Assembly: GCA_030615745.1 (NCBI GenBank)
Contig: JAUWYR010000014.1
Span: 1 to 53,999 of the forward strand
Length of the DNA stretch: 53,999 nt
Direction of reading: 5' to 3'
DNA from: Candidatus Zixiibacteriota bacterium
GTDB lineage: Bacteria > Zixibacteria > MSB-5A5 > SM23-73-2
Part shown: piece after piece, positions 1-53,999 of the stretch
How positions within the stretch are numbered: the stretch's first letter is position 1
Layout: every line of letters begins with the position of its first letter
The notes under the pieces: generated by a model
What the model was told of the DNA's origin: nothing
The model's database searches: none
Seen by the model: only the letters and a program-made list of their open reading frames with translations
Position numbers and translations under genes: made by a program

Positions 1-56
1 CCACCCTCGCCTAACTTCTCTAAAATCTTATAATGAGAAATTGTTCTCCCATTCAT
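1..56 (-). CDS. Serine/threonine protein kinase, N-terminal edge only (partial)
   Basis: Only the first 18 complete codons are inside the window; the gene runs off the left end on the minus strand. The translation from the ATG at 56 reads through ISHYKILEKLGEGG, which is the start of a Hanks-type kinase domain with its glycine-rich ATP loop (GxGxxG type, last glycines at the window edge). In bacterial PknB-like kinases this sequence is followed by a catalytic domain and often by TPR or sensor repeats, none of which is visible here. A purine-rich AGAAGG lies directly before the ATG. The family assignment rests on a short but very characteristic stretch. Confidence 0.75.
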   Translation of the reverse strand, partial: MNGRTISHYKILEKLGEG

Positions 57-548
57 ACCTTCTCGCTGATTGAGCTTTGACTACACCCTTAATAAATTGA
101 GAAACTACTTGATTGTCAACTAAAAAAGTAAAGAGAAGGAAGATAAACTTAAAGAAGTGCCTTAAGAAGCCTCAATTGTTATACTTAATGCCGCTCGCAA
201 GTGCCAAAAAAAGTCTTTCTGATAAGTTACCACGCTGTTAAAATAAAACTGTCAACCTGAAAATAGCTGACCCTGTGTGCGTGTTGGAAAGTTTACTTAA
301 CTATTGTTTGGCTGAAAATTCTAATGTGGTTTCTTATAAGCTAATATATTTGTAAACTCGATGGGTAAAGGGTGGACTATCCCCCGTTTCTGTCCGACCA
401 CCTGTATCTTAAAGGATTCCTTATTTACCTATACCCTCTCAAGAGGGGATAGGGGGCTGGCTTTTGCCCTTACACAGAGACCTTTTAAGATTGAGGTAAA
501 CTTAAGGTGGACTTATAGTAGAGCTTCGAATAGTTAACTTTATGAATA
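57..548. other. Intergenic region without recognised gene
   Basis: Apart from the possible kinase promoter at its left end I see no gene. A 57-codon open frame from 361 has no ribosome binding site and no recognisable sequence. A short imperfect palindrome (CCCTCT/AGGGGA type) lies near 433-452. The stretch around 250-275 (CTGTCAACCTGAAAATAGC) looks faintly like an insertion-sequence end, but no transposase remnant was found beside it. Confidence 0.4.
91..119 (-). promoter_or_regulatory. Possible sigma-70 promoter of the kinase gene
   Basis: On the minus strand TTGACA (119-114) and TTTATT (96-91) are 17 bases apart and end 35 bases before the kinase ATG. The -10 match is only moderate. Confidence 0.4.
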
Positions 549-634
549 TGCCGGAGGTCGGAGTCGAACCGACACGAGGTTTAAGCCTCACCGGATTTTG
601 AGTCCGGCGCGTCTACCAATTTCACCACTCCGGC
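549..634 (-). tRNA. tRNA-Leu (anticodon CAA)
   Basis: The minus strand folds as a class II tRNA. The 7-bp acceptor stem is GCCGGAG (634-628) with CTCCGGC (556-550). The D-arm contains GGTAGAC, the anticodon stem is CCGGA/TCCGG around loop CTCAAAA with anticodon CAA, there is a long variable arm as expected for leucine, and the T-loop is GGTTCGACTCC. The discriminator base at 549 is A, the leucine identity base. CCA is not encoded and must be added after transcription. Confidence 0.96.
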
Positions 635-728
635 TTACCAAATACGTGAATAAATATTAAATTACTGCCTTGAAAAAGTCAAGTGTTTTCGCTTAAAATT
701 TCTTTTAGCACCTCAAAAGTTTGAATGA

Positions 729-786
729 GGGGTTAGTCCTTTTTTGCTGACCTAACCCCTTGCCCTTCTCCATAAATGGAGAGGAG
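729..786. repeat. Intergenic palindromic repeat (CCTAACCCC / TTCTCCAT-ATGGAGAG type)
   Basis: Two adjacent inverted repeats lie here: GGGGTTAG (729-736) with CTAACCCC (752-759), then TTCTCCAT/ATGGAGAG (767-783). The words CTTGCCCTTCTCCA...TGGAGAGG recur at 51929-51956, and a related form occurs inside a coding region at 42142-42197. It sits downstream of the MBL-fold gene, which ends at 819 on the minus strand. Confidence 0.6.
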
Positions 787-818
787 GAAAGACATGAATT
801 GTATTAATGTATTTTTGC

Positions 819-1619
819 TTAAGATAGCTCTTTTTCCAATTCAAGGTTTAACCCATCTTTTGCGGATATGACTTTTATCCCAAGGTCAGAAGATAGTTTG
901 TCTGCGACATCCCATGGTTTTGCCCTGACCATGGTCATCCCGAAATGGGTCAAAACTGCTAATTTCGGCTTTATTTTTTGAATGATATTTTTCGCATCAT
1001 ATAGGTTAAGATGATCCATTTTTAAACTGATCTGGTCTTTTTTATACCTTACCACATTAATTATGATAAGGTCGCTTTCAGAATATACTTCAATAAGTTT
1101 TGGGAAAAACTTGGTGTCAACAATCAAAGATATAGTATATTTAGATGATTTAAACTTGATTCCATAGGTTTCAACTCCGTGGATATGTTTTAAAGGGGTA
1201 GAAAAATTTATTTTTCCCAACGAATAATTTCCTCCTTCTTGGAGGATATGAATTTTTTCAACGAAATCCCTCAGGTATTTTAAAATAACCGGGTCATCCT
1301 CTCTCTTGATGCATACGCACAGTGCATCCTTGGGAGCAAAAAGCTCTCCCTTTTTTTTGAATCCACCTTGGGTCATCGCCTCGATCATAACATTTATATC
1401 TGCTGAATGGTCAAGATGTCTATGGGTTAGAATGATTCCATCCAAAGTTTGTGGGTCGAGTTTTGGCTTTGATGAAGCACATTTGACCAGTGTTCCAGGA
1501 CCCGGGTCGACTAAAATGTTTGTATCATCCAGACTCATCCAGATACCTCCTGAGGCACGAATCTGTTTTGCCACCACGAATCTTGCCCCAGCAGTTCCTA
1601 AGAATTTTATCCTGTTCAC
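819..1619 (-). CDS. MBL-fold metallo-hydrolase
   Basis: The 266-residue protein has the metallo-beta-lactamase signature HxHxDH (THRHLDH, residues 65-71) for a dinuclear metal site, the upstream DPGPGT strand-turn, a later aspartate (VDTKF, about residue 168) and a C-terminal histidine (LTHFG, about 225) in the order usual for the family. It has no signal peptide, so it is probably cytoplasmic. RNase Z-like and phosphodiesterase-like members share this layout, so the substrate cannot be stated. It starts with GTG, whose first bases overlap the TGA of the upstream sigma-54 regulator gene (GTGA overlap), so the two are very likely translated together. Confidence 0.85.
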   Translation of the reverse strand: MNRIKFLGTAGARFVVAKQIRASGGIWMSLDDTNILVDPGPGTLVKCASSKPKLDPQTLDGIILTHRHLDHSADINVMIEAMTQGGFKKKGELFAPKDALCVCIKREDDPVILKYLRDFVEKIHILQEGGNYSLGKINFSTPLKHIHGVETYGIKFKSSKYTISLIVDTKFFPKLIEVYSESDLIIINVVRYKKDQISLKMDHLNLYDAKNIIQKIKPKLAVLTHFGMTMVRAKPWDVADKLSSDLGIKVISAKDGLNLELEKELS

Positions 1620-2983
1620 AGTTTATTATTACTATTTGTCTGTTTATCTATTTCGTATTCTTTCATTTTCAGCCTTAAGGTGTTTCTATGAATCCCCAAA
1701 ATATCTGCGGTTTTGCCTAAATTCCAGTTCGTCTTTTCCAAAATATCTATTATATGGTTTTTCTCCATTTCTTTCAAAGAAAAATCCTTAGGAGATTTTA
1801 CTTTTCTTTTTCCAAAGGAAAGGGAGGAGAGATCTTCCTCATCTAAAGCCTCGCCTCTGGAGAGAACAACTCCCCTTTCAATTATATTTTCCAATTCCCT
1901 TATGTTTCCAGGCCAATCATAGGATAAAAGAATATCCTTTGCTTTCTGGGTGATCCCCTTTATCCTTTTGCCACATTTTTTATTCGATTTTTCTATGAAG
2001 TGTGTAACTAATGGGATGATGTCTTCTTTTCTTTCTCTTAGAGGGGGGACAAAAATTGAGATGACATTAAGTCGGAAGTAGAGGTCTTCCCGGAAAGTTT
2101 TCTCTTCTATCTTTTTCTCCAGATCCTGATTGGTTGCAGATATTATCCTGACATCAACCTCTATTGTATCCTCACCACCCAGCCTTTCGAACCTCTGAGA
2201 CTCTAAAACCCTTAAAAGCTTGACCTGAATTTCTTTTGGGATATCACCGATCTCGTCTAAAAAAAGGGTTCCTTTATCAGCCAATTCAAATCTTCCCTCT
2301 TTTTTCTTAACCGCACCAGTAAAAGCACCCTTCTCGTAGCCGAATAGTTCAGATTCGAGTAAAGTCTCTGGTAAAGCTGCACAGGAGACAGGGATAAATC
2401 TTTTCTCAGATCTTTTGCTCAAAAAATGAATTGCTCTGGCAACTAATTCTTTTCCAGTTCCTGAGTCACCTCTTATTAGAACTGTCGAGTCAGTAGGAGC
2501 AACTCTTGTCACTGTGCTTAAAACATCTTTTATAGCTTTGCTTTCACCGATTATCTTTAAATCCTTATATTTTTCTTCGAGTTCTTGTTTTAAAAATCTG
2601 TTCTCAATTATGATTTTTTGTTCATCAAAAGCTTTTTTAATATTAAGGTTCAGCTCATCTAAATTTATGGGCTTGTTTAGATAATGGAAAGCTCCTTTTT
2701 TCATAGCATCCACTGCGGTTTCAATCGATCCATATGCGGTCATCATTATCACCTGAATATCAGGATTTATCTTTTTCAATCTCTCCAATAATTCTATTCC
2801 ATCCATTCCTGGCATCTTAAGATCGACTAAAGCTAACTCGAAATTTTTCTGGTCGCAGAAATTTATTGCTGATTCACCTGAATTTACAGTAGATACAGAG
2901 TATCCCTGTTTTTTTAAAAACCCTGAGAGCATGTTAAGCTGGGACTCTTCATCATCTACTATGAGGATTCTGTACAAAGGCAT
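1616..2983 (-). CDS. Sigma-54-dependent response regulator (NtrC family)
   Basis: The 455-residue protein has three domains. A receiver (about 1-120) carries the acidic pair DD at 10-11 and the phospho-acceptor Asp54 in LVDLKMP. A AAA+ ATPase has Walker A GDSGTGKE (172-179), GAFTGA (219-224) and Walker B FLDEIG (241-246). A C-terminal Fis-type helix-turn-helix ends the protein (NWNLGKTADILGIHRNTL). The intact GAFTGA loop is what contacts sigma-54, so it should activate sigma-54 promoters when phosphorylated. No histidine kinase is adjacent. The downstream partner is the MBL-fold hydrolase, joined by a GTGA overlap. No -24/-12 sigma-54 element was recognised near this gene. Confidence 0.95.
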   Translation of the reverse strand: MPLYRILIVDDEESQLNMLSGFLKKQGYSVSTVNSGESAINFCDQKNFELALVDLKMPGMDGIELLERLKKINPDIQVIMMTAYGSIETAVDAMKKGAFHYLNKPINLDELNLNIKKAFDEQKIIIENRFLKQELEEKYKDLKIIGESKAIKDVLSTVTRVAPTDSTVLIRGDSGTGKELVARAIHFLSKRSEKRFIPVSCAALPETLLESELFGYEKGAFTGAVKKKEGRFELADKGTLFLDEIGDIPKEIQVKLLRVLESQRFERLGGEDTIEVDVRIISATNQDLEKKIEEKTFREDLYFRLNVISIFVPPLRERKEDIIPLVTHFIEKSNKKCGKRIKGITQKAKDILLSYDWPGNIRELENIIERGVVLSRGEALDEEDLSSLSFGKRKVKSPKDFSLKEMEKNHIIDILEKTNWNLGKTADILGIHRNTLRLKMKEYEIDKQTNSNNKL

Positions 2984-3115
2984 AAATTTATCTTTTAATT
3001 AAGATCACAGGCTGTGACAACCTGTGATACCGGTTTTTTGTAAAAATATATAAAGAAGATTTTAAATAGCAAGTGATTTGAAGTTTTTTAAAAACAAAGA
3101 TTTTTTCTCTATGTA

Positions 3116-3141
3116 TCGGCAAAAGGATTTGCGGATGCCCG
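3116..3141. repeat. Palindromic repeat CGGCAAAAGGATTTGCGG (copy 1 of 3)
   Basis: A short imperfect hairpin of the form CGGCAAA-AGGA-TTTGCCG followed by ATGCCC or ACACCC. Related copies occur at 4132-4156 and 18351-18378, all intergenic. The upstream gap (2984-3182) also holds TCACAGG...CCTGTGA near 3005-3028, related to the arm at 26841-26876. Confidence 0.6.
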
Positions 3142-3182
3142 CAAGCTTCAGGAATCCCTGTCCAAAAAAAGTCCGATTTTCC

Positions 3183-3210
3183 TTGACAAATTAGTAAAAA
3201 TTTTTATATT
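3183..3210 (+). promoter_or_regulatory. Probable sigma-70 promoter for the dockerin-type protein gene
   Basis: TTGACA (3183-3188) and TATATT (3205-3210) with a 16-base spacer, in an AT-rich stretch about 140 bases before the chosen start codon. Confidence 0.55.
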
Positions 3211-3347
3211 TGTATTATAAAACATCTATACGTATATCTTTATTAACCCTTATCCGGTGAGTAAAGATGTTTCTAAAAAATCTTTACACCCCTTTAAAAA
3301 GAAGAAAAAAGAGCCATATCTTGAATTTTAAACCACAGGAGGTCAAG

Positions 3348-4115
3348 ATGTTTTTTAGAAGTTCGGTTTTGTTGTCTAAGACTTTGTTTATCATAATTCT
3401 TTTTTTAGTTTTATCATTTACTTCGTTTAATAGTCTTTATTCCCAAACTGCTCAACCCCATAATGTCTCCATCCTAATTAACTTAATCGACTTCTTGTGC
3501 GGCGATGCTAATGCAGATGGAGATATTAACCTCGGCGATGTGATCTGCATAGCTAACTATCTACTCAAGGGAGGACCTGAACCTGTTCCGCCGGATGCTG
3601 CAGATGTCAACTGCGACGAGTTGATAAACATAGGAGACGTCATCTACCTGGCAAATTATCTGCTCAAAGGTGGACCCCCACCCTGTTGGTCCGAAATTCC
3701 AGTCAATTTTGATAGTTGCAAAACATTTCAGAGAATGGATCCTATAGATAGCACCCCACCAAATCAAGATTGTATAGAATATCAATATGATGGGGAGAAT
3801 GTTCTTTCGATCAAGCACATAAATGCGGGATTCAATTGCTGTGCTGATGAGATGAAGGCTTTTGTAAACATTGAGGACAACATTATTACAATAGAAGAAA
3901 GAGAATATTTTTATGTTGGGCCATGTTATTGCCTTTGCCTTTTCGATTTGGATTATGATATTAGCGGCGTGAGTCCGGGAGTGTATACGATAAAAGTAAT
4001 CGAACTATATTTATCCGAAGGTGATGAACCGCTGGAATTCACTGTTGATCTTTCTTCTTCAACTTCAGGTAGACACTGTGTAGATAGATCTGGTTATCCC
4101 TGGGGGACTTGGTAA
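3348..4115 (+). CDS. Secreted protein with N-terminal dockerin type I-like domain
   Basis: The start at 3348 is chosen over an in-frame ATG at 3267 because AGGAGG lies 5 bases upstream and a signal peptide begins at once (MFFRSS, then a hydrophobic run to about residue 28, cut near YSQ). Residues 51-113 hold two EF-hand-like dockerin repeats: DANADGDINLGD and DVNCDELINIGD, each followed by a YLLKGG helix. Dockerins bind cohesins in cellulosomes, but in many non-cellulolytic bacteria they occur in exported proteins of unknown role. The remaining ~140 residues are cysteine-rich (CADE, CYCLC, a C-terminal Cys) with no recognised family. The domain lies at the N-terminus rather than the more common C-terminus. 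Confidence 0.85.
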   Translation: MFFRSSVLLSKTLFIIILFLVLSFTSFNSLYSQTAQPHNVSILINLIDFLCGDANADGDINLGDVICIANYLLKGGPEPVPPDAADVNCDELINIGDVIYLANYLLKGGPPPCWSEIPVNFDSCKTFQRMDPIDSTPPNQDCIEYQYDGENVLSIKHINAGFNCCADEMKAFVNIEDNIITIEEREYFYVGPCYCLCLFDLDYDISGVSPGVYTIKVIELYLSEGDEPLEFTVDLSSSTSGRHCVDRSGYPWGTW

Positions 4116-4131
4116 ATAAAACTCTTGATTG

Positions 4132-4156
4132 ATCGGCAAAAAGACTTGCCGGTATC
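4132..4156. repeat. Palindromic repeat CGGCAAAAAGACTTGCCGG (copy 2 of 3)
   Basis: Same element as at 3116-3141 and 18351-18378. It begins 17 bases after the dockerin-type gene stop. No T-run follows, so it is not a clear terminator. Confidence 0.55.
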
Positions 4157-4179
4157 CTAAAATCTGATATTGTTAAAGG

Positions 4180-4274
4180 GACAGACCTTCAGGTCTCTGA
4201 TGCTTCGAGAATCCGAAGGATGTTTCGAAGAGGAATTCGCGAAGCTGATTGGCATCCCGCCTTTGGCGGGATGC
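4180..4274. repeat. Intergenic hairpins between the dockerin-type gene and asnA
   Basis: AGACCT-TC-AGGTCT (4183-4196) has the same arm sequence as the element at 18401-18420. A perfect 10-bp hairpin GCATCCCGCC-TTT-GGCGGGATGC lies at 4252-4274. Further along, CCATTG...CAATGG lies near 4356-4376. The rest of the gap to 4510 shows no gene, and I could not recognise a T-box or other riboswitch ahead of asnA. Confidence 0.6.
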
Positions 4275-4510
4275 ACCAGTGAGGATTTTAAATCGTTCCT
4301 TTGGATTATTGAGTTTCAAAAGTCATATCACGCTTCTTGTAAAATGTAAGTGTCTCACCATTGTTTGCCCTCAATGGAGTTTAAGAGTGGGTGGTTTTTT
4401 ACTTGATTTTTAAAAGGGGAGACACTAAATTAGTGAGGTGTTTTGTTATTTTAAGTTAATTGAGATACCTAAATAAGTGAAAGTAAAAATTATGAAAGGA
4501 GATGAACGCA

Positions 4511-5641
4511 ATGGCAGACAAGAAGGCAGACCTGGCTGGACCTGGCATCGGCGACTATGACGAGCTGGAGAAAATCCTGCCACAGGACTACAGCTCTCTT
4601 TTGACCCCAAAGGAAACGCAGAAGGCAATCTTTTCGGTGAAGAACTACATCGAGGAGAATCTGTGCAAACAGCTCAATCTGATGATGGTTCAGGTTCCGC
4701 TGATCGTTGACGTTGAGAGTGGAGTGAACGATTACCTGGACCGTGATGGCTCACGTGCCCCAATCCAGTTCCACATTTCAAACGACTATGACAAACATCC
4801 AATAGATGCCCAGGTAGTGCAGGCCGCAACCAAGTGGAAGCGTGTTGCGCTGAAACAGTTTGGTATGAAGGTGGGTGAGGGTTTGTGCACAGATATGAAA
4901 GCTGTGCGCAAGGACTACTTCCTAGACCACGATCACAGCTGTTATGTAGATCAGTGGGACTGGGAGCTGGTGATAACGGAAGAACAGCGTAACCTGGACT
5001 TTCTGACTGAAGTGGTAAAGAGGATCTGGAAGGTTCTCAAGGGCGCCGAGGCCCATGTCCAAAAGCTTTTTCCCCAGCTGAAGACGGATAAGTATCCCAG
5101 CCTGCCCGAGGAGCTTACATTCATCCATGCCGAAGACATTCTTGAAAAGTACCCCGACCTTCCGCGTAAGCAGCGCGAGACAACGATCCTGCAGGAATAC
5201 CCCGCGATCTTTATCATTGGGATCGGCTGGACGCTCAAGGATGGCTACCCGCACGAAATGAGGGCGGCAGACTACGATGACTGGGTCACGGAGACAACAT
5301 CTGAGGACGGCAGACTTATGCATGGTCTTAACGGTGATATTCTTGTCTGGAACCCGGTGACAAAGCGCCGCCACGAGCTGACATCCATGGGTATCCGGGT
5401 TAACGCCGACACGCTCAAGAAACAGCTGGAGATCACCGGCCAGCTTGATTTCCTCAAGTTACCATACCACCAAGGAATCATAAACAACGAGCTCCCGCTC
5501 TGCATAGGTGGTGGCATTGGGCAGTCCCGCACCTACATGCTTCTGCTCAAGAAGGCGCATCTTGGAGAGGTCAGTGTCACCGTATGGCCAAAGATACTCA
5601 AGGACATGTGCAAAAAGAAGAACATCTTTGTCCTGGAGTGA
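4511..5641 (+). CDS. asnA: Aspartate--ammonia ligase (asparagine synthetase A)
   Basis: Makes asparagine from aspartate, ammonia and ATP through an aspartyl-adenylate, in the cytoplasm. The class II aminoacyl-tRNA-synthetase-like fold is shown by family blocks seen in order: YVDQWDWE, RAADYDDW, LNGDILVWNP, ELTSMGIRVNADTLK and IGGGIGQSR. At 376 residues it is somewhat longer than the ~330-residue enterobacterial enzyme, mainly at the N-terminus. The start is ATG 4511 (MADKK), because AGGAG at 4497-4501 fits it and not the ATG at 4502. Codon use is strikingly GC-richer than all its neighbours (many CTG, GAC, AAG, CGC), which suggests recent horizontal acquisition. It is monocistronic, flanked by repeat-filled gaps. 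Confidence 0.95.
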   Translation: MADKKADLAGPGIGDYDELEKILPQDYSSLLTPKETQKAIFSVKNYIEENLCKQLNLMMVQVPLIVDVESGVNDYLDRDGSRAPIQFHISNDYDKHPIDAQVVQAATKWKRVALKQFGMKVGEGLCTDMKAVRKDYFLDHDHSCYVDQWDWELVITEEQRNLDFLTEVVKRIWKVLKGAEAHVQKLFPQLKTDKYPSLPEELTFIHAEDILEKYPDLPRKQRETTILQEYPAIFIIGIGWTLKDGYPHEMRAADYDDWVTETTSEDGRLMHGLNGDILVWNPVTKRRHELTSMGIRVNADTLKKQLEITGQLDFLKLPYHQGIINNELPLCIGGGIGQSRTYMLLLKKAHLGEVSVTVWPKILKDMCKKKNIFVLE

Positions 5642-5673
5642 ACAGAAAATCTGTCCTTACATTTTTTAATGGT

Positions 5674-5699
5674 GGCGTCAGGAGTTTCCTCCTGACGCC
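5674..5699. repeat. GCGTCAGGAG-type palindrome downstream of asnA
   Basis: Perfect 11-bp stem GGCGTCAGGAG (5674-5684) and CTCCTGACGCC (5689-5699) with loop TTTC. The surrounding ~43 bases (TAATGGTGGCGTCA...TAAGGCTCC) are repeated in degenerate form at 5826-5868. The same arm appears at 6904-6943 and 23388-23412. A weaker ACAGA-AAA-TCTGT hairpin with a T-run just after the stop (5642-5668) may terminate asnA. Confidence 0.75.
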
Positions 5700-5825
5700 T
5701 AAGGCTCCTAAGTATCAAAATTGAAAAACCTGAAGCGTTTTTTAAAGTGGAAGGTTCATAAATATCTTGACTTTTAGTTGACAAAATATTTATATTACAA
5801 CAAGGTTATTTTTTATCTTATGAAT

Positions 5826-5868
5826 TAATGGTGGCGTCAGCAGTTTCCTCCTGTTTCTTAAGGCTCCG
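5826..5868. repeat. Degenerate direct copy of the 5667-5709 repeat
   Basis: Shares TAATGGTGGCGTCAGCAGTTTCCTCCTG... with the copy at 5667-5709, but the 3' arm has decayed (CTGTTTCTT instead of CTGACGCCT). Between the copies, TTGACT (5767-5772) and TATATT (5791-5796), 18 bases apart, could be a promoter for the next gene. Nothing else is recognised in 5642-6000. Confidence 0.55.
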
Positions 5869-6000
5869 TTAGGAGGTAAGTCTCGATGGTACTGAACTAA
5901 TTTATGATTTGATAGCTGGTGCTGGCCGCCTCGTCCGTTAGCAGATGAGAAACGATATAGACAAGGTGTACTCTATGAACAGGAAAAAATTGAGGAATTC

Positions 6001-6897
6001 ATGACAGAGCAAAAACAGCAACTTCTTAAAGCTAACTCCCGTTTTAAGCAACTCCCTTCATGTATTTTAAGTGCCGAGGACATAAGGAAAATCTTTACTT
6101 TATTAAAAGAGAAAGTAGAGGAGGCGGTGCAAATTGAGTTGAAGGAATTGCAACGCCCAGATGGAATGACAGAAACTGATTTTAACAAACTCAAAGAGAA
6201 TATAATTAAGAATTTCAAACTAACAGTTCTTGTAATGGGGACTAAAGGAGAAAGATTAGCCAGTGTCAATATCTCGGCTCTTTCCGCCGAAAACATCCCA
6301 GAAGATCTTGAGTCGATTACATTCGAGTGTTCCTATTTGTTTGGGTCTTTCTTTGGTATAAAGCCTAAAAACAACTTGGAGGTTGTTTTAGATTTTCGAA
6401 GACCCAAGATTCTTGATTTTTCAAATCCATCACTTGAACCAAATCCAAACAAAAGTCACATTCAGGTAATGGGGAATAACGATACATGGGTAAATGGTGT
6501 TTATCATAGTTTGATTTCTTTCTTCAAATCAAAAATAAGCAAAAGGAGTTGGGTCCATTCTCGCTATGTTTATGAGTTAATTTTATGGTGTTTTATTTTT
6601 CCTTCAATTTTTTGGACGATATTTCGAATTGACACTCATATTAGACCTGCACTCGGGAACATTTCGACTATTCTTTTGATTGCTTTATATTTTTATTTTT
6701 TCTTTACTATTCTTTTTATATACAGATTGTTTTTCAACTATGTGCACTGGATTTTTCCAGTCCTTGAATATCGAACAGAGCAAGGGACAAAGATGAGCAC
6801 ACACAGGAGAACTTTTGGGAGAATTTTTGCTGCAATAATTACAATAATACTAGGTCTAATCATAGCGTTACTTTACGATGTCTTGAAGTATCTTTAA
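6001..6897 (+). CDS. Hypothetical membrane protein with soluble N-terminal domain
   Basis: I do not recognise the family. The 298-residue product has a charged, soluble N-terminal part of about 185 residues, including a short helical stretch rich in Lys/Glu near residues 30-65. Three likely membrane segments follow: ELILWCFIFPSIFWTIF (about 190-207), TILLIALYFYFFFTILFIYR (about 220-240) and IFAAIITIILGLIIALLY (about 275-293). No signal peptide is present. ATG 6001 is the only in-frame start; GAGG lies 5 bases before it. The frame stays open upstream to a stop at 5905-5907 without a start codon, so a decayed longer form is possible. It is isolated in a repeat-rich accessory stretch. Confidence 0.65.
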   Translation: MTEQKQQLLKANSRFKQLPSCILSAEDIRKIFTLLKEKVEEAVQIELKELQRPDGMTETDFNKLKENIIKNFKLTVLVMGTKGERLASVNISALSAENIPEDLESITFECSYLFGSFFGIKPKNNLEVVLDFRRPKILDFSNPSLEPNPNKSHIQVMGNNDTWVNGVYHSLISFFKSKISKRSWVHSRYVYELILWCFIFPSIFWTIFRIDTHIRPALGNISTILLIALYFYFFFTILFIYRLFFNYVHWIFPVLEYRTEQGTKMSTHRRTFGRIFAAIITIILGLIIALLYDVLKYL

Positions 6898-6903
6898 TTA
6901 GTT

Positions 6904-6995
6904 GCGTCAGGAGCTCCACTCCCCTGGCCGGGCAGGCTGACGCTTAAAAACTTCTCCTAATGCTAACGGCTCTGTCGGGAGGTAACTCCCGACAG
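6904..6995. repeat. REP-like hairpin pair; first arm interrupted by a 15-nt GC-rich insert
   Basis: Arm 1 is GCGTCAGGAG (6904-6913) with CTCC...TGACGC, split by the 15-nt insert CCTGGCCGGGCAGGC at 6923-6937. Without it, the arm matches the intact copy at 23388-23412. Arm 2 is the perfect CTGTCGGGAG-GTAA-CTCCCGACAG (6972-6995), identical to 23419-23442. Together with 7029-7077 it forms a composite block repeated at 23388-23545. Confidence 0.8.
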
Positions 6996-7028
6996 CACTG
7001 GAAAATTTACATTCTCTCATTCTATTTC

Positions 7029-7077
7029 GCAGAGGGATAAACCCTCTGCTACGCGTAGCGGAGCCTTTATGGCTCCG
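7029..7077. repeat. Tail-to-tail REP-like half elements (CTAC/GTAG junction)
   Basis: GCAGAGGG-ATAAA-CCCTCTGC (7029-7049) is joined through the palindrome GCTACGCGTAGC (7048-7059) to CGGAGCC-TTTAT-GGCTCCG (7059-7077). The CTAC and GTAG feet meet in the middle. It is the uninterrupted counterpart of 23478-23540, which carries a 15-nt insert in the second half. The rest of 6898-7443 has no gene that I can recognise. Confidence 0.8.
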
Positions 7078-7344
7078 ATACCTCAGGAGCCTGAAGAACT
7101 TTTTGAGCCCGGAGAAGTTATCAGTAAGGAATAGCTTTTACTTTTCTTACAATACAAGATTTTCAATCATTTCTTTTAAAACTTTCCCCTTAACCTTACC
7201 TTACTCATAAAATTTGACTATTAATAATGATTTTAATTGATAAATTCAACTTTAAACTTATATTTATTGTCATTGCTAAGAGATTTTGAGATTTAGATTG
7301 AGAACGTTGCACCCAAAAAGCCTTCTTGCTCGAATAAGTTTAAA

Positions 7345-7380
7345 GAGGGATAAACCCTCCCTGGCCGGGCAGGTTCCTAT
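7345..7380. repeat. REP-like half element with 15-nt GC-rich insert
   Basis: GAGGG-ATAAA-CCCTC (7345-7359) is followed at once by CCTGGCCGGGCAGGT (7360-7374) and then TCCTATGCG, a degenerate CTAC foot. In intact copies the CCCTC continues directly as TGCTACGCG. It lies just upstream of the EamA gene. Confidence 0.7.
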
Positions 7381-7443
7381 GCGTCAAGGAAAAAAAATTA
7401 GCGTGGCAGAGCCTTTTTGGTTTTTGATTAAATAGGATATAAA

Positions 7444-8331
7444 TTGAAAGAAGAACAGACTAAAAACTACTCTGTTTTGGTAGTTGCTGTCATCTCGGTT
7501 AGCTGGGCATCGATTTTTATCAGACTAACCGGTGCTCCCCCTTTAGCAACTGCATTTTATAGGATGGGACTGGCAAGTTTGTTTTTGATTCCCATAAGTC
7601 TTTACAAATATCTTCCAGAAATAAAAGAGATAAAAGGGAAACTTTTATTTTTCTCATCTCTCTCAGGGATATTTTTGGCATTGCATTTTGTCTTCTGGAT
7701 CACTTCGCTTTATTACACAACTATATCAAATTCGGTTGTGTTGGTTACTACTCAACCGATATTTGTGGCACTTCTTTCTCATTTTATCCTTAAAGAAAAA
7801 GTTCGTTTTATCGGTTTCTCCGGAATCATCTTAGCTTTAATCGGTGCTTTCATCATAAGCAAAGGTGATATGGCAATAGGGAAGGAAAACTTCATCGGTG
7901 ATGTTTTAGCTTTGCTTGGTGCTATTATGGCAGCTTTGTATCTTTTCTTCGGAAGGGTTGTCAGGCAGAAACTCAACTTGGTTCCTTATATCTTCACCGT
8001 TTATACCATTTCTGCCATAACTATTGGAATCATCGCAATATTTTACAAAACCCCTTTCTATCCCTATCCCAAAATCACTTTCTTCTGGTTTATTCTTTTA
8101 GCTTTAGTTCCCCAGCTTGTCGGACACACCCTTTATAACTGGGCATTGAAACATTTAAAAGCCTATTTAGTAGGAACCAGTATCTTAGGAGAACCGATCG
8201 GAGCAACCATTTTAGCTTATCTTTTCTTCAAAGAAATTCCATTTATCCAGACTTATATTGGTGGAGGGATGATACTCTTTGGCATATATCTTGTTTTTTA
8301 CAGCGAAAGGGGTAAGAGAGCAATTAAGTGA
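7444..8331 (+). CDS. EamA/DMT-family transporter
   Basis: The 295-residue integral membrane protein has about ten hydrophobic segments arranged as two EamA repeats, typical of drug/metabolite transporters. Diagnostic stretches are SWASIFIRLTGAPPLATAFYR in the first repeat and LGEPIGATILAYLFFKE in the second. Family members export amino acids, sugars or metabolites; the substrate cannot be read from sequence. Translation most likely starts at the TTG at 7444 with an AGGA about 8-10 bases upstream. It is monocistronic. A possible terminator-like palindrome (AAGCCCC...GGGGCTT, 8375-8399) lies downstream. Confidence 0.85.
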   Translation: MKEEQTKNYSVLVVAVISVSWASIFIRLTGAPPLATAFYRMGLASLFLIPISLYKYLPEIKEIKGKLLFFSSLSGIFLALHFVFWITSLYYTTISNSVVLVTTQPIFVALLSHFILKEKVRFIGFSGIILALIGAFIISKGDMAIGKENFIGDVLALLGAIMAALYLFFGRVVRQKLNLVPYIFTVYTISAITIGIIAIFYKTPFYPYPKITFFWFILLALVPQLVGHTLYNWALKHLKAYLVGTSILGEPIGATILAYLFFKEIPFIQTYIGGGMILFGIYLVFYSERGKRAIK

Positions 8332-8630
8332 TTTTTTTGCTGGATCAGGTCCTTGGTCTGAACCCCCTCAGGAGAAGCCCCTTTTTTTGTAGGGGGCTTG
8401 CTGAGCTTAGCGAAATCCCGATTTTACAGGGTTCCTACAAGCCTTTTTGGAGCTCACCTTGGCAGGGGGCAGGCAAGGGGCTCCCCTACTCCTAATCAGC
8501 GTTATCCTTCGGGCGACCACGAAGGGTCGCCCCTACATTTTATGTGATGTCAGATCCTCAGACCTGACACTCTGTAAGTAGTTCCTGGCATAAAAAAAGT
8601 TCGACTGAAGTCAAAGTGGAAAATTCGCCT
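8332..8630. other. Repeat-filled gap between the EamA and csp genes
   Basis: No gene is recognised. It holds AAGCCCC/GGGGCTT (8375-8399, with GTAG at 8389-8392), a GC-rich stretch around 8450-8490 (GGAGCTC...GGGGCTCCCCTAC), the GGGCGACC palindrome at 8511-8536, and GTCAGATCC...ACCTGAC near 8549-8568. Confidence 0.5.
8511..8536. repeat. REP-like half element GGGCGACC-ACGAAG-GGTCGCCC with CTAC foot
   Basis: Perfect 8-bp stem 8511-8518 / 8525-8532, directly followed by CTAC at 8533-8536. It fits the hairpin-plus-foot scheme seen at 18545-18602 and 34656-34680. Confidence 0.7.
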
Positions 8631-8668
8631 AAAAATAATGCAGGCACCCAATCGTTGAGTGCCTGCAT
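8631..8668 (-). terminator. Rho-independent terminator of the cold-shock gene
   Basis: On the minus strand a perfect 10-bp stem ATGCAGGCAC/GTGCCTGCAT (8638-8647 with 8659-8668) is followed by TATTTTT. It lies about 50 bases after the csp stop. Confidence 0.85.
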
Positions 8669-8717
8669 TTTCTTCGTAAAGCTAAAGAACCTTCTAAACC
8701 AACTCTATATACAAAAA

Positions 8718-8918
8718 TTACAATTTAGCAACGTTTATTGCCTGTGGACCCTTTTGACCTTGAGTTGTCTCGAAAGTGACCTCATCACCTTCCTTGAGGG
8801 TTTTGAATCCTTCTCCGGTTATAGCTGAGAAATGAACAAATACATCCTTGCTACCATCATCAGGAACAATAAATCCATATCCTTTAGCCTCATCAAACCA
8901 TTTAACCTTGCCTTGCAA
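8718..8918 (-). CDS. Cold-shock protein (CspA family)
   Basis: The 66-residue protein is a single cold-shock domain of normal length. RNP1 is seen as KGYGFI (residues 12-17) and RNP2 as VFVHF (26-30). It binds single-stranded RNA/DNA and acts as an RNA chaperone in the cytoplasm. The start is TTG (8918-8916), preceded by AAAGGTGG. A promoter-like pair at 9062-9035 implies a leader of about 110 bases containing a 10-bp hairpin (8951-8984), as is common for temperature-regulated csp mRNAs. A clear terminator follows, so it is transcribed alone. Confidence 0.97.
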
Positions 8919-8950
8919 AAAACTTCACCACCTTTCTTTATAAATTTAAA

Positions 8951-8984
8951 AGCCACGAAAGCCGGAACTTAAGATTTCGTGGCT
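8951..8984 (-). promoter_or_regulatory. 5' leader hairpin of the csp gene
   Basis: AGCCACGAAA (8951-8960) pairs perfectly with TTTCGTGGCT (8975-8984) around a 14-base loop, inside the presumed csp leader and about 15 bases before its Shine-Dalgarno. It could be a structural thermosensor or stability element; this is inferred from position only. Confidence 0.5.
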
Positions 8985-9034
8985 GAGAAACTCAAACTAC
9001 GAAAACTCACTACAACTTCCTTTACTTCTTTTTA

Positions 9035-9062
9035 AAGATACCAGTTCAATAAATTTTGTCAA
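9035..9062 (-). promoter_or_regulatory. Probable promoter of the csp gene
   Basis: On the minus strand TTGACA (9062-9057) and TATCTT (9040-9035) with 16 bases between. It lies between the MFS gene end and the csp leader. Confidence 0.5.
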
Positions 9063-9143
9063 GCAAAATCGTCAAGATGCTTCGCATATCTATTTTTTTA
9101 TCGGCAGAAAATGAGAATCTTAAGAGTGTAAAAAAAAATTCTA

Positions 9144-10304
9144 TCAGACCCATAACAAAAGAATTACACCAGCTAAAAAGGCTAAGATGGCTCCGAACAA
9201 GAATGCGAAAAAGGCGCCGAAGCTCTGCCACAAAAATCCGAAAAGCAAACTCGAAGGAAGTGCAGCTAAACCTATTGCACCATGAAAGATCCCATAAGCA
9301 GTGGCTTTCCTTTCATCTTTAACCAGATCAGCCACATAAGCCCTCATAGTCCCATCTGAAAAGCCATAATATAGTCCATACAAAGCAAAAAGTAGCCATA
9401 TATGATATGGTTCGAAAGCTGTTCCAAAGCCAAAGTAGGTTAAAGCATAGATTAAAAAACCTAAAAGCAATACCTTTTTCCTCCCGATTTTGTCAGATAA
9501 AGCTCCAGCCGGGATGGAGAATAGGGTAGAGGTGAGATTGAATAAAAGCCAAAGAAGTGGGATGAAGATTACACCAATTTTCAATTCTTTCGCTCTTAAA
9601 AGGAGAAAGGCATCAGATGAGTTACCCAAGGTGAATAAAATTGTGACTAAGATAAAGATTTTAAAACCTTTTTCCAACCCTTTGAATTCAAATTTCCTTT
9701 TTTGAGAAAGAGGGTTTTTTTCTTTGGGTTTTTCTTTTACTAAAATGATTAGTGTTGCAACAGCCAGAAAAGCAGGGATCAAAGCTAAAAGAAAAAGGCT
9801 CCGGTAGTTTTGATTAAAAAGAGGTAAAAATATGAAAGCCAGAAAGGGTCCCACAACTGCTCCGGCTGAGTCTAAGGCTCGATGTATGCCGAAGGATACC
9901 CCTCTTTTCTTTTGGCTCGATTCTGCAATCATTGCATCACGGGGTGCGGTTCTCATTCCTTTACCCAGTCGGTCGACAAATCTCACTAAAAGCACATGCC
10001 AGGCTCGCCCGGCAACTGGAAGGAATGACTTTCCCAAAGCAGAAAAAGAATAACCTAAAACAACTATTGGCTTTCTTTTTTCCCAGCGGTCAGAAAGCCA
10101 CCCTGAAAGCACTTTTAAAAAAGCTGCTGACGTCTCTGCAATCCCCTCTATAAGCCCTACATAGACTAAACTCGCTTTTAAAACCAATGTGAGAAAAATA
10201 GGCAATAAAGGATAGATCATATCAGACGACAGGTCAGTTAAAAAACTAACCACACCTAAGACAAATACATTTCTTTTTATTCCGTAAAAATTTTTAAATC
10301 TCAT
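9144..10304 (-). CDS. MFS transporter
   Basis: The 386-residue membrane protein has about twelve hydrophobic segments and the major-facilitator layout. The loop 2-3 motif is seen as GWLSDRWEKRKP (about residues 68-79), its repeat in the second half as GALSDKIGRKK, and the loop 4-5 type motif as RFVDRLGKGMRTAPRDAMIAES. The last stretch is typical of a widespread group of uncharacterised MFS proteins. The substrate is unknown. The ATG at 10304 is preceded by GGGAG 5 bases upstream. It reads divergently from rplM. The csp gene lies downstream in the same direction but has its own promoter-like site. Confidence 0.9.
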   Translation of the reverse strand: MRFKNFYGIKRNVFVLGVVSFLTDLSSDMIYPLLPIFLTLVLKASLVYVGLIEGIAETSAAFLKVLSGWLSDRWEKRKPIVVLGYSFSALGKSFLPVAGRAWHVLLVRFVDRLGKGMRTAPRDAMIAESSQKKRGVSFGIHRALDSAGAVVGPFLAFIFLPLFNQNYRSLFLLALIPAFLAVATLIILVKEKPKEKNPLSQKRKFEFKGLEKGFKIFILVTILFTLGNSSDAFLLLRAKELKIGVIFIPLLWLLFNLTSTLFSIPAGALSDKIGRKKVLLLGFLIYALTYFGFGTAFEPYHIWLLFALYGLYYGFSDGTMRAYVADLVKDERKATAYGIFHGAIGLAALPSSLLFGFLWQSFGAFFAFLFGAILAFLAGVILLLWV

Positions 10305-10497
10305 TTTCTCCCTTGAGGATACATTTTTGGGGTAAATTAGATTTAAATGAGATTTTTGTCAAGAAGATTAAAAGTAGTAAGATTTTTTTAGAGTGTGAAG
10401 CAAAAGCTTTGTTTAAAAAAAGGAATAAAATCATAGAGTGAAGTTCGGTTTCAAAGCAAGACATCCATCAAAAGCAGGAAGATAGGTTAATTTAGAC

Positions 10498-10525
10498 TTG
10501 ACAAAGACCGAATTGTAATTATATT
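10498..10525 (+). promoter_or_regulatory. Promoter of the rplM-rpsI unit
   Basis: TTGACA (10498-10503) and TATATT (10520-10525) with a 16-base spacer, about 27 bases before the rplM start codon. Confidence 0.7.
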
Positions 10526-10552
10526 AATTTTTTAAAATAATTGAGGATGATT

Positions 10553-10984
10553 ATGAAGACATACGTTCCTAAGATATCCGAGATAAAGAGAAACTGGTAT
10601 TTAGTCGATGCTAAAGGTAAGATACTGGGAAGATTGGCAACAGAGATAGCTAAAATTTTGCGTGGAAAGACAAAACCTGAATTCACTCCTCATCTCGATT
10701 TAGGCGATTATGTGGTTGTGGTTAATGCAGATAAAGTTATTTTATTCTCTGACAAGAAGGAGAGGGGAAAGGTTTATTACCATCATACCGGTTATCCAGG
10801 GGGGTTGAAAAAAGTTTCCTTCACCAAGCTAAAGAAGGAAAAACCTGAACAGATAATAAGAGATGCTGTTTCCGGAATGTTACCCCATAACAGGTTAGGA
10901 CGCAAAACGATTTCCAAACTTTTCGTCTATGCAAAAGAAAAGCATCCTCATAAAGCACAAAATCCAAAACCTTTGAACTTATAA
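10553..10984 (+). CDS. rplM: 50S ribosomal protein L13
   Basis: The 143-residue protein matches L13 throughout: [20 protein letters not shown] at the N-terminus, [14 protein letters not shown], the YHHTGYPGG loop, and [14 protein letters not shown] near the C-terminus. It binds 23S rRNA early in 50S assembly. The start is ATG 10553, because GAGG at 10543-10546 gives a 6-base spacing and homologues begin with MKT; the upstream in-frame TTG (10541) and ATG (10547) are too close to it. rpsI follows after 12 bases, the usual rplM-rpsI pair. Confidence 0.98.
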
Positions 10985-10996
10985 AAGGAGCAAATT

Positions 10997-11389
10997 TTGG
11001 CAGTCAAGGTATTCGAAGCAACTGGGAGAAGAAAAACTTCTGTGGCGAGAGTCAGGATAGGTTTAGGGACTGGCAGAAAAATAATCAATGGCCGATCCCT
11101 TGCTGAGTATTTATCGAGGGAGGCGCTCATTAAAATGGTGGAAAAACCACTTGAGATTACAGAGACAAGTGGAAAGCTTGATATAATCTGTAAAGCAGAA
11201 GGGGGAGGACTCTCTGGCCAGGCTAGCGCGATCAGATTAGGGCTTGCCCGTGCTCTGGTTAAAATGGATGAATCTTATAAAAAGCCTTTAAAAAAAGAAG
11301 GGTTTTTGACCAGGGATCCAAGAATGGTTGAAAGAAAAAAATATGGATTGGTCAAAGCCCGAAAGAGATTTCAGTATTCCAAGAGATGA
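10997..11389 (+). CDS. rpsI: 30S ribosomal protein S9
   Basis: The 130-residue protein has the S9 hallmarks TGRRKTSVARVR (residues 9-20), GGLSGQASAIRLGLARAL, and the basic C-terminus ending KARKRFQYSKR, which reaches the P-site tRNA in the ribosome. The start codon is TTG (10997) behind AAAAGGAG. It is cotranscribed with rplM. The 61 bases to rpsB contain no terminator, so the ribosomal genes may form one long unit. Confidence 0.98.
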   Translation: MAVKVFEATGRRKTSVARVRIGLGTGRKIINGRSLAEYLSREALIKMVEKPLEITETSGKLDIICKAEGGGLSGQASAIRLGLARALVKMDESYKKPLKKEGFLTRDPRMVERKKYGLVKARKRFQYSKR

Positions 11390-11450
11390 TATTTTCTTAA
11401 AAAATTTCTTTTCAAATAAAATTTAAAGAAATGTTTTATAAAGGAGTTAA

Positions 11451-12164
11451 ATGAACGTAACAATCAAAGAACTTTTGGAAGCTGGGGTTCACTTCGGTCA
11501 TCAGACCAAAAGGTGGAATCCCAAAATGAAGAAATTCATCTTTACTGCGAGGAACGGTATTTATATTATCGACCTTCAGAAGACCTTGACCTGCCTCCAG
11601 CGTGCCTGCGATAAGGTAAGGGAGGTGGTGGCTAATCAAAAAAAAGAGATTATTTTTGTGGGAACTAAAAAGCAGGCTAAGGAGGTTGTTCGGGAGGAGG
11701 CGAAAAGATGTGAGATGCCACACGTTACTGAGCGATGGCTCGGAGGGATGTTGACCAACTTTTTAACTATCCGCCAGAATATTAAAAGGTTAAAGGAACT
11801 CGAGGAGAAAAAGGAAGATGGGACCTACCAGAAATTGACTAAAAAAGAGGCCCTAAAACTGGAAAGGGAAAGGAAGAAATTGGAAAAAGTTTTAGGAGGA
11901 ATTAAAGATTTAACCCGTCTTCCCAGCCTTTTATTCGTAGTCGACTCCAAAAAGGAAAGAATTGCTGTAGCAGAGGCAAATAAACTGGAAATACCAGTTG
12001 TCGCTATAATAGATACAAATTCCGACCCTGATCCAATCGATTTTCCTATAGCTGCCAATGATGATGCTATAAAATCGATCAAAGTTATCACAAAAGAGAT
12101 AGCTAATGCAGTTTTAGAGGCTAAGAAAAAGATTATTGAGGAGGTGGAGACTCAGGCTCTTTAA
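11451..12164 (+). CDS. rpsB: 30S ribosomal protein S2
   Basis: The 237-residue protein has the S2 signatures [19 protein letters not shown] (about residues 8-26), [10 protein letters not shown], and [24 protein letters not shown] near the C-terminus. It is needed for S1 binding to the 30S subunit. AAAGGAG sits 5-6 bases before the ATG. It begins the classic rpsB-tsf-pyrH-frr order; tsf follows after five bases. Confidence 0.98.
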
Positions 12165-12169
12165 ATTTT

Positions 12170-12766
12170 ATGATGGAAATCGACGCAAAATTAGTTAAGG
12201 AGTTAAGAGACAAAACCGGAGCAGGTGTTTTGAATTGTAAGAAGGCTTTAGAGAAATCAGACGGAGATATAAATAAGGCTATTGATTATCTAAGAGAACA
12301 AGGGATGGCACAGGCTGCTAAAAAAGCGAGCCGGATAACTAAAGAGGGAATAATTTACTCTTACATTCATCCAGGAGAGAAATTAGGGGTATTGGTTGAG
12401 GTTAACTGTGAGACAGATTTTGTCGCCAGAACTGAGGATTTCAAGAGTTTGGTTAAGGATATTGCTATGCAAATTGCTGCCACCAATCCTCTGGTGGTGA
12501 ATCGAGCTGAGCTCAAAGAGGAGGTTATCCAGAAGGAAAAGGATATATACAAGGCTCAGGCAAAATCTGAGAACAAACCTGAGAAGATCATCGATAGAAT
12601 CGTCCAGGGGAAGCTGGGTAAGTATTTTCAAGAGGTATGCCTGTTAGAACAGCCTTTTATCAAAGATGAAGATCGAACAGTGTTAGAGCGTATCAACGAG
12701 ACTATTGCCAAATTAGGTGAAAATATCACTGTTAAAAAGTTTACACGATTTAGACTTGGCGAATAA
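12170..12766 (+). CDS. tsf: Elongation factor Ts
   Basis: Nucleotide exchange factor for EF-Tu. The N-terminal UBA-like domain (LVKELRDKTGAGVLNCKKALE, with TGAGxxxCKKAL) and the VLVEVNCETDFVAR motif of the core are clear. At 198 residues it is the short form lacking the second core subdomain and coiled coil of the ~280-residue E. coli protein, as in Thermus and many other phyla. Two ATGs are adjacent (12170, 12173), and no strong Shine-Dalgarno is visible, which suggests coupling to rpsB five bases upstream. Confidence 0.97.
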   Translation: MMEIDAKLVKELRDKTGAGVLNCKKALEKSDGDINKAIDYLREQGMAQAAKKASRITKEGIIYSYIHPGEKLGVLVEVNCETDFVARTEDFKSLVKDIAMQIAATNPLVVNRAELKEEVIQKEKDIYKAQAKSENKPEKIIDRIVQGKLGKYFQEVCLLEQPFIKDEDRTVLERINETIAKLGENITVKKFTRFRLGE

Positions 12767-12819
12767 AAATTTCTATTTTCAGGTCCCTTGATTTTTTATT
12801 TTCAGCAAATTCTGATTAG

Positions 12820-13533
12820 ATGACTGACCCCAAATATAAATGTGTTCTTCTAAAAGTCTCCGGCGAAGCTTTTTTAAGTGAGGAGAAGTATGGTCTTGAT
12901 TTCAAGACTTTTCGAAAAGTAGCAACTCAGATAAGAGAAGTTCAAAAGTTAGGGGTTGAGATTGGAGTTATGGTTGGTGGAGGTAATATCTTCAGGGGAA
13001 AAGTGGCTGAATCTTCTGGAATTGATAGGGTCTGTGCTGACTATATGGGTATGTTAGCAACTGTGATAAATGCTTTAGCATTGCAAGAGGTTTTGGAAAA
13101 ATTAGGAGCTTCAAGTTCGGTTTTGACCGCAATCGGTATGGAGAATGTGGCTGAACAATACAGCAGTAGAAAAGCGATAAATCATCTCAAAAAGGGTGAA
13201 ATATTAATATTTGCTGGTGGAACAGGAAATCCATATTTTACTACTGATACCGCTGCTTGCCTAAGGGCTTTGGAGATAGGGGCAGATGTGGTGATGAAGG
13301 GAACAAAAGTCGATGGGGTCTTTTCAGCTGACCCAAAAACTGTTCCCCAAGCTAAAAAATTTGACTCTTTGAGCTATTTGGAGGTCTTAGATAAAAAGCT
13401 TGCGGTGATGGATACTACTGCAATAACATTATGTATGAATAATAAGCTCCCGATTATTGTGTTTAATCTTCAAAAAGAGGGTAATCTTAAAAGGATAATC
13501 CTGGGAGAAACCTTAGGGACTATTATTAAATGA
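12820..13533 (+). CDS. pyrH: UMP kinase
   Basis: The 237-residue hexameric bacterial UMP kinase converts UMP to UDP with ATP. Family features seen: VLLKVSGEAF at the N-terminus, GVMVGGGNIFRG, ADYMGMLATVINAL, FAGGTGNPYFTTDTAACLRALEIGADVVMKGTKVDGVFSADP, and VMDTTAITLC. It belongs to the amino-acid kinase fold, unrelated to eukaryotic UMP/CMP kinases. Position between tsf and frr is standard. The start lacks a strong ribosome binding site. Confidence 0.98.
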   Translation: MTDPKYKCVLLKVSGEAFLSEEKYGLDFKTFRKVATQIREVQKLGVEIGVMVGGGNIFRGKVAESSGIDRVCADYMGMLATVINALALQEVLEKLGASSSVLTAIGMENVAEQYSSRKAINHLKKGEILIFAGGTGNPYFTTDTAACLRALEIGADVVMKGTKVDGVFSADPKTVPQAKKFDSLSYLEVLDKKLAVMDTTAITLCMNNKLPIIVFNLQKEGNLKRIILGETLGTIIK

Positions 13534-13669
13534 GAAGACTTTAGAAGTATAAATTTCAAATAAAAGTTGCTCTTTTTCAGACTTAAATTATCTTATTTAT
13601 GAAGTTCCTATATTTTAATTAATAAGCTTTCGGAGCAATGAGTGTGTCTGAGAATTATGATTTGCCGTG

Positions 13670-13688
13670 GTAGGCGCCCATATGGGCG
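13670..13688. repeat. Small REP-like hairpin with GTAG foot
   Basis: GTAG (13670-13673) directly precedes CGCCCA-TA-TGGGCG (13675-13688). It lies in the gap between pyrH and frr. A second hairpin, CGAGG-GAATT-CCTCG (13743-13757), sits just before the frr ribosome binding site. Confidence 0.6.
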
Positions 13689-13779
13689 TAACTTGGTAAT
13701 ATGATAAAAGATTTATTTCTTTTAATTAGAGTAAAACTTAGTCGAGGGAATTCCTCGGCATTTCATGAAAGGGGAAAAT

Positions 13780-14340
13780 ATGGATGTAAAAAAAGTTCAT
13801 TCTGATACAGAGGAGAGGATGAAAAAGGCGGTTGAGGCTATATCGCGTGAACTATCCACAATAAGAACAGGAAGGGCAACTACTGCCTTGCTCGAGGGGA
13901 TAAAAGTAGATTACTACGGAACGATGACCCCCATTAATCAAATAGCCAGCATATCCATCCCTGATCCCAGGCTTTTAGTCATCCAGCCCTGGGAGAAAAA
14001 GATGATTACGGAGATCGCTAAGGCAATTCAAAGGTCAGATTTAGGTTTAAATCCCTTAACAGATGCCAATGTGGTTAGGCTCCCTATACCACCTTTAACT
14101 GAGGAAAGAAGAAAGGAGCTTGTCAAGATAGTAAAAAGAATTGCTGAGGAGGGGAAAATTGCTGTCAGAAATATAAGAAGAGATGCTAATGAAAAATTTA
14201 AACAGGCTGAGAAAGATAAGGAGATCTCTGAGGACGAATCGCGAAAAGCTCAAGAGAATGTCCAGGAATTAACTGATAAATTTATCGAGCAAATTGATGA
14301 GCTTTTTAATAAAAAGGAAAAAGAGGTTATGGAGATCTGA
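13780..14340 (+). CDS. frr: Ribosome recycling factor
   Basis: With EF-G it splits post-termination ribosomes. The protein is an elongated three-helix bundle with a small beta domain. Signatures: ISRELSTIRTGRATTALLEGIKVDYYG, ISIPDPRLLVIQPWEKKMI, and ERRKELVKIVKRIAEEGKIAVRNIRRDA near the C-terminus. The start is ATG 13780, because AAAGGGG lies 5 bases upstream and this gives 186 residues, the family length (185 in E. coli). The in-frame ATG at 13765 would put the ribosome binding site inside the gene. Confidence 0.98.
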   Translation: MDVKKVHSDTEERMKKAVEAISRELSTIRTGRATTALLEGIKVDYYGTMTPINQIASISIPDPRLLVIQPWEKKMITEIAKAIQRSDLGLNPLTDANVVRLPIPPLTEERRKELVKIVKRIAEEGKIAVRNIRRDANEKFKQAEKDKEISEDESRKAQENVQELTDKFIEQIDELFNKKEKEVMEI

Positions 14341-14457
14341 TTGTCTAAAAATCTTATTAGTTTGGGAAAATGTTTTATTTGTGTTAAAATACAAATAACT
14401 AATCTCTTGATGCATTCGCACCCATCTTCTGTTTAAAAAAAATTAAGGAGGAGAACA

Positions 14458-15318
14458 GTGAAAATTATTAAAACTAAGTTTTGTTTTCACCTTTTAGTTT
14501 TAACCTTAATATTTGCACTAAAAGGTGACGTGTTATCCCAACAGATGGAGTTCAATACTTCTAAAAAGAGTTTTATTGAGAAATCTAATTTCGAAGTCGC
14601 TTTCGGAATAGGAAGTTTCTCCAACAGAGTTTTTGAAGGTCAAACTAAGTTAGTTCCACAGATGGATATGCAGGGAATTTTCAGATATGAGCCGAAGCTT
14701 TTTCAAACCTTTGTCAAGTTAAAATTTGGTCTTTATAAATTAGGTCCTGTTAAAACAGATGGTCACTTCTGGGATGAGCATTCAAATTTTTTGAAGATAG
14801 GTCCAGGAATAAGCAAAAAAATCCAAATATCTGAAAAAATAATCTTCAGACCTAATCTTGAAGGAAATTTCATGCTTTTCGCAGGGTCAGAAAAAGAAAG
14901 GGATGAAAATAACAATATCTCAGATGTTTTTGACAGCAGTTATAGCGATTTTGCACCTGAGTTTGGATTTACCCTTTTGTTTTCCAAAACAGTTGACTTC
15001 AGCTATTCTTACCGACGGGGGGAAGAACCTTTTCATTATATAAGTTTTCGTCATTCTCCAATGTTTAAAGATGGTATCACTCCCAAGGTTTACTATGAGT
15101 TTTTCACAGGTGAAAAACATAAAGCTTTTTATGCTGGTGTTTGGTGGCCTGTGGCACTCAAAGGAGGAGCAAAAGGATATAATTTAAAAAAGGAGAGTCT
15201 GGTTAAAAAAGACTTCTGGAGCAAGGCATCTTTCCACGTATATATGGGTGAGATAGTAGTTTTTACAGTTGGTTCATTTATATTTTTAGCTCTGATGGGA
15301 GCAAGCTGGGCTGGATAG
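14458..15318 (+). CDS. Exported protein, probably outer-membrane beta-barrel-like
   Basis: I do not recognise a family. The 286-residue product has a signal peptide (MKIIKTKF then LLVLTLIFAL, likely cut near VLSQQ) and then alternating aromatic/polar segments of beta character (VAFGIGSFSNR, FVKLKFGLYKLG, FSYSYRRGEEPFHYISFRH). It ends with a hydrophobic stretch VVFTVGSFIFLALMGASWAG. GTG is the start, behind AAGGAGGAG, the same start region type as the two outer-membrane proteins at 51267 and 52053. It lies between frr and uppS, where no such gene normally occurs; uppS follows after five bases. Confidence 0.7.
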   Translation: MKIIKTKFCFHLLVLTLIFALKGDVLSQQMEFNTSKKSFIEKSNFEVAFGIGSFSNRVFEGQTKLVPQMDMQGIFRYEPKLFQTFVKLKFGLYKLGPVKTDGHFWDEHSNFLKIGPGISKKIQISEKIIFRPNLEGNFMLFAGSEKERDENNNISDVFDSSYSDFAPEFGFTLLFSKTVDFSYSYRRGEEPFHYISFRHSPMFKDGITPKVYYEFFTGEKHKAFYAGVWWPVALKGGAKGYNLKKESLVKKDFWSKASFHVYMGEIVVFTVGSFIFLALMGASWAG

Positions 15319-15323
15319 GAAAG

Positions 15324-16079
15324 GTGCAAAAATTGAGAAAAGAAGTTGAAAAATTTAAAAAAAAGATTTTGGAGAATAAGAATCTCCCTCAACATATTGC
15401 CATCATAATGGATGGCAATGGCAGATGGGCGAAAAAAAGGGGCTTGCCCAGAATTGCTGGTCATAAAGCCGGGGTGAAAACTGTTAAAAGGATTGTAAAA
15501 GCTGCTGGTGAGTTAAATATTAAATTTTTGACTCTTTTTACTTTTTCCACTGAGAATTGGAGAAGACCAAAAAAAGAAGTTTCCGCTATAATGGGGCTTT
15601 TATACAAGACCACAAAAAAAGAGATAGATGAGCTATACCAAAACAATGTAAGGCTTATCACCACTGGAAGAATCGATGGGTTTTCCCCAAGAAGGAAAGA
15701 GATTTTAGAGAAAGCTATGGAAAAAACTAAGAATAATACTGGATTAACTCTAAACCTCGCACTAAACTACAGTGGGAGGGTCGAGATTTTAGATGCTGTA
15801 AGAAAGATAATAAAAGATTTAAAAAAGGGCAAAATCGATGAGGAAAAAATTGACTCAAAACTTTTCTCCAGCTATCTTTATACCAAAGACCTGCCTGACC
15901 CAGACCTTCTGATAAGAACTTCCGGAGAGCTCAGGCTCTCCAACTTTTTGTTGTGGCAGACCTCCTATACAGAGCTTTATATCACAGATGTCCTGTGGCC
16001 CGATTTCTCCGTTTCTGATTTTCACCAGGCAATTTTGGATTATCAGAAAAGGGAGAGAAGATTCGGGGGAGTAGGTTAA
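15324..16079 (+). CDS. uppS: Isoprenyl transferase (undecaprenyl diphosphate synthase type)
   Basis: Cis-prenyltransferase that extends farnesyl diphosphate to the C55 lipid carrier for peptidoglycan and LPS. The motif IAIIMDGNGRWAKKRGLPRIAGHKAG (catalytic Asp in MDGN) is near residue 30, with TLFTFSTENWRRP next. The C-terminal substrate region reads PDLLIRTSGELRLSNFLLWQTSYTELYI. At 251 residues it is normal. The start is uncertain: GTG at 15324 lies inside the AGGAAAGG sequence, and TTG at 15333 has better spacing to it. It shares the lipid-carrier theme with uppP at 52775. Confidence 0.97.
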   Translation: MQKLRKEVEKFKKKILENKNLPQHIAIIMDGNGRWAKKRGLPRIAGHKAGVKTVKRIVKAAGELNIKFLTLFTFSTENWRRPKKEVSAIMGLLYKTTKKEIDELYQNNVRLITTGRIDGFSPRRKEILEKAMEKTKNNTGLTLNLALNYSGRVEILDAVRKIIKDLKKGKIDEEKIDSKLFSSYLYTKDLPDPDLLIRTSGELRLSNFLLWQTSYTELYITDVLWPDFSVSDFHQAILDYQKRERRFGGVG

Positions 16080-16089
16080 ATTGTTTTAA

Positions 16090-16917
16090 ATGAAAAATCT
16101 TTTAACCAGAGTATTGGTTGCCATCTTTTTTGTCCCCCTTCTTTTGTTGCTTTCCTTTTTAGGAAAGTTTTATTTTTTCTCCTTCATCGAGCTTTTAATT
16201 TTTTTAGGACTTTTGGAATTTTCAAAAATTGCTAAAAAATCTGGAGCTGAAATTCCAGTTGCTTTTTTGATTGGAATCGGGCTTTTAGTAGGACTTTTCT
16301 CCTTTTTTTCCGGGGAGAAAAACCTTTTGGGGCTTTTGTTTTTAGCATTCCTTTTAGTGGGTTTTTATCAACTTTTTAGAGCTGAAGTAGAAAAAATAGG
16401 TTTGAATATTGCTTTTTTCATCTGTGGAATAGTCTATGTCTCTTTTTTCTTTTCCTATTTGATTTTAATCCGTCAACTCCCTTTGTCTTTGGGGATAGAA
16501 TATAAAATCGGGGGTCTGTGGATAATTTTTATTTTGGTCTGTGTATGGCTTTGTGATACCTTAGCATATTTTATTGGAGTTTCTTTGGGAAAGAATAAGC
16601 TTTTGCCGAAAGTCAGCCCTAAGAAGTCTCTGGAGGGAGCAATTGGAGGTGTTTTGGGAGCTATCTTAGGTGCTTTTTTATCCTATTATCTTTTTTTAAA
16701 TTTTATTTCCATTTTTCATCTTTTGATAATTTCTTTGATCATAGGGACATTTGGTCAGATAGGTGATTTTGTTGAATCGAGCTTTAAAAGGGGAGCCGGG
16801 CTTAAGGAATCATCTTTTATCATACCTGGTCATGGAGGAATTTTGGATAGATTCGACAGCCTCCTTTTCGTTTCGCCCCTTGTTTACTATTACATTAAAT
16901 TCATAATTTATCGTTAA
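16090..16917 (+). CDS. cdsA: Phosphatidate cytidylyltransferase
   Basis: Makes CDP-diacylglycerol from phosphatidate and CTP for phospholipid synthesis, in the inner membrane. The 275-residue protein has about eight hydrophobic segments. The C-terminal CDP-alcohol signature is visible as SSFKRGAGLKESSFIIPGHG followed by GILDRFDS. The usual KD is KE here, a conservative change at a position normally acidic. Its place after uppS is standard; dxr and rseP, which often follow, are absent and a UbiA-type gene follows instead with a one-base overlap. Confidence 0.96.
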   Translation: MKNLLTRVLVAIFFVPLLLLLSFLGKFYFFSFIELLIFLGLLEFSKIAKKSGAEIPVAFLIGIGLLVGLFSFFSGEKNLLGLLFLAFLLVGFYQLFRAEVEKIGLNIAFFICGIVYVSFFFSYLILIRQLPLSLGIEYKIGGLWIIFILVCVWLCDTLAYFIGVSLGKNKLLPKVSPKKSLEGAIGGVLGAILGAFLSYYLFLNFISIFHLLIISLIIGTFGQIGDFVESSFKRGAGLKESSFIIPGHGGILDRFDSLLFVSPLVYYYIKFIIYR

Positions 16918-17825
16918 TGTCGTATTTAAGATATTTAGATTATCTTTTTATCACCCGTCCAGTTTTGATGCCTCCTGTGTGGACTATTTTGCTTTTAGGA
17001 TACCAGAGGGCAATTTTTTTTTCTGGAGAGAAAGAAAAGGTTGGTTGGGTCTTTGTTTTGATCTTTTTTTTGATCGGTGGCATTTATATCCTTAATCAGA
17101 TTTTCGATAAAAAATCTGATCTTTTAAACAAAAAACTCTTTTTCCTCTCCTCTGGTTTTGTAAAAGACCTCGAAGCCTGGATTGAGGCAACATCTTTTAT
17201 TTTTCTCTCTGTTTGTTGTGCTTTTTTTATTTCAACTAATTTAGGGATTTTATTTCTTTTAGGATTTTTTTTGGGTTATCTTTATTCCTGTCCCCCTTTC
17301 TTTTTTAAGAATAGACCTTTGTTGGGGTTTTTATCAAATGCATCAGGGCATGGATGCTTGGTATTTTTGATAGGATGGCAGATTAATTCAAATATAAACT
17401 TCGATGCTTTACTTTTCTCCTTACCATATTTTTTAGCAGTTAGCGCAGTTTATTTGAACACAACCTTGCCTGATATAGAAGGCGATAGAAAAACTTCTAA
17501 GATAACCTTAGGTGTTAAGTTAGGAGTTTTGCGGGTATCTTTTATCTCATCAATTTTGGTCTTAATATCTATATTTTTATCTTTAAGCTTCAAAGATTAT
17601 CCTTTCTTTTTTTCTGCGCTTTTGTCATTTCCATTTTTTATCAGAGCTTTCTTGACAAAAAAAGAAAAAAATATTATCCTTTCAACAAAGTCGGCTGTTT
17701 TATTTTTATCTATAATCGCCGGGATTTATCATCTCTGGTATTTTTTAGTTTTAATAGTCGGATTTTTTGGAACGAGGTTATATTATAAGAAAAGATTTGG
17801 TATGACTTATCCAACTTTAACATAA
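16917..17825 (+). CDS. UbiA-family prenyltransferase
   Basis: The 302-residue membrane enzyme has about eight to nine transmembrane segments. The first aspartate-rich motif NQIFDKKSD has Asn60, Asp64 and Asp68 (NxxxDxxxD), and the second is DIEGDRKT (about 185-192). Both bind Mg-prenyl-diphosphate. UbiA relatives prenylate quinone, chlorin or glycerol-phosphate acceptors. The acceptor cannot be decided, and no quinone pathway gene is nearby. The ATG overlaps the last base of the cdsA stop (TAATG), so it is translationally coupled and may act in envelope lipid or carrier metabolism. Confidence 0.88.
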   Translation: MSYLRYLDYLFITRPVLMPPVWTILLLGYQRAIFFSGEKEKVGWVFVLIFFLIGGIYILNQIFDKKSDLLNKKLFFLSSGFVKDLEAWIEATSFIFLSVCCAFFISTNLGILFLLGFFLGYLYSCPPFFFKNRPLLGFLSNASGHGCLVFLIGWQINSNINFDALLFSLPYFLAVSAVYLNTTLPDIEGDRKTSKITLGVKLGVLRVSFISSILVLISIFLSLSFKDYPFFFSALLSFPFFIRAFLTKKEKNIILSTKSAVLFLSIIAGIYHLWYFLVLIVGFFGTRLYYKKRFGMTYPTLT

Positions 17826-17855
17826 AAAAGAAAGTTATCGGAACGATCAAGAGAT

Positions 17856-18338
17856 ATGAAAAAAATAATATTTTTTGTGATTGTATTGGGAGTCTTTTTA
17901 AGCTGTGCATCTCATCCGAGGTTTACTCTTAAAACTGAAGATAATTACCCTTTAAGTGAGAGTAAGATCGATAAAAAGCTGATGGGAAGGATAATCAAAT
18001 CCTATCTTGGTGTTCCATATAAAGAAAAAGGGAGCTCTCATCTGGGAATAGATTGCTCTGGATTGGTAGTTGAGGTCTATAGAAGATATAATGGGATGAA
18101 ACTTCCTCGCGATGTGAATAAACTCTTTAAACTGGCGAAGAAGGTAAAAAGAAAAAAATTGGCTTATGGTGATTTGGTATTTTTCACCATGGATTTCAGA
18201 GAGGTCACTCACGTGGGGATCTATATAGATTATGGTGAATTCGTTCACTCCTCTGAATCCCAAGGGGTTGTCATATCTTCTCTTGATGAATCCTATTATA
18301 ACAGAAGATACGTGGGCGCAAGAAGGGTGATTCCTTAA
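17856..18338 (+). CDS. NlpC/P60-family lipoprotein (peptidoglycan endopeptidase)
   Basis: The 160-residue protein starts with a lipoprotein signal peptide (MKKIIFFVIVLGVFLSC, lipobox Cys17). The NlpC/P60 domain follows: catalytic Cys in GIDCSGLVVEVYRR, then LAYGDLVFF, then the catalytic His in VTHVGIYI, and a further polar His at FVHSSES. Family enzymes cut D-Glu/meso-DAP bonds of peptidoglycan stem peptides. Lipid anchoring points to the periplasmic face of a membrane. It is 30 bases after the UbiA gene. The GTAG-type hairpin with a T-run at 18549-18577 is the first good terminator after it. Confidence 0.92.
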   Translation: MKKIIFFVIVLGVFLSCASHPRFTLKTEDNYPLSESKIDKKLMGRIIKSYLGVPYKEKGSSHLGIDCSGLVVEVYRRYNGMKLPRDVNKLFKLAKKVKRKKLAYGDLVFFTMDFREVTHVGIYIDYGEFVHSSESQGVVISSLDESYYNRRYVGARRVIP

Positions 18339-18350
18339 TTTTTTTGATGC

Positions 18351-18378
18351 ATCGGTAAAAGGATTTGCCGACACCCCG
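18351..18378. repeat. Palindromic repeat CGGTAAAAGGATTTGCCG (copy 3 of 3)
   Basis: Same family as 3116-3141 and 4132-4156. It starts 13 bases after the NlpC-type gene stop, similar to copy 2 which follows the dockerin-type gene. Confidence 0.6.
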
Positions 18379-18395
18379 GAAATCTTGCAATTACT

Positions 18396-18456
18396 GTAGG
18401 GACAGACCTTCAGGTCTGTCCAATAATTTCGGACAGATTTAAAAATTTGTCCCTAC
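18396..18456. repeat. REPIN-like element, GTAG...CTAC feet, two arms
   Basis: GTAG (18396-18399) and CTAC (18453-18456) frame two hairpins: GACAGACCT-TC-AGGTCTGTC (18401-18420) and GGACAG...TTGTCC (18431-18452). The ends can also pair as GTAGGGACA with TGTCCCTAC, which would give a long outer stem instead of the arms. Confidence 0.8.
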
Positions 18457-18544
18457 ATTTCTTTTACCGGTATTACCGCTAGGTCAGGGGATCTGGCGGG
18501 CACAGATTAGTAGTTGGTTAATAGTTGATGGTTCATAACAGTTC

Positions 18545-18602
18545 GTAGCGTCCGGGTTTATCCCGGACGTTTTTTTTCGGCGGGCATGAAGCCCGCCGCT
18601 AC
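18545..18602. repeat. REPIN-like element, GTAG...CTAC feet, two arms
   Basis: Outer CGTAGCG (18544-18550) pairs with CGCTACG (18597-18603). Arm 1 is CGTCCGGG-TTTAT-CCCGGACG (18549-18569). Arm 2 is GGCGGGC-ATGAA-GCCCGCC (18579-18597). The arm sequences share nothing with the element 140 bases upstream, yet the layout is the same. Confidence 0.85.
18549..18577 (+). terminator. Terminator formed by a REPIN-like arm
   Basis: The perfect 8-bp GC-rich stem CGTCCGGG/CCCGGACG is followed immediately by eight T residues (18570-18577), a canonical intrinsic terminator for the unit ending with the NlpC-type gene. Confidence 0.75.
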
Positions 18603-18664
18603 GTGTTTTGTTCCGGTTTTCTTTTGACCCATGTTGAGGGTAACATGGGACTACCGATATTGTT

Positions 18665-18716
18665 GGGGCAGGGTAAACCCCTGCCCTAACGTAGCACAGA
18701 TAGAATCTGTGCCTAC
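18665..18716. repeat. REP-like hairpin plus GTAG...CTAC single-arm element
   Basis: GGGCAGGG-TAAAC-CCCTGCCC (18666-18686) is followed by GTAG (18691-18694), arm GCACAGAT-AGA-ATCTGTGC (18694-18712) and CTAC (18713-18716). With the two preceding elements it fills the 515-base gap before uvrC. No gene is seen there. A TTGACA at 18737-18742 has no well-spaced -10. Confidence 0.75.
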
Positions 18717-18853
18717 AAATCTTCCTTAAATTTAATTTGACAAAAAAACCTTATTTTAATATTTTCTCCTTGGCAAACCTGAAAGGTTTGGCTTGCGTCT
18801 TCTTTGTGAGCAAAGAGCTCAGCTTTACCTATTTATAAGTTAAGAATAATCTC

Positions 18854-20665
18854 ATGGATTTAAAGACCAAACTGAAAAGCCTGCCCAAAAAGCCCGGGGT
18901 ATATCTGATGAAAGACCCTAAAGGAAGAGTTATATATGTGGGGAAGGCCAAGTCTTTGCGAAACAGGGTCAGGGCATACTTTTTGAACGGAACTTTTGCC
19001 CATCCTAAATCACAAGCTTTGATAAAAAAGATTAGGGGTTTCGATATTTTAGTAACTGACTCTGAGATGGAGGCTTTAATCTTAGAATCGAATCTTGTCA
19101 AAGAATACAAGCCTAAATACAACGTTAATTTAAAGGATGACAAAAGATACCCCTATCTTAAAGTGACAGTGGATGAGAAATTCCCCAAGATTTTAGTTGT
19201 CAGGAGAGTGCAAAAAGATAAAGCTAAATACTTCGGTCCATATACTAATGTGGGAGGTATGAGACAGACCCTGAGGCTTTTGAGAAGGATTTTTCCGGTT
19301 AGGTCTTGTAATATCACACTCCCATCAAAGAAAAAACAAAAGCTTTGTCTGGACTATCATATAAAAAGATGTCAGGGTCCTTGTGTTGGGTTGGTATCAC
19401 AAAAAGATTATTTTAATATGATAAAGGATGTGATTTTATTTTTGTCCGGGAAAAATAGTCTATTGCTTAAGCAGTTGAAAAGAAAAATGGAAGAGCTTGC
19501 AAAAAAAGAAATTTTTGAGGAGGCAGCAAGGGTAAGGGACCAGATGAAAGCATTGGAGAGCGTGATGCAAAATCAGATGGTGGTGGAGACAAAAGATACC
19601 AACAGGGATATCATTGGATTTGCCAGAGATAAAAAAGATGTATCTTGCATAACCTTACAGGTGAGAGAAGGTGTGCTTATCGGACGCCAGCAGTTCTATC
19701 TCACTGCCACAAAAGATAGCGGAAATGAGGAGATTCTGTCCAATTTCCTGAGACGCTATTATATGCATTCCCCACTTATTCCTGAAGAGGTGATTATGCC
19801 TTTTGAGCCAAATGATAAAAAGATCTTGGAGATTTGGCTTTCTGAAAAAAGGGAGGGAAAAGTTTTGCTTTTTGTTCCTCAGAGGGGTAAAAAATTAAAG
19901 CTTCTAAAGATGGCTCAAAACAATGCTCTGCTTTTGTTACAGGAGCTTTTATTACAAAAAGCTGAAACAAAGAAAAGAGTCCCTGAAGCTGTGGCTCGGT
20001 TGAAAAAGGATTTGTATTTGGATACTTTTCCAAAAAAGATCTGCGCTTTTGATATTTCAAACTTAGGTCAATCAGATGCGGTGGGAAGTCTTGTCTTTTT
20101 TGTTGACGGAAAGCCAAAAAAATCGGAGTATAGAAGATTTAAGATAAAGACAGTTGAAGGTCAAAATGATTTTGCGATGATTTGTGAGGTTGTGACAAGA
20201 TATTTCAAAAAATTGATCGAGGGGGAAAAAAAATTCCCTGATTTGGTTCTGATAGACGGTGGAAAAGGTCAGCTATCATCTGCTCTTTCTGCTCTGTCAT
20301 CTTTAGGAATAAAAGACCAACAAATTGTAGGATTAGCTAAGAGATTAGATGAGGTTTTCCTACCCGGGCAAAAAGACTCCTTGATGATAAAAAAAGACTC
20401 CCCATCATTAAAGCTTTTGCAAAGAATAAGAGATGAGGCTCACCGTTTTGCCATCTCCTATCATAGAGTTCTAAGAAAAAAAAGGACTTTAAAATCGGAG
20501 CTGGATTTGATCAAAGGGATAGGCAAGAAGAGAAAAAAAGCTTTACTTTTGAAGTTCGGCTCGGTGAAAAGAATCAAACAGGCATCATATAATGAGCTTT
20601 TGAAAGTTGAAGGGATAAGTAAAAATGTAGCAGAGACGGTTTACAATTACTTTTATAAAAAATAA
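18854..20665 (+). CDS. uvrC: Excinuclease ABC subunit C
   Basis: Makes the dual incisions of nucleotide-excision repair with UvrAB. The 603-residue protein has all domains. The N-terminal GIY-YIG nuclease (PGVYLMKD..GRVIYVGKAKSLRNR, from about residue 14) makes the 3' cut. A UvrBC helical hairpin lies around 200-235 (EEAARVRDQMKALE). The RNase H-like 5' nuclease starts at FDISNLGQSDAVGS with LIDGGKGQL. Tandem C-terminal helix-hairpin-helix motifs end it (LIKGIGKKRKKALL and LLKVEGISKNVAE). ogt, another DNA repair gene, follows after 14 bases. Confidence 0.98.
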   Translation: MDLKTKLKSLPKKPGVYLMKDPKGRVIYVGKAKSLRNRVRAYFLNGTFAHPKSQALIKKIRGFDILVTDSEMEALILESNLVKEYKPKYNVNLKDDKRYPYLKVTVDEKFPKILVVRRVQKDKAKYFGPYTNVGGMRQTLRLLRRIFPVRSCNITLPSKKKQKLCLDYHIKRCQGPCVGLVSQKDYFNMIKDVILFLSGKNSLLLKQLKRKMEELAKKEIFEEAARVRDQMKALESVMQNQMVVETKDTNRDIIGFARDKKDVSCITLQVREGVLIGRQQFYLTATKDSGNEEILSNFLRRYYMHSPLIPEEVIMPFEPNDKKILEIWLSEKREGKVLLFVPQRGKKLKLLKMAQNNALLLLQELLLQKAETKKRVPEAVARLKKDLYLDTFPKKICAFDISNLGQSDAVGSLVFFVDGKPKKSEYRRFKIKTVEGQNDFAMICEVVTRYFKKLIEGEKKFPDLVLIDGGKGQLSSALSALSSLGIKDQQIVGLAKRLDEVFLPGQKDSLMIKKDSPSLKLLQRIRDEAHRFAISYHRVLRKKRTLKSELDLIKGIGKKRKKALLLKFGSVKRIKQASYNELLKVEGISKNVAETVYNYFYKK

Positions 20666-20679
20666 TCGAAAAGTTTCAT

Positions 20680-21177
20680 ATGATTTATTATTACACAAGT
20701 TTTTCATCTCCTATCGGGAGAATTTACGCTCTCAAAACCGAGAAGGGTTTAAAACTTTTGACCTTTTCTAAAAATGAGTTAGAAAGCCAACTACATAAAT
20801 TAAAAATTAAAAATGGAAAATTAAAAAATAATAAGACACCTTTTTTAAATCTTAAAAAAGAGCTTCTGGATTATTTTTCAGGCAAAAAAGTTAACTTCTC
20901 AGAAAAGCTTGACTTTAGCTCTGGCACAGAATTTCAGAAAAAAGTATGGAAAGAGATGAGAAAAATTCCTTACGGACAAAAAAAATCTTATAAGTGGCTT
21001 GCGCAAAGAGTTGGTGATTTTAAAAAGGCAAGGGCAGTAGGTAATGCTTGCGGGTCTAATCCTTTTGGTATTATCATTCCCTGCCACAGGGTGGTAAAAG
21101 AGGATCGGGGTTTGGGAGGTTATTCAGGTGGTCTTTGGATTAAGAAAAAGTTGCTTGAGTTAGAAGCAAAAACTTAA
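20680..21177 (+). CDS. ogt: Methylated-DNA--protein-cysteine methyltransferase
   Basis: The 165-residue suicide enzyme moves alkyl groups from O6-alkylguanine to its own cysteine. The active site is IIIPCHRVVKEDRGLGGYSGG (Cys in PCHRV), preceded by the DNA-binding helix-turn-helix with arginine finger context RAVGNACGSNP. The N-terminal domain is short and carries an odd lysine-rich stretch HKLKIKNGKLKNN (about 40-52), encoded by a near-pure A/T repeat (20797-20830) also seen inside miaB. It sits 14 bases after uvrC, so the two repair genes are likely cotranscribed. Confidence 0.95.
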   Translation: MIYYYTSFSSPIGRIYALKTEKGLKLLTFSKNELESQLHKLKIKNGKLKNNKTPFLNLKKELLDYFSGKKVNFSEKLDFSSGTEFQKKVWKEMRKIPYGQKKSYKWLAQRVGDFKKARAVGNACGSNPFGIIIPCHRVVKEDRGLGGYSGGLWIKKKLLELEAKT

Positions 21178-21194
21178 GTTTTGGGAAAAGTGTG

Positions 21195-21234
21195 GCAGAG
21201 CCATAAAGGCTTCTTGGTCGGGCAGACTGCTACG
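21195..21234. repeat. REP-like half element with 15-nt insert and CTAC foot
   Basis: GCAGAGCC-ATAAA-GGCT...CTGC followed by TACG. The 3' arm GGCTCTGC is split after GGCT (21211) by the 15 bases TCTTGGTCGGGCAGA (21212-21226), a diverged form of the CCTGGCCGGGCAGGC insert. The uninterrupted arm CAGAGCC-ATAAA-GGCTCTG occurs at 40076-40094. Confidence 0.8.
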
Positions 21235-21344
21235 CGTCGGAAAATGAATTTTATGGAAGATCAAGATAACACCTAACTTGAAACAGGGAGTTTTAGAGTT
21301 TTTAGGTTGAAGATATAAACGTAACTCAAACCTTCAGGTTTGAT

Positions 21345-22340
21345 ATGGAAAAAGAGTGCCTTTATTACCAGAAAAGGGAGGATGGAAAGATAAAATGTCT
21401 TTTGTGTCCGGTGGGATGTGTAATTGGTGAAGGGAAAATCGGGGTGTGCATGGGAAAGGAGAATAAAGATGGGGTTTTGTATGCGATAAATTATGGAAAT
21501 GTAGTCTCAATTGCGATAGACCCCATTGAGAAAAAACCGTTATATCATTTTTACCCTGGAACCCAGATTTTATCCACAGGTCCGAATGGATGTAATTTAA
21601 AATGTGACCACTGTCAGAACTGGTCGATCTCGCAAGAAAAGTCCCATACTGAGTATGTATCGCCTGAGAAATTGGTTGAGCTTGCTGAAAAATATAACTC
21701 TGTCGGGATAGCCTATACTTATACTGAGCCTTTGATCTGGTATGAATATATAATGGATACTGCAAAAATCGCTCGAAAAAAGAATCTCAAAAATGTTTTA
21801 GTTACAAACGGATACATAAATGAAGGTCCCCTTGCAGAGCTTTTGCCACTTATCGATGCGATGAATGTAGATGTTAAATCTATGGAGGATGATTTTTATC
21901 GAAAGGTCTGCAAAGGAAAAGTTGAGCCGGTTTTAAAAACCGTTGAGCTTTCAGTAAAAAATGATGTCTGGGTTGAGATAACGAATTTGATTATTCCAAC
22001 TTTGAATGATAAAGATGAAAAGATAAAAAAATTCGTTGACTGGGTGGCGGGCTTGAATGATTTGATACCGGTCCATTTCTCCCGCTATTTTCCATACTAC
22101 AAAAGCAATCTTCCTCCAACCCCAATTTCCACCTTAAAGAGAGCTTTCGATATAGCAAAAGAAAAATTGAAATATGTCTATGTTGGAAACGCATATATTG
22201 AAGGCACCTCAGATACTTTTTGCCCGGAGTGTTCTAATATCTTGGTCGAGAGGAGCGGATACTTCACAAAGGTTTTGGGGGTAAAAGAGGGAAAGTGCTC
22301 ATCCTGTGGAAGGAAGGTCGATTTTATTACCGATCTTTAA
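21345..22340 (+). CDS. amrS: AmrS-like radical SAM enzyme (AmmeMemoRadiSam/COG1180 type)
   Basis: The 331-residue protein has an N-terminal cysteine motif CLLCPVGCVIGEGKIGVC (about residues 19-36), the radical SAM cluster motif CNLKCDHC (CxxxCxxC, about 83-90, in GPNGCNLKCDHCQNW), and a C-terminal zinc-ribbon-like CPECS...CSSCG. This layout is that of the pyruvate-formate-lyase-activase-like family named AmrS from its association with AMMECR1 and Memo domain genes. The partner genes are not in this window and the reaction is not established. The ATG at 21345 follows an inverted repeat (CAAACCTTCAGGTTTG, 21320-21336). It is monocistronic. Confidence 0.9.
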   Translation: MEKECLYYQKREDGKIKCLLCPVGCVIGEGKIGVCMGKENKDGVLYAINYGNVVSIAIDPIEKKPLYHFYPGTQILSTGPNGCNLKCDHCQNWSISQEKSHTEYVSPEKLVELAEKYNSVGIAYTYTEPLIWYEYIMDTAKIARKKNLKNVLVTNGYINEGPLAELLPLIDAMNVDVKSMEDDFYRKVCKGKVEPVLKTVELSVKNDVWVEITNLIIPTLNDKDEKIKKFVDWVAGLNDLIPVHFSRYFPYYKSNLPPTPISTLKRAFDIAKEKLKYVYVGNAYIEGTSDTFCPECSNILVERSGYFTKVLGVKEGKCSSCGRKVDFITDL

Positions 22341-22342
22341 TT

Positions 22343-22398
22343 GGAGTGTAAACCTTCAGGTTTACAATGATTTAGGCAAAGCTTTTGCTTTGCACTCC
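22343..22398. repeat. REPIN-like element with GGAG...CTCC feet
   Basis: GGAGTG (22343-22348) and CACTCC (22393-22398) frame arm 1 GTAAACCT-TC-AGGTTTAC (22348-22365) and arm 2 GCAAAGC-TTTT-GCTTTGC (22376-22393). It starts directly after the AmrS-like gene. Single arms with the same ACTCC tail are found at 26778-26801, 27581-27603 and 40122-40144. Confidence 0.8.
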
Positions 22399-22457
22399 AG
22401 TGGATTTTTTATTTTTTCAGCACGGGCAAGGCTGTATAAAAAAATCAATTTTAGTGG

Positions 22458-22507
22458 GTAGCCGCAACCTTTAGGTTGCGTTCACGCAGACTAAAGTCTG
22501 CGCCTAC
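22458..22507. repeat. REPIN-like element, GTAG...CTAC feet
   Basis: GTAG (22458-22461), arm 1 GCAACCT-TT-AGGTTGC (22464-22479), arm 2 CGCAGAC-TAAA-GTCTGCG (22485-22502), CTAC (22504-22507). The same subfamily is found at 26694-26767 (with insert) and 34580-34636 (without). Confidence 0.85.
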
Positions 22508-22542
22508 CATTTTTCATTGAGATAAAAAAAATAAAATTTTTA

Positions 22543-22571
22543 TTGACATTCGTTGTGCGGTGCACTATATT
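22543..22571 (+). promoter_or_regulatory. Strong sigma-70-type promoter of the PhaR-like gene
   Basis: TTGACA (22543-22548) and TATATT (22566-22571) with a 17-base spacer. The expected transcription start near 22578 is only 6-12 bases before the two possible ATGs (22584, 22590), and no Shine-Dalgarno is visible, so the mRNA is probably leaderless or nearly so. Confidence 0.75.
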
Positions 22572-22583
22572 ACATATTAGTGA

Positions 22584-23156
22584 ATGGTTATGAGAATTAT
22601 AAAAAGATATAAAAACAGAAGGTTGTATGACACTGAGCAAAAGAAAACTATTAAGATCGAGGATGTGGTTTGTCTTGTTAAAAATGATATCGATTTTAAG
22701 GTGATTGATAACAAATCCAAAAAGGACATTACCACAAAAGTTTTGGCTCAGGCTTTTTCAGAGGAGCTGAAAAGATGGAGATCTTTGAAAGATACAGGAA
22801 AGATTTTACGTCAACTTATTTTAAGAGGAGGTGAATCAACAATGGATTTTTTAGAAAAAACACTTATGGCTGGATTGGGTCTTTTTGACCTTACCAAAGA
22901 GAGGGCTGAAAAGATCGTGGATGATCTGGTAAAAAGAGGTGAGGTCTCTAAGTCTGATAAGGCTAAGGCGATAAAGGAGCTTCTGAAAGGACATGAGCAG
23001 AGGATGAAAAAGCTCAAAGAAAAAATAGATGAGAGAGTGGAGAAGCTCTCCAGCAAAATAAGGATGGCTAAAAAAGAGGATCTGGATGAGCTTTCCAAAA
23101 AGATCGACCAGTTAGCTAAAACAGTGGATAAGCTCGAACAGAAACTGGGAAAGTAA
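22584..23156 (+). CDS. Polyhydroxyalkanoate-synthesis-regulator (PhaR)-like protein
   Basis: The first ~60 residues match the PHB/PHA accumulation regulator DNA-binding domain (IIKRYKNRRLYDTEQKKTIK followed by IEDVVCLVKN). The rest of the 190-residue protein is highly charged and helical, with GLGLFDLTKERAEKIVDDLVKRGEVSK resembling the phasin-like/poly-granule-associated family and a C-terminal coiled coil (KIDQLAKTVDKLEQKLGK). In PHA producers PhaR represses phasin genes and binds granules; no PHA synthase is in this window, so its role here is open. Starts at 22584 and 22590 are both possible. A terminator lies at 23388-23418. Confidence 0.85.
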   Translation: MVMRIIKRYKNRRLYDTEQKKTIKIEDVVCLVKNDIDFKVIDNKSKKDITTKVLAQAFSEELKRWRSLKDTGKILRQLILRGGESTMDFLEKTLMAGLGLFDLTKERAEKIVDDLVKRGEVSKSDKAKAIKELLKGHEQRMKKLKEKIDERVEKLSSKIRMAKKEDLDELSKKIDQLAKTVDKLEQKLGK

Positions 23157-23191
23157 AACTTAATTGATCAACGGATTAAACGGATGGAATA

Positions 23192-23252
23192 GTTGTTGTT
23201 GCCGAATTTATAATTCGGCAATTCTCTGCTGCATTCAAAATGCAGCAACAAC
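23192..23252. repeat. REPIN-like element with GTTG...CAAC feet
   Basis: GTTGTTG (23192-23198) and CAACAAC (23246-23252) frame arm 1 GCCGAATT-TAT-AATTCGGC (23201-23219) and arm 2 GCTGCATT-CAA-AATGCAGC (23228-23246, approximate loop). It has the same layout as the GTAG and GGAG elements with a third foot sequence. Confidence 0.8.
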
Positions 23253-23282
23253 ACTGATCAGCGGATTGACGGATTGAATGGA

Positions 23283-23309
23283 AAACAGTAAACAGTAAAC
23301 GGTAAACGA
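23283..23309. repeat. Tandem microrepeat of GTAAAC words
   Basis: AAACAGTAAACAGTAAACGG and TAAACG repeat a 7-base unit (GTAAACR). A similar tract lies at 26599-26638, and a GTAGGTAATAG variant at 37505-37531. It is followed by TTGAGAAAGAG words also seen after 37531. Confidence 0.6.
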
Positions 23310-23387
23310 AATTGAGAAAGAGACTTGAGATTTGAGAAAGAGAAAAAAGTTCAGTAGACAGTAACCAGTAAAAAACTTTTAATGGTT

Positions 23388-23418
23388 GCGTCAGGAGCTT
23401 TGCTCCTGACGCTTTTTT
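23388..23418 (+). terminator. Terminator formed by a GCGTCAGGAG palindrome
   Basis: Perfect 10-bp stem GCGTCAGGAG (23388-23397) and CTCCTGACGC (23403-23412) followed by TTTTTT. It is the first strong terminator after the PhaR-like gene, and its arm is shared with the repeats at 5674 and 6904. Confidence 0.7.
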
Positions 23419-23442
23419 CTGTCGGGAGGTAACTCCCGACAG
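23419..23442. repeat. Perfect palindrome CTGTCGGGAG-GTAA-CTCCCGACAG
   Basis: Identical to 6972-6995, including the following CACTGGAAAA. It is part of the composite block repeated between 6901-7084 and 23386-23545. Confidence 0.8.
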
Positions 23443-23477
23443 CACTGGAAAAAATCACATTTTTCTTATTCAATTTC

Positions 23478-23540
23478 GCAGAGGGATAAACCCCCTGCTA
23501 CGCGTAGAGGCCTGCCCGTCCCGGGAGCCTTTATGGACCC
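23478..23540. repeat. Tail-to-tail REP-like halves; second half carries a 15-nt insert
   Basis: GCAGAGGG-ATAAA-CCCCCTGC, then CTACGCGTAG, then CCTGCCCGTCCCGGG inserted at 23511-23525, then AGCCTTTATGGACC. The uninterrupted version at 7029-7077 reads CGTAGCGG directly into AGCCTTTATGG, so the insert is exactly 15 bases. Confidence 0.75.
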
Positions 23541-23619
23541 GATATCCAGTGATCTGCATAGGAATCGTAATACCTGGATACAATCTACCCGTAAAGTACA
23601 CTGTTGTTAGATTCTTTTC

Positions 23620-23648
23620 TTGACAGGCTAAGTTAATCCGTATATATT
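23620..23648 (+). promoter_or_regulatory. Promoter of dnaJ
   Basis: TTGACA (23620-23625) and TATATT (23643-23648) with a 17-base spacer, about 115 bases before the dnaJ ATG. No CIRCE inverted repeat was recognised in the leader. Confidence 0.65.
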
Positions 23649-23762
23649 TAAATTTCGAGAAGGCAAAAGATTTCGCTTTAATTTCGTTTAAATTAGCAGA
23701 TGAAACTTAAAGTGTATTTTTTTATAGGTTATCTCTTGCTGAAAAGGGGAGAAGTATAGAGG

Positions 23763-24914
23763 ATGACTAAGCAGGACTATTATGAGGTTTTGGGTGTAAG
23801 AAGGGATGCAACTGAGCAGGAGATAAAAAGTGCCTATAGGAGACTTGCGCTGAAATACCATCCGGACAGGAATCCGGGCGATAAAGAGTGTGAGGAGAAG
23901 TTTAAGGAAGCAACTGAAGCTTATGAGGTCTTAAAAGATCCACAAAAACGGGCAAGGTATGATCAGTTTGGCCATGTCGGGGTTACTGCAGGAGGAGGGT
24001 TCGAAGGATTTGATTTCGGCAGTTTCGACCTCTCAGATGCTCTGCGTGCTTTTATGCGCGATTTTGGGAGCTTTTCAATCTTTGATGATTTATTTGGCGA
24101 AAGGACTTTCAGGAAAAGAGGACCGCAAAAGGGTCAGGATCTTAAGATAAGATTGAAGCTGACTTTGGAACAGATAGCTTCAGGAGTGGAGAAAAAGATT
24201 AAGTTAAAAAAACTTGTAAGATGTGAAGTTTGCAAAGGGACTGGTGCAGCAGGAGGAAGCTCCAAGGTTACCTGTCCTCGTTGTCATGGAACCGGTGAGA
24301 TAAGGACAATAAGAAGATCATTTTTTGGGCAACTGGTGAATGTTACCACCTGCGATTATTGCCAAGGGGAAGGGGAGGTAATAGAAAGACCTTGTCGCCG
24401 ATGTGGTGGACAAGGAAGGGTGAAGGGTGAAAGCACTATCTCAGTTAAGGTTCCTCCAGGAGTTATGACCGGGAACTATATCCCTTTAAGAAGGGTGGGC
24501 AATGTTGGACCCAGAGGAGGTCCAGCAGGTGATATCATCGTCTTCATCGAAGAGATAGAGCATAATATCTTCACCAGAAGGGATGATGATATAATCTGTG
24601 AGGTTCCAATAAGTTTTTCTCAGGCAGCTTTAGGTGATGAGATCGAGGTTTCTACTTTAGATGGCACAGTAAACTTGAAAACTCCCTCGGGAACACAATC
24701 GGGCAAGATCTTCAGATTGAAAGGTAGGGGGATTCCTCATCTTCAAGGCTATGGTAAAGGGGATGAGCTTGTGAGAATAATAGTGTGGACTCCTACAAAA
24801 TTGTCAGATGAGGAGAAAATGTTTTTCAGAAAATTAAAAGAGATGTCCGGGACTAAGCCACCTAAGGGGAATAAGAACTTTTTCGAAAGACTGAGGGATA
24901 CTTTGAGAATGTGA
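23763..24914 (+). CDS. dnaJ: Chaperone DnaJ (Hsp40)
   Basis: Co-chaperone that stimulates DnaK ATPase and hands over substrates. The 383-residue protein is complete. The J-domain (1-70) has the HPD motif in YHPDRNPG, a Phe/Gly-rich linker follows ([12 protein letters not shown]), and four CxxCxGxG zinc repeats come next ([32 protein letters not shown], about 154-220). Then come the C-terminal substrate domains with [34 protein letters not shown] lies about 10 bases before the ATG. dnaK and grpE are not adjacent, so it is a stand-alone dnaJ with its own promoter. Confidence 0.97.
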
Positions 24915-25003
24915 TTTTTAAAGAAAGGAGGATCTCGAATATTAAAATATTAACCAGATTAAAATTTAAAAAAAGAATATAATTTAAAAGAAGGGAGTAA
25001 AAA

Positions 25004-26596
25004 ATGCGAAATAGGTTATTTCTTCTGATTGGGGCTCTGGTTATTTTTTTCTTTTTTCTTTTTTCATCCTGTGCCAAACAGGAGTTGACCAAGGATGAGC
25101 TTCAAAGGCTGGAACAGATCAGAGAAAGGTCATTTGAATTCATCAAAGAGATAGTGGATGATTTTTTTAAAGCTGATGCTTTTGGGGGAGAGTCTCATTA
25201 TGAAAAGATAGTAAAAAAATATAAAGATATATTTGAAAGGGAAAATATCAAAATAGTTCAAAAGGCAATGAGGGTAACTAATGACCCTGAGGAGAAGAAA
25301 AAACTCGATTATCTGAGAGTATATCTGATCGATGGACATGTCGGTCAAGAGACAGCAAAATATGAGGACCAGATGAACAAGTTAACCTCCGAGGCGGTTA
25401 TAATTGTGAATAATGATACCATTCCTTACAGACATTATGGATATGTTATGTCCTATGAGCCTGATAGAGAGAAGAGAAAAAGGATAAGTTTTGCTCGAAT
25501 TCCAACTATAGAAAAACAGAAAGCTCTAATAACTGAACAGATGGCAAAGACTGATTCAATGCTTGAGGAATTCGGATACAGAAATGAAGCTGAGTTTTTA
25601 GAGGATTACCGATTAGCCGATTTTGAGAAATTCGCTCAAGTTTGCAAATCATTTATTAAATCAACAGATTCTTTGTATTTTGCTTTATTTAAAGAGTATG
25701 CTCCTAAGATGACAAAAGTTTCAGCAGATACTTTCAGATCGTGGGATTTCTCCTTGCTTTTCAAAGGGGGTATGTTCGATAAATATTTCCCAAAAGAAAA
25801 CTTGGTTATCAATATGAAAAAGACCCTTCTGGATTTAGGAATAGATATGGAAAAGCAAAAAGCTTTAACTTTAGACACTGAGGATAGGCCTAAAAAACAG
25901 CCGAGAGCTGCTTGTTATCCGGTCTCTATTCCTAATGATGTAAGAATAAATTTAAAACCTATCGGTGGTCATGATGATTATGATGGATTTAACCATGAGA
26001 TGGGTCATGCCCAGCACTTCTTACACAGTAAAGAGAAAGGATTTGAGTTCAATTATTTAGGGAATAACACGGTAACTGAGACCTATGCATTTCTTCTTGA
26101 ATACCTTATAGATGACCCTAATTATTTAAAGGAACACTTTAAGTTCACTCAAAACGATTTAAAAGATTTTGTCAGATACCGAGCATTTATCCGACTTTTG
26201 ATGACCAGAATTTATTGCGCACACTTTCTTTTTGAGAGACTACTTTACACTAATGCTCCTGATTTAATGGAGGAGTACGTCAAGATCAATCAGCCTGTTT
26301 TGGGCTACACCTTTGCCAGAATCGACAGCTTGAGGTATCTTCTGTCTGGAGACCATTTTTATTCTGCAGATTACCTGAGAGCCTGGTTTCTGGAGGCACA
26401 ATTAAAGAAAGTATTGCAGGATAGGTATGGTGAGAAATGGAATAAAAATCCTGAGGCAGGAGAGTATTTGAAAACTTTGTGGGCAACCGGATGCAGGTGG
26501 ACCGGACAGGAGCTGGCAGAGTTTATCGGAGTTGGCAGGGTAGATTACGGTGCTTTGAAACAGGAGCTTGAGTGGATGGCAAGCTACGGACAGTAG
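25004..26596 (+). CDS. M3-type metallopeptidase lipoprotein
   Basis: The 530-residue protein starts with a lipoprotein signal (MRNRLFLLIGALVIFFFFLF, lipobox SSC near residue 25), so it is membrane-anchored outside the cytoplasm. A mostly helical body leads to the zinc site FNHEMGHAQHFLH (HExxH, about residues 331-343) with a downstream ETYAF glutamate ligand about 25 residues later, the gluzincin arrangement of thimet-oligopeptidase/PepF-like enzymes. Whether it cuts oligopeptides is inference. AAGGGAG lies before the ATG. It is about 90 bases from dnaJ with no terminator between. A good terminator follows at 26640. Confidence 0.82.
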   Translation: MRNRLFLLIGALVIFFFFLFSSCAKQELTKDELQRLEQIRERSFEFIKEIVDDFFKADAFGGESHYEKIVKKYKDIFERENIKIVQKAMRVTNDPEEKKKLDYLRVYLIDGHVGQETAKYEDQMNKLTSEAVIIVNNDTIPYRHYGYVMSYEPDREKRKRISFARIPTIEKQKALITEQMAKTDSMLEEFGYRNEAEFLEDYRLADFEKFAQVCKSFIKSTDSLYFALFKEYAPKMTKVSADTFRSWDFSLLFKGGMFDKYFPKENLVINMKKTLLDLGIDMEKQKALTLDTEDRPKKQPRAACYPVSIPNDVRINLKPIGGHDDYDGFNHEMGHAQHFLHSKEKGFEFNYLGNNTVTETYAFLLEYLIDDPNYLKEHFKFTQNDLKDFVRYRAFIRLLMTRIYCAHFLFERLLYTNAPDLMEEYVKINQPVLGYTFARIDSLRYLLSGDHFYSADYLRAWFLEAQLKKVLQDRYGEKWNKNPEAGEYLKTLWATGCRWTGQELAEFIGVGRVDYGALKQELEWMASYGQ

Positions 26597-26598
26597 CT

Positions 26599-26638
26599 GG
26601 TAAACAGGAAACAGAAAACGGAAAACGGTAAACAGTAA
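26599..26638. repeat. Tandem microrepeat of GTAAAC/GAAAAC words
   Basis: A tract of 7-base words (GGTAAACAGGAAACAGAAAA, then CGGAAAACGGTAAACAGTAA) begins two bases after the stop codon of the peptidase gene. It is related to 23283-23309. Confidence 0.6.
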
Positions 26639-26639
26639 G

Positions 26640-26667
26640 AGAGGCAAGGAATCCTTGCCTCTTTTTA
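26640..26667 (+). terminator. Rho-independent terminator of the M3-type peptidase gene
   Basis: AGAGGCAAGG (26640-26649) pairs with CCTTGCCTCT (26653-26662) around AAT, followed by TTTTATT. Confidence 0.85.
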
Positions 26668-26693
26668 TTCCCAACAGATTAAACGGATAAATG

Positions 26694-26767
26694 GTAGGCG
26701 CAACCTTCCCTGGCCGGGCAGGCAGGTTGCGTAAACAGTTCCACGCAGTCTAAAGACTGCGGCGACC
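26694..26767. repeat. REPIN-like element (GTAG foot) with 15-nt insert in the loop of arm 1
   Basis: GTAG (26694-26697), then GCGCAACCTTC, insert CCTGGCCGGGCAGGC (26709-26723), AGGTTGCG, then arm 2 GCAGTC-TAAA-GACTGC (26745-26760) and a degenerate foot GGCGACC. The uninterrupted counterpart GCGCAACCTTCAGGTTGCG is at 34584-34602, with the same TAAACA spacer after it. Confidence 0.88.
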
Positions 26768-26777
26768 TTTGATAGAA

Positions 26778-26801
26778 TGCAAAAATAAATTTTTGCACTC
26801 C
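26778..26801. repeat. Hairpin TGCAAAAAT-AA-ATTTTTGCA with ACTCC tail
   Basis: Single arm ending in CACTCC, a half of the GGAG...CTCC class (compare 22376-22398). A near-identical copy is at 27581-27603. Confidence 0.65.
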
Positions 26802-26812
26802 AGTTTAGCTCG

Positions 26813-26880
26813 GTAGCACACCTTGTCTCAAGGTGTCTGTCACAGGTTGCCTGCCCGGCCAGGGGGATAACCTGTGATAC
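26813..26880. repeat. REPIN-like element with the 15-nt insert in reverse orientation
   Basis: GTAG (26813-26816), arm 1 ACACCTT-GTCTC-AAGGTGT (26818-26836), arm 2 CACAGGTT (26841-26848) with AACCTGTG (26869-26876). Between the halves of arm 2 sit GCCTGCCCGGCCAGG (26849-26863), the reverse complement of the insert at 26709, and then loop GGGAT. The foot is degenerate (ATAC). Confidence 0.85.
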
Positions 26881-26921
26881 TATGAATTTGAGAATCAGTA
26901 ATCACAAAGTTTTAATAATTT

Positions 26922-27446
26922 TTAACCATCCATCTTAAAATTCGCGTCCATCTGTTTCAGTCTCTCTGCGGCTGTTTTCTTATATCCATTAATAAAATGC
27001 TTGATGATTTCTGTTTTTGATGTAGCTTCCATTGGAAGAAAATTAAAATCGCTAGGCATGGGTTGAGTTCGCGAGGCTTTCTTTTTCTTACGTGTCACTT
27101 GCTTTTTTAGGTTAACTTCATTTTGAAAAGAGATACGTGTACCTCTGGCAAGGAGGACTACGTCGTGCTCGGGTGTTCGGCTAACCCGTGGGATAATATC
27201 ATATCTATATTTACACTCTTTGTCAATTTCAACCAAGATCTCTGCATATTGACCTCTCAAATTTAGATTCACTGCTTTCACATATTTTTTCAATTCAGTT
27301 TCTAACTCTTGGAAAATAGGATGCACTACAGTTTTAAAAAACTTCTGAATCTCTAATTTCTTTTTCTTTATCTTTCTATCTTGTTCCTTTTTTATTTTCT
27401 TTTGTTCTTTGAAAAAAGATTCTAATTCTTTTTTCCAGTTTTCCAT
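26922..27446 (-). CDS. Hypothetical charged protein
   Basis: I do not recognise it. The 174-residue product begins with a strongly charged helical region (MENWKKELESFFKEQKKIKK and on, Lys/Glu-rich to about residue 36). A mixed alpha/beta part follows (VNLNLRGQYAEILVEIDKE). A lysine-rich linker (KKQVTRKKKKASRT) leads to a conserved-looking C-terminus with TSKTEIIKHFINGYKKTAAERL. There is no signal peptide or membrane segment. An AGGA lies about 10 bases before the ATG at 27446. It is the only minus-strand gene between 10,305 and the window's end region, isolated between repeat-filled gaps, which suggests a mobile accessory gene. Confidence 0.6.
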   Translation of the reverse strand: MENWKKELESFFKEQKKIKKEQDRKIKKKKLEIQKFFKTVVHPIFQELETELKKYVKAVNLNLRGQYAEILVEIDKECKYRYDIIPRVSRTPEHDVVLLARGTRISFQNEVNLKKQVTRKKKKASRTQPMPSDFNFLPMEATSKTEIIKHFINGYKKTAAERLKQMDANFKMDG

Positions 27447-27667
27447 TTTATATATTCCTAGAATGGTGGTTATTGTTTCTACTTATAATCTAAAAGGAGC
27501 AAAAAAGAAGTCAAGTAACTTATTTTCTATGTGTTGTTAGAAGTTTTCACTTAACAAAGTAATTCGCAGGAATGATAAAAGCAAAAATAAATTTTTGCAC
27601 TCCGATTTTACTTGACCTTTCGTGTTTCTTTCGTATTTCTAAATAAAGAAAAAAATAATTTAGTTTT
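27447..27667. other. Intergenic region between the 26922 gene and miaB, left part
   Basis: No gene is seen. It holds the hairpin GCAAAAATAAATTTTTGCACTCC at 27581-27603 (half of the GGAG/CTCC class). The right part of the gap carries the REP-like elements at 27668-27779. Confidence 0.5.
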
Positions 27668-27691
27668 GCGAAGGTATAAAACCTTCGCTAC
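27668..27691. repeat. REP-like half element GCGAAGGT-ATAAA-ACCTTCGC with CTAC foot
   Basis: Perfect 8-bp stem (27668-27675 / 27681-27688) with the standard ATAAA loop, ending in CTAC (27688-27691). Confidence 0.8.
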
Positions 27692-27738
27692 GCGAGGTTC
27701 TGAGTAAGAGTGCCCTGAACCGATTGAGAAAAGAATCA

Positions 27739-27778
27739 GTCAAGTGCCCTCGCCTTTGGCAAGGGATACTTGACCTAC
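27739..27778. repeat. Long palindrome with CTAC foot just upstream of miaB
   Basis: GTCAAGT (27739-27745) pairs with ACTTGAC (27768-27774). Inside lies CCCTCGCC-TTT-GGCAAGGG, and CTAC follows at 27775-27778. It ends 13 bases before the miaB start, so it must be in the miaB leader or promoter. Confidence 0.65.
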
Positions 27779-27791
27779 GTATATTTTTAAT

Positions 27792-29108
27792 ATGAGAAAA
27801 AATATCTACATCCAGACCTACGGTTGTCAGATGAATGTTTACGATTCTGAAAAGCTGAGGTCTATACTTTTAAATAAAGGTTATTCCTTAACTGAAAGAC
27901 CTGAGAAGGCGGATGTCATTGTTTTGAACACCTGCTGTGTTAGGGAACATGCGGAGACTCGCGCCTTGGGGAGATTGGCTCAGTTGAGCCAGTATAAACA
28001 GAAAAACCCTGAAGTTATATTAGCCATGGTCGGGTGTATTGCCCAGAGGTTAGGGGAGAGGCTTTTTGAAAAAACACCTTATCTGGATTTAGTTTTAGGG
28101 ACCTCACAGATTTTTAATCTGCCAGAATATCTGGAAAATAAAATAAAATTAGCCAATGTCTCTCTTACCGATTCCCAAACCATATTTACCGATTTTCTCC
28201 CTAAGAGAAAGAATAGATACACTTCCTTTGTTGCTATCTCAAGAGGATGTAATAACTTTTGCTCATATTGCATAGTCCCCTATGTAAGAGGTCCGGAAAG
28301 ACATAGAAAATTAGAGGATATCTTAAGAGAAGTTCAGCTTCTAACTGAGTCCAGATGTTTGGAGGTGATGTTGGTTGGTCAGAATGTGAACTCTTATAAA
28401 GATAAAAATTTTGATTTTCCAGATTTATTACAGAGGGTAAATGACCAAACAGATATAAAAAGAATAAGGTTTATGACCTCACATCCTAAGGATTTGTCTT
28501 TAAAATTGATCGAGAAAATGGCAGAACTTTCAAAGATGTGCGAGCATCTGCACCTCCCTTTGCAATCGGGCTCATCTAAGATTTTGAAAAAGATGAACAG
28601 AGGCTATAGCTCTGAGGACTACCTTGATATAATTAAAAATGCAAAATTAAAAATTAAAAATTTGAGTGTTACCACGGATTTGATCGTGGGTTTTCCATCG
28701 GAGAGACAAGATGATTTTGAAAAGACTTTAGAGATGGTAAAAGAAATCGAGTTCGACTCCTCATTTATGTTTCGCTACTCAGAAAGAGAGGGAACAGAGG
28801 CGGCTAAGTTTGAGGATGATGTTCCCGAAAAGGAGAAACTTAGAAGGCTCAAGATATTAATAGAACTTCAAAAACAAATTTCACTCAATAAAAACAAAAA
28901 ACTTATAGGGAAAAAAGAAGAGATCCTAATTGATGGTAGAAGTAAAAGGGATAAAAAATCATGGAAGGGTAAGTCAAAGGGCAACAAGACTGTTATAATA
29001 AGAGACGGCCCAGATGATTTTTTGCAAAGAAATCTTTTAGGGAAAATTGTTTCAGTAAAGATTGTTGACTGCGACAGCTGGACTTTGTTCGGAGAGTTCG
29101 AAAAGTAA
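27792..29108 (+). CDS. miaB: tRNA-2-methylthio-N6-dimethylallyladenosine synthase
   Basis: Radical SAM methylthiotransferase that adds the 2-methylthio group to i6A37 of tRNAs. The 438-residue protein has the N-terminal MTTase domain (YIQTYGCQMNVYDSEK, with further cysteines in LNTCCVREHAE and VGCIAQR), the radical SAM motif CNNFCSYC (in SRGCNNFCSYCIVPYVRG), and a C-terminal TRAM domain. It also has the MiaB-typical LMLVGQNVNSY and LPLQSGSS blocks. An A/T repeat (28631-28664) encodes NAKLKIKNLSV in a helix whose length agrees with E. coli MiaB, so it is not an insertion. No strong Shine-Dalgarno is seen; a palindrome precedes it. Confidence 0.95.
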   Translation: MRKNIYIQTYGCQMNVYDSEKLRSILLNKGYSLTERPEKADVIVLNTCCVREHAETRALGRLAQLSQYKQKNPEVILAMVGCIAQRLGERLFEKTPYLDLVLGTSQIFNLPEYLENKIKLANVSLTDSQTIFTDFLPKRKNRYTSFVAISRGCNNFCSYCIVPYVRGPERHRKLEDILREVQLLTESRCLEVMLVGQNVNSYKDKNFDFPDLLQRVNDQTDIKRIRFMTSHPKDLSLKLIEKMAELSKMCEHLHLPLQSGSSKILKKMNRGYSSEDYLDIIKNAKLKIKNLSVTTDLIVGFPSERQDDFEKTLEMVKEIEFDSSFMFRYSEREGTEAAKFEDDVPEKEKLRRLKILIELQKQISLNKNKKLIGKKEEILIDGRSKRDKKSWKGKSKGNKTVIIRDGPDDFLQRNLLGKIVSVKIVDCDSWTLFGEFEK

Positions 29109-29176
29109 CACTTTTTTTCTTAATCTATTTCCTTTCATAAAAGTAATTCTTTTGATAGGATTAACTCAATTATAAG

Positions 29177-29219
29177 GCTGGGCTAAAAGCCCCAGCGTGG
29201 TGGAGCTGGGAGCTCCACC
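29177..29219. repeat. Pair of REP-like arms in the gap after miaB
   Basis: GCTGGGCT-AAA-AGCCCCAGC (29177-29196, one bulge) and GGTGGAGCT-GGG-AGCTCCACC (29199-29219), followed by TAT. A relative of the first arm (GGGCT-TTT-AGCCC) is at 31565-31577. Confidence 0.7.
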
Positions 29220-29305
29220 TATCAACTTTCAACCTTTTTGTTTAAAAAACATTTGATTTTGCTCTTTTTTTATCTTAATATATTAACAAATAAAAAGAAA
29301 AGATT

Positions 29306-31555
29306 ATGTCTCTTTTTGTAAAATTTATCTTTTTTGCCTTTTTGTTCTTTCTCTGGCTATACCTCGACAGGGTGAAGGTAAAATACAAAAATCTTAGATT
29401 GATAGGATGGGTGGAGCTTTTATGGGGTGTGTTTTTTCTCTTTTTAGGAAGCCTTTTGGATTTAGCTTCTGAGCTTCTCCCCTTAAATCAATATCTTATT
29501 ATCGATAAAACACCCTGGGCTTTATTTTTGAAATTTTGCTTTTATATCTTAGGAATAATTCTTTTGGTGATAAGCCCCTTGAACTGGCTGAGAATAATAT
29601 TTGAAGAAGGAGAAAAAACAGAGAAGTTGAAAACCGATTTTGACTTTACAGCCGATTTTATACAGAGCCTCAGTTCTAAAAAGAATTTAGCTGAGCTTTT
29701 TTCAGACTCTTTGCCCAAACTCATCGGATATTTTCGAGCAGACTCAGGTGCTTTTTTTCTTTTAAATAAATCCGAGGAGCAGTTGATATTGGTTTCGAGT
29801 ATTGGTCTTTTTCCTTCAACAATAAATAACTTAAGAAGGATAGTGGTAGATGATGATGTTTTTTCAAAAGTGATAAAGACAAAAAATCCAGAGATAATTC
29901 AAGACCTTTTGGAAAAAGAAAAAGCTTTAGCTTTTTTAGCTGAAAAGGATGGTATAGAATCTTTAGTTTGTGCTCCTCTCAACACAAAGGAAAAGATGTG
30001 GGGAGTTTTAGCTTTGTTCAAAAAATCTAAATTCGGTTTCACCGAAAAGAATAAAAAAAGTTTGGCTTTTTTAGGTGAAAGTATTGGCGAGAAAGTCCAG
30101 TCCCTGAACTATCAGGCAGAGCTTAAAAAGAAAAAATCTCTTGTGGAAAAAATAGAAAGCCAAACAAATCTTTTAAAAGAATTTTTGAATTGCTCAAAAA
30201 TTACAGAGAGAGAAAAGTTTTTTAAAAAAATTGTCTTTATAACATCAAAGTTTTCAGGTTCAGAGAGCTGTCATTTTTTCCTGTATGATAAAAAAAATAA
30301 GATGTTGAAAGCCCGAGCCTCATTGGACCCGAAAATAGAGGGAAAAAGCTTTTCTTTTGACCAATACCCTTTGGTCGAACTCTCTCTTTTGAAAAAAGAG
30401 GTGGTCTATGAAGAGAAGAATAATAAAGTAATGGTTATACCTCTTTTAATTGATAGCGAGGCTTTTGGCGCTATATTTTTGGAAAAACAAAAACCCCCAT
30501 ATTTTTCATCAAATGATTTAGATTTAGCCAAAACAATCGGCTTTTATTGTTCATCCATAATTCATTATCAAAAGATCAAAGAGGATTTGGAAAAACAAAA
30601 TCTTTTCTGGGATTTTGTCTCCTCCCTTTCAGAGGATATGATAACTGTTCACAACCCAGATCAAGTTATTATAAAGGCTAACAGAAAAACCTCTTTGTTT
30701 TTGAATTTGCCGCAAAAAAACATATTAGGTCAGAAATGCTATAAGCTCCTTTACCATAGTGATAATCCTGAGAGCTGTCCCTGTTTTTATTCCTTTAAAA
30801 CAGGAAAACCCTATTGTTTAGAGGTCGTTTTGGATGGAAAGGAAAATCCATTTTGGATCAGAACCTATCCGGTGAAGAATAAAAAAGGTGAGGTTATTGC
30901 AGTTATAGAACAGATCTCTGAGAAGATTAAAAAAGAAAGAAAAATATCGCCTGAAAATCTATTAAAAGAATTGAGCAACAGCTTAACCCAGATACAGGAG
31001 AAGACAAGCTCTTTTTCAAAAGATTTGGAACTGGTGATTTATGACCCCGAGAAACTAACAGAAGACCTTAGTGAAATAAAAAATAAAGTTTTTAAAAGTA
31101 AAGAGTTGATAGAAGAGATTGAACAAACAACTGAGATGGAAAAGGAAGAAAAAGAGGGAGTAAAAGTTGAAGAGAAAAAGCCGAAGATTTTAGCCATCGA
31201 CGACCAAAAGATCATAAGGGATTTGTTAGAGAATATCTTAAAAGGTTTGGGTTATCAGACCGAGGTGGCTTCATCGGGATTTGAGGGGCTGGATATTTTC
31301 AAAAAAAACAAATTCGATTTGGTTTTAACTGATCTGGGAATGCCTGAGGTATCTGGCTGGGAGGTATCGAAAAGGGTCAAAGAGTTAAAAGCAGATGTTC
31401 CGGTTATACTTTTCACCGGATTAGGAGTGGTTCCAGAACCTGAGAGATTAAAAGAGTGTGGAGTAGATTTTTTTCTCACCAAACCTTTCGAAATAGAGAA
31501 ACTCGATAAGTTGATAAAGGAAGCATTGAAACTTAAAAAAGAGAGAACAGAATAA
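29306..31555 (+). CDS. Membrane GAF-PAS protein with C-terminal receiver domain, kinase core absent
   Basis: The 749-residue protein starts with about three membrane helices (1-100). Two GAF-like domains follow (about 115-270 and 300-430; ADSGAFFLL and GSESCHFFLY starts), then a PAS domain (about 445-545, with CYKLLYHSDNPESCPC). A helical region of about 560-610 (LLKELSNSLTQIQEKTSSF) sits where a HisKA dimerisation helix would be but has no phospho-accepting His. It lacks an ATPase domain entirely. The C-terminal receiver is complete: IDDQ, the Asp in LVLTDLGMP, Thr in LFTG and Lys in LTKPF. It may receive phosphate from a separate kinase. It is monocistronic, between repeat-bearing gaps. Confidence 0.82.
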   Translation: MSLFVKFIFFAFLFFLWLYLDRVKVKYKNLRLIGWVELLWGVFFLFLGSLLDLASELLPLNQYLIIDKTPWALFLKFCFYILGIILLVISPLNWLRIIFEEGEKTEKLKTDFDFTADFIQSLSSKKNLAELFSDSLPKLIGYFRADSGAFFLLNKSEEQLILVSSIGLFPSTINNLRRIVVDDDVFSKVIKTKNPEIIQDLLEKEKALAFLAEKDGIESLVCAPLNTKEKMWGVLALFKKSKFGFTEKNKKSLAFLGESIGEKVQSLNYQAELKKKKSLVEKIESQTNLLKEFLNCSKITEREKFFKKIVFITSKFSGSESCHFFLYDKKNKMLKARASLDPKIEGKSFSFDQYPLVELSLLKKEVVYEEKNNKVMVIPLLIDSEAFGAIFLEKQKPPYFSSNDLDLAKTIGFYCSSIIHYQKIKEDLEKQNLFWDFVSSLSEDMITVHNPDQVIIKANRKTSLFLNLPQKNILGQKCYKLLYHSDNPESCPCFYSFKTGKPYCLEVVLDGKENPFWIRTYPVKNKKGEVIAVIEQISEKIKKERKISPENLLKELSNSLTQIQEKTSSFSKDLELVIYDPEKLTEDLSEIKNKVFKSKELIEEIEQTTEMEKEEKEGVKVEEKKPKILAIDDQKIIRDLLENILKGLGYQTEVASSGFEGLDIFKKNKFDLVLTDLGMPEVSGWEVSKRVKELKADVPVILFTGLGVVPEPERLKECGVDFFLTKPFEIEKLDKLIKEALKLKKERTE

Positions 31556-31678
31556 AAAGAGGCCGGGCTTTTAGCCCAGCCCTATGATTGGGATTAATTT
31601 TGTTGAAAAGAATTAATTATATCGAGAGACATAAAAGGAAAAAAATTTAGATAAGTTAACTTTTAAAAAGGAGAAGAG

Positions 31679-31984
31679 ATGTTAGTTATATTCAGCACTT
31701 TCCCTTTAGGCAAAGGTGAGAGCGTGGGGAAAGATGTTGCAAAGGTAATTGATATAATAGACAAAAGTGGATTGACATATCAAACCTGTTCTATGGGAAC
31801 TATTCTTGAAGGGAGTTGGGATGAAATCTTCAGTGTGATCAAAAGATGTCACAACGTTTTGAAAAAAGATTGCAGGAGAGTGTATACTACAATTGCTGTA
31901 GACGACAGAAAAGGGGCTAAAAAAAGAATAAAAGGAAAAGTAAACGATCTGGAAAAAATTCTTAAAAGAAAGATAAAGAGATGA
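31679..31984 (+). CDS. MTH1187-type thiamine-binding protein (UPF0045)
   Basis: The 101-residue protein matches the small ferredoxin-fold family that binds thiamine. Features are FSTFPLGKGESVGKDVAKVI, YQTCSMGTILEGSWDEIFSVI and VYTTIAVDDRKG. It is cytoplasmic and probably a homotetramer by family analogy; the physiological role is unclear. AAGGAGAAGAG lies before the ATG. It overlaps cutA by four bases (ATGA), so the two are cotranslated; CutA has the same fold type. Confidence 0.88.
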   Translation: MLVIFSTFPLGKGESVGKDVAKVIDIIDKSGLTYQTCSMGTILEGSWDEIFSVIKRCHNVLKKDCRRVYTTIAVDDRKGAKKRIKGKVNDLEKILKRKIKR

Positions 31985-32295
31985 TTGAGTTTATCGTTAT
32001 TTTCATCACAGCTCCTTCTTGTGATGAGGCTGAAAAAATAGGAAGAGCTTTAGTTGAAAAAAAGCTTGTTGCCTGTGTAAATATAATAAAAGATATAAGG
32101 TCAATATTCTTTTGGGAGGGAAAAATATCGGACGGGAAGGAGGTTTTATTAATCGCTAAGTCTAAAAAAGATAATTTTAAAAAAATAGAAAATGAGGTGA
32201 AAAAAGTTCACAGTTATGAGGTACCTGAGATAATCGCTTTGCCCATTTTATATGGCTCGAAAGATTATCTAAATTGGGTGGAATCAGAAACTTAG
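31981..32295 (+). CDS. cutA: Divalent-cation tolerance protein CutA
   Basis: The 104-residue trimeric ferredoxin-like protein has the CutA1 signatures VFITAPSCDEAEKIGRALVEKKLVACVNI, WEGKI...EVLLIAKSKK, and HSYEVPEIIALPI at the C-terminus. It was linked to copper tolerance in E. coli; the exact function remains uncertain. It overlaps the upstream thiamine-binding gene by ATGA. Downstream the PPC-domain gene starts 57 bases after its stop. Confidence 0.96.
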   Translation: MIEFIVIFITAPSCDEAEKIGRALVEKKLVACVNIIKDIRSIFFWEGKISDGKEVLLIAKSKKDNFKKIENEVKKVHSYEVPEIIALPILYGSKDYLNWVESET

Positions 32296-32352
32296 TTGAA
32301 AAAAGTATGTTCAGAATCACTGAGAACACTGAAAAGAGTGAAAGGAGAGAGC

Positions 32353-32772
32353 ATGTTTTTTAAAAAGGTCTCAAATGGCTACATCATAAGGCTGGAAAAG
32401 GGGGAGGAGGTGATCGCAACACTTTCTAATTTTACAGAAAAAGAAAAAATCCCAGGAGGATTTTTGTATGGTTTAGGAACGGTTAAGGATGCCACTTTGG
32501 GTTATTTCGATTTGGAGAAAAAAGAGTATTTGAAAAAAACTTTTAACGAAGAATATGAGCTTTCAAGTTTTGTTGGTAATATCTATTATTTTGAGGGGAA
32601 ACCAGGGGTGCATGCCCATGTTACTCTGTCTGGAAAAGATTTTAATGTGATTGGAGGGCATCTTTTCTCTGCCACGATTACAGGAACAGGGGAGTTTTTT
32701 ATCTATGTCTCTGATGATATATTGGAAAGAAAAAAAGATTCACAAACTGGTTTAAACCTTCTGGATCTTTAG
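32353..32772 (+). CDS. PPC/DUF296 domain protein
   Basis: The 139-residue protein is a single plant/prokaryote conserved (PPC) domain. It starts FKKVSNGYIIRLEKGEEV, has GGFLYGLGTVKDATLGYFD, and carries the metal-site motif GVHAHVTLSGKDFNVIGGHL (HxH plus distant His) typical of the family, which is otherwise known from AT-hook plant proteins. The bacterial forms lack the AT-hook and their role is unknown. The start is ATG 32353, because AAAGGAG lies 5-6 bases upstream and this gives the usual domain length. An in-frame TTG at 32296 has no such site. Confidence 0.9.
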   Translation: MFFKKVSNGYIIRLEKGEEVIATLSNFTEKEKIPGGFLYGLGTVKDATLGYFDLEKKEYLKKTFNEEYELSSFVGNIYYFEGKPGVHAHVTLSGKDFNVIGGHLFSATITGTGEFFIYVSDDILERKKDSQTGLNLLDL

Positions 32773-32773
32773 T

Positions 32774-33586
32774 ATGAAAAATCCAAAGGATGCTTCGCAA
32801 AGGATAATAACACTTTTAACCGATTTCGGAACAAAGTCTGGATATACAGGTTGCGTGAAAGGGGTGATTTTAAGGATAAATCCAGATGTCCAAATAGTGG
32901 ATATAACACACCAGATAAACCCATTTGATATCTGGGAGGCTTGTTTTGTTCTATCAAACTCTTACCAATATTTTCCAAAGGATACTATACACCTTGTTGT
33001 TGTAGACCCCGGGGTCGGAAGTCCCAGGAAAGCTATACTTTTAAGGACTGAGAGATATTTCTTTTTAGGACCGGATAACGGTGTTTTCTCATATGTTTTT
33101 GATAAAGAAAAAATTTTAGAGATAAAGAGTATCACAAATCAGAAATATTTCATCGGAAAGCCCTCCTTCACATTTCACGCCAGGGATATATTTGCACCTG
33201 TTGCTGGTTATATTTCCTTGGGGGTTAAAATAGATGAGTTCGGTCCAGATGCAAAAGATTGTTATAAGTTCAGGATTCCATCTCCTGAAATCTACAAGGA
33301 TAAAATAGTTGGAGAGATAATCTATGTTGACAAATTCGGTAATCTTATAACCAACATCGATCAAAATTTAGTTGACTCTTTTACGAAAAAAGGTAGTTTT
33401 GAGATAGTTTTTAAAAAAAGAAGGATTAAAAAAATATCTTTATCATATTTCGAAGGAAGACGAAAAGAGATTTTGGCTATACTTGGAAGCTCAGGTCTTT
33501 TAGAGATTTCATCTTTTGAGGGAAGTGCTCAAAAGATTCTTTCAGGGAGAATAGGAGACAAGGTAAAAATTGAATTCAAAAGGTAA
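32774..33586 (+). CDS. SAM hydrolase / SAM hydroxide adenosyltransferase (DUF62 family)
   Basis: The 270-residue enzyme of the fluorinase/chlorinase fold hydrolyses S-adenosylmethionine to adenosine and methionine with water or hydroxide. Family blocks: [20 protein letters not shown] (the DFG...G SAM loop), [41 protein letters not shown], and the C-terminal [16 protein letters not shown]. The start directly follows the PPC gene stop, separated by one base. Its 3' end overlaps the dCMP deaminase gene by 17 bases. Confidence 0.93.
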
Positions 33587-34088
33587 ATCGAAGATTAAGA
33601 GAAAGAGAGCATCCAACAAGCGCCCATCCTGGGACGAATATTTTATGGGTTTGGCAAAACTCGCTTCCACCCGCTCAACCTGTCTGCGTCGCCAGGTGGG
33701 AGCAATAATAGTTAAAGATAAAAAAATTTTAGCCACCGGCTACAACGGAGCGCCAAAAGGTCTTCCCCATTGTCTGGATATAGGATGCTTAAGAGAAAAG
33801 TTAAAGATTCCCTCAGGTGAAAGGCATGAGCTCTGCAGGGCAGTCCATGCTGAGCAGAACGCCATTGCTCAGGCAGCCATGTTCGGGGTGAACATAAATG
33901 ACGGAATAATGTATTCTGTCACTCATCCATGCTCTTTGTGTAGTAAATTGATAATAAATTCCGGGATTAAAAAGATAGTTATTGAAGACAGCTATCCAGA
34001 TAAGTTCTCTAAGGAGATGTTGAAACAGGCTGGGGTGAAGATCAAAGTTTTGAGAAAAAGAGAGGTTTTAAGGAGGAATAAATTATGA
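33570..34088 (+). CDS. dCMP deaminase (ComE-type)
   Basis: The 172-residue zinc enzyme converts dCMP to dUMP for thymidylate supply. Seen are [42 protein letters not shown], the zinc/catalytic HAEQN (His ligand plus Glu proton shuttle) and the second zinc motif PCSLC. A basic N-terminal extension of about 20 residues precedes the usual start. The TTG at 33570 is the likely start, overlapping the SAM hydrolase gene. nrdR follows with a four-base overlap, so nucleotide-pool genes are coupled. Confidence 0.93.
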
Positions 34089-34537
34089 GATGTCCTTATT
34101 GTGGGCATGAGGAGGATAGGGTGGTCGATTCTCGTCCTTCAACTGATGGAAGGTCGGTGAGGAGAAGAAGGGAATGCGCTTCTTGTGGAAAAAGATTTAC
34201 CACCTACGAATATATAGAGAACGTCTCTTTGACAGTTGTGAAAAACGATGGAAGGAGGGAGCCCTTCGACCGACAGAAACTTCAAAGAGGAATAGAGCTT
34301 GCCTGCAACAAAAGACCGATCTCAGCTAAAAAGATAACTGCTTTGGTGGATGAGATAGAAGAGGAGTTACAGAATTTGTCCAAAAAGGAGATCACCAGCA
34401 AAGAAGTAGGTGAGGCGGTAATGAGAAAGCTCAAAGAGACAGATGAGGTCGCATACGTGAGATTCGCCTCAGTGTATCATAAGTTCAAGGATATAAATGA
34501 GTTTATGAATGAGCTGAAGGGTTTGTTAGGGTCATAG
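34085..34537 (+). CDS. nrdR: Transcriptional repressor NrdR
   Basis: Represses ribonucleotide reductase genes in response to ATP/dATP. The 150-residue protein has the zinc ribbon CPYC...CASC (Cys3, Cys6, then CASCGKRF around 31-34), with [20 protein letters not shown] typical, followed by the ATP-cone ([20 protein letters not shown]...ACNKRPIS). The family length is normal. It overlaps the dCMP deaminase gene (ATGA), a common arrangement. The ribonucleotide reductase genes it should control are not in the window. Confidence 0.98.
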
Positions 34538-34579
34538 TAATTTGTAAATTTGTTTTAAAATGAATTAGAGAATATTTCG

Positions 34580-34636
34580 GTAGGCGCAACCTTCAGGTTG
34601 CGTAAACAAATTTCGCAGGCTAAAGCCTACTGCTAC
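34580..34636. repeat. REPIN-like element, GTAG...CTAC feet (no insert)
   Basis: GTAG (34580-34583), arm 1 GCAACCT-TC-AGGTTGC (34586-34601), arm 2 GCAGGC-TAAA-GCCT..TGC with two extra bases (34615-34633), CTAC (34633-34636). It is the uninterrupted partner of 26694-26767. Confidence 0.85.
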
Positions 34637-34655
34637 CTTTAAATTTATGACAAAT

Positions 34656-34680
34656 CGTCAGGGATAAACCCTGACGCTAC
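34656..34680. repeat. REP-like half element CGTCAGGG-ATAAA-CCCTGACG with CTAC foot
   Basis: Perfect 8-bp stem (34656-34663 / 34669-34676), directly followed by CTAC (34677-34680), 15 bases before the tatC start. Confidence 0.82.
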
Positions 34681-34695
34681 GAAAATCTTAATTTT

Positions 34696-35412
34696 ATGGT
34701 GAAAAAAGAACAAAAGGAGATGTCATTTTTAGAGCATCTGGAGGAGATGAGGCGGAGGATTATCAGATGCCTTATATTTATCCTGGTTTTCTCCATCGTA
34801 GCTTATTTTTTCTCCGAGTGGATAATCGATTTCATTGCCCGACCAGTTGAAAAACTCTATTTTTTAGACCCAACTGAGGCTTTTGCCATGCGGATAAAGA
34901 TCTCAATAATAATGGGTATAATATTGAGTATTCCGGTTATTTTTTATCATCTGTGGCAATTTATAGTTCCAGGTCTTTTTGAAAAAGAGATTAAACTGGT
35001 GATACCGGTGGTTATCTTTTCCACAATCTTTTTTTTAATAGGGGCATCTTTCTGCTTTTTCTTGGTGCTTCCCTTAGGGATAAAGTTTCTTTTGGGATTC
35101 GGAACTGATAAACTTTTTCCGATGATAAAAATTGGCTCTTATATAAGTTTTGTGTCCTATATGACCTTAGCTTTTGGAGCGGTATTTGAGTTACCGGTTG
35201 TGTCCTATTTCTTAGGAAGAGTCGGCATAATCACCTCCCGAACTTTAGCTAAGGGGAGAAGGTATGCTTTTGTTGGTATCTTAATCTTGGCTTCGGTTCT
35301 GACTCCTCCAGATTTGTTTTCTCAGATGATGCTTGCTGGACCACTTTATATTTTGTATGAGATAAGTATATTGGTGGTCAAATTTACACAAAAGAAAAAA
35401 GTTGTGTCTTAA
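34696..35412 (+). CDS. tatC: Sec-independent protein translocase TatC
   Basis: Core receptor of the twin-arginine pathway in the inner membrane. The 238-residue protein has six transmembrane segments and the signatures MSFLEHLEEMRRRI at the N-terminus (recognition of the RR signal), PVEKLYFLDPTEAF in the first periplasmic loop, and ASVLTPPDLFSQ before the last helices. No tatA/B gene is adjacent. It is probably monocistronic; its leader contains a REP-like hairpin. No strong Shine-Dalgarno is visible. Confidence 0.97.
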   Translation: MVKKEQKEMSFLEHLEEMRRRIIRCLIFILVFSIVAYFFSEWIIDFIARPVEKLYFLDPTEAFAMRIKISIIMGIILSIPVIFYHLWQFIVPGLFEKEIKLVIPVVIFSTIFFLIGASFCFFLVLPLGIKFLLGFGTDKLFPMIKIGSYISFVSYMTLAFGAVFELPVVSYFLGRVGIITSRTLAKGRRYAFVGILILASVLTPPDLFSQMMLAGPLYILYEISILVVKFTQKKKVVS

Positions 35413-35441
35413 TTTATGGTGAAGGTTATCATCTTTTCAGC

Positions 35442-35498
35442 TCCTTGTGGATGTTATCATCCGCAAGGAACTAAGGCAGGGATGACAACATCCCTGCT
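35442..35498. repeat. Two-arm palindrome of the GGATG-CATCC class
   Basis: Arm 1 TCCTTGTGGATG-TTAT-CATCCGCAAGGA (35442-35469, one mismatch). Arm 2 GCAGGGATG-ACAA-CATCCCTGC (35476-35497), followed by TGAGCAG. It is closely related in layout and 3' tail to 39117-39171. Confidence 0.8.
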
Positions 35499-35524
35499 GA
35501 GCAGTGATTTGGTAAAAACTTAAG

Positions 35525-37504
35525 ATGAAAAAGATTTTAATTTTTTTATCAATTTTTTTTATCCTAAAAACTTTCTCTTCAGGCCACACTTTTGCACAAC
35601 CTGTGCGGTCAGGGGAAGTCGACTCCATTCAATACGCTGACTCAATTAGAAATTCTGCTTTAGAACAAGCCTTAAAATGTATTAAGATGAAAAGGTCTGA
35701 CCTGACCTTCAGAACTGATTATCTGGATATTGACCCTTTCAGGCTTGATATAATAAATCATTTGATGAAAAACCCGCTTTCAACCCTAAATTACAGTCAA
35801 AAATTAGGTTTAAAGCTTTTGAGGTCTCAAAGGTCCTTAAAAGAACTACTTTTCAATCAGGCTACTTTACTCGATTCAGATTTTGTTTTAGAAAAAGAGC
35901 AAAATCTTGTGCCAGAACTTGAGGATGCGATATTGGCTTTTTTAAGTAAGTCTGAAAGGGGATTGAAAAAAGAACAGTTGAGGTCTTTAAAAAAAGCCAA
36001 ATACCTGCCAAAGGATTTAAGAAAAGCTATGGCTTTGATTCTTTCTGCTATAGTTGAGGCAAGAAAAGATATAAACCTGGCTTTAAGGGATTTGTCCACT
36101 GATGAAATAGAGTTTCTCAGAAAAAATCTTCCGATGTTGCTTGAGGAGGATGTGGAAAATGAGTTTAAGTCAGCTGACCAATTAGACCAGGAGCAGAAAT
36201 ATGAGGAAAAGTTAGCTAAAAAGATGGTCCCTATCCTAAAGAAAGTTAAACTTGAAAAAATCTTACAGGCAGGGATAACTTTATCTGATGCTACACAAAA
36301 AGCTTTTGCTCTGATAAAAGATATTAAAATCGTTGACCCAAAAATGAAAAAAGAAGATATTCTTTTTTCACTTAAAAGCTCTTTTGGTGATATTTTTATT
36401 GGTAACAAAAAGCCTAATAGATACGAAGGCTTTTATGCTCTTTTAATTGATCTTGGAGGTGATGATGAATATGGTTTCGATTCAGATAAAATCTCGAATT
36501 TTTCTGTGATAATTGATCTGGGTGGAGATGATTTATACAAAGCAAAGGATAATTATACTTTAGGTTCTGGATTTTTCGGAGTTGGAATTTTGTGGGATGT
36601 TTTAGGTGATGATAACTATCAAGCTTTAAGTTTTTCATTAGGCTCAGGGCTTTTGGGTGTTGGGATTCTTTTAGATGAGGATGGAAATGACAAATATTTT
36701 GGCGACACTTTCACTCAGGGTGCTGGTTCTTTTGGAATAGGAATTTTATCTGACATAAAAGGTAATGACTTCTATACCGGCGCTTTGTTTGCCCAGGGAT
36801 TTGCCTTTGTGTCTGGTTTTGGTTCTCTTATTGATTCCTCAGGAAATGATAATTATTCTGCAGGTGGAAAATATAAGGATATTCTAAGGTACAAAGATCA
36901 TTATTTAAGTCTATCTCAGGGGTTTTCATATGGATTAAGACCTACGATGTCCGGTGGAATAGGACTTTTATTTGACCATTCTGGCAATGACGTTTATATC
37001 TCAGATATTTTTGGTCAGGGCTCCTCCTACTGGTGGGCTCTTGGAGCTTTGATAGATTGTTCGGGTAATGATAAATATGTTTCATTCCAATATGCTCAGG
37101 GTGCAGGAACTCATATGACCTTAGGAGCTTTAATTGACAAAGAGGGGGATGATGTTTATATCTCAAAGGGTGTGTCTCAGGGTTGTGGTCATGATCTGGC
37201 TTTGGGGATCTTGAATGATAAATCGGGGGATGATTCTTACTCTGCATACGATTTATCACAGGGAGCTGGATCAGCTAATGGTATTGGTATAATAATTGAC
37301 GAAAAGGGGGATGACGGTTATTCGGTTAAAAGAACACATAACACACAGGGATATGGTAATCCGAGAAGAGACTATGGCTCTGTCGGTCTTTTTTTAGACC
37401 TTTCAGGAAAAGACTCATATAGTGGAAATGGAAAGGATAACTCCTTTTGGGTTATTCCTTCTAAATGGGGAGCAGGGGTTGATGGGGAATTTTTAAAGAG
37501 GTGA
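35525..37504 (+). CDS. Secreted protein with twelve GGDDxY / SGNDxY repeats
   Basis: I do not recognise a named family. The 659-residue product has a signal peptide (MKKILIFLSIFFIL, cut near FAQP). A helical, charged N-terminal region of about 280 residues follows. The C-terminal half has about twelve repeats of 26-30 residues. Each runs roughly GxGxLxDxxGNDxY, then a short variable stretch, then QGxG, for example GVGILLDEDGNDKY...TQGAG. The regular Asp/Gly and aromatic spacing suggests a calcium-binding beta-solenoid-like fold, but that is inference. A longer inter-repeat loop interrupts repeat 6. The HEAT-repeat exported protein follows 54 bases later. Confidence 0.8.
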   Translation: MKKILIFLSIFFILKTFSSGHTFAQPVRSGEVDSIQYADSIRNSALEQALKCIKMKRSDLTFRTDYLDIDPFRLDIINHLMKNPLSTLNYSQKLGLKLLRSQRSLKELLFNQATLLDSDFVLEKEQNLVPELEDAILAFLSKSERGLKKEQLRSLKKAKYLPKDLRKAMALILSAIVEARKDINLALRDLSTDEIEFLRKNLPMLLEEDVENEFKSADQLDQEQKYEEKLAKKMVPILKKVKLEKILQAGITLSDATQKAFALIKDIKIVDPKMKKEDILFSLKSSFGDIFIGNKKPNRYEGFYALLIDLGGDDEYGFDSDKISNFSVIIDLGGDDLYKAKDNYTLGSGFFGVGILWDVLGDDNYQALSFSLGSGLLGVGILLDEDGNDKYFGDTFTQGAGSFGIGILSDIKGNDFYTGALFAQGFAFVSGFGSLIDSSGNDNYSAGGKYKDILRYKDHYLSLSQGFSYGLRPTMSGGIGLLFDHSGNDVYISDIFGQGSSYWWALGALIDCSGNDKYVSFQYAQGAGTHMTLGALIDKEGDDVYISKGVSQGCGHDLALGILNDKSGDDSYSAYDLSQGAGSANGIGIIIDEKGDDGYSVKRTHNTQGYGNPRRDYGSVGLFLDLSGKDSYSGNGKDNSFWVIPSKWGAGVDGEFLKR

Positions 37505-37531
37505 TAGGTAGTAGGTAATAGGTAGTAGGTG
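37505..37531. repeat. Tandem microrepeat of GGTAGTAGGTAATA
   Basis: Two tandem copies of ATAGGTAGTAGGT(A/G)A begin directly at the stop codon of the preceding gene, followed by GAGAAAGAGAGTTGAGAAA, words also present after 23309. Confidence 0.55.
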
Positions 37532-37558
37532 AAGAGAAAGAGAGTTGAGAAAAGGGAT

Positions 37559-38485
37559 ATGAGAAAAATTTCTTCAGCGTTTTTCATCTTTTTTATATTT
37601 TTTCAGTGTCTTCAGTGTTTAGCATTTGCTGATGAGATAAAAAAGAAAGTGGATGAGCTTTTTATTAAGGCTTCCTCTGGTATGGTGATGCATAGAGATG
37701 AGGTTGAGCCAGCCAAGAAGGATTTGATCGAGATGGGAGAAAAAGCAGTTCCCTATCTTGTTGAAAAATTGGATACCCAGGATGCCAGGGAGATTCACAC
37801 ACTGGTTGACATATTATCTGAGATCGGAGAGCCTTGTGTTTTGCCTCTGGTCGAGTCTTTAAAATCTGAAGATAAGTTCCGGCTCAGAGCAACTGCAAGG
37901 ATTTTAGGAAAGATTAAAGACAGGAGAGCTGTCTCTCCTCTGGCTTTTCTTTTAAATCATAATAACCACAGCGTAAGGGGTGGAGCCTGTTCAGCTTTGG
38001 GTAAAATTGGAGATACTACTATCACAGAAAAAATCATTGAGATGTTGAATGACTCTGTGGAAACAGTTAGAAAATCTGCCTCAGTTGCTTTAGGCGAATT
38101 AAAAGATTTAAGAGGGGTCTCACCCCTTGTCTCTGCATTAAAAGACCCTCACTATTCTGTGAGGATGACAGCTTGTTTATCATTGTCCAAGATGGATGAG
38201 CCTGTTATTGACACCTTGATTTTACTTTTAGATAATAAAGTTGATTTTGTTAGAAATCTCTGTATAGAGGCTTTGGGAAAAATAAAAAATCAACGGTGTG
38301 TGGATCCTTTAATAAATAAATTAAATCATCCGGATTGGACAACCAGAGCTTTTGCAGTTGAGGCTTTAGGAGAAATAGAAGACCCCAAGGGAATAGTGGC
38401 TGTGGTTAAACTGAGCGAAAAAGAAACTCACCCTTTTGTTTTGAACAGGATAGAGTATATGTTAAATCGCTTGAATAAAAAATAG
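37559..38485 (+). CDS. Exported HEAT-repeat protein
   Basis: The 308-residue product (from ATG 37559) has a signal peptide (MRKISSAFFIFFIFFQCLQC, cut near FADE or possibly lipid-modified at a Cys). About seven HEAT/PBS-lyase-type helical repeats of ~31 residues follow, such as RLRATARILGKIKDRRAVSPL, SVRGGACSALGKIGDTTI and TTRAFAVEALGEIEDPKGI. Such alpha-solenoids mediate protein binding; no catalytic motif is visible. A GTG at 37529 is an alternative start, but it would put the signal peptide behind eleven charged residues. It is probably in one unit with the repeat protein upstream and the glycosylase 8 bases downstream. Confidence 0.85.
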   Translation: MRKISSAFFIFFIFFQCLQCLAFADEIKKKVDELFIKASSGMVMHRDEVEPAKKDLIEMGEKAVPYLVEKLDTQDAREIHTLVDILSEIGEPCVLPLVESLKSEDKFRLRATARILGKIKDRRAVSPLAFLLNHNNHSVRGGACSALGKIGDTTITEKIIEMLNDSVETVRKSASVALGELKDLRGVSPLVSALKDPHYSVRMTACLSLSKMDEPVIDTLILLLDNKVDFVRNLCIEALGKIKNQRCVDPLINKLNHPDWTTRAFAVEALGEIEDPKGIVAVVKLSEKETHPFVLNRIEYMLNRLNKK

Positions 38486-38493
38486 CTTACTTT

Positions 38494-39072
38494 ATGGGGA
38501 AAAAACTTAAAAGAAGATTTTTTGAAAAACCAACTCTAAAAGTGGCTAAAGAGCTTTTAGGAAAATATCTTGTGGTGAAAAAGAGAGGAGGATTAGCCTC
38601 CGGTAAGATTGTTGAGACAGAAGCATATATTGGTAAAAAAGACCCTGCGTCCCATGCTTACATAGGAGTAACCCCGCGCACAAAATTGATGTTTGGTAAA
38701 CCCGGATATGCTTATATTTACTTAACCTATGGAATGTATTACTGCTTGAACTTTGTCACCGAAAAAGAGGGTTTTCCTGCTGCTGTTTTAGTAAGAGCTG
38801 TAGAGCCGAAGGAGGGGCTCGATTTGATGATTAAAAGAAGAAAAATCAAAAAAATAGAAAATCTTACCAATGGTCCAGGAAGGCTTTGTAAGGCTTTTGG
38901 ATTGGACAAGTCTTTAAATGGAGCTGACATCTGCTCTGATGTTATCTGGATAGAAGACAGAGGTGAAAATCCCGAAAAAATCATCTCTGCCTCACGGATC
39001 GGGATAAATGTTGGAAAAGATAAGAAGTGGAGATTTCATATTGCAGAAAATAGATTCGTATCTAAGAAGTAA
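38494..39072 (+). CDS. 3-methyladenine DNA glycosylase (AAG/MPG family)
   Basis: The 192-residue base-excision enzyme removes alkylated purines. Family features are LAKELLGKYLVVK near the N-terminus, IVETEAYIGKKDPASHAY (catalytic Glu in ETEAY), MFGKPGYAYIYLTYGMYYCLN, AVLVRAVEP, and LTNGPGRLCKAFGLDKSLNG. The length agrees with bacterial COG2094 proteins. It follows the HEAT-repeat gene by eight bases without a clear functional link. It adds a third DNA repair gene to uvrC and ogt in the window. Confidence 0.95.
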   Translation: MGKKLKRRFFEKPTLKVAKELLGKYLVVKKRGGLASGKIVETEAYIGKKDPASHAYIGVTPRTKLMFGKPGYAYIYLTYGMYYCLNFVTEKEGFPAAVLVRAVEPKEGLDLMIKRRKIKKIENLTNGPGRLCKAFGLDKSLNGADICSDVIWIEDRGENPEKIISASRIGINVGKDKKWRFHIAENRFVSKK

Positions 39073-39116
39073 ACTTTTGTTGATGCATCCAAAGTTATAT
39101 AGGTATCTTTGTTCTA

Positions 39117-39171
39117 GGTGGATGTTAAAATCCACCCAGAATTTGCCTCGCGGGGATGATAACATCCCCGC
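39117..39171. repeat. Two-arm palindrome of the GGATG-CATCC class
   Basis: Arm 1 GGTGGAT-GTTAAA-ATCCACC (39117-39136). Arm 2 GCGGGGATG-ATAA-CATCCCCGC (39150-39171), followed by TGAGCAA. Compare 35442-35498, which has other stem bases but the same word order. Confidence 0.8.
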
Positions 39172-39282
39172 TGAGCAATTAGTTGACACAAAGAAATTAT
39201 TTGTTATTTTTAAGCACAAACTTTTTGAATAGGAATTTTTTTGCTTTTAAGCTGAAAATATCCGAAGGATTCATAGAATAAG

Positions 39283-39942
39283 ATGGATACTTTAGTAGTT
39301 TTTTTAATCTGGGCGCCACCGATTCTTTTTGCTATCACTGTGCATGAGTTTGCGCATGGATGGGTGGCAAATAAATTGGGTGATCCAACTGCTAAATACG
39401 CCGGTAGGTTGACTTTAAATCCCTTATCTCATTTGGATCCCATTGGCACCTTGATGCTTTTTATAGTCCATCTCGGCTGGGCTAAACCTGTTCCGGTCAA
39501 CCCTTTTAATTTTAAAGACCCTAAACGCGATATGATGTGGGTCTCTTTAGCTGGACCAGGTTCGAATATCTTGTGTGCTTTGGGCTGTGGTATCGTTATA
39601 AGATTTTTAAACTTTTTTTTAGCTGGAGCAGACCCAAAAACATCTTTTTTGAGCATATTTTTCTACATGGTTGCATTTGGACTTGTTATAAATGTTGTAT
39701 TAGCCATCTTCAATCTTTTGCCCATCCCTCCCCTGGATGGTTCAAAGATACTCATGGGAATACTTCCACCGGAATATGAATATCAGATTGCACAATTGGA
39801 GAGGTTTGGTCCTTTTCTTTTGATATTTTTGATTATGATAAGCTGGATGCTCGGAATTAACTTCTTCTGGATTTTCATCAGCCCATTTGTCTCTTTTTTC
39901 AGCATACTTTTTGCTGGGGTTGATTTAGCAAGATTTTTTTAG
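39283..39942 (+). CDS. Site-2 protease family protein (M50, YwhC-like)
   Basis: The 219-residue intramembrane metalloprotease has about five to six membrane segments. The zinc site HEFAH (in ITVHEFAHGWVANKLGDPTA, about residue 21) is in the first helix, and the third ligand is the Asp of LLPIPPLDGSKIL (about residue 151). This is the short group without PDZ or CBS domains, found widely in bacteria with unknown substrates. It is not RseP, the usual member of the uppS-cdsA operon. It is monocistronic, with REP-like elements on both sides. Confidence 0.93.
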   Translation: MDTLVVFLIWAPPILFAITVHEFAHGWVANKLGDPTAKYAGRLTLNPLSHLDPIGTLMLFIVHLGWAKPVPVNPFNFKDPKRDMMWVSLAGPGSNILCALGCGIVIRFLNFFLAGADPKTSFLSIFFYMVAFGLVINVVLAIFNLLPIPPLDGSKILMGILPPEYEYQIAQLERFGPFLLIFLIMISWMLGINFFWIFISPFVSFFSILFAGVDLARFF

Positions 39943-40041
39943 ATAAAAACTGGAGTTTGACTTCTTGGGATTTATTACTTAGAAATGCTTGTAGGTAAAA
40001 CTTTACACTCAATACCGGATTTATCAAAATAGGGTTTCCGC

Positions 40042-40098
40042 GTAGCGGAGGGTTTATCCCTTCGCGTGACAGAATCAGAGCCATAAAGGCTCTGCTAC
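40042..40098. repeat. REPIN-like element, GTAG...CTAC feet
   Basis: GTAG (40042-40045), arm 1 CGGAGGG-TTTAT-CCCTTCG (40046-40064, one mismatch), arm 2 CAGAGCC-ATAAA-GGCTCTG (40076-40094), CTAC (40095-40098). Arm 2 is the uninterrupted version of the insert-bearing arm at 21195. Confidence 0.85.
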
Positions 40099-40121
40099 GG
40101 GATCTATTTTTCAAGGGAGAG

Positions 40122-40144
40122 GTAAAGCTTTTGCTTTACACTCC
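40122..40144. repeat. Hairpin GTAAAGC-TTTT-GCTTTAC with ACTCC tail
   Basis: Half element of the GGAG/CTCC class (compare 22376-22398), 23 bases before the next start codon. Confidence 0.7.
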
Positions 40145-40167
40145 AATAAATCAATAAAAAGTGAAAA

Positions 40168-40944
40168 ATGTTAAAAGTTAAATATTTTGTTTATCTGAAA
40201 TACTTAATCTTTTTTTTCATTCTCTCAGTGATTCTGAATTGCTTCCCTGCAAAAAAAATAACCCCACCTAAGAAAATAACCCCTGAGAATGCTTTGAAAA
40301 AAGCCAATGCAAGTGAGAAAAATCTTAAAACTTTTGCTGGAAGATTGAATATAAAAGTTAGAAAAAATAAAAAGGGTTTTTCGACTAATATCGAATTATT
40401 GCATAAAAAACCGGATAAATTCGCAATCTATTTCAAATCGAGCCTTGGTGTAAATCTTTTGAAAGTTGTTTTCAGAAACGATAGCCTCCTTTATTTTCGC
40501 TCAGATGAGGGTCGCTTTTACTCTGATTCATATGATAATTTTCTCAAAACTAAAACATGGGAATGGGATATCGATTTAAAAACTTTGCTTTATTTCATTG
40601 TTGGAAAAACAGGTTTGACTGATCCAAAGATAAGCTTTTTAAAATCTGAAAAAAAATATTTTGTTTATATTTTAGAAGTTGATGAATGGATAAAAAAATT
40701 CTGGATTGACAAAAAAAAGTTTTTTTTGAAAAAAAGTTATTGGATAAAAAAGCGAGGTGATGAGTCCTTTTTGATACATTATGAGAAATATAAAAGGTTT
40801 GGTGGTTTTAACTATCCAAAAGAGATTAAGATAAACTCTTCATCAGGTGAGAGGGTTAAGATTAAATTTAGAAAGATTAAGGTCAATTTGGATTTAGAAG
40901 AGAAAAGATTTGAGATAGACATCCCATCAAATCTCGAAAATTAA
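40168..40944 (+). CDS. DUF4292/LolA-like envelope lipoprotein
   Basis: The 258-residue protein has a probable lipoprotein signal (hydrophobic YLIFFFILSVILNC, lipobox Cys near residue 26) followed by a proline/lysine linker. The body alternates short beta strands: FAGRLNIKVRKNKKGFSTNIELLHKKPDKFAIYFKSSLGVNLLKV. This is the half-barrel pattern of LolA/LolB-type lipoprotein carriers and DUF4292 proteins. A role in lipoprotein or LPS handling is plausible next to msbA but is inference. The assignment is by pattern and not by a catalytic motif. Confidence 0.68.
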   Translation: MLKVKYFVYLKYLIFFFILSVILNCFPAKKITPPKKITPENALKKANASEKNLKTFAGRLNIKVRKNKKGFSTNIELLHKKPDKFAIYFKSSLGVNLLKVVFRNDSLLYFRSDEGRFYSDSYDNFLKTKTWEWDIDLKTLLYFIVGKTGLTDPKISFLKSEKKYFVYILEVDEWIKKFWIDKKKFFLKKSYWIKKRGDESFLIHYEKYKRFGGFNYPKEIKINSSSGERVKIKFRKIKVNLDLEEKRFEIDIPSNLEN

Positions 40945-41013
40945 AAATTATTGACAACTTAAATATGCTTTATTAAACTTAAATGTTAAAAAGGTTTATT
41001 ATTTGGTAAGCTT

Positions 41014-42219
41014 ATGTTAAAATATCTCGAAAAAAGTATCAAAGCTCTCTTTTTTAAACTCGCAAGACTTTTTTTAAAAAATAGTCCAAAAAGAAAAGAG
41101 GAGATCGATTTATTAAAGATAAAAAAGATTTTGGTTGTTCGCCAGGACAAAAGAATAGGAAATTTGTTGTTAACCACCCCCTTTCTTTTTGCTTTAAGAA
41201 AATTATTTCCCAAATCTCAAATCTTTTATCTTGCCTCTAAACCATTCCAAAATCTTTTTTCTAACTTTTCGGTGCTGGATGAGGTATTGACGGTTGATAA
41301 AAAGAAATACGTTTTTAATCCTTCCCCTTTTTTCGAATTGATAAAAAAAATTAGAAGACAAAACTTCGACCTTTGTTTTGACCTATCAGATGAAAATCAG
41401 ATCTCAGCGACAAATCTTTTATATACATATTTAAGTGGAGCAAAATATAGAATTGGACATAAAAGAGATGGCTCTGACATTTTTTTAAATCTCGAGGTTC
41501 CAAAAGAAAAAAAGTCAAGGCATGCAGTGGAAATGCACTTAGACCTTTTACGATTTCTTTTTGGAGAAGTTCAAACACCAGAATTGAATATAGATGTTTT
41601 AGATGAAAACAAAAAAAATGTTTTGGATTATCTTGATAAAAAAAGTATAAATGAAAATGATTTTTTAATTGGGATAAACTTGGGTGGAAGGGGCAGGAAA
41701 CGATGGAAAGAGCAAAACTTTTTGGATGTAGCAAACTGGCTGGTGAGCAAGTTTGATTGTAAAGTTATTCTTATCTGGGGATCGGAGGAGAAAAAAATAG
41801 TAAAAGATTTGAGATTAAATAAAGATATTATCCTTGCTGACCTTCTTCCCTTGCCAACCCTGGCGGCTTTGATCAAAAGGTGTAATCTTTTTGTCTCCTC
41901 GGATTCAGGGATTATGCATCTTTCAACTGCTGTTAAAACTTCAACTTTCGCGATATTCATAGATTCTGACCCTGAGAAATACGAACCTCGAGGAGATAAA
42001 AATAAAATTATCGTTGGTGAAGATGGAAAGGTTTCGGTTGAAAAGGTAAAGATAGGATTGCAAGAATTTATCACATCTATGAAGAGCACGGATGACAGTT
42101 TTTCGCCTAGGGGTAATTTTTTTGTTAAAACCTCACCCCAGCCCTCTCCTTATGAAGAAGAGGGAGAAAAAAAACCCTCTCCTTATGAAGGAGAGGGCAA
42201 GGGAGAGGTTCACCCTTGA
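41014..42219 (+). CDS. Glycosyltransferase family 9 (LPS heptosyltransferase-like), with repeat-derived tail
   Basis: The 401-residue protein has the GT9 plan: ILVVRQDKRIGNLLLTTPFLFALRKLFP (N-terminal Rossmann start with the conserved (R/D)xxGD-like region), IGINLGGRGRKRW for the acceptor side, and FVSSDSGIMHLSTAVKT, the ADP-heptose-binding motif. Such enzymes add heptose to the LPS core on the inner membrane. The last ~29 residues (TSPQPSPYEEEGEKK...PSPYEGEGKGE) are encoded by an intergenic-type repeat (42130-42210) and are not part of the fold. It starts the msbA cluster. Confidence 0.88.
   Translation: MLKYLEKSIKALFFKLARLFLKNSPKRKEEIDLLKIKKILVVRQDKRIGNLLLTTPFLFALRKLFPKSQIFYLASKPFQNLFSNFSVLDEVLTVDKKKYVFNPSPFFELIKKIRRQNFDLCFDLSDENQISATNLLYTYLSGAKYRIGHKRDGSDIFLNLEVPKEKKSRHAVEMHLDLLRFLFGEVQTPELNIDVLDENKKNVLDYLDKKSINENDFLIGINLGGRGRKRWKEQNFLDVANWLVSKFDCKVILIWGSEEKKIVKDLRLNKDIILADLLPLPTLAALIKRCNLFVSSDSGIMHLSTAVKTSTFAIFIDSDPEKYEPRGDKNKIIVGEDGKVSVEKVKIGLQEFITSMKSTDDSFSPRGNFFVKTSPQPSPYEEEGEKKPSPYEGEGKGEVHP
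42142..42197. repeat. Tandem CCCTCTCC-TTATGA-AGGAGAGGG repeat inside the GT9 gene
   Basis: Two copies (42142-42164 imperfect, 42175-42197 near perfect) of a palindromic repeat, in frame, encode the PSPYEEEG/PSPYEGEG tail of the GT9 protein. Related words are intergenic at 767-786 and 51929-51956. Confidence 0.75.
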
Positions 42220-42248
42220 TGTTATACTGAAAAATTAGGGAAAATCAG

Positions 42249-44099
42249 ATGAAGCTCTATTTAAGACTTTTGAAATTTTTAAAGCCTCATTTAAAATATC
42301 TTCTTCCAGCAATATTTTTTATGGTTTTGTATGCTGTGATGACTGGATTCTCTGTGACAATGATTGTTCCTTTCACAAAAGTGGTTTTCTATTCTGAAGA
42401 AAAAGTTGTTGACTCGACTCAGACAAAAGAAAAAGATTCATTTTCCAAACAGCCCGAAAGTCTTGTTGTTTTGTTGCCAAAATATCTCAAAAATAAGGTT
42501 AACGGTTTCCTTAAAGGGAAAACTAAAGTGGATATACTTAAGAGATTGTGTATCTTTATATTAATTGTCTTTTTTATCAAGAATATTTTCTGGTATCTCC
42601 AGAGCTTTTTGGTGGTTAAGGCAGAAGAGGGGGTGATTATGGACATAAGAAATAGATTATATTCCCATTACCATAGTCTTCCCTTGGAGTATTTTCATGG
42701 GAAAAAAACAGGGGTTTTGATCTCCAGAATAACCAATGATATTAACTTGGTAAGGGGTGCAGTTGGTAATGGATTTGCCATGCTTTTGCGTCAGTCCTTT
42801 TTGGTTCTGGTATTTTTATTCTTAGTATTCTGGGCAGCGTGGAAACTTGCTCTACTTGCTTTTCTTATCTTGCCGCCGAGCCTTTTTTTGATAAATAAGT
42901 TAGCGATGAAGTTACGTGTTAAAAGCACCCTTGTGCAAACTAAAATGGGAACAATGACATCAGTTCTTCAGGAGACTGTTTCAGGGATAAGGGTGGTAAA
43001 AGCTTTTGCTATGGAGAAATTCGAGATAAAAAAATTTATGGATGCCACAAAAGATTATTTCAGGACAATGGTGAAGCTGATAAGAATAGGTTCTTTGGGT
43101 CCTCCTTTAACTGAATATTTAGGCGTGATTGTTGGAGTTTTGATCTTATGGTTTGGAGGAAAAAGCATCTTGGGAGGAGGGGGTCTCACACCAGATAGAT
43201 TTTTCCTTTTCCTTTTTGCTATGTTTTCACTTATGGACCCGATAAAAAAGGTATCCCAGACTAATATCGATATCCAGCAGGGATTGGCTTCTGCAAAGAG
43301 GATATTTGAGGTTTTAGATACCGAGCCAAAGATAAAATCACCTCCCCATCCAAAAAGAATGGATGGATTTAGAGATAAAATAGAGTTTAAGGATGTATGT
43401 TTTGCCTATGAAGGCACAAAAGAGGTTCTGCATAAAATAAATCTTGAAGTGAAAAATGGTGAGATCGTTGCTCTGGTTGGCCCATCAGGTGCTGGCAAAT
43501 CGACTTTAGTTGACCTTCTGGCAAGATTTTATGACCCAGCTTTTGGAAAAATCGAAATAGACCGGATAGATTTAAAGGTACTCGATATCACCTCACTTCG
43601 TAATCTCTTAGGAATTGTCACCCAGGAGACCATCCTTTTCAACGATACAGTCTGGAACAATATCGCATATGGGTATAATGGAGCAAAAGAGGAGGAGGTT
43701 TATAGTGCAGCCAGAGCAGCTAATGCCCATGAGTTTATTTTAAAAATGACCAATGGTTATCAAACCTTAATTGGGGACAGGGGAGTTAAACTCTCAGGAG
43801 GAGAGCGTCAGAGATTAGCTATTGCCAGAGCGATATTTAAAAACCCTCAGATTTTAATTTTCGATGAAGCGACCTCAGCTTTAGATTCAGAGTCAGAGAG
43901 ATCAGTTCAGGATGCAATCGACAGGTTGATGAAAGGGAGAACCACTTTTGTTATCGCCCATCGTTTGTCCACAGTTAAAAATGCTGACAAAATAGTTGTT
44001 ATGGACAAAGGAAGGATTGTTCAGATGGGAAATCATAATAGTTTGATTAACCAAGAGGGTCTTTATAAAAAGCTTTATCAAATGCAGTTTAAGATGTGA
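42249..44099 (+). CDS. msbA: Lipid A/lipopolysaccharide-type ABC exporter (MsbA family)
   Basis: The 616-residue half-transporter fuses six membrane helices and an ATPase. The membrane domain carries RNRLYSHYHSLPLEYFHGKKTG (about 130-150) and the coupling-helix region VSGIRVVKAFAMEK. The nucleotide domain shows Walker A GPSGAGKST, the Q-loop TQETILFND, signature LSGGERQR, Walker B ILIFDEATSALD and the switch His in FVIAHRLST. The neighbours are LPS-core glycosyltransferases, which supports flipping of lipid A-core across the inner membrane. An extended periplasmic-side segment (about 50-90) is lysine-rich. Confidence 0.93.
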   Translation: MKLYLRLLKFLKPHLKYLLPAIFFMVLYAVMTGFSVTMIVPFTKVVFYSEEKVVDSTQTKEKDSFSKQPESLVVLLPKYLKNKVNGFLKGKTKVDILKRLCIFILIVFFIKNIFWYLQSFLVVKAEEGVIMDIRNRLYSHYHSLPLEYFHGKKTGVLISRITNDINLVRGAVGNGFAMLLRQSFLVLVFLFLVFWAAWKLALLAFLILPPSLFLINKLAMKLRVKSTLVQTKMGTMTSVLQETVSGIRVVKAFAMEKFEIKKFMDATKDYFRTMVKLIRIGSLGPPLTEYLGVIVGVLILWFGGKSILGGGGLTPDRFFLFLFAMFSLMDPIKKVSQTNIDIQQGLASAKRIFEVLDTEPKIKSPPHPKRMDGFRDKIEFKDVCFAYEGTKEVLHKINLEVKNGEIVALVGPSGAGKSTLVDLLARFYDPAFGKIEIDRIDLKVLDITSLRNLLGIVTQETILFNDTVWNNIAYGYNGAKEEEVYSAARAANAHEFILKMTNGYQTLIGDRGVKLSGGERQRLAIARAIFKNPQILIFDEATSALDSESERSVQDAIDRLMKGRTTFVIAHRLSTVKNADKIVVMDKGRIVQMGNHNSLINQEGLYKKLYQMQFKM

Positions 44100-44111
44100 T
44101 ATTGAATTTAT

Positions 44112-44140
44112 ATTTGGGCGGAGAAGAGCACCGCCCAAAT
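44112..44140. repeat. Perfect hairpin between msbA and the next GT9 gene
   Basis: ATTTGGGCGG (44112-44121) pairs with CCGCCCAAAT (44131-44140) around a 9-base loop. There is no T-run. It would lie inside the next gene if the GTG at 44096 were used, which is one reason to prefer the later start. Confidence 0.65.
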
Positions 44141-44170
44141 GCGAGAAAAATTTTGGTATTAAAAAATTTT

Positions 44171-45241
44171 ATGATTAACCCAAAGAAAATCTTGATTGTC
44201 CAGCTTCGACGGATAGGGGATGTTTTAATGTGCACCCCTTCTTTAAGAGCTCTGAGAAAAAAATTTCCCAAAAGCTATATCGCTTTTCTTACTGAAAAAG
44301 AATCTGAAACTTTGTTAAAAGGAAATCCATATGTTGATGAGTTGATCGTTTTGGAAAAAGACAGATACGGAAATCCGTTATATATGTTAAAGCAAATTCA
44401 TAACATCAGAAAAAAATCTTTTGATCTGACAGTTGATTTTTTCGGAAATCCGAGATCAGCCTGGATTTGCTTTTTAAGCGGCGCTTTTTATAGATTAGGT
44501 CCAAATCTTGGGGTAAGAGGACTTTTTTATAATTTAAAAATTCCAAAAGACAAAGTTCCAAAATATGCTGCACAATCGAGGTTAGATGGATTAAAAATTT
44601 TGGGAATTAAGTCCCAGGATTGCACCCTCGATTTTTTTCTTTCGGATAAAGCAAAAGATTTTGCTAAAAGTTTTTTTAAAAAAAGTGATATTAAAGAGGA
44701 TAATTTGATAATTTCTGTTTCGCCAATCTCAAGGAGACATTTTAAGCGATGGTCACTGGAAAGATATGCTGAGGTCTGTGACTTTATGGTTTCAAAATAT
44801 AAAGCCAAAATAATTTTAGTCTGGGGTCCTGAGGAGAGATCTGTTGTTGAGAAACTGAAAGATCTTTCAAAAAATGAGATTATAATATCTCCTCCCACGC
44901 ACACGTTACAAGAATTAGGAGCTATACTGAAAAGATGTGACCTTCATTTTGGCAATGATAATGGAACCAAGCACATAGCGGTTGCAGTTGGAATTCCAAC
45001 TTTAACCATCTATGGACCTCACAGTCATATAAGCTGGACCTACCCAGATAAGAAAAGACACAAATGGATTCAGGCTGAAAATCTATGCTCCGATTGCGAA
45101 AAGATAAAGCATAAATGCGCAAGGCTTTTTTGCCTTGATTCAATCGAAGTTGATGTTGTGAAAAAAGAGCTTGAAGAATTTTTAAAAGATAAACTTGATG
45201 AAAAAAAACTCAAAAAAACTCTCAATCTTAGAGCTTGTTAA
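44171..45241 (+). CDS. Glycosyltransferase family 9 (LPS heptosyltransferase-like)
   Basis: From ATG 44171 the protein has 356 residues and begins MINPKKILIVQLRRIGDVLMCTP, exactly where GT9 homologues begin. Later features are FFGNPRSAWICFLSGA, ISVSPISRRHFKRW, VWGPEERSVV and LHFGNDNGTKHIAVAVGIPTL (sugar-nucleotide site). The C-terminus has a small cysteine group (LCSDCEKIKHKCARLFC). A GTG at 44096 overlapping the msbA stop would add 25 residues encoded partly by a hairpin; no Shine-Dalgarno favours either. It overlaps the next glycosyltransferase gene. Confidence 0.88.
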   Translation: MINPKKILIVQLRRIGDVLMCTPSLRALRKKFPKSYIAFLTEKESETLLKGNPYVDELIVLEKDRYGNPLYMLKQIHNIRKKSFDLTVDFFGNPRSAWICFLSGAFYRLGPNLGVRGLFYNLKIPKDKVPKYAAQSRLDGLKILGIKSQDCTLDFFLSDKAKDFAKSFFKKSDIKEDNLIISVSPISRRHFKRWSLERYAEVCDFMVSKYKAKIILVWGPEERSVVEKLKDLSKNEIIISPPTHTLQELGAILKRCDLHFGNDNGTKHIAVAVGIPTLTIYGPHSHISWTYPDKKRHKWIQAENLCSDCEKIKHKCARLFCLDSIEVDVVKKELEEFLKDKLDEKKLKKTLNLRAC

Positions 45242-46355
45242 CGTCAGATGGTATAATGCCTGCGCCTGGTATGCTGTCACTTTATCCTGCGCTTTAAAAA
45301 AAAGAGGGCACAGGGTAATAGTTGGTGGTGACCCAGAAAGCCCCCCAATAAAAGAGGCAGAAAAATTTGGTCTTGAAACTTACTCGAAACTCTGGCTATC
45401 CAAAAAAGACCCTTTTACTTTTGCTTATAATGTGAAAAAATTATCCGAGCTTTTAGAAAAAGAGAAAATCGAGATAATAAATGCTCACCTGTCCGAATCA
45501 CATCTTTTGGCTTCTTTTATCTCACAGTTTGGGAAAAACAAAATTCCGGTGATAAGAACAAGAGGAGATGTTAGACCTCCGAAAAATAACTTTTTAAACA
45601 GATATTTGAATAACAGCTTAACAGATAAGATAATAACCACCTCAGAGATTTTAAAAAAAAGCTACCTTGAAAATCTTGGGATTTACGAAGAAAAAGTTAA
45701 AAAAATAGTTCCAGGAATCGACAAGAATTATTTTCATCCCCAACCTAAAAATCAAAATTGGACAAAAAAACTAAAAATAGAGGATGATTGCATAGTTGTG
45801 GGAATAGTGGGGAGGCTTTCGCCGGTAAAAGGGCATAAATATTTCATTCAAGCTGCAGATTATGTTTTAAAAAATTGCTCAAAAAAAGTTAAATTTATCA
45901 TCGTCGGGGAGGATGCACAAATTAAGGCTTCCCAGCTTAAAGGGATGACAAAAAATCTGGGGATAGAAAACCGTTTTAGTTTCTTTGGAAGAGTTAATGA
46001 TGTAACAAAGATTATTTCCCTTCTGGATATTGGAGTTGTTTGTTCTGTCGGTTCGGAGACCATTTGTCGTTCTGCTTTAGAATATATGGCAATGGGAAAA
46101 CCGGTGGTGGGAACAACTGTGAATGCTATTCCGGAGATAATAAGTGACGGTTTAAATGGGATTTTGGTTCCGCCAAAAGATGGGGTAAAGATGGGGGAAG
46201 CCATTTTGGAACTTTTGGAGAATGATCAAAAAAGAATTGAATTCGGAAAAAAAAGTAGGAAATTGATAGAGGAAAAATTCACTTTAGATAAATTCGCATC
46301 TCAGACCGAAGAAGTTTATTTTCAGACTTTGAAAAAAAGTGAAAAAAATGCCTAA
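45198..46355 (+). CDS. Glycosyltransferase family 4
   Basis: The 385-residue GT-B enzyme starts SKKLSILELVNVRWYNACAW with LSCALKKRGHRVIVGGD. The C-terminal nucleotide-sugar domain is typical: VGIVGRLSPVKGHKYFIQAA, FIIVGEDAQ, FFGRVNDVTKII, then SVGSETICRSALEYMAMGKPVVGTTVNAIPEII with the retaining-GT4 EX7E-like pattern. It probably adds a hexose to the LPS core or another surface glycan. The TTG at 45195 lies directly before the ATG at 45198. The gene overlaps the end of the GT9 gene by about 44 bases and the next GT2 gene slightly. Confidence 0.9.
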   Translation: MKKNSKKLSILELVNVRWYNACAWYAVTLSCALKKRGHRVIVGGDPESPPIKEAEKFGLETYSKLWLSKKDPFTFAYNVKKLSELLEKEKIEIINAHLSESHLLASFISQFGKNKIPVIRTRGDVRPPKNNFLNRYLNNSLTDKIITTSEILKKSYLENLGIYEEKVKKIVPGIDKNYFHPQPKNQNWTKKLKIEDDCIVVGIVGRLSPVKGHKYFIQAADYVLKNCSKKVKFIIVGEDAQIKASQLKGMTKNLGIENRFSFFGRVNDVTKIISLLDIGVVCSVGSETICRSALEYMAMGKPVVGTTVNAIPEIISDGLNGILVPPKDGVKMGEAILELLENDQKRIEFGKKSRKLIEEKFTLDKFASQTEEVYFQTLKKSEKNA

Positions 46356-47100
46356 GATTTCCGCTGTGGTCATAACCTATAATGAGGAAGACAATATCCG
46401 CAGGTGTCTGGAAAGTTTATCCTGGGTAGATGAGATTGTGGTGGTCGACTCCTATAGCCAGGATGATACAAAAAAGATTGTATCAGATTTTACTGATAAA
46501 ATATATGATGTTGAATGGGAGGGTTTTGGTAAAAAGAAAGAATTTGCCCGCAAAAAAGCATCATCTGAATGGGTTTTGTCTGTGGATTGTGATGAGGTGA
46601 TAACTCCTGATTTAAAAGATGAGGTTTTAAAAGCAGTTAATGAGAAGGATAACTATGATGGTTATTATATTCCGAGAAGATCAAACTTTTTAGGCAAATG
46701 GATGAATCATTCCGGCTGGTATCCAGATTATGTTTTAAGGCTTTTTAAAAAAGAGAAGGCGAAATTCAATCAGGCTTTAGTTCACGAAAAAATTGAGGTT
46801 TTTGGAAAAATAGGTTATCTTAAAAATTCCCTTCTGCATTATACCGATCCGGATATAAAAAGTTATCTTTCGAAGTTAGATTTTTATACTACTTTGAACG
46901 CAGAAGAACTTTTAAAAAAAAAGAAGAAAACAAAGGTTTTCGATTTCATCCTTCGCCCATTAGGTATTTTTTTCAAAATGTTTTTTTTGAAAAGGGGGTT
47001 TTTAGATGGAATACACGGTTTTATCCTCGCAGTTTTATCATCTTTTTATGTCTTCATCAAATATGCCAAGCTCTGGGATCTTCAAAGAAAAAAAAATTAA
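46348..47100 (+). CDS. Glycosyltransferase family 2 (WaaE/KdtX-like)
   Basis: The 250-residue GT-A enzyme reads ISAVVITYNEEDNIRRCLESLSWVDEIVVVDSYSQD, then SVDCDEVITPDL (the DxD-type metal site), RRSNFLGKWMNHSGWYPDYVLRLFKK and FVHEKIEV-like context (QALVHEKIEVFG). It ends with a hydrophobic amphipathic region (IFFKMFFLKRGFLDGIHGFILAVLSSFY). This is the architecture of LPS-core beta-1,4-glucosyltransferase WaaE/KdtX proteins. A GTG at 46339 gives three extra residues. It overlaps the upstream GT4 gene by eight bases. Confidence 0.9.
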   Translation: MPKISAVVITYNEEDNIRRCLESLSWVDEIVVVDSYSQDDTKKIVSDFTDKIYDVEWEGFGKKKEFARKKASSEWVLSVDCDEVITPDLKDEVLKAVNEKDNYDGYYIPRRSNFLGKWMNHSGWYPDYVLRLFKKEKAKFNQALVHEKIEVFGKIGYLKNSLLHYTDPDIKSYLSKLDFYTTLNAEELLKKKKKTKVFDFILRPLGIFFKMFFLKRGFLDGIHGFILAVLSSFYVFIKYAKLWDLQRKKN

Positions 47101-47265
47101 CTTTTTGTTTTTAGAATTTTCTTGATTCCTAAAAAATATGTGATATTTTTCAAAGAAGATATTTAAATCTTTTTATTTAAAGGTGTCAGATGAAAAGGAC
47201 TTTATTCTTTTGTAAGATTCAAATTTTGTGGAAGGTTTTGTTCACTTTTGAGTAGGCCGAATTAA

Positions 47266-48309
47266 ATGAAAAAAGCAAAAATTACTGGCAAGGAAAAAAT
47301 TCTTTTGATCCGCACAGATAAAATCGGTGATTTGATTTTATCTCTGCCTTTAGCTGAGGCTATAAAAAAAGTCTATCCTCAAGCGTTTATATCTTTTTTG
47401 GTCTCACCTTACACTAAAGATATTCTTGAAAACAACCCTTTTGTGAATGAAGTTATTGTTTTCAACTATTCAAAAGTGAAAGGATTTTTTAAATTCGTAA
47501 AATTTTTGAAAAAGAAAAAAATCGATGTTGCAATTCTTATTCATCCCACTTTAGTATTAGCATCGTTGATCTTTTTAGCAAAAATAAGGATAAGAATTGG
47601 AACAGGTTTTAGAGCATATCAGATATTCTTTAACCATAAGATCTATAAGCACCGAAAGACTGTAGAAAAACATGAGCTCGAGTATAACTTGGAGATGCTT
47701 TCGCCTCTTGGCATTTCTTTAAAAAAGAGATTGCCTAAAATTTTCTTGAAAGACTGTGAAAAAAGATGGGCTGAATCTGAATTTCTAAATATAGGTATAA
47801 ATAAAGATGACAAGGTGGTGATAATCCATCCAGGAAGTAGAAATTCGAGCTTAAATTATCCACCAGAAAAGTTTGCAAAAATTGCCGATAAACTTACAGA
47901 GGAGTTTGAAGTTAAAGTAATAGTTAGCGGATCAAAAGATGAGCTAAAATTGGCAGGGAGAATGATAGAAAAGATGAAAAATAAACCTGAAAGTCTTGTG
48001 GGAAGAACAGATTTAAGAGAGTTGGCAGCGGTAATAAAAAGTGCTGATCTTTTAATTTCATCTTCCACAGGTCCCATGCATATGGCAACAGCTTTGGGAA
48101 CTCCAGTGGTGGCATTGTTCTCACCCATTTTTGTTGCCTCTCCCAAAAGATGGGGTCCTTTAGGGAACAGAAATCAAGTTTTTTTACCACCTTTAGGTCC
48201 CTGTTTTAAATGTAGATTCAAAAAATGTCCGCACTACAATTGTATGGAAAAAATTGATGAGGAGCTTGTTTTTCAAAAGGCTAAAAAAGTTTTAAAGGAA
48301 AATAGATGA
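47266..48309 (+). CDS. Glycosyltransferase family 9 (LPS heptosyltransferase)
   Basis: The 347-residue third GT9 enzyme of the cluster. The N-terminus is ILLIRTDKIGDLILSLPLAEAIKKVYP. The ADP-heptose domain has VIIHPGSRNSSLNYPPEKFAKIAD and LLISSSTGPMHMATALGTPVVALFSP, then RWGPLGNRNQVFLPP with a C-terminal Cys group (CFKCRFKKCPHYNC). It is closest in layout to WaaF/WaaC-type heptosyltransferases. The 165-base gap before it holds only a doubtful 21-codon frame (47190-47255). It overlaps the Rel gene by four bases (ATGA). Confidence 0.92.
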   Translation: MKKAKITGKEKILLIRTDKIGDLILSLPLAEAIKKVYPQAFISFLVSPYTKDILENNPFVNEVIVFNYSKVKGFFKFVKFLKKKKIDVAILIHPTLVLASLIFLAKIRIRIGTGFRAYQIFFNHKIYKHRKTVEKHELEYNLEMLSPLGISLKKRLPKIFLKDCEKRWAESEFLNIGINKDDKVVIIHPGSRNSSLNYPPEKFAKIADKLTEEFEVKVIVSGSKDELKLAGRMIEKMKNKPESLVGRTDLRELAAVIKSADLLISSSTGPMHMATALGTPVVALFSPIFVASPKRWGPLGNRNQVFLPPLGPCFKCRFKKCPHYNCMEKIDEELVFQKAKKVLKENR

Positions 48310-50477
48310 ACTTAGCAGAATTCATCATCCAGATAGAGTCATTTAACGCCAATGTTAATATTCCACTTTTGAGAAAGGCGTACGAGTTCTCAGATAGGGC
48401 ACACAGAGGACAATTCAGGGAGTCAGGAGATCCTTATATCGAGCACTGTCTTAATGTGGCATTTATCTTAGCGGGACAGCATCTCGATTCTGCAACCATT
48501 ACCGCAGGGATGATCCATGATGTGGTTGAGGAGACAGAGATTTCACTTGAGCAAATAAAAGATGAATTTGGTGAGGAGATTGCTGATTTAGTGGATGGAG
48601 TTACCAAGATAGGGGAGATGGAGTTGAAAAGCACCGAGGAGCAACAGGTAGAGTATTACAGGAAAATGCTTCTTTCGATGGCAAAAGATATTCGTGTTAT
48701 TTTGATAAAATTAGCAGACAGGTTGCACAATATGAGGACTTTGGTGCATTTAGAAAAAGAGAGGCAGGAAAAAATTTCCAAAGAGACTTTAGAGATTTAT
48801 GCTCCTTTAGCCCACCGTTTTGGAATGGCAAAAATCAAAGCGGAGTTAGAAAACCTATCCCTTGAGTATCTTGATCCTGAGGCTCACCAAAGGCTCGAAA
48901 GATTATTAAGCGAGAGAGAAAAGCAGAGGGGGAAATATATTCAAAAGATTACCGAGCCTTTGAAAAATGAACTTAAGAAAATGGGGATAAAAGCTGATGT
49001 TTTAGGGAGGGCTAAACACTTATACAGCATCTATCGCAAGATGAAGCTTCAGCAAAAGCCTCTTGAGGAGATCTTCGACCTTATTGCCTTGAGGGTGATT
49101 GTGGATACTGAGATCGAATGCTATCAGACTCTTGGGATTATTCATAGCTTGTGGGCACCAATTGTTGAGAGATTCCACGATTACATTGCCACACCTAAAA
49201 GCAATATGTATCAATCCCTTCACACCACGGTGATTGGGCCTGAGAGAAAAACAGTTGAGGTTCAGATCAGGACTTTTGATATGCATCGGACAGCGGAGTA
49301 TGGAATAGCAGCGCACTGGCTTTATAAAGAGGGGAAAATCACGCCGGATGAGGAGGACAAGCAGATGATCTGGTTAAGAGAGGTTTTGGAATGGCAGAAG
49401 GATTTGAAAAACCCGCAGGAATTTTTAGAATATCTCAAGATCGACCTTTTCCAGGAGGATATCTTTGTATTCACGCCAAAAGGGGAGATAAAACACCTTC
49501 TCAAAGAGTCCACTCCATTAGATTTCGCATATGCTGTTCATTCTGAGATCGGGAACCACTGCGTAGGAGCAAAGGTTAATGGAAAGTTAGTTCCCTTGAA
49601 TACGGTCTTGCGCAATGGGGATGAGGTTCAAATCCTCACATCACTCCAAAAGACACCTAACCGGGATTGGCTTAAGATTGTGAAAACTTCGAGGGCAAGA
49701 AGTAAAATAAGGCATTGGCTAAGAGAGATTGAATTTGACCAGAGTCTGAAATTAGGAAAGGAGATATTTGAAAGAGAGCTCAAAAAAAACCATATCAAGC
49801 CTTTGACAGAGCAACAGCTTTCAGATTTAGCTATGAGTTTAAATTTCTCTGACTCTGAAGGACTTCTCAGCACCTTGGGTGAGGGGAATATCTCGATCAA
49901 GCAGATAATCTCAAAGCTTTTGCCCGAGGATAAAATAAAAAAGTGCGTATGCCGAAGGTCAAGAGACATCAAGAGAAAAGAGTCAAAAGTAGAAAAGATA
50001 GTTGAGAGAGCACATAAAAGAGGTGGGATAAAGGTAGGAGGGGTGAAAAACTTGATGTTTCGTTTTGCTCAGTGCTGTCAGCCTGTTCCTGGGGAGAAGA
50101 TTATTGGATTTATCACCAAAGGGAGGGGAATCTCTGTGCATCGTTATGATTGTGCAAATGCGCTAACAATGTTAGCACAGGAGGACAGGAAGCTTGAGGT
50201 GGAGTGGGATGTTGACAAAGACCAATCCTTTCCAGTTAAACTTGAGGTGTTAGTTGAGGATAGAAAAAACATATTGCACGAGCTAACCAAGGCGATAGCT
50301 GATTCCGAGACTAACATAAGGGGCGTAGAGATAAAAGGGGAAGGGGCTTTTTCTTATGGAATCTTAGCTATTGAAGTGAAAAACATAAGGCATTTGAACA
50401 AGACTATTAAAAAAATTAAAAAAGTAAAGGAGGTAATTAGCGTGGAAAGAGCAAAGGAGGTCGAGCTTTTTGAATGA
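48306..50477 (+). CDS. Bifunctional (p)ppGpp synthetase/hydrolase (Rel/SpoT)
   Basis: Makes and degrades the alarmone (p)ppGpp. The 723-residue long RSH protein has an intact HD hydrolase domain (RGQFRESGDPYIEHCLNVAF and MIHDVVEE). The synthetase domain carries KHLYSIYRKMKLQ, FDLIALRVIVDT and YQSLHTTVIGPERKTVEVQIRT. TGS (DIFVFTPKGEIKHL) follows, then a zinc-finger/CC region (CCQPVPGEKIIGFITKGRGISVHRYDC) and an ACT domain. The synthetase motif that is RXKD in bifunctional enzymes reads R289-F-H-D292, still the basic, SpoT/Rel class rather than the EXDD of RelA. It overlaps the GT9 gene by four bases. Confidence 0.97.
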   Translation: MNLAEFIIQIESFNANVNIPLLRKAYEFSDRAHRGQFRESGDPYIEHCLNVAFILAGQHLDSATITAGMIHDVVEETEISLEQIKDEFGEEIADLVDGVTKIGEMELKSTEEQQVEYYRKMLLSMAKDIRVILIKLADRLHNMRTLVHLEKERQEKISKETLEIYAPLAHRFGMAKIKAELENLSLEYLDPEAHQRLERLLSEREKQRGKYIQKITEPLKNELKKMGIKADVLGRAKHLYSIYRKMKLQQKPLEEIFDLIALRVIVDTEIECYQTLGIIHSLWAPIVERFHDYIATPKSNMYQSLHTTVIGPERKTVEVQIRTFDMHRTAEYGIAAHWLYKEGKITPDEEDKQMIWLREVLEWQKDLKNPQEFLEYLKIDLFQEDIFVFTPKGEIKHLLKESTPLDFAYAVHSEIGNHCVGAKVNGKLVPLNTVLRNGDEVQILTSLQKTPNRDWLKIVKTSRARSKIRHWLREIEFDQSLKLGKEIFERELKKNHIKPLTEQQLSDLAMSLNFSDSEGLLSTLGEGNISIKQIISKLLPEDKIKKCVCRRSRDIKRKESKVEKIVERAHKRGGIKVGGVKNLMFRFAQCCQPVPGEKIIGFITKGRGISVHRYDCANALTMLAQEDRKLEVEWDVDKDQSFPVKLEVLVEDRKNILHELTKAIADSETNIRGVEIKGEGAFSYGILAIEVKNIRHLNKTIKKIKKVKEVISVERAKEVELFE

Positions 50478-51207
50478 ATCAAAAACCCTTTTACAAAAGA
50501 TATTGCCGTATCAAAACTCTTTTATTTTGACTTTCCCTTTTTTGGAAAGATATGATTTTATAACTTGTGGGATGATTTTGAAAACCAAAAGTGACCCGAC
50601 CAAAACACTTTTGAGACTCATAGGTCAAAAAGATCCTAAGCTTGCGATTCCAGAACAAAGACACACGAAAAAAATCTTGCCTATCTTAAATGAAGATGAT
50701 TTGAATCTTTTAGAAAAAGAAAGCTTTGATGGAGTTTTTACTAAATTGAAAAACATTTTTTTATGTGTTCAGGTTGCAGATTGCATCCCTTTGTTTGTTA
50801 TAGCTTTTGAAAAAAGGATGGTAGGGCTTTTACATGTTGGTTGGCGTGGCTTTGTTTCAGGAATAGTAAAAGAGTTTTTAACAAAAGCTGAAAAGTTATT
50901 TAAAATCTATCCGGAGGATTTGATTATAGTTTTAGGACCCTATATCAAGGGATGCTGTTATGAAGTCTCCTGTGGTGTGGCAGCGCTTTTTGATAGGGAT
51001 ATGTTAAACTTTAACAAAAACAAAATAAGACTTGATTTAGGAAAAGCTCTTTTCAAAGAATTAAAAAAAACAGGAGTTAAAAAACAAAGGATTTTTCTTT
51101 CACCAGACTGCACATTTTGCCATCCAGAACATTACTTTTCTTTCAGGAGAGAAAAAGATAGGTCTAAAAGGATGCTGGCTTTTATCGGGATATCCGAAGG
51201 GTCTTAA
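50470..51207 (+). CDS. pgeF: Peptidoglycan editing factor / YfiH-type multicopper-like (laccase) domain protein
   Basis: The 245-residue protein has the YfiH/DUF152 signatures CVQVADCIPLFVIA, GLLHVGWRGFVSGIVKEFL, VLGPYIKGCCYEVSCGVAALF and SPDCTFCHPEHYFSFRREK. The conserved His/Cys zinc-site residues are present. Homologues act as a peptidoglycan-precursor editing enzyme or purine nucleosidase. The start is TTG 50470, because AAGGAGG in the end of rel lies 9 bases upstream; the ORF overlaps rel by 8 bases, so the two are cotranslated. Confidence 0.93.
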   Translation: MNESKTLLQKILPYQNSFILTFPFLERYDFITCGMILKTKSDPTKTLLRLIGQKDPKLAIPEQRHTKKILPILNEDDLNLLEKESFDGVFTKLKNIFLCVQVADCIPLFVIAFEKRMVGLLHVGWRGFVSGIVKEFLTKAEKLFKIYPEDLIIVLGPYIKGCCYEVSCGVAALFDRDMLNFNKNKIRLDLGKALFKELKKTGVKKQRIFLSPDCTFCHPEHYFSFRREKDRSKRMLAFIGISEGS

Positions 51208-51266
51208 TGAAAAAACGAATTTTTTGAAACTAATATGAAAAGTTTTTAATATAAAAAGGAGGAGAA

Positions 51267-51911
51267 GTGAAAAAATTCATTTTTTTTAGTTTGGTTTGTT
51301 TTTTGTTTCTTTTTAATTCTGGTGCTCAGGCTGTTACCGGCTTGGGCTTAGGAGTGAGGGGAGGAATTATTCAAAACTATGATAACCCAGCTCTAAAAAA
51401 ATTCTCTTCTGATTATACTTCTGGATTTTCCTTAAAACAAATGCCTCTTTTAGGAGCTCATCTCAAAATCGGGACTTTGCCGGTAATCGATTTGGAGGTC
51501 TCAGTGGAGTATGCCTGGAAGAAAAAGAAAAATATTAATTACTATCCAGAAGGAGCAAAAATATTAAACCCCCCTCAAGTTGATCTAACTGTGCGGGATT
51601 TATCTTTAAATGCCACTGCCAAGTATCTTTTCTCTTTTCCTGTTGTGAGACCCTATGTCGGAGCAGGAATTGGAATCCATAGATTGATCTACGAACTTTC
51701 AGTAGCAGACACTTTAGCTTTATATTTTCCTGAGGATGAGAACAAAATCGGTTTTCATGGAGTTGGAGGAGTATCTTTACAACTTCCAGCTTTCCCATTG
51801 GAGATTTTTGTCGAGGGGAGATTCGTTTATATAAAAACCAAACAAAAAAAGCTTGATACCAAAGAGACCGATTTTATAACAATTCTGGCTGGGATCACTC
51901 TTAATCTTTGA
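51267..51911 (+). CDS. Outer-membrane beta-barrel protein
   Basis: The 214-residue product has a signal peptide (MKKFIFFSLVCFLFLFNSGA, cut near AQA) and then a regular series of amphipathic strands: GLGLGVRGGIIQNYD, AHLKIGTLPVIDLEVSVEYAW, VRPYVGAGIGIHRLIYEL, VGGVSLQLPAFPLEIFVEGRFVYI. It closes with ITILAGITLNL, the terminal strand pattern of OmpW/OmpX-type small barrels. GTG start after AAAGGAGGAGAA. The specific function is unknown. Confidence 0.83.
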   Translation: MKKFIFFSLVCFLFLFNSGAQAVTGLGLGVRGGIIQNYDNPALKKFSSDYTSGFSLKQMPLLGAHLKIGTLPVIDLEVSVEYAWKKKKNINYYPEGAKILNPPQVDLTVRDLSLNATAKYLFSFPVVRPYVGAGIGIHRLIYELSVADTLALYFPEDENKIGFHGVGGVSLQLPAFPLEIFVEGRFVYIKTKQKKLDTKETDFITILAGITLNL

Positions 51912-51928
51912 TTGCAGATTTCTTACTC

Positions 51929-51956
51929 CTTGCCCTTCTCCACGAGTGGAGAGGGA
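51929..51956. repeat. Intergenic repeat CTTGCCCTTCTCCACGAGTGGAGAGGG
   Basis: Imperfect palindrome (CTTCTCCAC / GTGGAGAGG) related to 767-786 and to the in-gene repeat at 42142-42197. It lies 18 bases after the stop of the preceding outer-membrane protein gene. Confidence 0.65.
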
Positions 51957-52052
51957 TAAAGTGAGGTCAAAAGTGATGCAAATTCTTTAAATTTATAAAT
52001 TGACGAAAAGATGAAATCTTATTATTTTGAGTAAAAATTTAGAGGAGGAACA

Positions 52053-52700
52053 GTGAAAAAATTAATTCAGATTTTGGTTCTTCAAACTTTTCTTTTGCTG
52101 GTGTTATCTGGTTTGAGCTCAGCTCAATTTTTAGGGCAGTTGAACACTGCTAAGACTTTTCAGCCGGGTGAGTTTAACTTAGGTGGGTATCTTGGGGTCT
52201 ATGAGAATGCAATCTCCACTTTTGGTCAGTTCAGGATGGGTGTTATCGATTATTTCGATTTCGGAGTTAAGCTTGGGGTTTTGGATTTTCAGACAACCGG
52301 TGAAAAGGACCATACCGGAGTCATTCTCGGTGGGGATTTAAAATATGGGGTGCTGGATACTGAGATCGACGACCCATTTGATCTATCATTAGGGATGGTC
52401 TGGGAATACTCAGATGTTGATTATCTGAAAAGATTTGCCATGGGAGGCAATTTCGTTATCTCCAAAGGGTTTGTTTTAGAATCGGGCAACATACTTTCGC
52501 CTTACGGTAGATTGAATATCCGAGCGGAGAGATTAACCAAAGAAAATCGACCAGGCAAGAGTGTATCTGATACTGATTTGGAAATCGGGGCAACAGTTGG
52601 AGCTATTCTTCAGGTAAGAGGTGGATGGCATTTTGTGGGAGAGTTCCAGCTCGATGAATATTATGGTTTTCTGATGGGGCTCAGCTACTATATTTATTGA
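52053..52700 (+). CDS. Exported outer-membrane-type protein
   Basis: The 215-residue product has a signal peptide (MKKLIQILVLQTFLLLVLSG, cut near SSAQF) and a barrel-like strand pattern: EFNLGGYLGVYENAISTFGQFRMGVIDYFDFGVKLGVLDF, VILGGDLKYGVLD, FAMGGNFVISKGFVLESGNILSPYGRLNIRAE. It ends in an aromatic strand LDEYYGFLMGLSYYIY, with a C-terminal aromatic residue as favoured by the BAM complex. GTG start after GAGGAGGAAC. No family is recognised. It is followed by a clear terminator. Confidence 0.78.
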   Translation: MKKLIQILVLQTFLLLVLSGLSSAQFLGQLNTAKTFQPGEFNLGGYLGVYENAISTFGQFRMGVIDYFDFGVKLGVLDFQTTGEKDHTGVILGGDLKYGVLDTEIDDPFDLSLGMVWEYSDVDYLKRFAMGGNFVISKGFVLESGNILSPYGRLNIRAERLTKENRPGKSVSDTDLEIGATVGAILQVRGGWHFVGEFQLDEYYGFLMGLSYYIY

Positions 52701-52722
52701 AAAAATATAAAAACTTTTTTTT

Positions 52723-52748
52723 AGCCCCAACTTTTTTGGGGCTTTTTT
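52723..52748 (+). terminator. Rho-independent terminator
   Basis: AGCCCCA (52723-52729) pairs with TGGGGCT (52737-52743), followed by TTTTT. It ends the outer-membrane protein gene and isolates uppP. Confidence 0.9.
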
Positions 52749-52774
52749 CTTAATATGCGAAGCATTCTTCGAAT

Positions 52775-53575
52775 ATGAATCTTATACAGGTGATAATTTT
52801 AGGGATTGTTCAGGGATTGACTGAATTTCTTCCTGTTTCATCGAGCGGGCATTTGGTGATAGCAGAAAAAATCCTGCAGATAAAATCAGAGAAAATCGCC
52901 TTCGAGGTATTTGTGCATTTTGGCACTTTTATGTCGGTGATGGTCATTTATAAAAAAGAGATCTGGGGTATAATAAAGGCTTTGTTGCAACCTTTTTTCC
53001 CGTCAAAAATAGATTCTTTTTCAGATGAATCCAGAAGACTATTGTGGCTTTTACTTTTAGGAACTATTCCAATAGTAGGGGTGGGGATTTTGTCTGAGAG
53101 GGCAGTTGAAAAAGCTTTTTTGTCTGTTTTTTTAGTTGCGATAATGCTTATTATCACTGGTGGTTTTCTTTTGTTAACTAAATTTTCCAAAGAAAAAAGG
53201 ACAAGGATAAAGTCTATGGATGCTTTGTTAATTGGATTTTCACAGGTGTTTGCTCTTTTACCTGGAATATCAAGGTCAGGGTTCACCATTGGAACTGCAC
53301 TTTTTTTGGGAATAGCCCCAAAAAAATCAGCTGACTTTTCCTTTCTTTTAGCATTGCCCGCAATTTCAGGAGCAACTCTTTTAAAGCTTTTTGAGTGTTT
53401 CAAAGAAAAACCCCCAACTCATATGGTCTTTAATTATATTATTGGCGCCATCGTTGCTTTTCTGTGCGGATATATTGCTATCAAGCTTATTTTAGATTTA
53501 ATCAAAAAAGGGAAATTCCAGTATTTCGGCTACTATTGCATAGGAGTGGGGATTTTGTCTTCGATATTTTTATAG
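52775..53575 (+). CDS. uppP: Undecaprenyl-diphosphatase
   Basis: Recycles the lipid carrier by dephosphorylating undecaprenyl diphosphate at the inner membrane. The 266-residue protein has about seven to eight membrane segments and both catalytic blocks: GLTEFLPVSSSGHL (about residues 15-28, with the conserved Glu and His) and LLPGISRSGFTIGTALFLG (about 163-181, with Arg). It works with uppS at 15324 in the same lipid-carrier cycle. It follows a terminator and is probably transcribed alone. Confidence 0.97.
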   Translation: MNLIQVIILGIVQGLTEFLPVSSSGHLVIAEKILQIKSEKIAFEVFVHFGTFMSVMVIYKKEIWGIIKALLQPFFPSKIDSFSDESRRLLWLLLLGTIPIVGVGILSERAVEKAFLSVFLVAIMLIITGGFLLLTKFSKEKRTRIKSMDALLIGFSQVFALLPGISRSGFTIGTALFLGIAPKKSADFSFLLALPAISGATLLKLFECFKEKPPTHMVFNYIIGAIVAFLCGYIAIKLILDLIKKGKFQYFGYYCIGVGILSSIFL

Positions 53576-53626
53576 AGTTGATTATATTTAAAATTAGGAG
53601 AATCAGTAAAAATTTAATTTAAGGCG

Positions 53627-53818
53627 ATGAAGGAAATTTTTGAAGAATATCTGAAAAAATTAAAACAGAAATACAGAACTGGACAAGCGACAGAACAGTC
53701 ATACTACTCTGTGTTCGAGGAGCTGTTTAATAGATTACTTGAATTTTATAAAATAAGAGGGACTATAATAGCCATAAGGAAAAAAGAGGAACATATTGGA
53801 GTTCCAGATTTCATGTAA
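53627..53818 (+). pseudogene. Truncated type ISP restriction-modification protein, N-terminal remnant
   Basis: The 63-codon frame reads FEEYLKKLKQKYRTGQATEQ, then SYYSVFEELFNRLL and EHIGVPDFM before TAA. Type ISP/LlaBIII-like restriction-methylation enzymes of over 900 residues begin with YLxxIxxxLxTGxATEHxYRPALKxLLES and a later CGAPDFIV block, so this is the start of such a protein cut off exactly at the PDF motif. The stop lies within the first bases of what looks like an insertion sequence. There is no intact methylase or helicase part before the window ends. The family call is from remembered sequence pattern. Confidence 0.68.
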
Positions 53819-53999
53819 TGACCGAATACATATTGGACACCCAAGAGGGATTCTTTTATAATATAGTTTATGGTGGATTAAGTTTCAACTTTAATTTTTG
53901 TATAGGCGTCATTTTATTGATACCTCCATGAGGTCTTTTGTAGTTATTCGTATGAATGCTTCGCATAGTTAAAGATTCATTGTTTGAAGGCGACTTGGA
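53814..53999. mobile_element. Probable insertion sequence, one end and transposase 3' part
   Basis: It begins with TG at about 53814 (TGTAATGACCGAATACATAT then TGGACACCC), the kind of terminus seen in IS3/IS481-type elements. It carries the 3' end of an rve-type transposase gene on the minus strand and runs off the window. It interrupts the type ISP gene. The other end and any target duplication are outside the window. Confidence 0.6.
53868..53999 (-). CDS. Integrase-core (rve) transposase, C-terminal part (partial)
   Basis: On the minus strand a frame open to the window edge ends at TAA (53870-53868). Its 43 residues end NNYKRPHGGINKMTPIQKLK followed by LKLNPP. The YNxxRPHxxLxxxTP pattern is the conserved C-terminal end of the DDE integrase core in IS3/IS481-type transposases. 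The catalytic DDE residues would lie beyond the window. The first ~11 codons at the edge look less typical, so a frameshift in the element is possible. Confidence 0.7.
   Translation of the reverse strand, partial: SKSPSNNESLTMRSIHTNNYKRPHGGINKMTPIQKLKLKLNPP

Follow-up and report, generated by a model that had tools for sequence, protein, structure and literature searches.

The stretch of DNA analysed here (53,999 nucleotides, referred to below as the window) carries pairs of short hairpins standing on GTAG feet, an observation that our analyses confirm. These elements are ordinary as a class but informative in detail, as they comprise pairs with unlike arms in several families and a GGAG-footed branch whose transposases show matching changes. 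The reading that we prefer, to which we give a probability of about 0.72, is that RAYT (Y1 HUH) transposases have spread these elements as non-autonomous REPs, that their unlike arms keep the two hairpins separate, and that several RAYT lineages left the families behind.

GTAG-footed hairpins in the window

The window forms contig 23 in a Zixibacteria metagenome assembly of 74 contigs and 2.28 Mb, and its protein at 25004-26596 has 77% identity to candidate division Zixibacteria bacterium SM23_73_2. Comparisons were made with G001, a sister species of the same genus whose coding identity to our genome is about 76%. The main open reading frames cover about 85% of the window, in which an Rfam search returned nothing but one tRNA. 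The window has 17 hairpins on GTAG feet, where block-shuffled sequence gave 0.42 on average (100 shuffles, the largest count being 3), and four framed GTAG pairs, where the 100 shuffles gave none; the framed two-arm structures of the original prediction thus lie far above the shuffled background. In 722 kb of the genome (the sampled stretches came to 722 kb and 343 kb out of 2.28 Mb) we counted 120 GTAG-footed hairpins and 24 framed pairs or dimers, compared with 3-12 and zero in five shuffles. When the tetramers abutting strong hairpins were counted with no foot presupposed, GTAG was the commonest (36 against about one predicted from its background frequency), and GAGT/GGAG (frames of TGGAGT) and GTTG were also high. 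All 16 GTAG-footed and all five GGAG-footed hairpins recovered by a foot-anchored scan of the window lie outside the main open reading frames and are intergenic.

Five of the six sites predicted to be framed by GTAG...CTAC stood. The pair at 18396-18456 has GGACAGACCT-TC on the left and GGACA(A/G)ATTT with a CTAC foot on the right; that at 18545-18602 consists of CGTCCGGG-TTTAT and CGGCGGGC-TTCAT with an 8-nt T spacer; that at 22458-22507 of CGCAACCT-TT and CGCAGACT-TT; that at 34580-34636 of CGCAACCT-TC and a CGCAGGCT arm; and that at 40042-40098 of CGGAGGG-TTTAT and CAGAGCC-TTTAT. The sixth, at 26694-26767, is degenerate, its CGCAACCT arm having a 17-nt loop and the right foot, beside CGCAGTCT, being mutated to GCGACC. 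Both sides are complementary, as predicted, in most arms, the exceptions being the right arm of the 18396 pair and the left arm of the 40042 pair, with one G.T-type departure each, and the imperfect right arm at 34580. The single halves with a CTAC foot at 8511-8536 (GGGCGACC-CTTCGT), 27669-27691 (CGAAGGT-TTTAT) and 34656-34680 (CGTCAGGG-TTTAT), all on the minus strand, are clean, and the half predicted at 21195 is degenerate (21190-21236) yet has a counterpart at the orthologous position of the sister genome.

Several elements had been overlooked. Two halves of the CNGAG family lie tail to tail at 7030-7077, with their GTAG feet inside and the stems CAGAGGG and CGGAGCC, and a single half with a GTAG foot and the stem CCCATGTT occupies the minus strand at 18628-18654. 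A 'double foot' hairpin of the GCAC family at 18691-18716 (GTAG-CACAGAT-AGA-ATCTGTG-C-CTAC), a type already named by Quentin 2018 (PMC6006769), is possibly a pair with its middle lost. A GGAG-footed pair is found at 22343-22398 (TGTAAACCT / GCAAAGC), GGAG-footed halves on the minus strand at 26778-26801 (TGCAAAAAT), 27581-27603 (GCAAAAAT) and 40122-40144 (GTAAAGC), and a GTTG-footed pair at 23195-23252 (TTGCCGAATT / TGCTGCATT).

We also observed a longer CTAC-foot hairpin at 27739-27778 (GTCAAGTGCCCTCGCC...GGGATACTTGACCTAC), of a type seen beside the RAYT gene L003 of the same genome, and strong GCGTCAGGAGC and TGTCGGGAG hairpins with no clear GTAG foot at 23383-23544; words related to the latter flank the RAYT genes L090 and L091 of the sister genome, where 60-85 bp pieces of this region recur many times. 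Short degenerate AACAGTAAACGGTAAACAGT-type repeats occur near REP elements at 23280-23375 and 26605-26665, and a comparable stretch occupies the orthologous position in G001.

The elements at 8511, 27668, 34580 and 34656 are absent from G001 at the orthologous places, and the 21195 element and the right arm at 22458 are common to the two genomes. This shows that REPs have been gained or lost since the divergence from G001; against this genome, only about 76% identical, no clean empty site with its target sequence was resolved. The region orthologous to 18341-18730 of the window (L084, 15085-18096 on contig C8 of G001) has about 3 kb between NlpC/P60 and uvrC, against 0.4 kb of REP elements in the window, a difference that left no usable alignment of the two genomes there; reading this 3-kb stretch by eye revealed repeats resembling GDVNDD..IDLSDVIYLANYYLQGG, of the kind found in secreted proteins of the dockerin type.

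Stem families and covariation

By their foot-proximal words the GTAG elements fall into at least eight families, namely GTCG, GTCAGG, GGG(A/C)G, GGACAG, GCAC, CGTC/CGGC, C(N)GAG and, set one base away from the foot, CGCA/CGCC. Several of them have matches in the flanks of RAYT genes of our genome or of related ones; the 'many diverged families' that had been offered as one explanation are therefore real. To limit circularity, matches were picked by the foot and the proximal arms alone, leaving the distal stem unselected. The stems truly covary, as predicted: this unselected distal part was fully paired in 94 of the 98 GTAG cases and comprised 28 different words over 8 families, and the covariation score was 0.883 against 0.210 for shuffled stems, none of 500 shuffles reaching as high. 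In the 8-bp families with 5-nt loops, two-sided changes were found at 7 of the 8 pairs and 100% of the cells were paired, the latter by construction because the rows had been chosen as perfect stems, which does not apply to the variety of pair types. The right arm at 22458 also differs from its sister counterpart by a two-sided change (CGCAGACT/AGTCTGCG versus CGCAGGCT/AGCCTGCG).

Recognition by foot and structure, another suggestion of the original prediction, gains indirect support from distal words that vary yet pair and from published assays on a Stenotrophomonas REP, in which GTAG, one loop base and a perfect stem mattered for cleavage and swaps of stem blocks were not drastic (Corneloup 2021, PMC8266576). 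An exchange of stem 'words' is suggested by the pairing of one word with several partners. The premise that stems are normally conserved within a genome did not hold, as complementary stem variants occur in most of the families described by Di Nocera 2013 (PMC3733652), and selection for complementary mutations had already been inferred by Nunvar 2010 (PMC2817692).

RAYT transposases, their feet and their clades

The genome has three Y1_Tnp (RAYT) genes (L001, L002 and L003) with footed hairpins beside each, which bears out the assignment of the elements to the GTAG-footed REP type. L001, which matches E. coli TnpA_REP (4er8) at 3e-27, is framed by GTAG-GTCAGGAGC hairpins with their feet outward; L003 adjoins GTCAAGT hairpins with CTAC; and L002 sits between GTTG/CAAC hairpins, one word of which (TTGCTGCATT) recurs in the GTTG-footed pair of the window at 23195-23252. 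RAYT genes occur in 37 of 39 relatives, with one to eleven per genome, and many are flanked by footed hairpins; the proteins found here are mostly of 140-200 aa. Besides TTGCTGCATT at L002, window families match RAYT flanks with CGCAACCT at L170, CGTCGGGG/CGTCGGGC at L032/L099, the GGG type at L092/L172, and GGAG with GTCAAGTT at L093. RAYTs flanked by CGCA, CGTC or GGG families or by GGAG hairpins are present in relatives (these same loci) and absent from our own assembly. Because the cognate RAYTs are found in relatives only, most families here look orphaned, with no cognate RAYT left, although an assembly that is 98.6% complete may miss sequence.

A tree of 77 RAYTs placed L001 and L003 in a clade with stems of the GTC type and L002 in a different one. 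The GGAG-flanked RAYTs L093, L095, L186, L196 and L200 form one clade with a support of 100/99 (L186 carried a GTTG label in the tree, resulting from a tie), and GGAG was the commonest foot in all five when none was presupposed; a sixth GGAG-labelled RAYT, L202, the label of which comes from a single hairpin, was placed elsewhere. Alignment with E. coli TnpA_REP revealed that the motif WQ...(D/E)H..R, some residues of which are reported as GTAG contacts (PMC6006769), is kept in nearly all GTAG-footed RAYTs. L001 and L003 keep the HUH motif, the catalytic Tyr region, W94, Q95, H101 and R104; L002 keeps HUH and the tyrosine and has neither Q95 nor H101, in agreement with its GTTG flanks; and the GGAG clade has an alignment gap at Q95 and misses H101. 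Judging from tree and alignment, the GGAG-footed hairpin class belongs to a separate RAYT clade that lacks residues contacting GTAG in the E. coli protein. The unbiased count gave mixed feet for the clade with GTTG flanks, and GTTG is only tentatively the foot of one entire RAYT clade.

Three further RAYTs, L049 (genome G027), L040 (G004) and L189 (G023), have complete REP pairs or arrays that recur on either side of the gene, which looks as though it had inserted into a pair or duplicated one.

Unlike arms and predicted folding

For the pair counts each half was anchored on its own foot, since identical-arm pairs with short spacers otherwise merge into one long stem. The two arms are unlike in all 30 adjacent head-to-head GTAG pairs sampled in our genome (25 in the first sample, 5 in the second); including GGAG and GTTG feet brings the count to 43 of 43, in which some GTTG pairs represent overlapping readings of a single pair. 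The foot-proximal word is common to both arms of the GTAG pairs. Most differences concern stem positions 5-8 and are most frequent at 6-7; positions 1 and 4 are always the same. The arms of a pair tended only weakly to differ by transversions (37 to 19, compared with 167 to 126 for arms of different pairs), and we make no claim of such a preference. Re-pairing the arms within families (28 same-family pairs) led us to expect 6 identical pairs, against none observed (P = 0.0004), and predicted smaller arm distances than those observed (P = 4e-5); the second sample, with only 5 pairs, was too small for this test alone. When repeated arm combinations were collapsed, the lack of identical pairs had P = 0.033 and the mean distance was not unusual (P = 0.49). 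Because collapsing repeats weakens the statistics, part of the unlike-arm signal consists of copies of a few founders.

Across all the sampled genomes and feet, 71 of 73 head-to-head pairs are unlike; the two identical-arm pairs, with 26-nt spacers, lie on both sides of one RAYT gene (L189) in a class-level relative. Of 17 pairs of convergent arms separated by over 400 bp, in most cases with a RAYT gene between them, 5 are identical, several sharing a locus. None of 18 tail-tail neighbours is identical, a count that tests little because many of them come from different families.

The predicted DNA folding favoured two hairpins in 19 of 22 real pairs, the other three having no preference for that fold, as opposed to 0 of 44 in-silico versions with identical arms, which collapse into one hairpin. 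This predicted effect offers a reason for the preference for heterodimers. The pairs had been termed REPIN-like; the REPINs of Pseudomonas fluorescens are typically, if not absolutely, doublets of identical REPs predicted to form one long hairpin (Bertels and Rainey 2011, PMC3116915). Our elements resemble them in having two inverted REPs as a unit and in their association with RAYTs, and differ from the strict sense of the term in that none of the 30 GTAG pairs is an identical doublet and in their predicted folding as two hairpins.

Relation to known REP elements

Di Nocera, De Gregorio and Rocco 2013 (PMC3733652) described 24 families of GTAG-tagged REPs with complementary stem variants and dimers, and distinguished a GTAG and a CGTC super-family. 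In most families heterodimers were preferred with 'no obvious explanation', protection from palindrome removal being suggested. Because GTAG-tagged, RAYT-associated REPs, their stem variants and their heterodimers are contained in that work, the class is already described, a point that the original prediction had left undecided; its interpretation as a whole is partly supported by our results. The elements in this genome share with those REPs the unpaired GTAG foot, the stem of 6-13 bp with a short loop, the repeated and mainly intergenic occurrence as singles and head-to-head dimers, the RAYT association, the complementary stem variants and the several families per genome, with heterodimers preferred in many. 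They differ in that the sampled pairs of this genome are always unlike, over the at least eight GTAG families and two further feet, in belonging to Zixibacteria, which is not among the phyla of that study, and in a GGAG foot that lies outside its two super-families. Identical-arm pairs are the rule in some Pseudomonas (PMC3733652), so that unlike arms are not a general need. Membership among the CGTC-tagged REPs was not found, as the 722 kb contained 8 CGTC-footed hairpins and zero dimers. The RAYTs, as those described under this name or as TnpA_REP (PMC2817692, PMC6006769, PMC8266576), are Y1 HUH proteins flanked by REP hairpins, from which the GGAG-flanked clade departs by its changes at Q95 and H101. 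Quentin 2018 (PMC6006769) gave GT[AG]G feet, and CnGA for class 3. The REP/RAYT papers searched for 'GGAG' do not have it in their main text, where feet are GTAG, GT[AG]G or CnGA; the search covered open literature and is no proof of novelty.

In the BIMEs of E. coli, Y and Z REPs provide two arm types that stand head to head. The pairing of two types is alike in our elements, which differ by their many words and partners and by perfect short stems without the E. coli bulge.

Origin of the unlike arms

In the mechanism that we propose, RAYT transposases would act on single-stranded DNA and thereby spread non-autonomous REPs. The transposase would read the foot tetranucleotide, and probably the foot-proximal word and the loop, and would need an intact hairpin, the distal stem being free to vary while pairing is kept. 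The unit would be the head-to-head pair, with foot and proximal word in common and distal stems that differ, and this difference would prevent inter-arm pairing so that each arm forms its own hairpin; a merged long palindrome would be either unusable by the transposase or removed by the cell. Several RAYT lineages may have passed through the genome, each leaving one family, and three RAYT genes remain. Of this scheme, the analysis shows the elements, their covariation, their unlike arms, the predicted effect on folding, the RAYT flanks and the gain or loss relative to the sister species; that the elements transpose, which features the transposase recognises and why selection would favour unlikeness are inferred, and single-strand processing by the cognate RAYT is putative. 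A bolder version, in which the hypervariability of the stems would be driven by the need for two mutually non-pairing words per element (foot, proximal word and loop being fixed) and RAYT lineages would switch their foot from GTAG to GGAG with loss of the GTAG-contact residues, seems to us speculative and rather unlikely.

The arms could instead be left and right ends fixed by descent, comparable to the Y/Z REPs of E. coli or to the ends of IS200/IS605, a founder pair being copied under no continuing pressure. One word does occur in all or nearly all the pairs of several families (GGGAGGGG, GTCGATTTT, GCACGAAT and CGCAACCT), and the weakening of the re-pairing test after collapsing repeats points in the same direction; however, three different partners, all of them unlike, were found for GTCGATTTT and likewise three for CAGAGCC, so that arms turn over without becoming alike, and identical stems stand at both ends of the RAYT genes L001, L044, L050 and L053. 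Taking both sides into account, we hold fixed ends to be possible, with the balance tilted against them. Removal of long perfect palindromes by the host, through SbcCD cleavage or slipped replication, would leave unlike arms whatever the transposase needs, and in our judgement falls not far short of an even chance. It was put forward by Di Nocera 2013 (PMC3733652), and would agree with the unlikeness also of tail-tail neighbours, an arrangement other than the framed unit, with identical arms occurring where a gene separates them, and with the resemblance of the double-foot hairpin at 18691-18716 to a centrally deleted pair; identical pairs nevertheless persist in Pseudomonas and at L189.

Terminators or mRNA-stabilising structures, with compensatory changes arising from selection on the RNA, would fit the intergenic placement and the stems that stay paired, yet neither the fixed unpaired GTAG foot nor the head-to-head framing, the words shared with RAYT flanks or the presence and absence in the sister genome would be expected of them, and we regard such an origin as improbable; the hairpins could still be used secondarily as terminators. 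Chance hairpins in AT-rich intergenic DNA, in favour of which nothing was found, are ruled out by the shuffles (0.42 expected against 17 in the window) together with the unbiased tetramer count, and their likelihood is negligible.

What these elements add to the earlier description is the exceptionless unlikeness of arms in the sampled pairs of this genome, the GGAG class with its own RAYT clade, and the mostly orphaned state of the families. With at least eight parallel families obeying the same rule, and the contrast in predicted folding between real and identical-arm pairs, the preference for heterodimers becomes directly testable. GGAG elements, associated with a RAYT clade in which GTAG-contact residues are lacking, offer a natural experiment for asking how these single-strand transposases read the guide tetranucleotide.

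Follow-up and report, generated by a model that had tools for sequence, protein, structure and literature searches.

A 15-nt unit, apparently mobile, in REP-like hairpins, insertion sequences and genes of a Zixibacteria genome

The window, a stretch of 53,999 nucleotides that forms contig C23 of a Zixibacteria genome (G000; 2.28 Mb, 98.6% complete), raises the question of why one GC-rich 15-mer interrupts the arms of several REP-like hairpins. The initial annotation proposed either a tiny mobile module parasitising REP-like palindromes or a protein-binding site added to them. All six of its sites were present (three exact, one with 1 mismatch and two diverged), the chance expectation for the 15-mer in the window being 0.16 matches; the 10 match rows obtained in the window include off-register reverse reads of this near-palindromic sequence. 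The uninterrupted relatives at 34584, 40076, 23388 and 7029 were found as well, and taking out 15 nt restored the arms (Table 1). A search of the window against Rfam gave nothing but one tRNA. The organism is taken as a member of Zixibacteria because a protein of the window had a single relative in GTDB contigs, in the Zixibacteria MAG SM23_73_2 (77% identity).

Delimitation and genome-wide copies of the unit

To follow the unit through the genome, we counted its 14-mer core, CCTGGCCGGGCAGG, which occurs at 126 places in G000 with at most 1 mismatch, 66 in the forward and 60 in the reverse orientation, so that the two orientations noted in the window hold genome-wide. The control, the core pattern read backwards, had 0 genomic matches at the same tolerance. 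Exact matches to YCCTGGCCGGRCAGGC were found at 98 places. The base-by-base analysis covered 1.02 Mb, about 45% of G000, in stretches chosen around unit sites, and the hairpin and empty-site counts given below apply to this part.

The unit is best delimited as 5'-YCCTGGCCGGRCAGG-3', 15 nt in length and inserted at N^C. While the length of 15 nt stood as first read, the frame did not, and the unit starts one base further left because T-type copies bring their own 5' T. At L055:6458, the filled site reads TTCGTT[TCTTGGCCGGACAGG]CAGGG, and four near-empty paralogues read TTCGTTCAGGG; T-type copies such as this one and the copy in mltG give the same frame. T or C mostly precedes the insertion and C follows it almost invariably, only one target base being clearly fixed. 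No loss could be detected at the insertion points, and no duplication exceeds the ambiguous C. An example of the filled-hairpin pattern is CAACCTTCCCTGGCCGGGCAGGCAGGTTG.

Across roughly a dozen families of REP-like hairpins, the spacing of the host arms equals the empty value, the empty value +15, or +30 when units are nested. The arms with 0/+15 spacing include GCAACCT..AGGTTGC, GTAAACCT..AGGTTTAC, GAGCCATAAAGGCT..CTGCTACG, GGGATAAACCCT..CTGCTACG, CCCACGTT..AACGTGGG and GGGAGACC..GGTCTCCC, in which the insert measures 15 nt or a nested 30 and is of fixed length, as had been proposed. Rare exceptions in length are a 10-nt form with an internal deletion, CCCTGGCAGG, and a single 18-nt relative, CTCTGTAGCACGGGCAGG, which has mainly the right half in common with the unit and lies at L094:13310 at the usual insertion point of the host GGATGTTAT^CATCC.

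The unit can fold as CCTG-N6-CAGG, with the 4-bp CCTG/CAGG stem stacking on the host stem; folded alone, it is no better than shuffled sequence. It spans 5 codons and is stop-free in all six frames. Positions 1 and 11 show C-G/T-A pairing in 104+10 of 118 copies in G000. We rejected this covariation as proof of a stem, considering that C-A copies occur in the sister species G001 and that only two main versions exist; the pairing may represent two alleles and not repeated compensation.

Table 1. Unit copies, empty host hairpins and chimeric elements (positions without a locus prefix are those of the window).
Feature	Coordinates	Strand	Context
unit CCCTGGCCGGGCAGG	6922..6936	+	3' arm of hairpin GCGTCAGGAG..CTC^CTGACGC, host 6904-6943; first read 6923-6937, exact; empty paralogues at L057:9432 (exact joined flank) and window 23388-23412
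unit CCCTGGCCGGGCAGG	7359..7373	+	behind GAGGGATAAACCCT, host family f, right arm decayed; first read 7360-7374, 1 mismatch to the 15-mer
decayed unit TCTTGGTCGGGCAGA	21212..21226	+	hairpin GAGCCATAAAGGCT^CTGCTACG, 3' of ogt (20680-21177; Pfam)
decayed unit, CCCGGGACGGGCAGG on minus strand	23511..23525	-	host family g
unit CCCTGGCCGGGCAGG	26708..26722	+	loop of GCAACCTT^CAGGTTGC, host 26699-26731; first read 26709-26723, exact
unit	26850..26864	-	hairpin CACAGGTTATCC^CAACCTGTG (minus strand), host 26840-26877; first read 26849-26863, exact
empty host hairpin, family k	34584..34602	+	counterpart of 26708
empty host hairpin, family g	40076..40094	+	counterpart of 21212
empty host hairpin, family e	23388..23412	+	counterpart of 6922
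chimeric REP-like elements	L042:976, L043:16007, L049:12049, L055:7779, L058:4934, L058:5032, L076:10468, L081:16938

Hosts of the unit in hairpins, genes and insertion sequences

When the unit was removed, a perfect stem of at least 7 bp was left at 58 of 111 analysed units (52%), compared with 14% of intergenic YC positions and 4% of all YC positions in the controls. The other copies lie in imperfect or chimeric hairpins, in insertion sequence (IS) genes and in housekeeping genes. As such, the view that the 15-mer occurs only inside REP-like elements is right for the window but not for the genome. The junction lies mostly in the hairpin loop, at the 3' end of the loop or in the 3' arm; this placement, raised as a possible rule, describes most hairpin copies but not every one. 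Within one host family the insertion point is always the same. A simple open-frame criterion places 87 of the 111 units in intergenic sequence, against 14% of the genome as a whole. In other hairpins of G000, one family k REP loop carries a different 30-nt double palindrome, TCCGCCAGAGGCGGATCCACCTACGGTGGA, and family n loops carry short palindromes such as CCCTTCGGGA; therefore, other loop inserts exist.

Copies inside genes allowed filled and empty orthologues to be compared directly. In mltG, G000 reads TAT GCC ATT [TCC TGG CCG GAC AGG] CCC AAC TTA and G001 reads TAT GCC CTG CCC GAC TTA; exactly these five codons are extra in G000 and absent from all six aligned order relatives. In an lpxH-like phosphoesterase gene, NLGEGLPGQGIYL in G000 corresponds to NLGRGTYL in G001, five codons fewer, and seven of eight relatives are equally short, G009 (L224) having an unrelated longer loop. 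Both copies are in frame and add 5 aa each. The case of pyrK is weaker because its insert in G000 sits in a loop of variable length. Units were also found in an IS256-type gene (two, L045), in an IS481-type gene (one, L070) and in an rve-type insertion sequence on contig C34 of G000 (L068:16605-17305), which holds three in a span of 0.7 kb (two in the open frame, one just upstream of it), a density far above the genome average. Elsewhere, units appear to be in frame in open reading frames of two other genomes, at L193:6448 in G033 (KKVEE PARPG KAKTKK) and at L107:5797 in G021 (SGL PARPGPARPG KGR).

The gene copies bear on what the unit is. It might be a selected REP loop variant, acting as a binding site or hairpin cap and spread by REP amplification and gene conversion and not by independent insertion. 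While most copies do lie in REP-like hairpins, at the same site within each host family, and lengthen the hairpin by the CCTG/CAGG stem, the unit also occupies a dozen or so host families as well as mltG, the lpxH-like gene, pyrK, several IS genes and the unit itself. Gene conversion requires homology, which is missing between these sites, and the in-gene inserts contradict this explanation, which we regard as improbable. Selection of a protein-binding site on REPs, the second proposal of the initial annotation, is likewise not supported because of the in-frame mltG and lpxH-like copies and the self-nested ones. The description as a parasite of REP-like palindromes proved too narrow because IS genes and housekeeping genes without a hairpin were also hit. 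Many REP copies could nevertheless have arisen from few insertions followed by REP amplification.

The unit also inserts into and beside itself. Self-nested units occur at L060:10945, which is the +30 nt case with a unit within a unit, and at L088:4592. A tandem of three copies, the middle one diverged, was found at L050:12047-12091, and G021 has tandems of two exact copies each at L107:5797-5826 and L108:3880-3909. These arrangements are relevant to the possibility that the 15-mer is not mobile but the footprint that a larger transposon or integrating element leaves on excision. A site-specific scar would fit the fixed sequence, fixed length and precise junctions, and IS genes and REPs are frequent targets; however, nested and tandem copies would demand repeated cycles, and no half-units flanking a larger element were found among 43 stray GGRCAGGC matches in the 1.02 Mb. 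We consider a scar unlikely.

At least eight sites are chimeric, with the left arm of one host family, the unit and the right arm of another (Table 1), and therefore recombination or deletion between units does happen. Judged from these joined arms, the unit is a recombination or deletion junction in the chimeric elements, and deletion between neighbouring direct copies would explain them without a new mechanism. The reciprocal product was absent from the roughly 45% of the genome that was read. Palindromes stall replication forks, and a polymerase stalled at a hairpin could copy the 15-mer from elsewhere by copy-choice or slippage, with recombination between copies redistributing it. Fork stalling and the chimeric sites speak for such a route, but it accounts neither for ends that agree to the base at unrelated sites outside hairpins, mltG among them, nor for the recurrence of one and the same unit in three bacterial families whose repeats differ, so that we give it little probability.

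The proposal of a tiny mobile module, on the other hand, was borne out by the fixed 15 nt, both orientations, unrelated hosts, empty-like paralogues for 83 of 118 sites, empty orthologues of coding genes, nested and tandem copies and signs of a recent burst. Based on these comparisons, the 15-mer is very probably a mobile insertion unit.

Distribution, age and possible movement of the unit

Of 133 Zixibacteria genomes, only five hold more than one exact copy of the unit, namely G000 (98 copies), G033 (10), G021 (5), G001 (4) and G012 (2); G018 has one hairpin-hosted exact copy, and the remaining genomes have zero or single exact copies, most of the phylum being without the unit. The unit-bearing genomes span three Zixibacteria families (f1, f5 and f11). 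Host sequences differ between the families and the unit is identical, a host in G033 being GGGGTTTGATTAAT^CAAACCCC. No shared flank between genera, as from a donor locus or ncRNA, was found among the fetched sites. Occurrence in three families points to horizontal spread or to loss from most lineages. Viral contigs were rejected as carriers: the 36 exact matches found there lie without exception in sequence whose GC content is 54-72%, and we treated them as chance for this reason and because no host hairpin was repeated.

The site next to ogt (window 21212-21226) is filled in both G000 and its sister species G001, at the same point of the same hairpin. The unit reads TCTTGGTCGGGCAGA in G000, decayed at 4 of 15 positions, and CCCTGGCCAGGCAGG in G001 (L101:6566). 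Most simply, this insertion would predate the species split and have decayed since. Considering that 98 places in G000 are still exact, most insertions are probably younger than the ogt site, and the unit has probably spread recently in G000. In another intergenic region common to both species, the units of the two occupy host hairpins that differ (L046:2537 and L103:7684). In G001, two units (L105:7473 and L106:7026) lie in a longer repeat that contains TGTCATTCTG, is not a simple hairpin and is 99 bp alike at 89%. A library or assembly artefact, an adapter-like sequence at hairpins, might be suspected for a short GC-rich sequence in an AT-rich draft assembly, but the decayed, in-frame and nested copies, the orthologous filled site in another assembly and the presence of the unit in several assemblies make it hardly credible.

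Because there is no coding room in the unit, we infer that an enzyme supplied in trans would move it. In the scheme that we propose, an HUH transposase (Y1, REP-associated), or an enzyme of similar kind that processes hairpins, would cut and join a single-stranded or hairpin intermediate, and the frame-neutral length of 5 codons without a stop would let the unit survive in genes. A hairpin intermediate is the likeliest because of the lack of duplication, the preference for palindromes and the CCTG-N6-CAGG fold; movement in trans, probably via a single-stranded hairpin, is on the whole the reading that we favour for the 15-nt unit.

The nature of the enzyme is a further step. REPs, the main hosts of the unit, are tied to Y1 (RAYT) transposases (PMC2817692, PMC3733652). 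Y1-type HUH enzymes are natural candidates because of this tie and because G000 has three Y1_Tnp genes. The domain is present in the five unit-bearing genomes listed, and in a Y1 tree one group of four comes from unit-bearing genomes (93/91). Y1 presence or subtype was nonetheless rejected as a predictor of the unit, because Y1_Tnp occurs in 117 of 130 Zixibacteria genomes and because a search of the phylum found close relatives of the G000 subtype in unit-free order mates. Transposition of the IS200/IS605 type is often strand-biased; copies of the unit, measured against GC skew, were unbiased between the strands (33 vs 37). That an HUH/Y1 enzyme moves the unit is thus a tentative idea, and a rather doubtful one. 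A reverse transcriptase (of a retron, a diversity-generating retroelement or a group II intron) that inserted identical copies from one RNA template would give uniform sequence, but this route is very unlikely given that none of the six unit-bearing genomes, which are drafts, one only 52% complete, yielded an RVT_1 domain. IS110-type Transposase_20 was likewise absent from the six genomes. No enzyme, donor locus or excision product of the unit was found; base-by-base reading covered roughly 45% of G000.

Comparison with known small repeats

If this reading is right, the size limit of transposable units falls to 15 nt, among the smallest mobile DNA units described, and proteins would have a route to gain fixed five-residue insertions. 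It would also provide a clean system to test how small dispersed repeats (SDRs) and similar very small repeats move, its assets being a fixed sequence, a narrow target, filled and empty orthologues and in-frame gene insertions. The full claim, that of the smallest mobile unit known, a 15-nt hairpin-forming cassette with a putative dedicated enzyme, N^C sites, a preference for loops and horizontal spread among Zixibacteria families, is possible but goes further than we would assert.

By published description, the closest known kind is the cyanobacterial small dispersed repeat SDR5, outlined there as a very short fixed sequence, apparently mobile, that inserts between the 3rd and 4th nucleotide of HIP1 (PMC4390886, PMC2884548). 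As in those outlines of SDR5, the unit is very short and fixed, with many copies, precise insertion into other repeats and empty counterparts. SDR5 is given as some 20 bp and cyanobacterial, whereas the unit has 15 nt, belongs to Zixibacteria and targets N^C, often in REP loops; beyond what is outlined for SDR5, it also occupies conserved genes whose orthologues have the empty site. Rickettsia palindromic elements, palindrome-like and in frame in many unrelated genes (PMC10969869), share in-frame insertion with the mltG and lpxH-like copies, but they are about 150 bp long and the unit is 15 nt and mostly intergenic. Yeast mitochondrial GC clusters are short, GC-rich and mobile-looking in AT-rich DNA, merge and shuffle, and include GC42, with a putative AG target duplication (PMC4478555). 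The unit resembles them in being short and GC-rich in AT-rich DNA and in its shuffling; it differs in being shorter, with only 15 nt, lying in a bacterial and not an organelle genome, and lacking a larger duplication.

The remaining families are hosts or fall further away. A REP is a palindrome of 20-40 nt with a GTAG or CGTC tag, whereas the unit has 15 nt and no tag and is nested inside such palindromes. GTAG-type REPs, which occasionally lie in genes (PMC3733652, PMC2817692), look like its main hosts and not its kin. In contrast with a MITE, it has only the 4-bp CCTG/CAGG inverted repeat and no duplication beyond the ambiguous C. IS200/IS605-type elements (Y1, HUH) insert without duplication next to a short fixed target; the unit shows no duplication and an N^C target in which only one base is clearly fixed, and Y1 genes occur equally in unit-free relatives. 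The unit is probably an unusually small member of the very small mobile repeats, fixed in length and apparently recently spreading.
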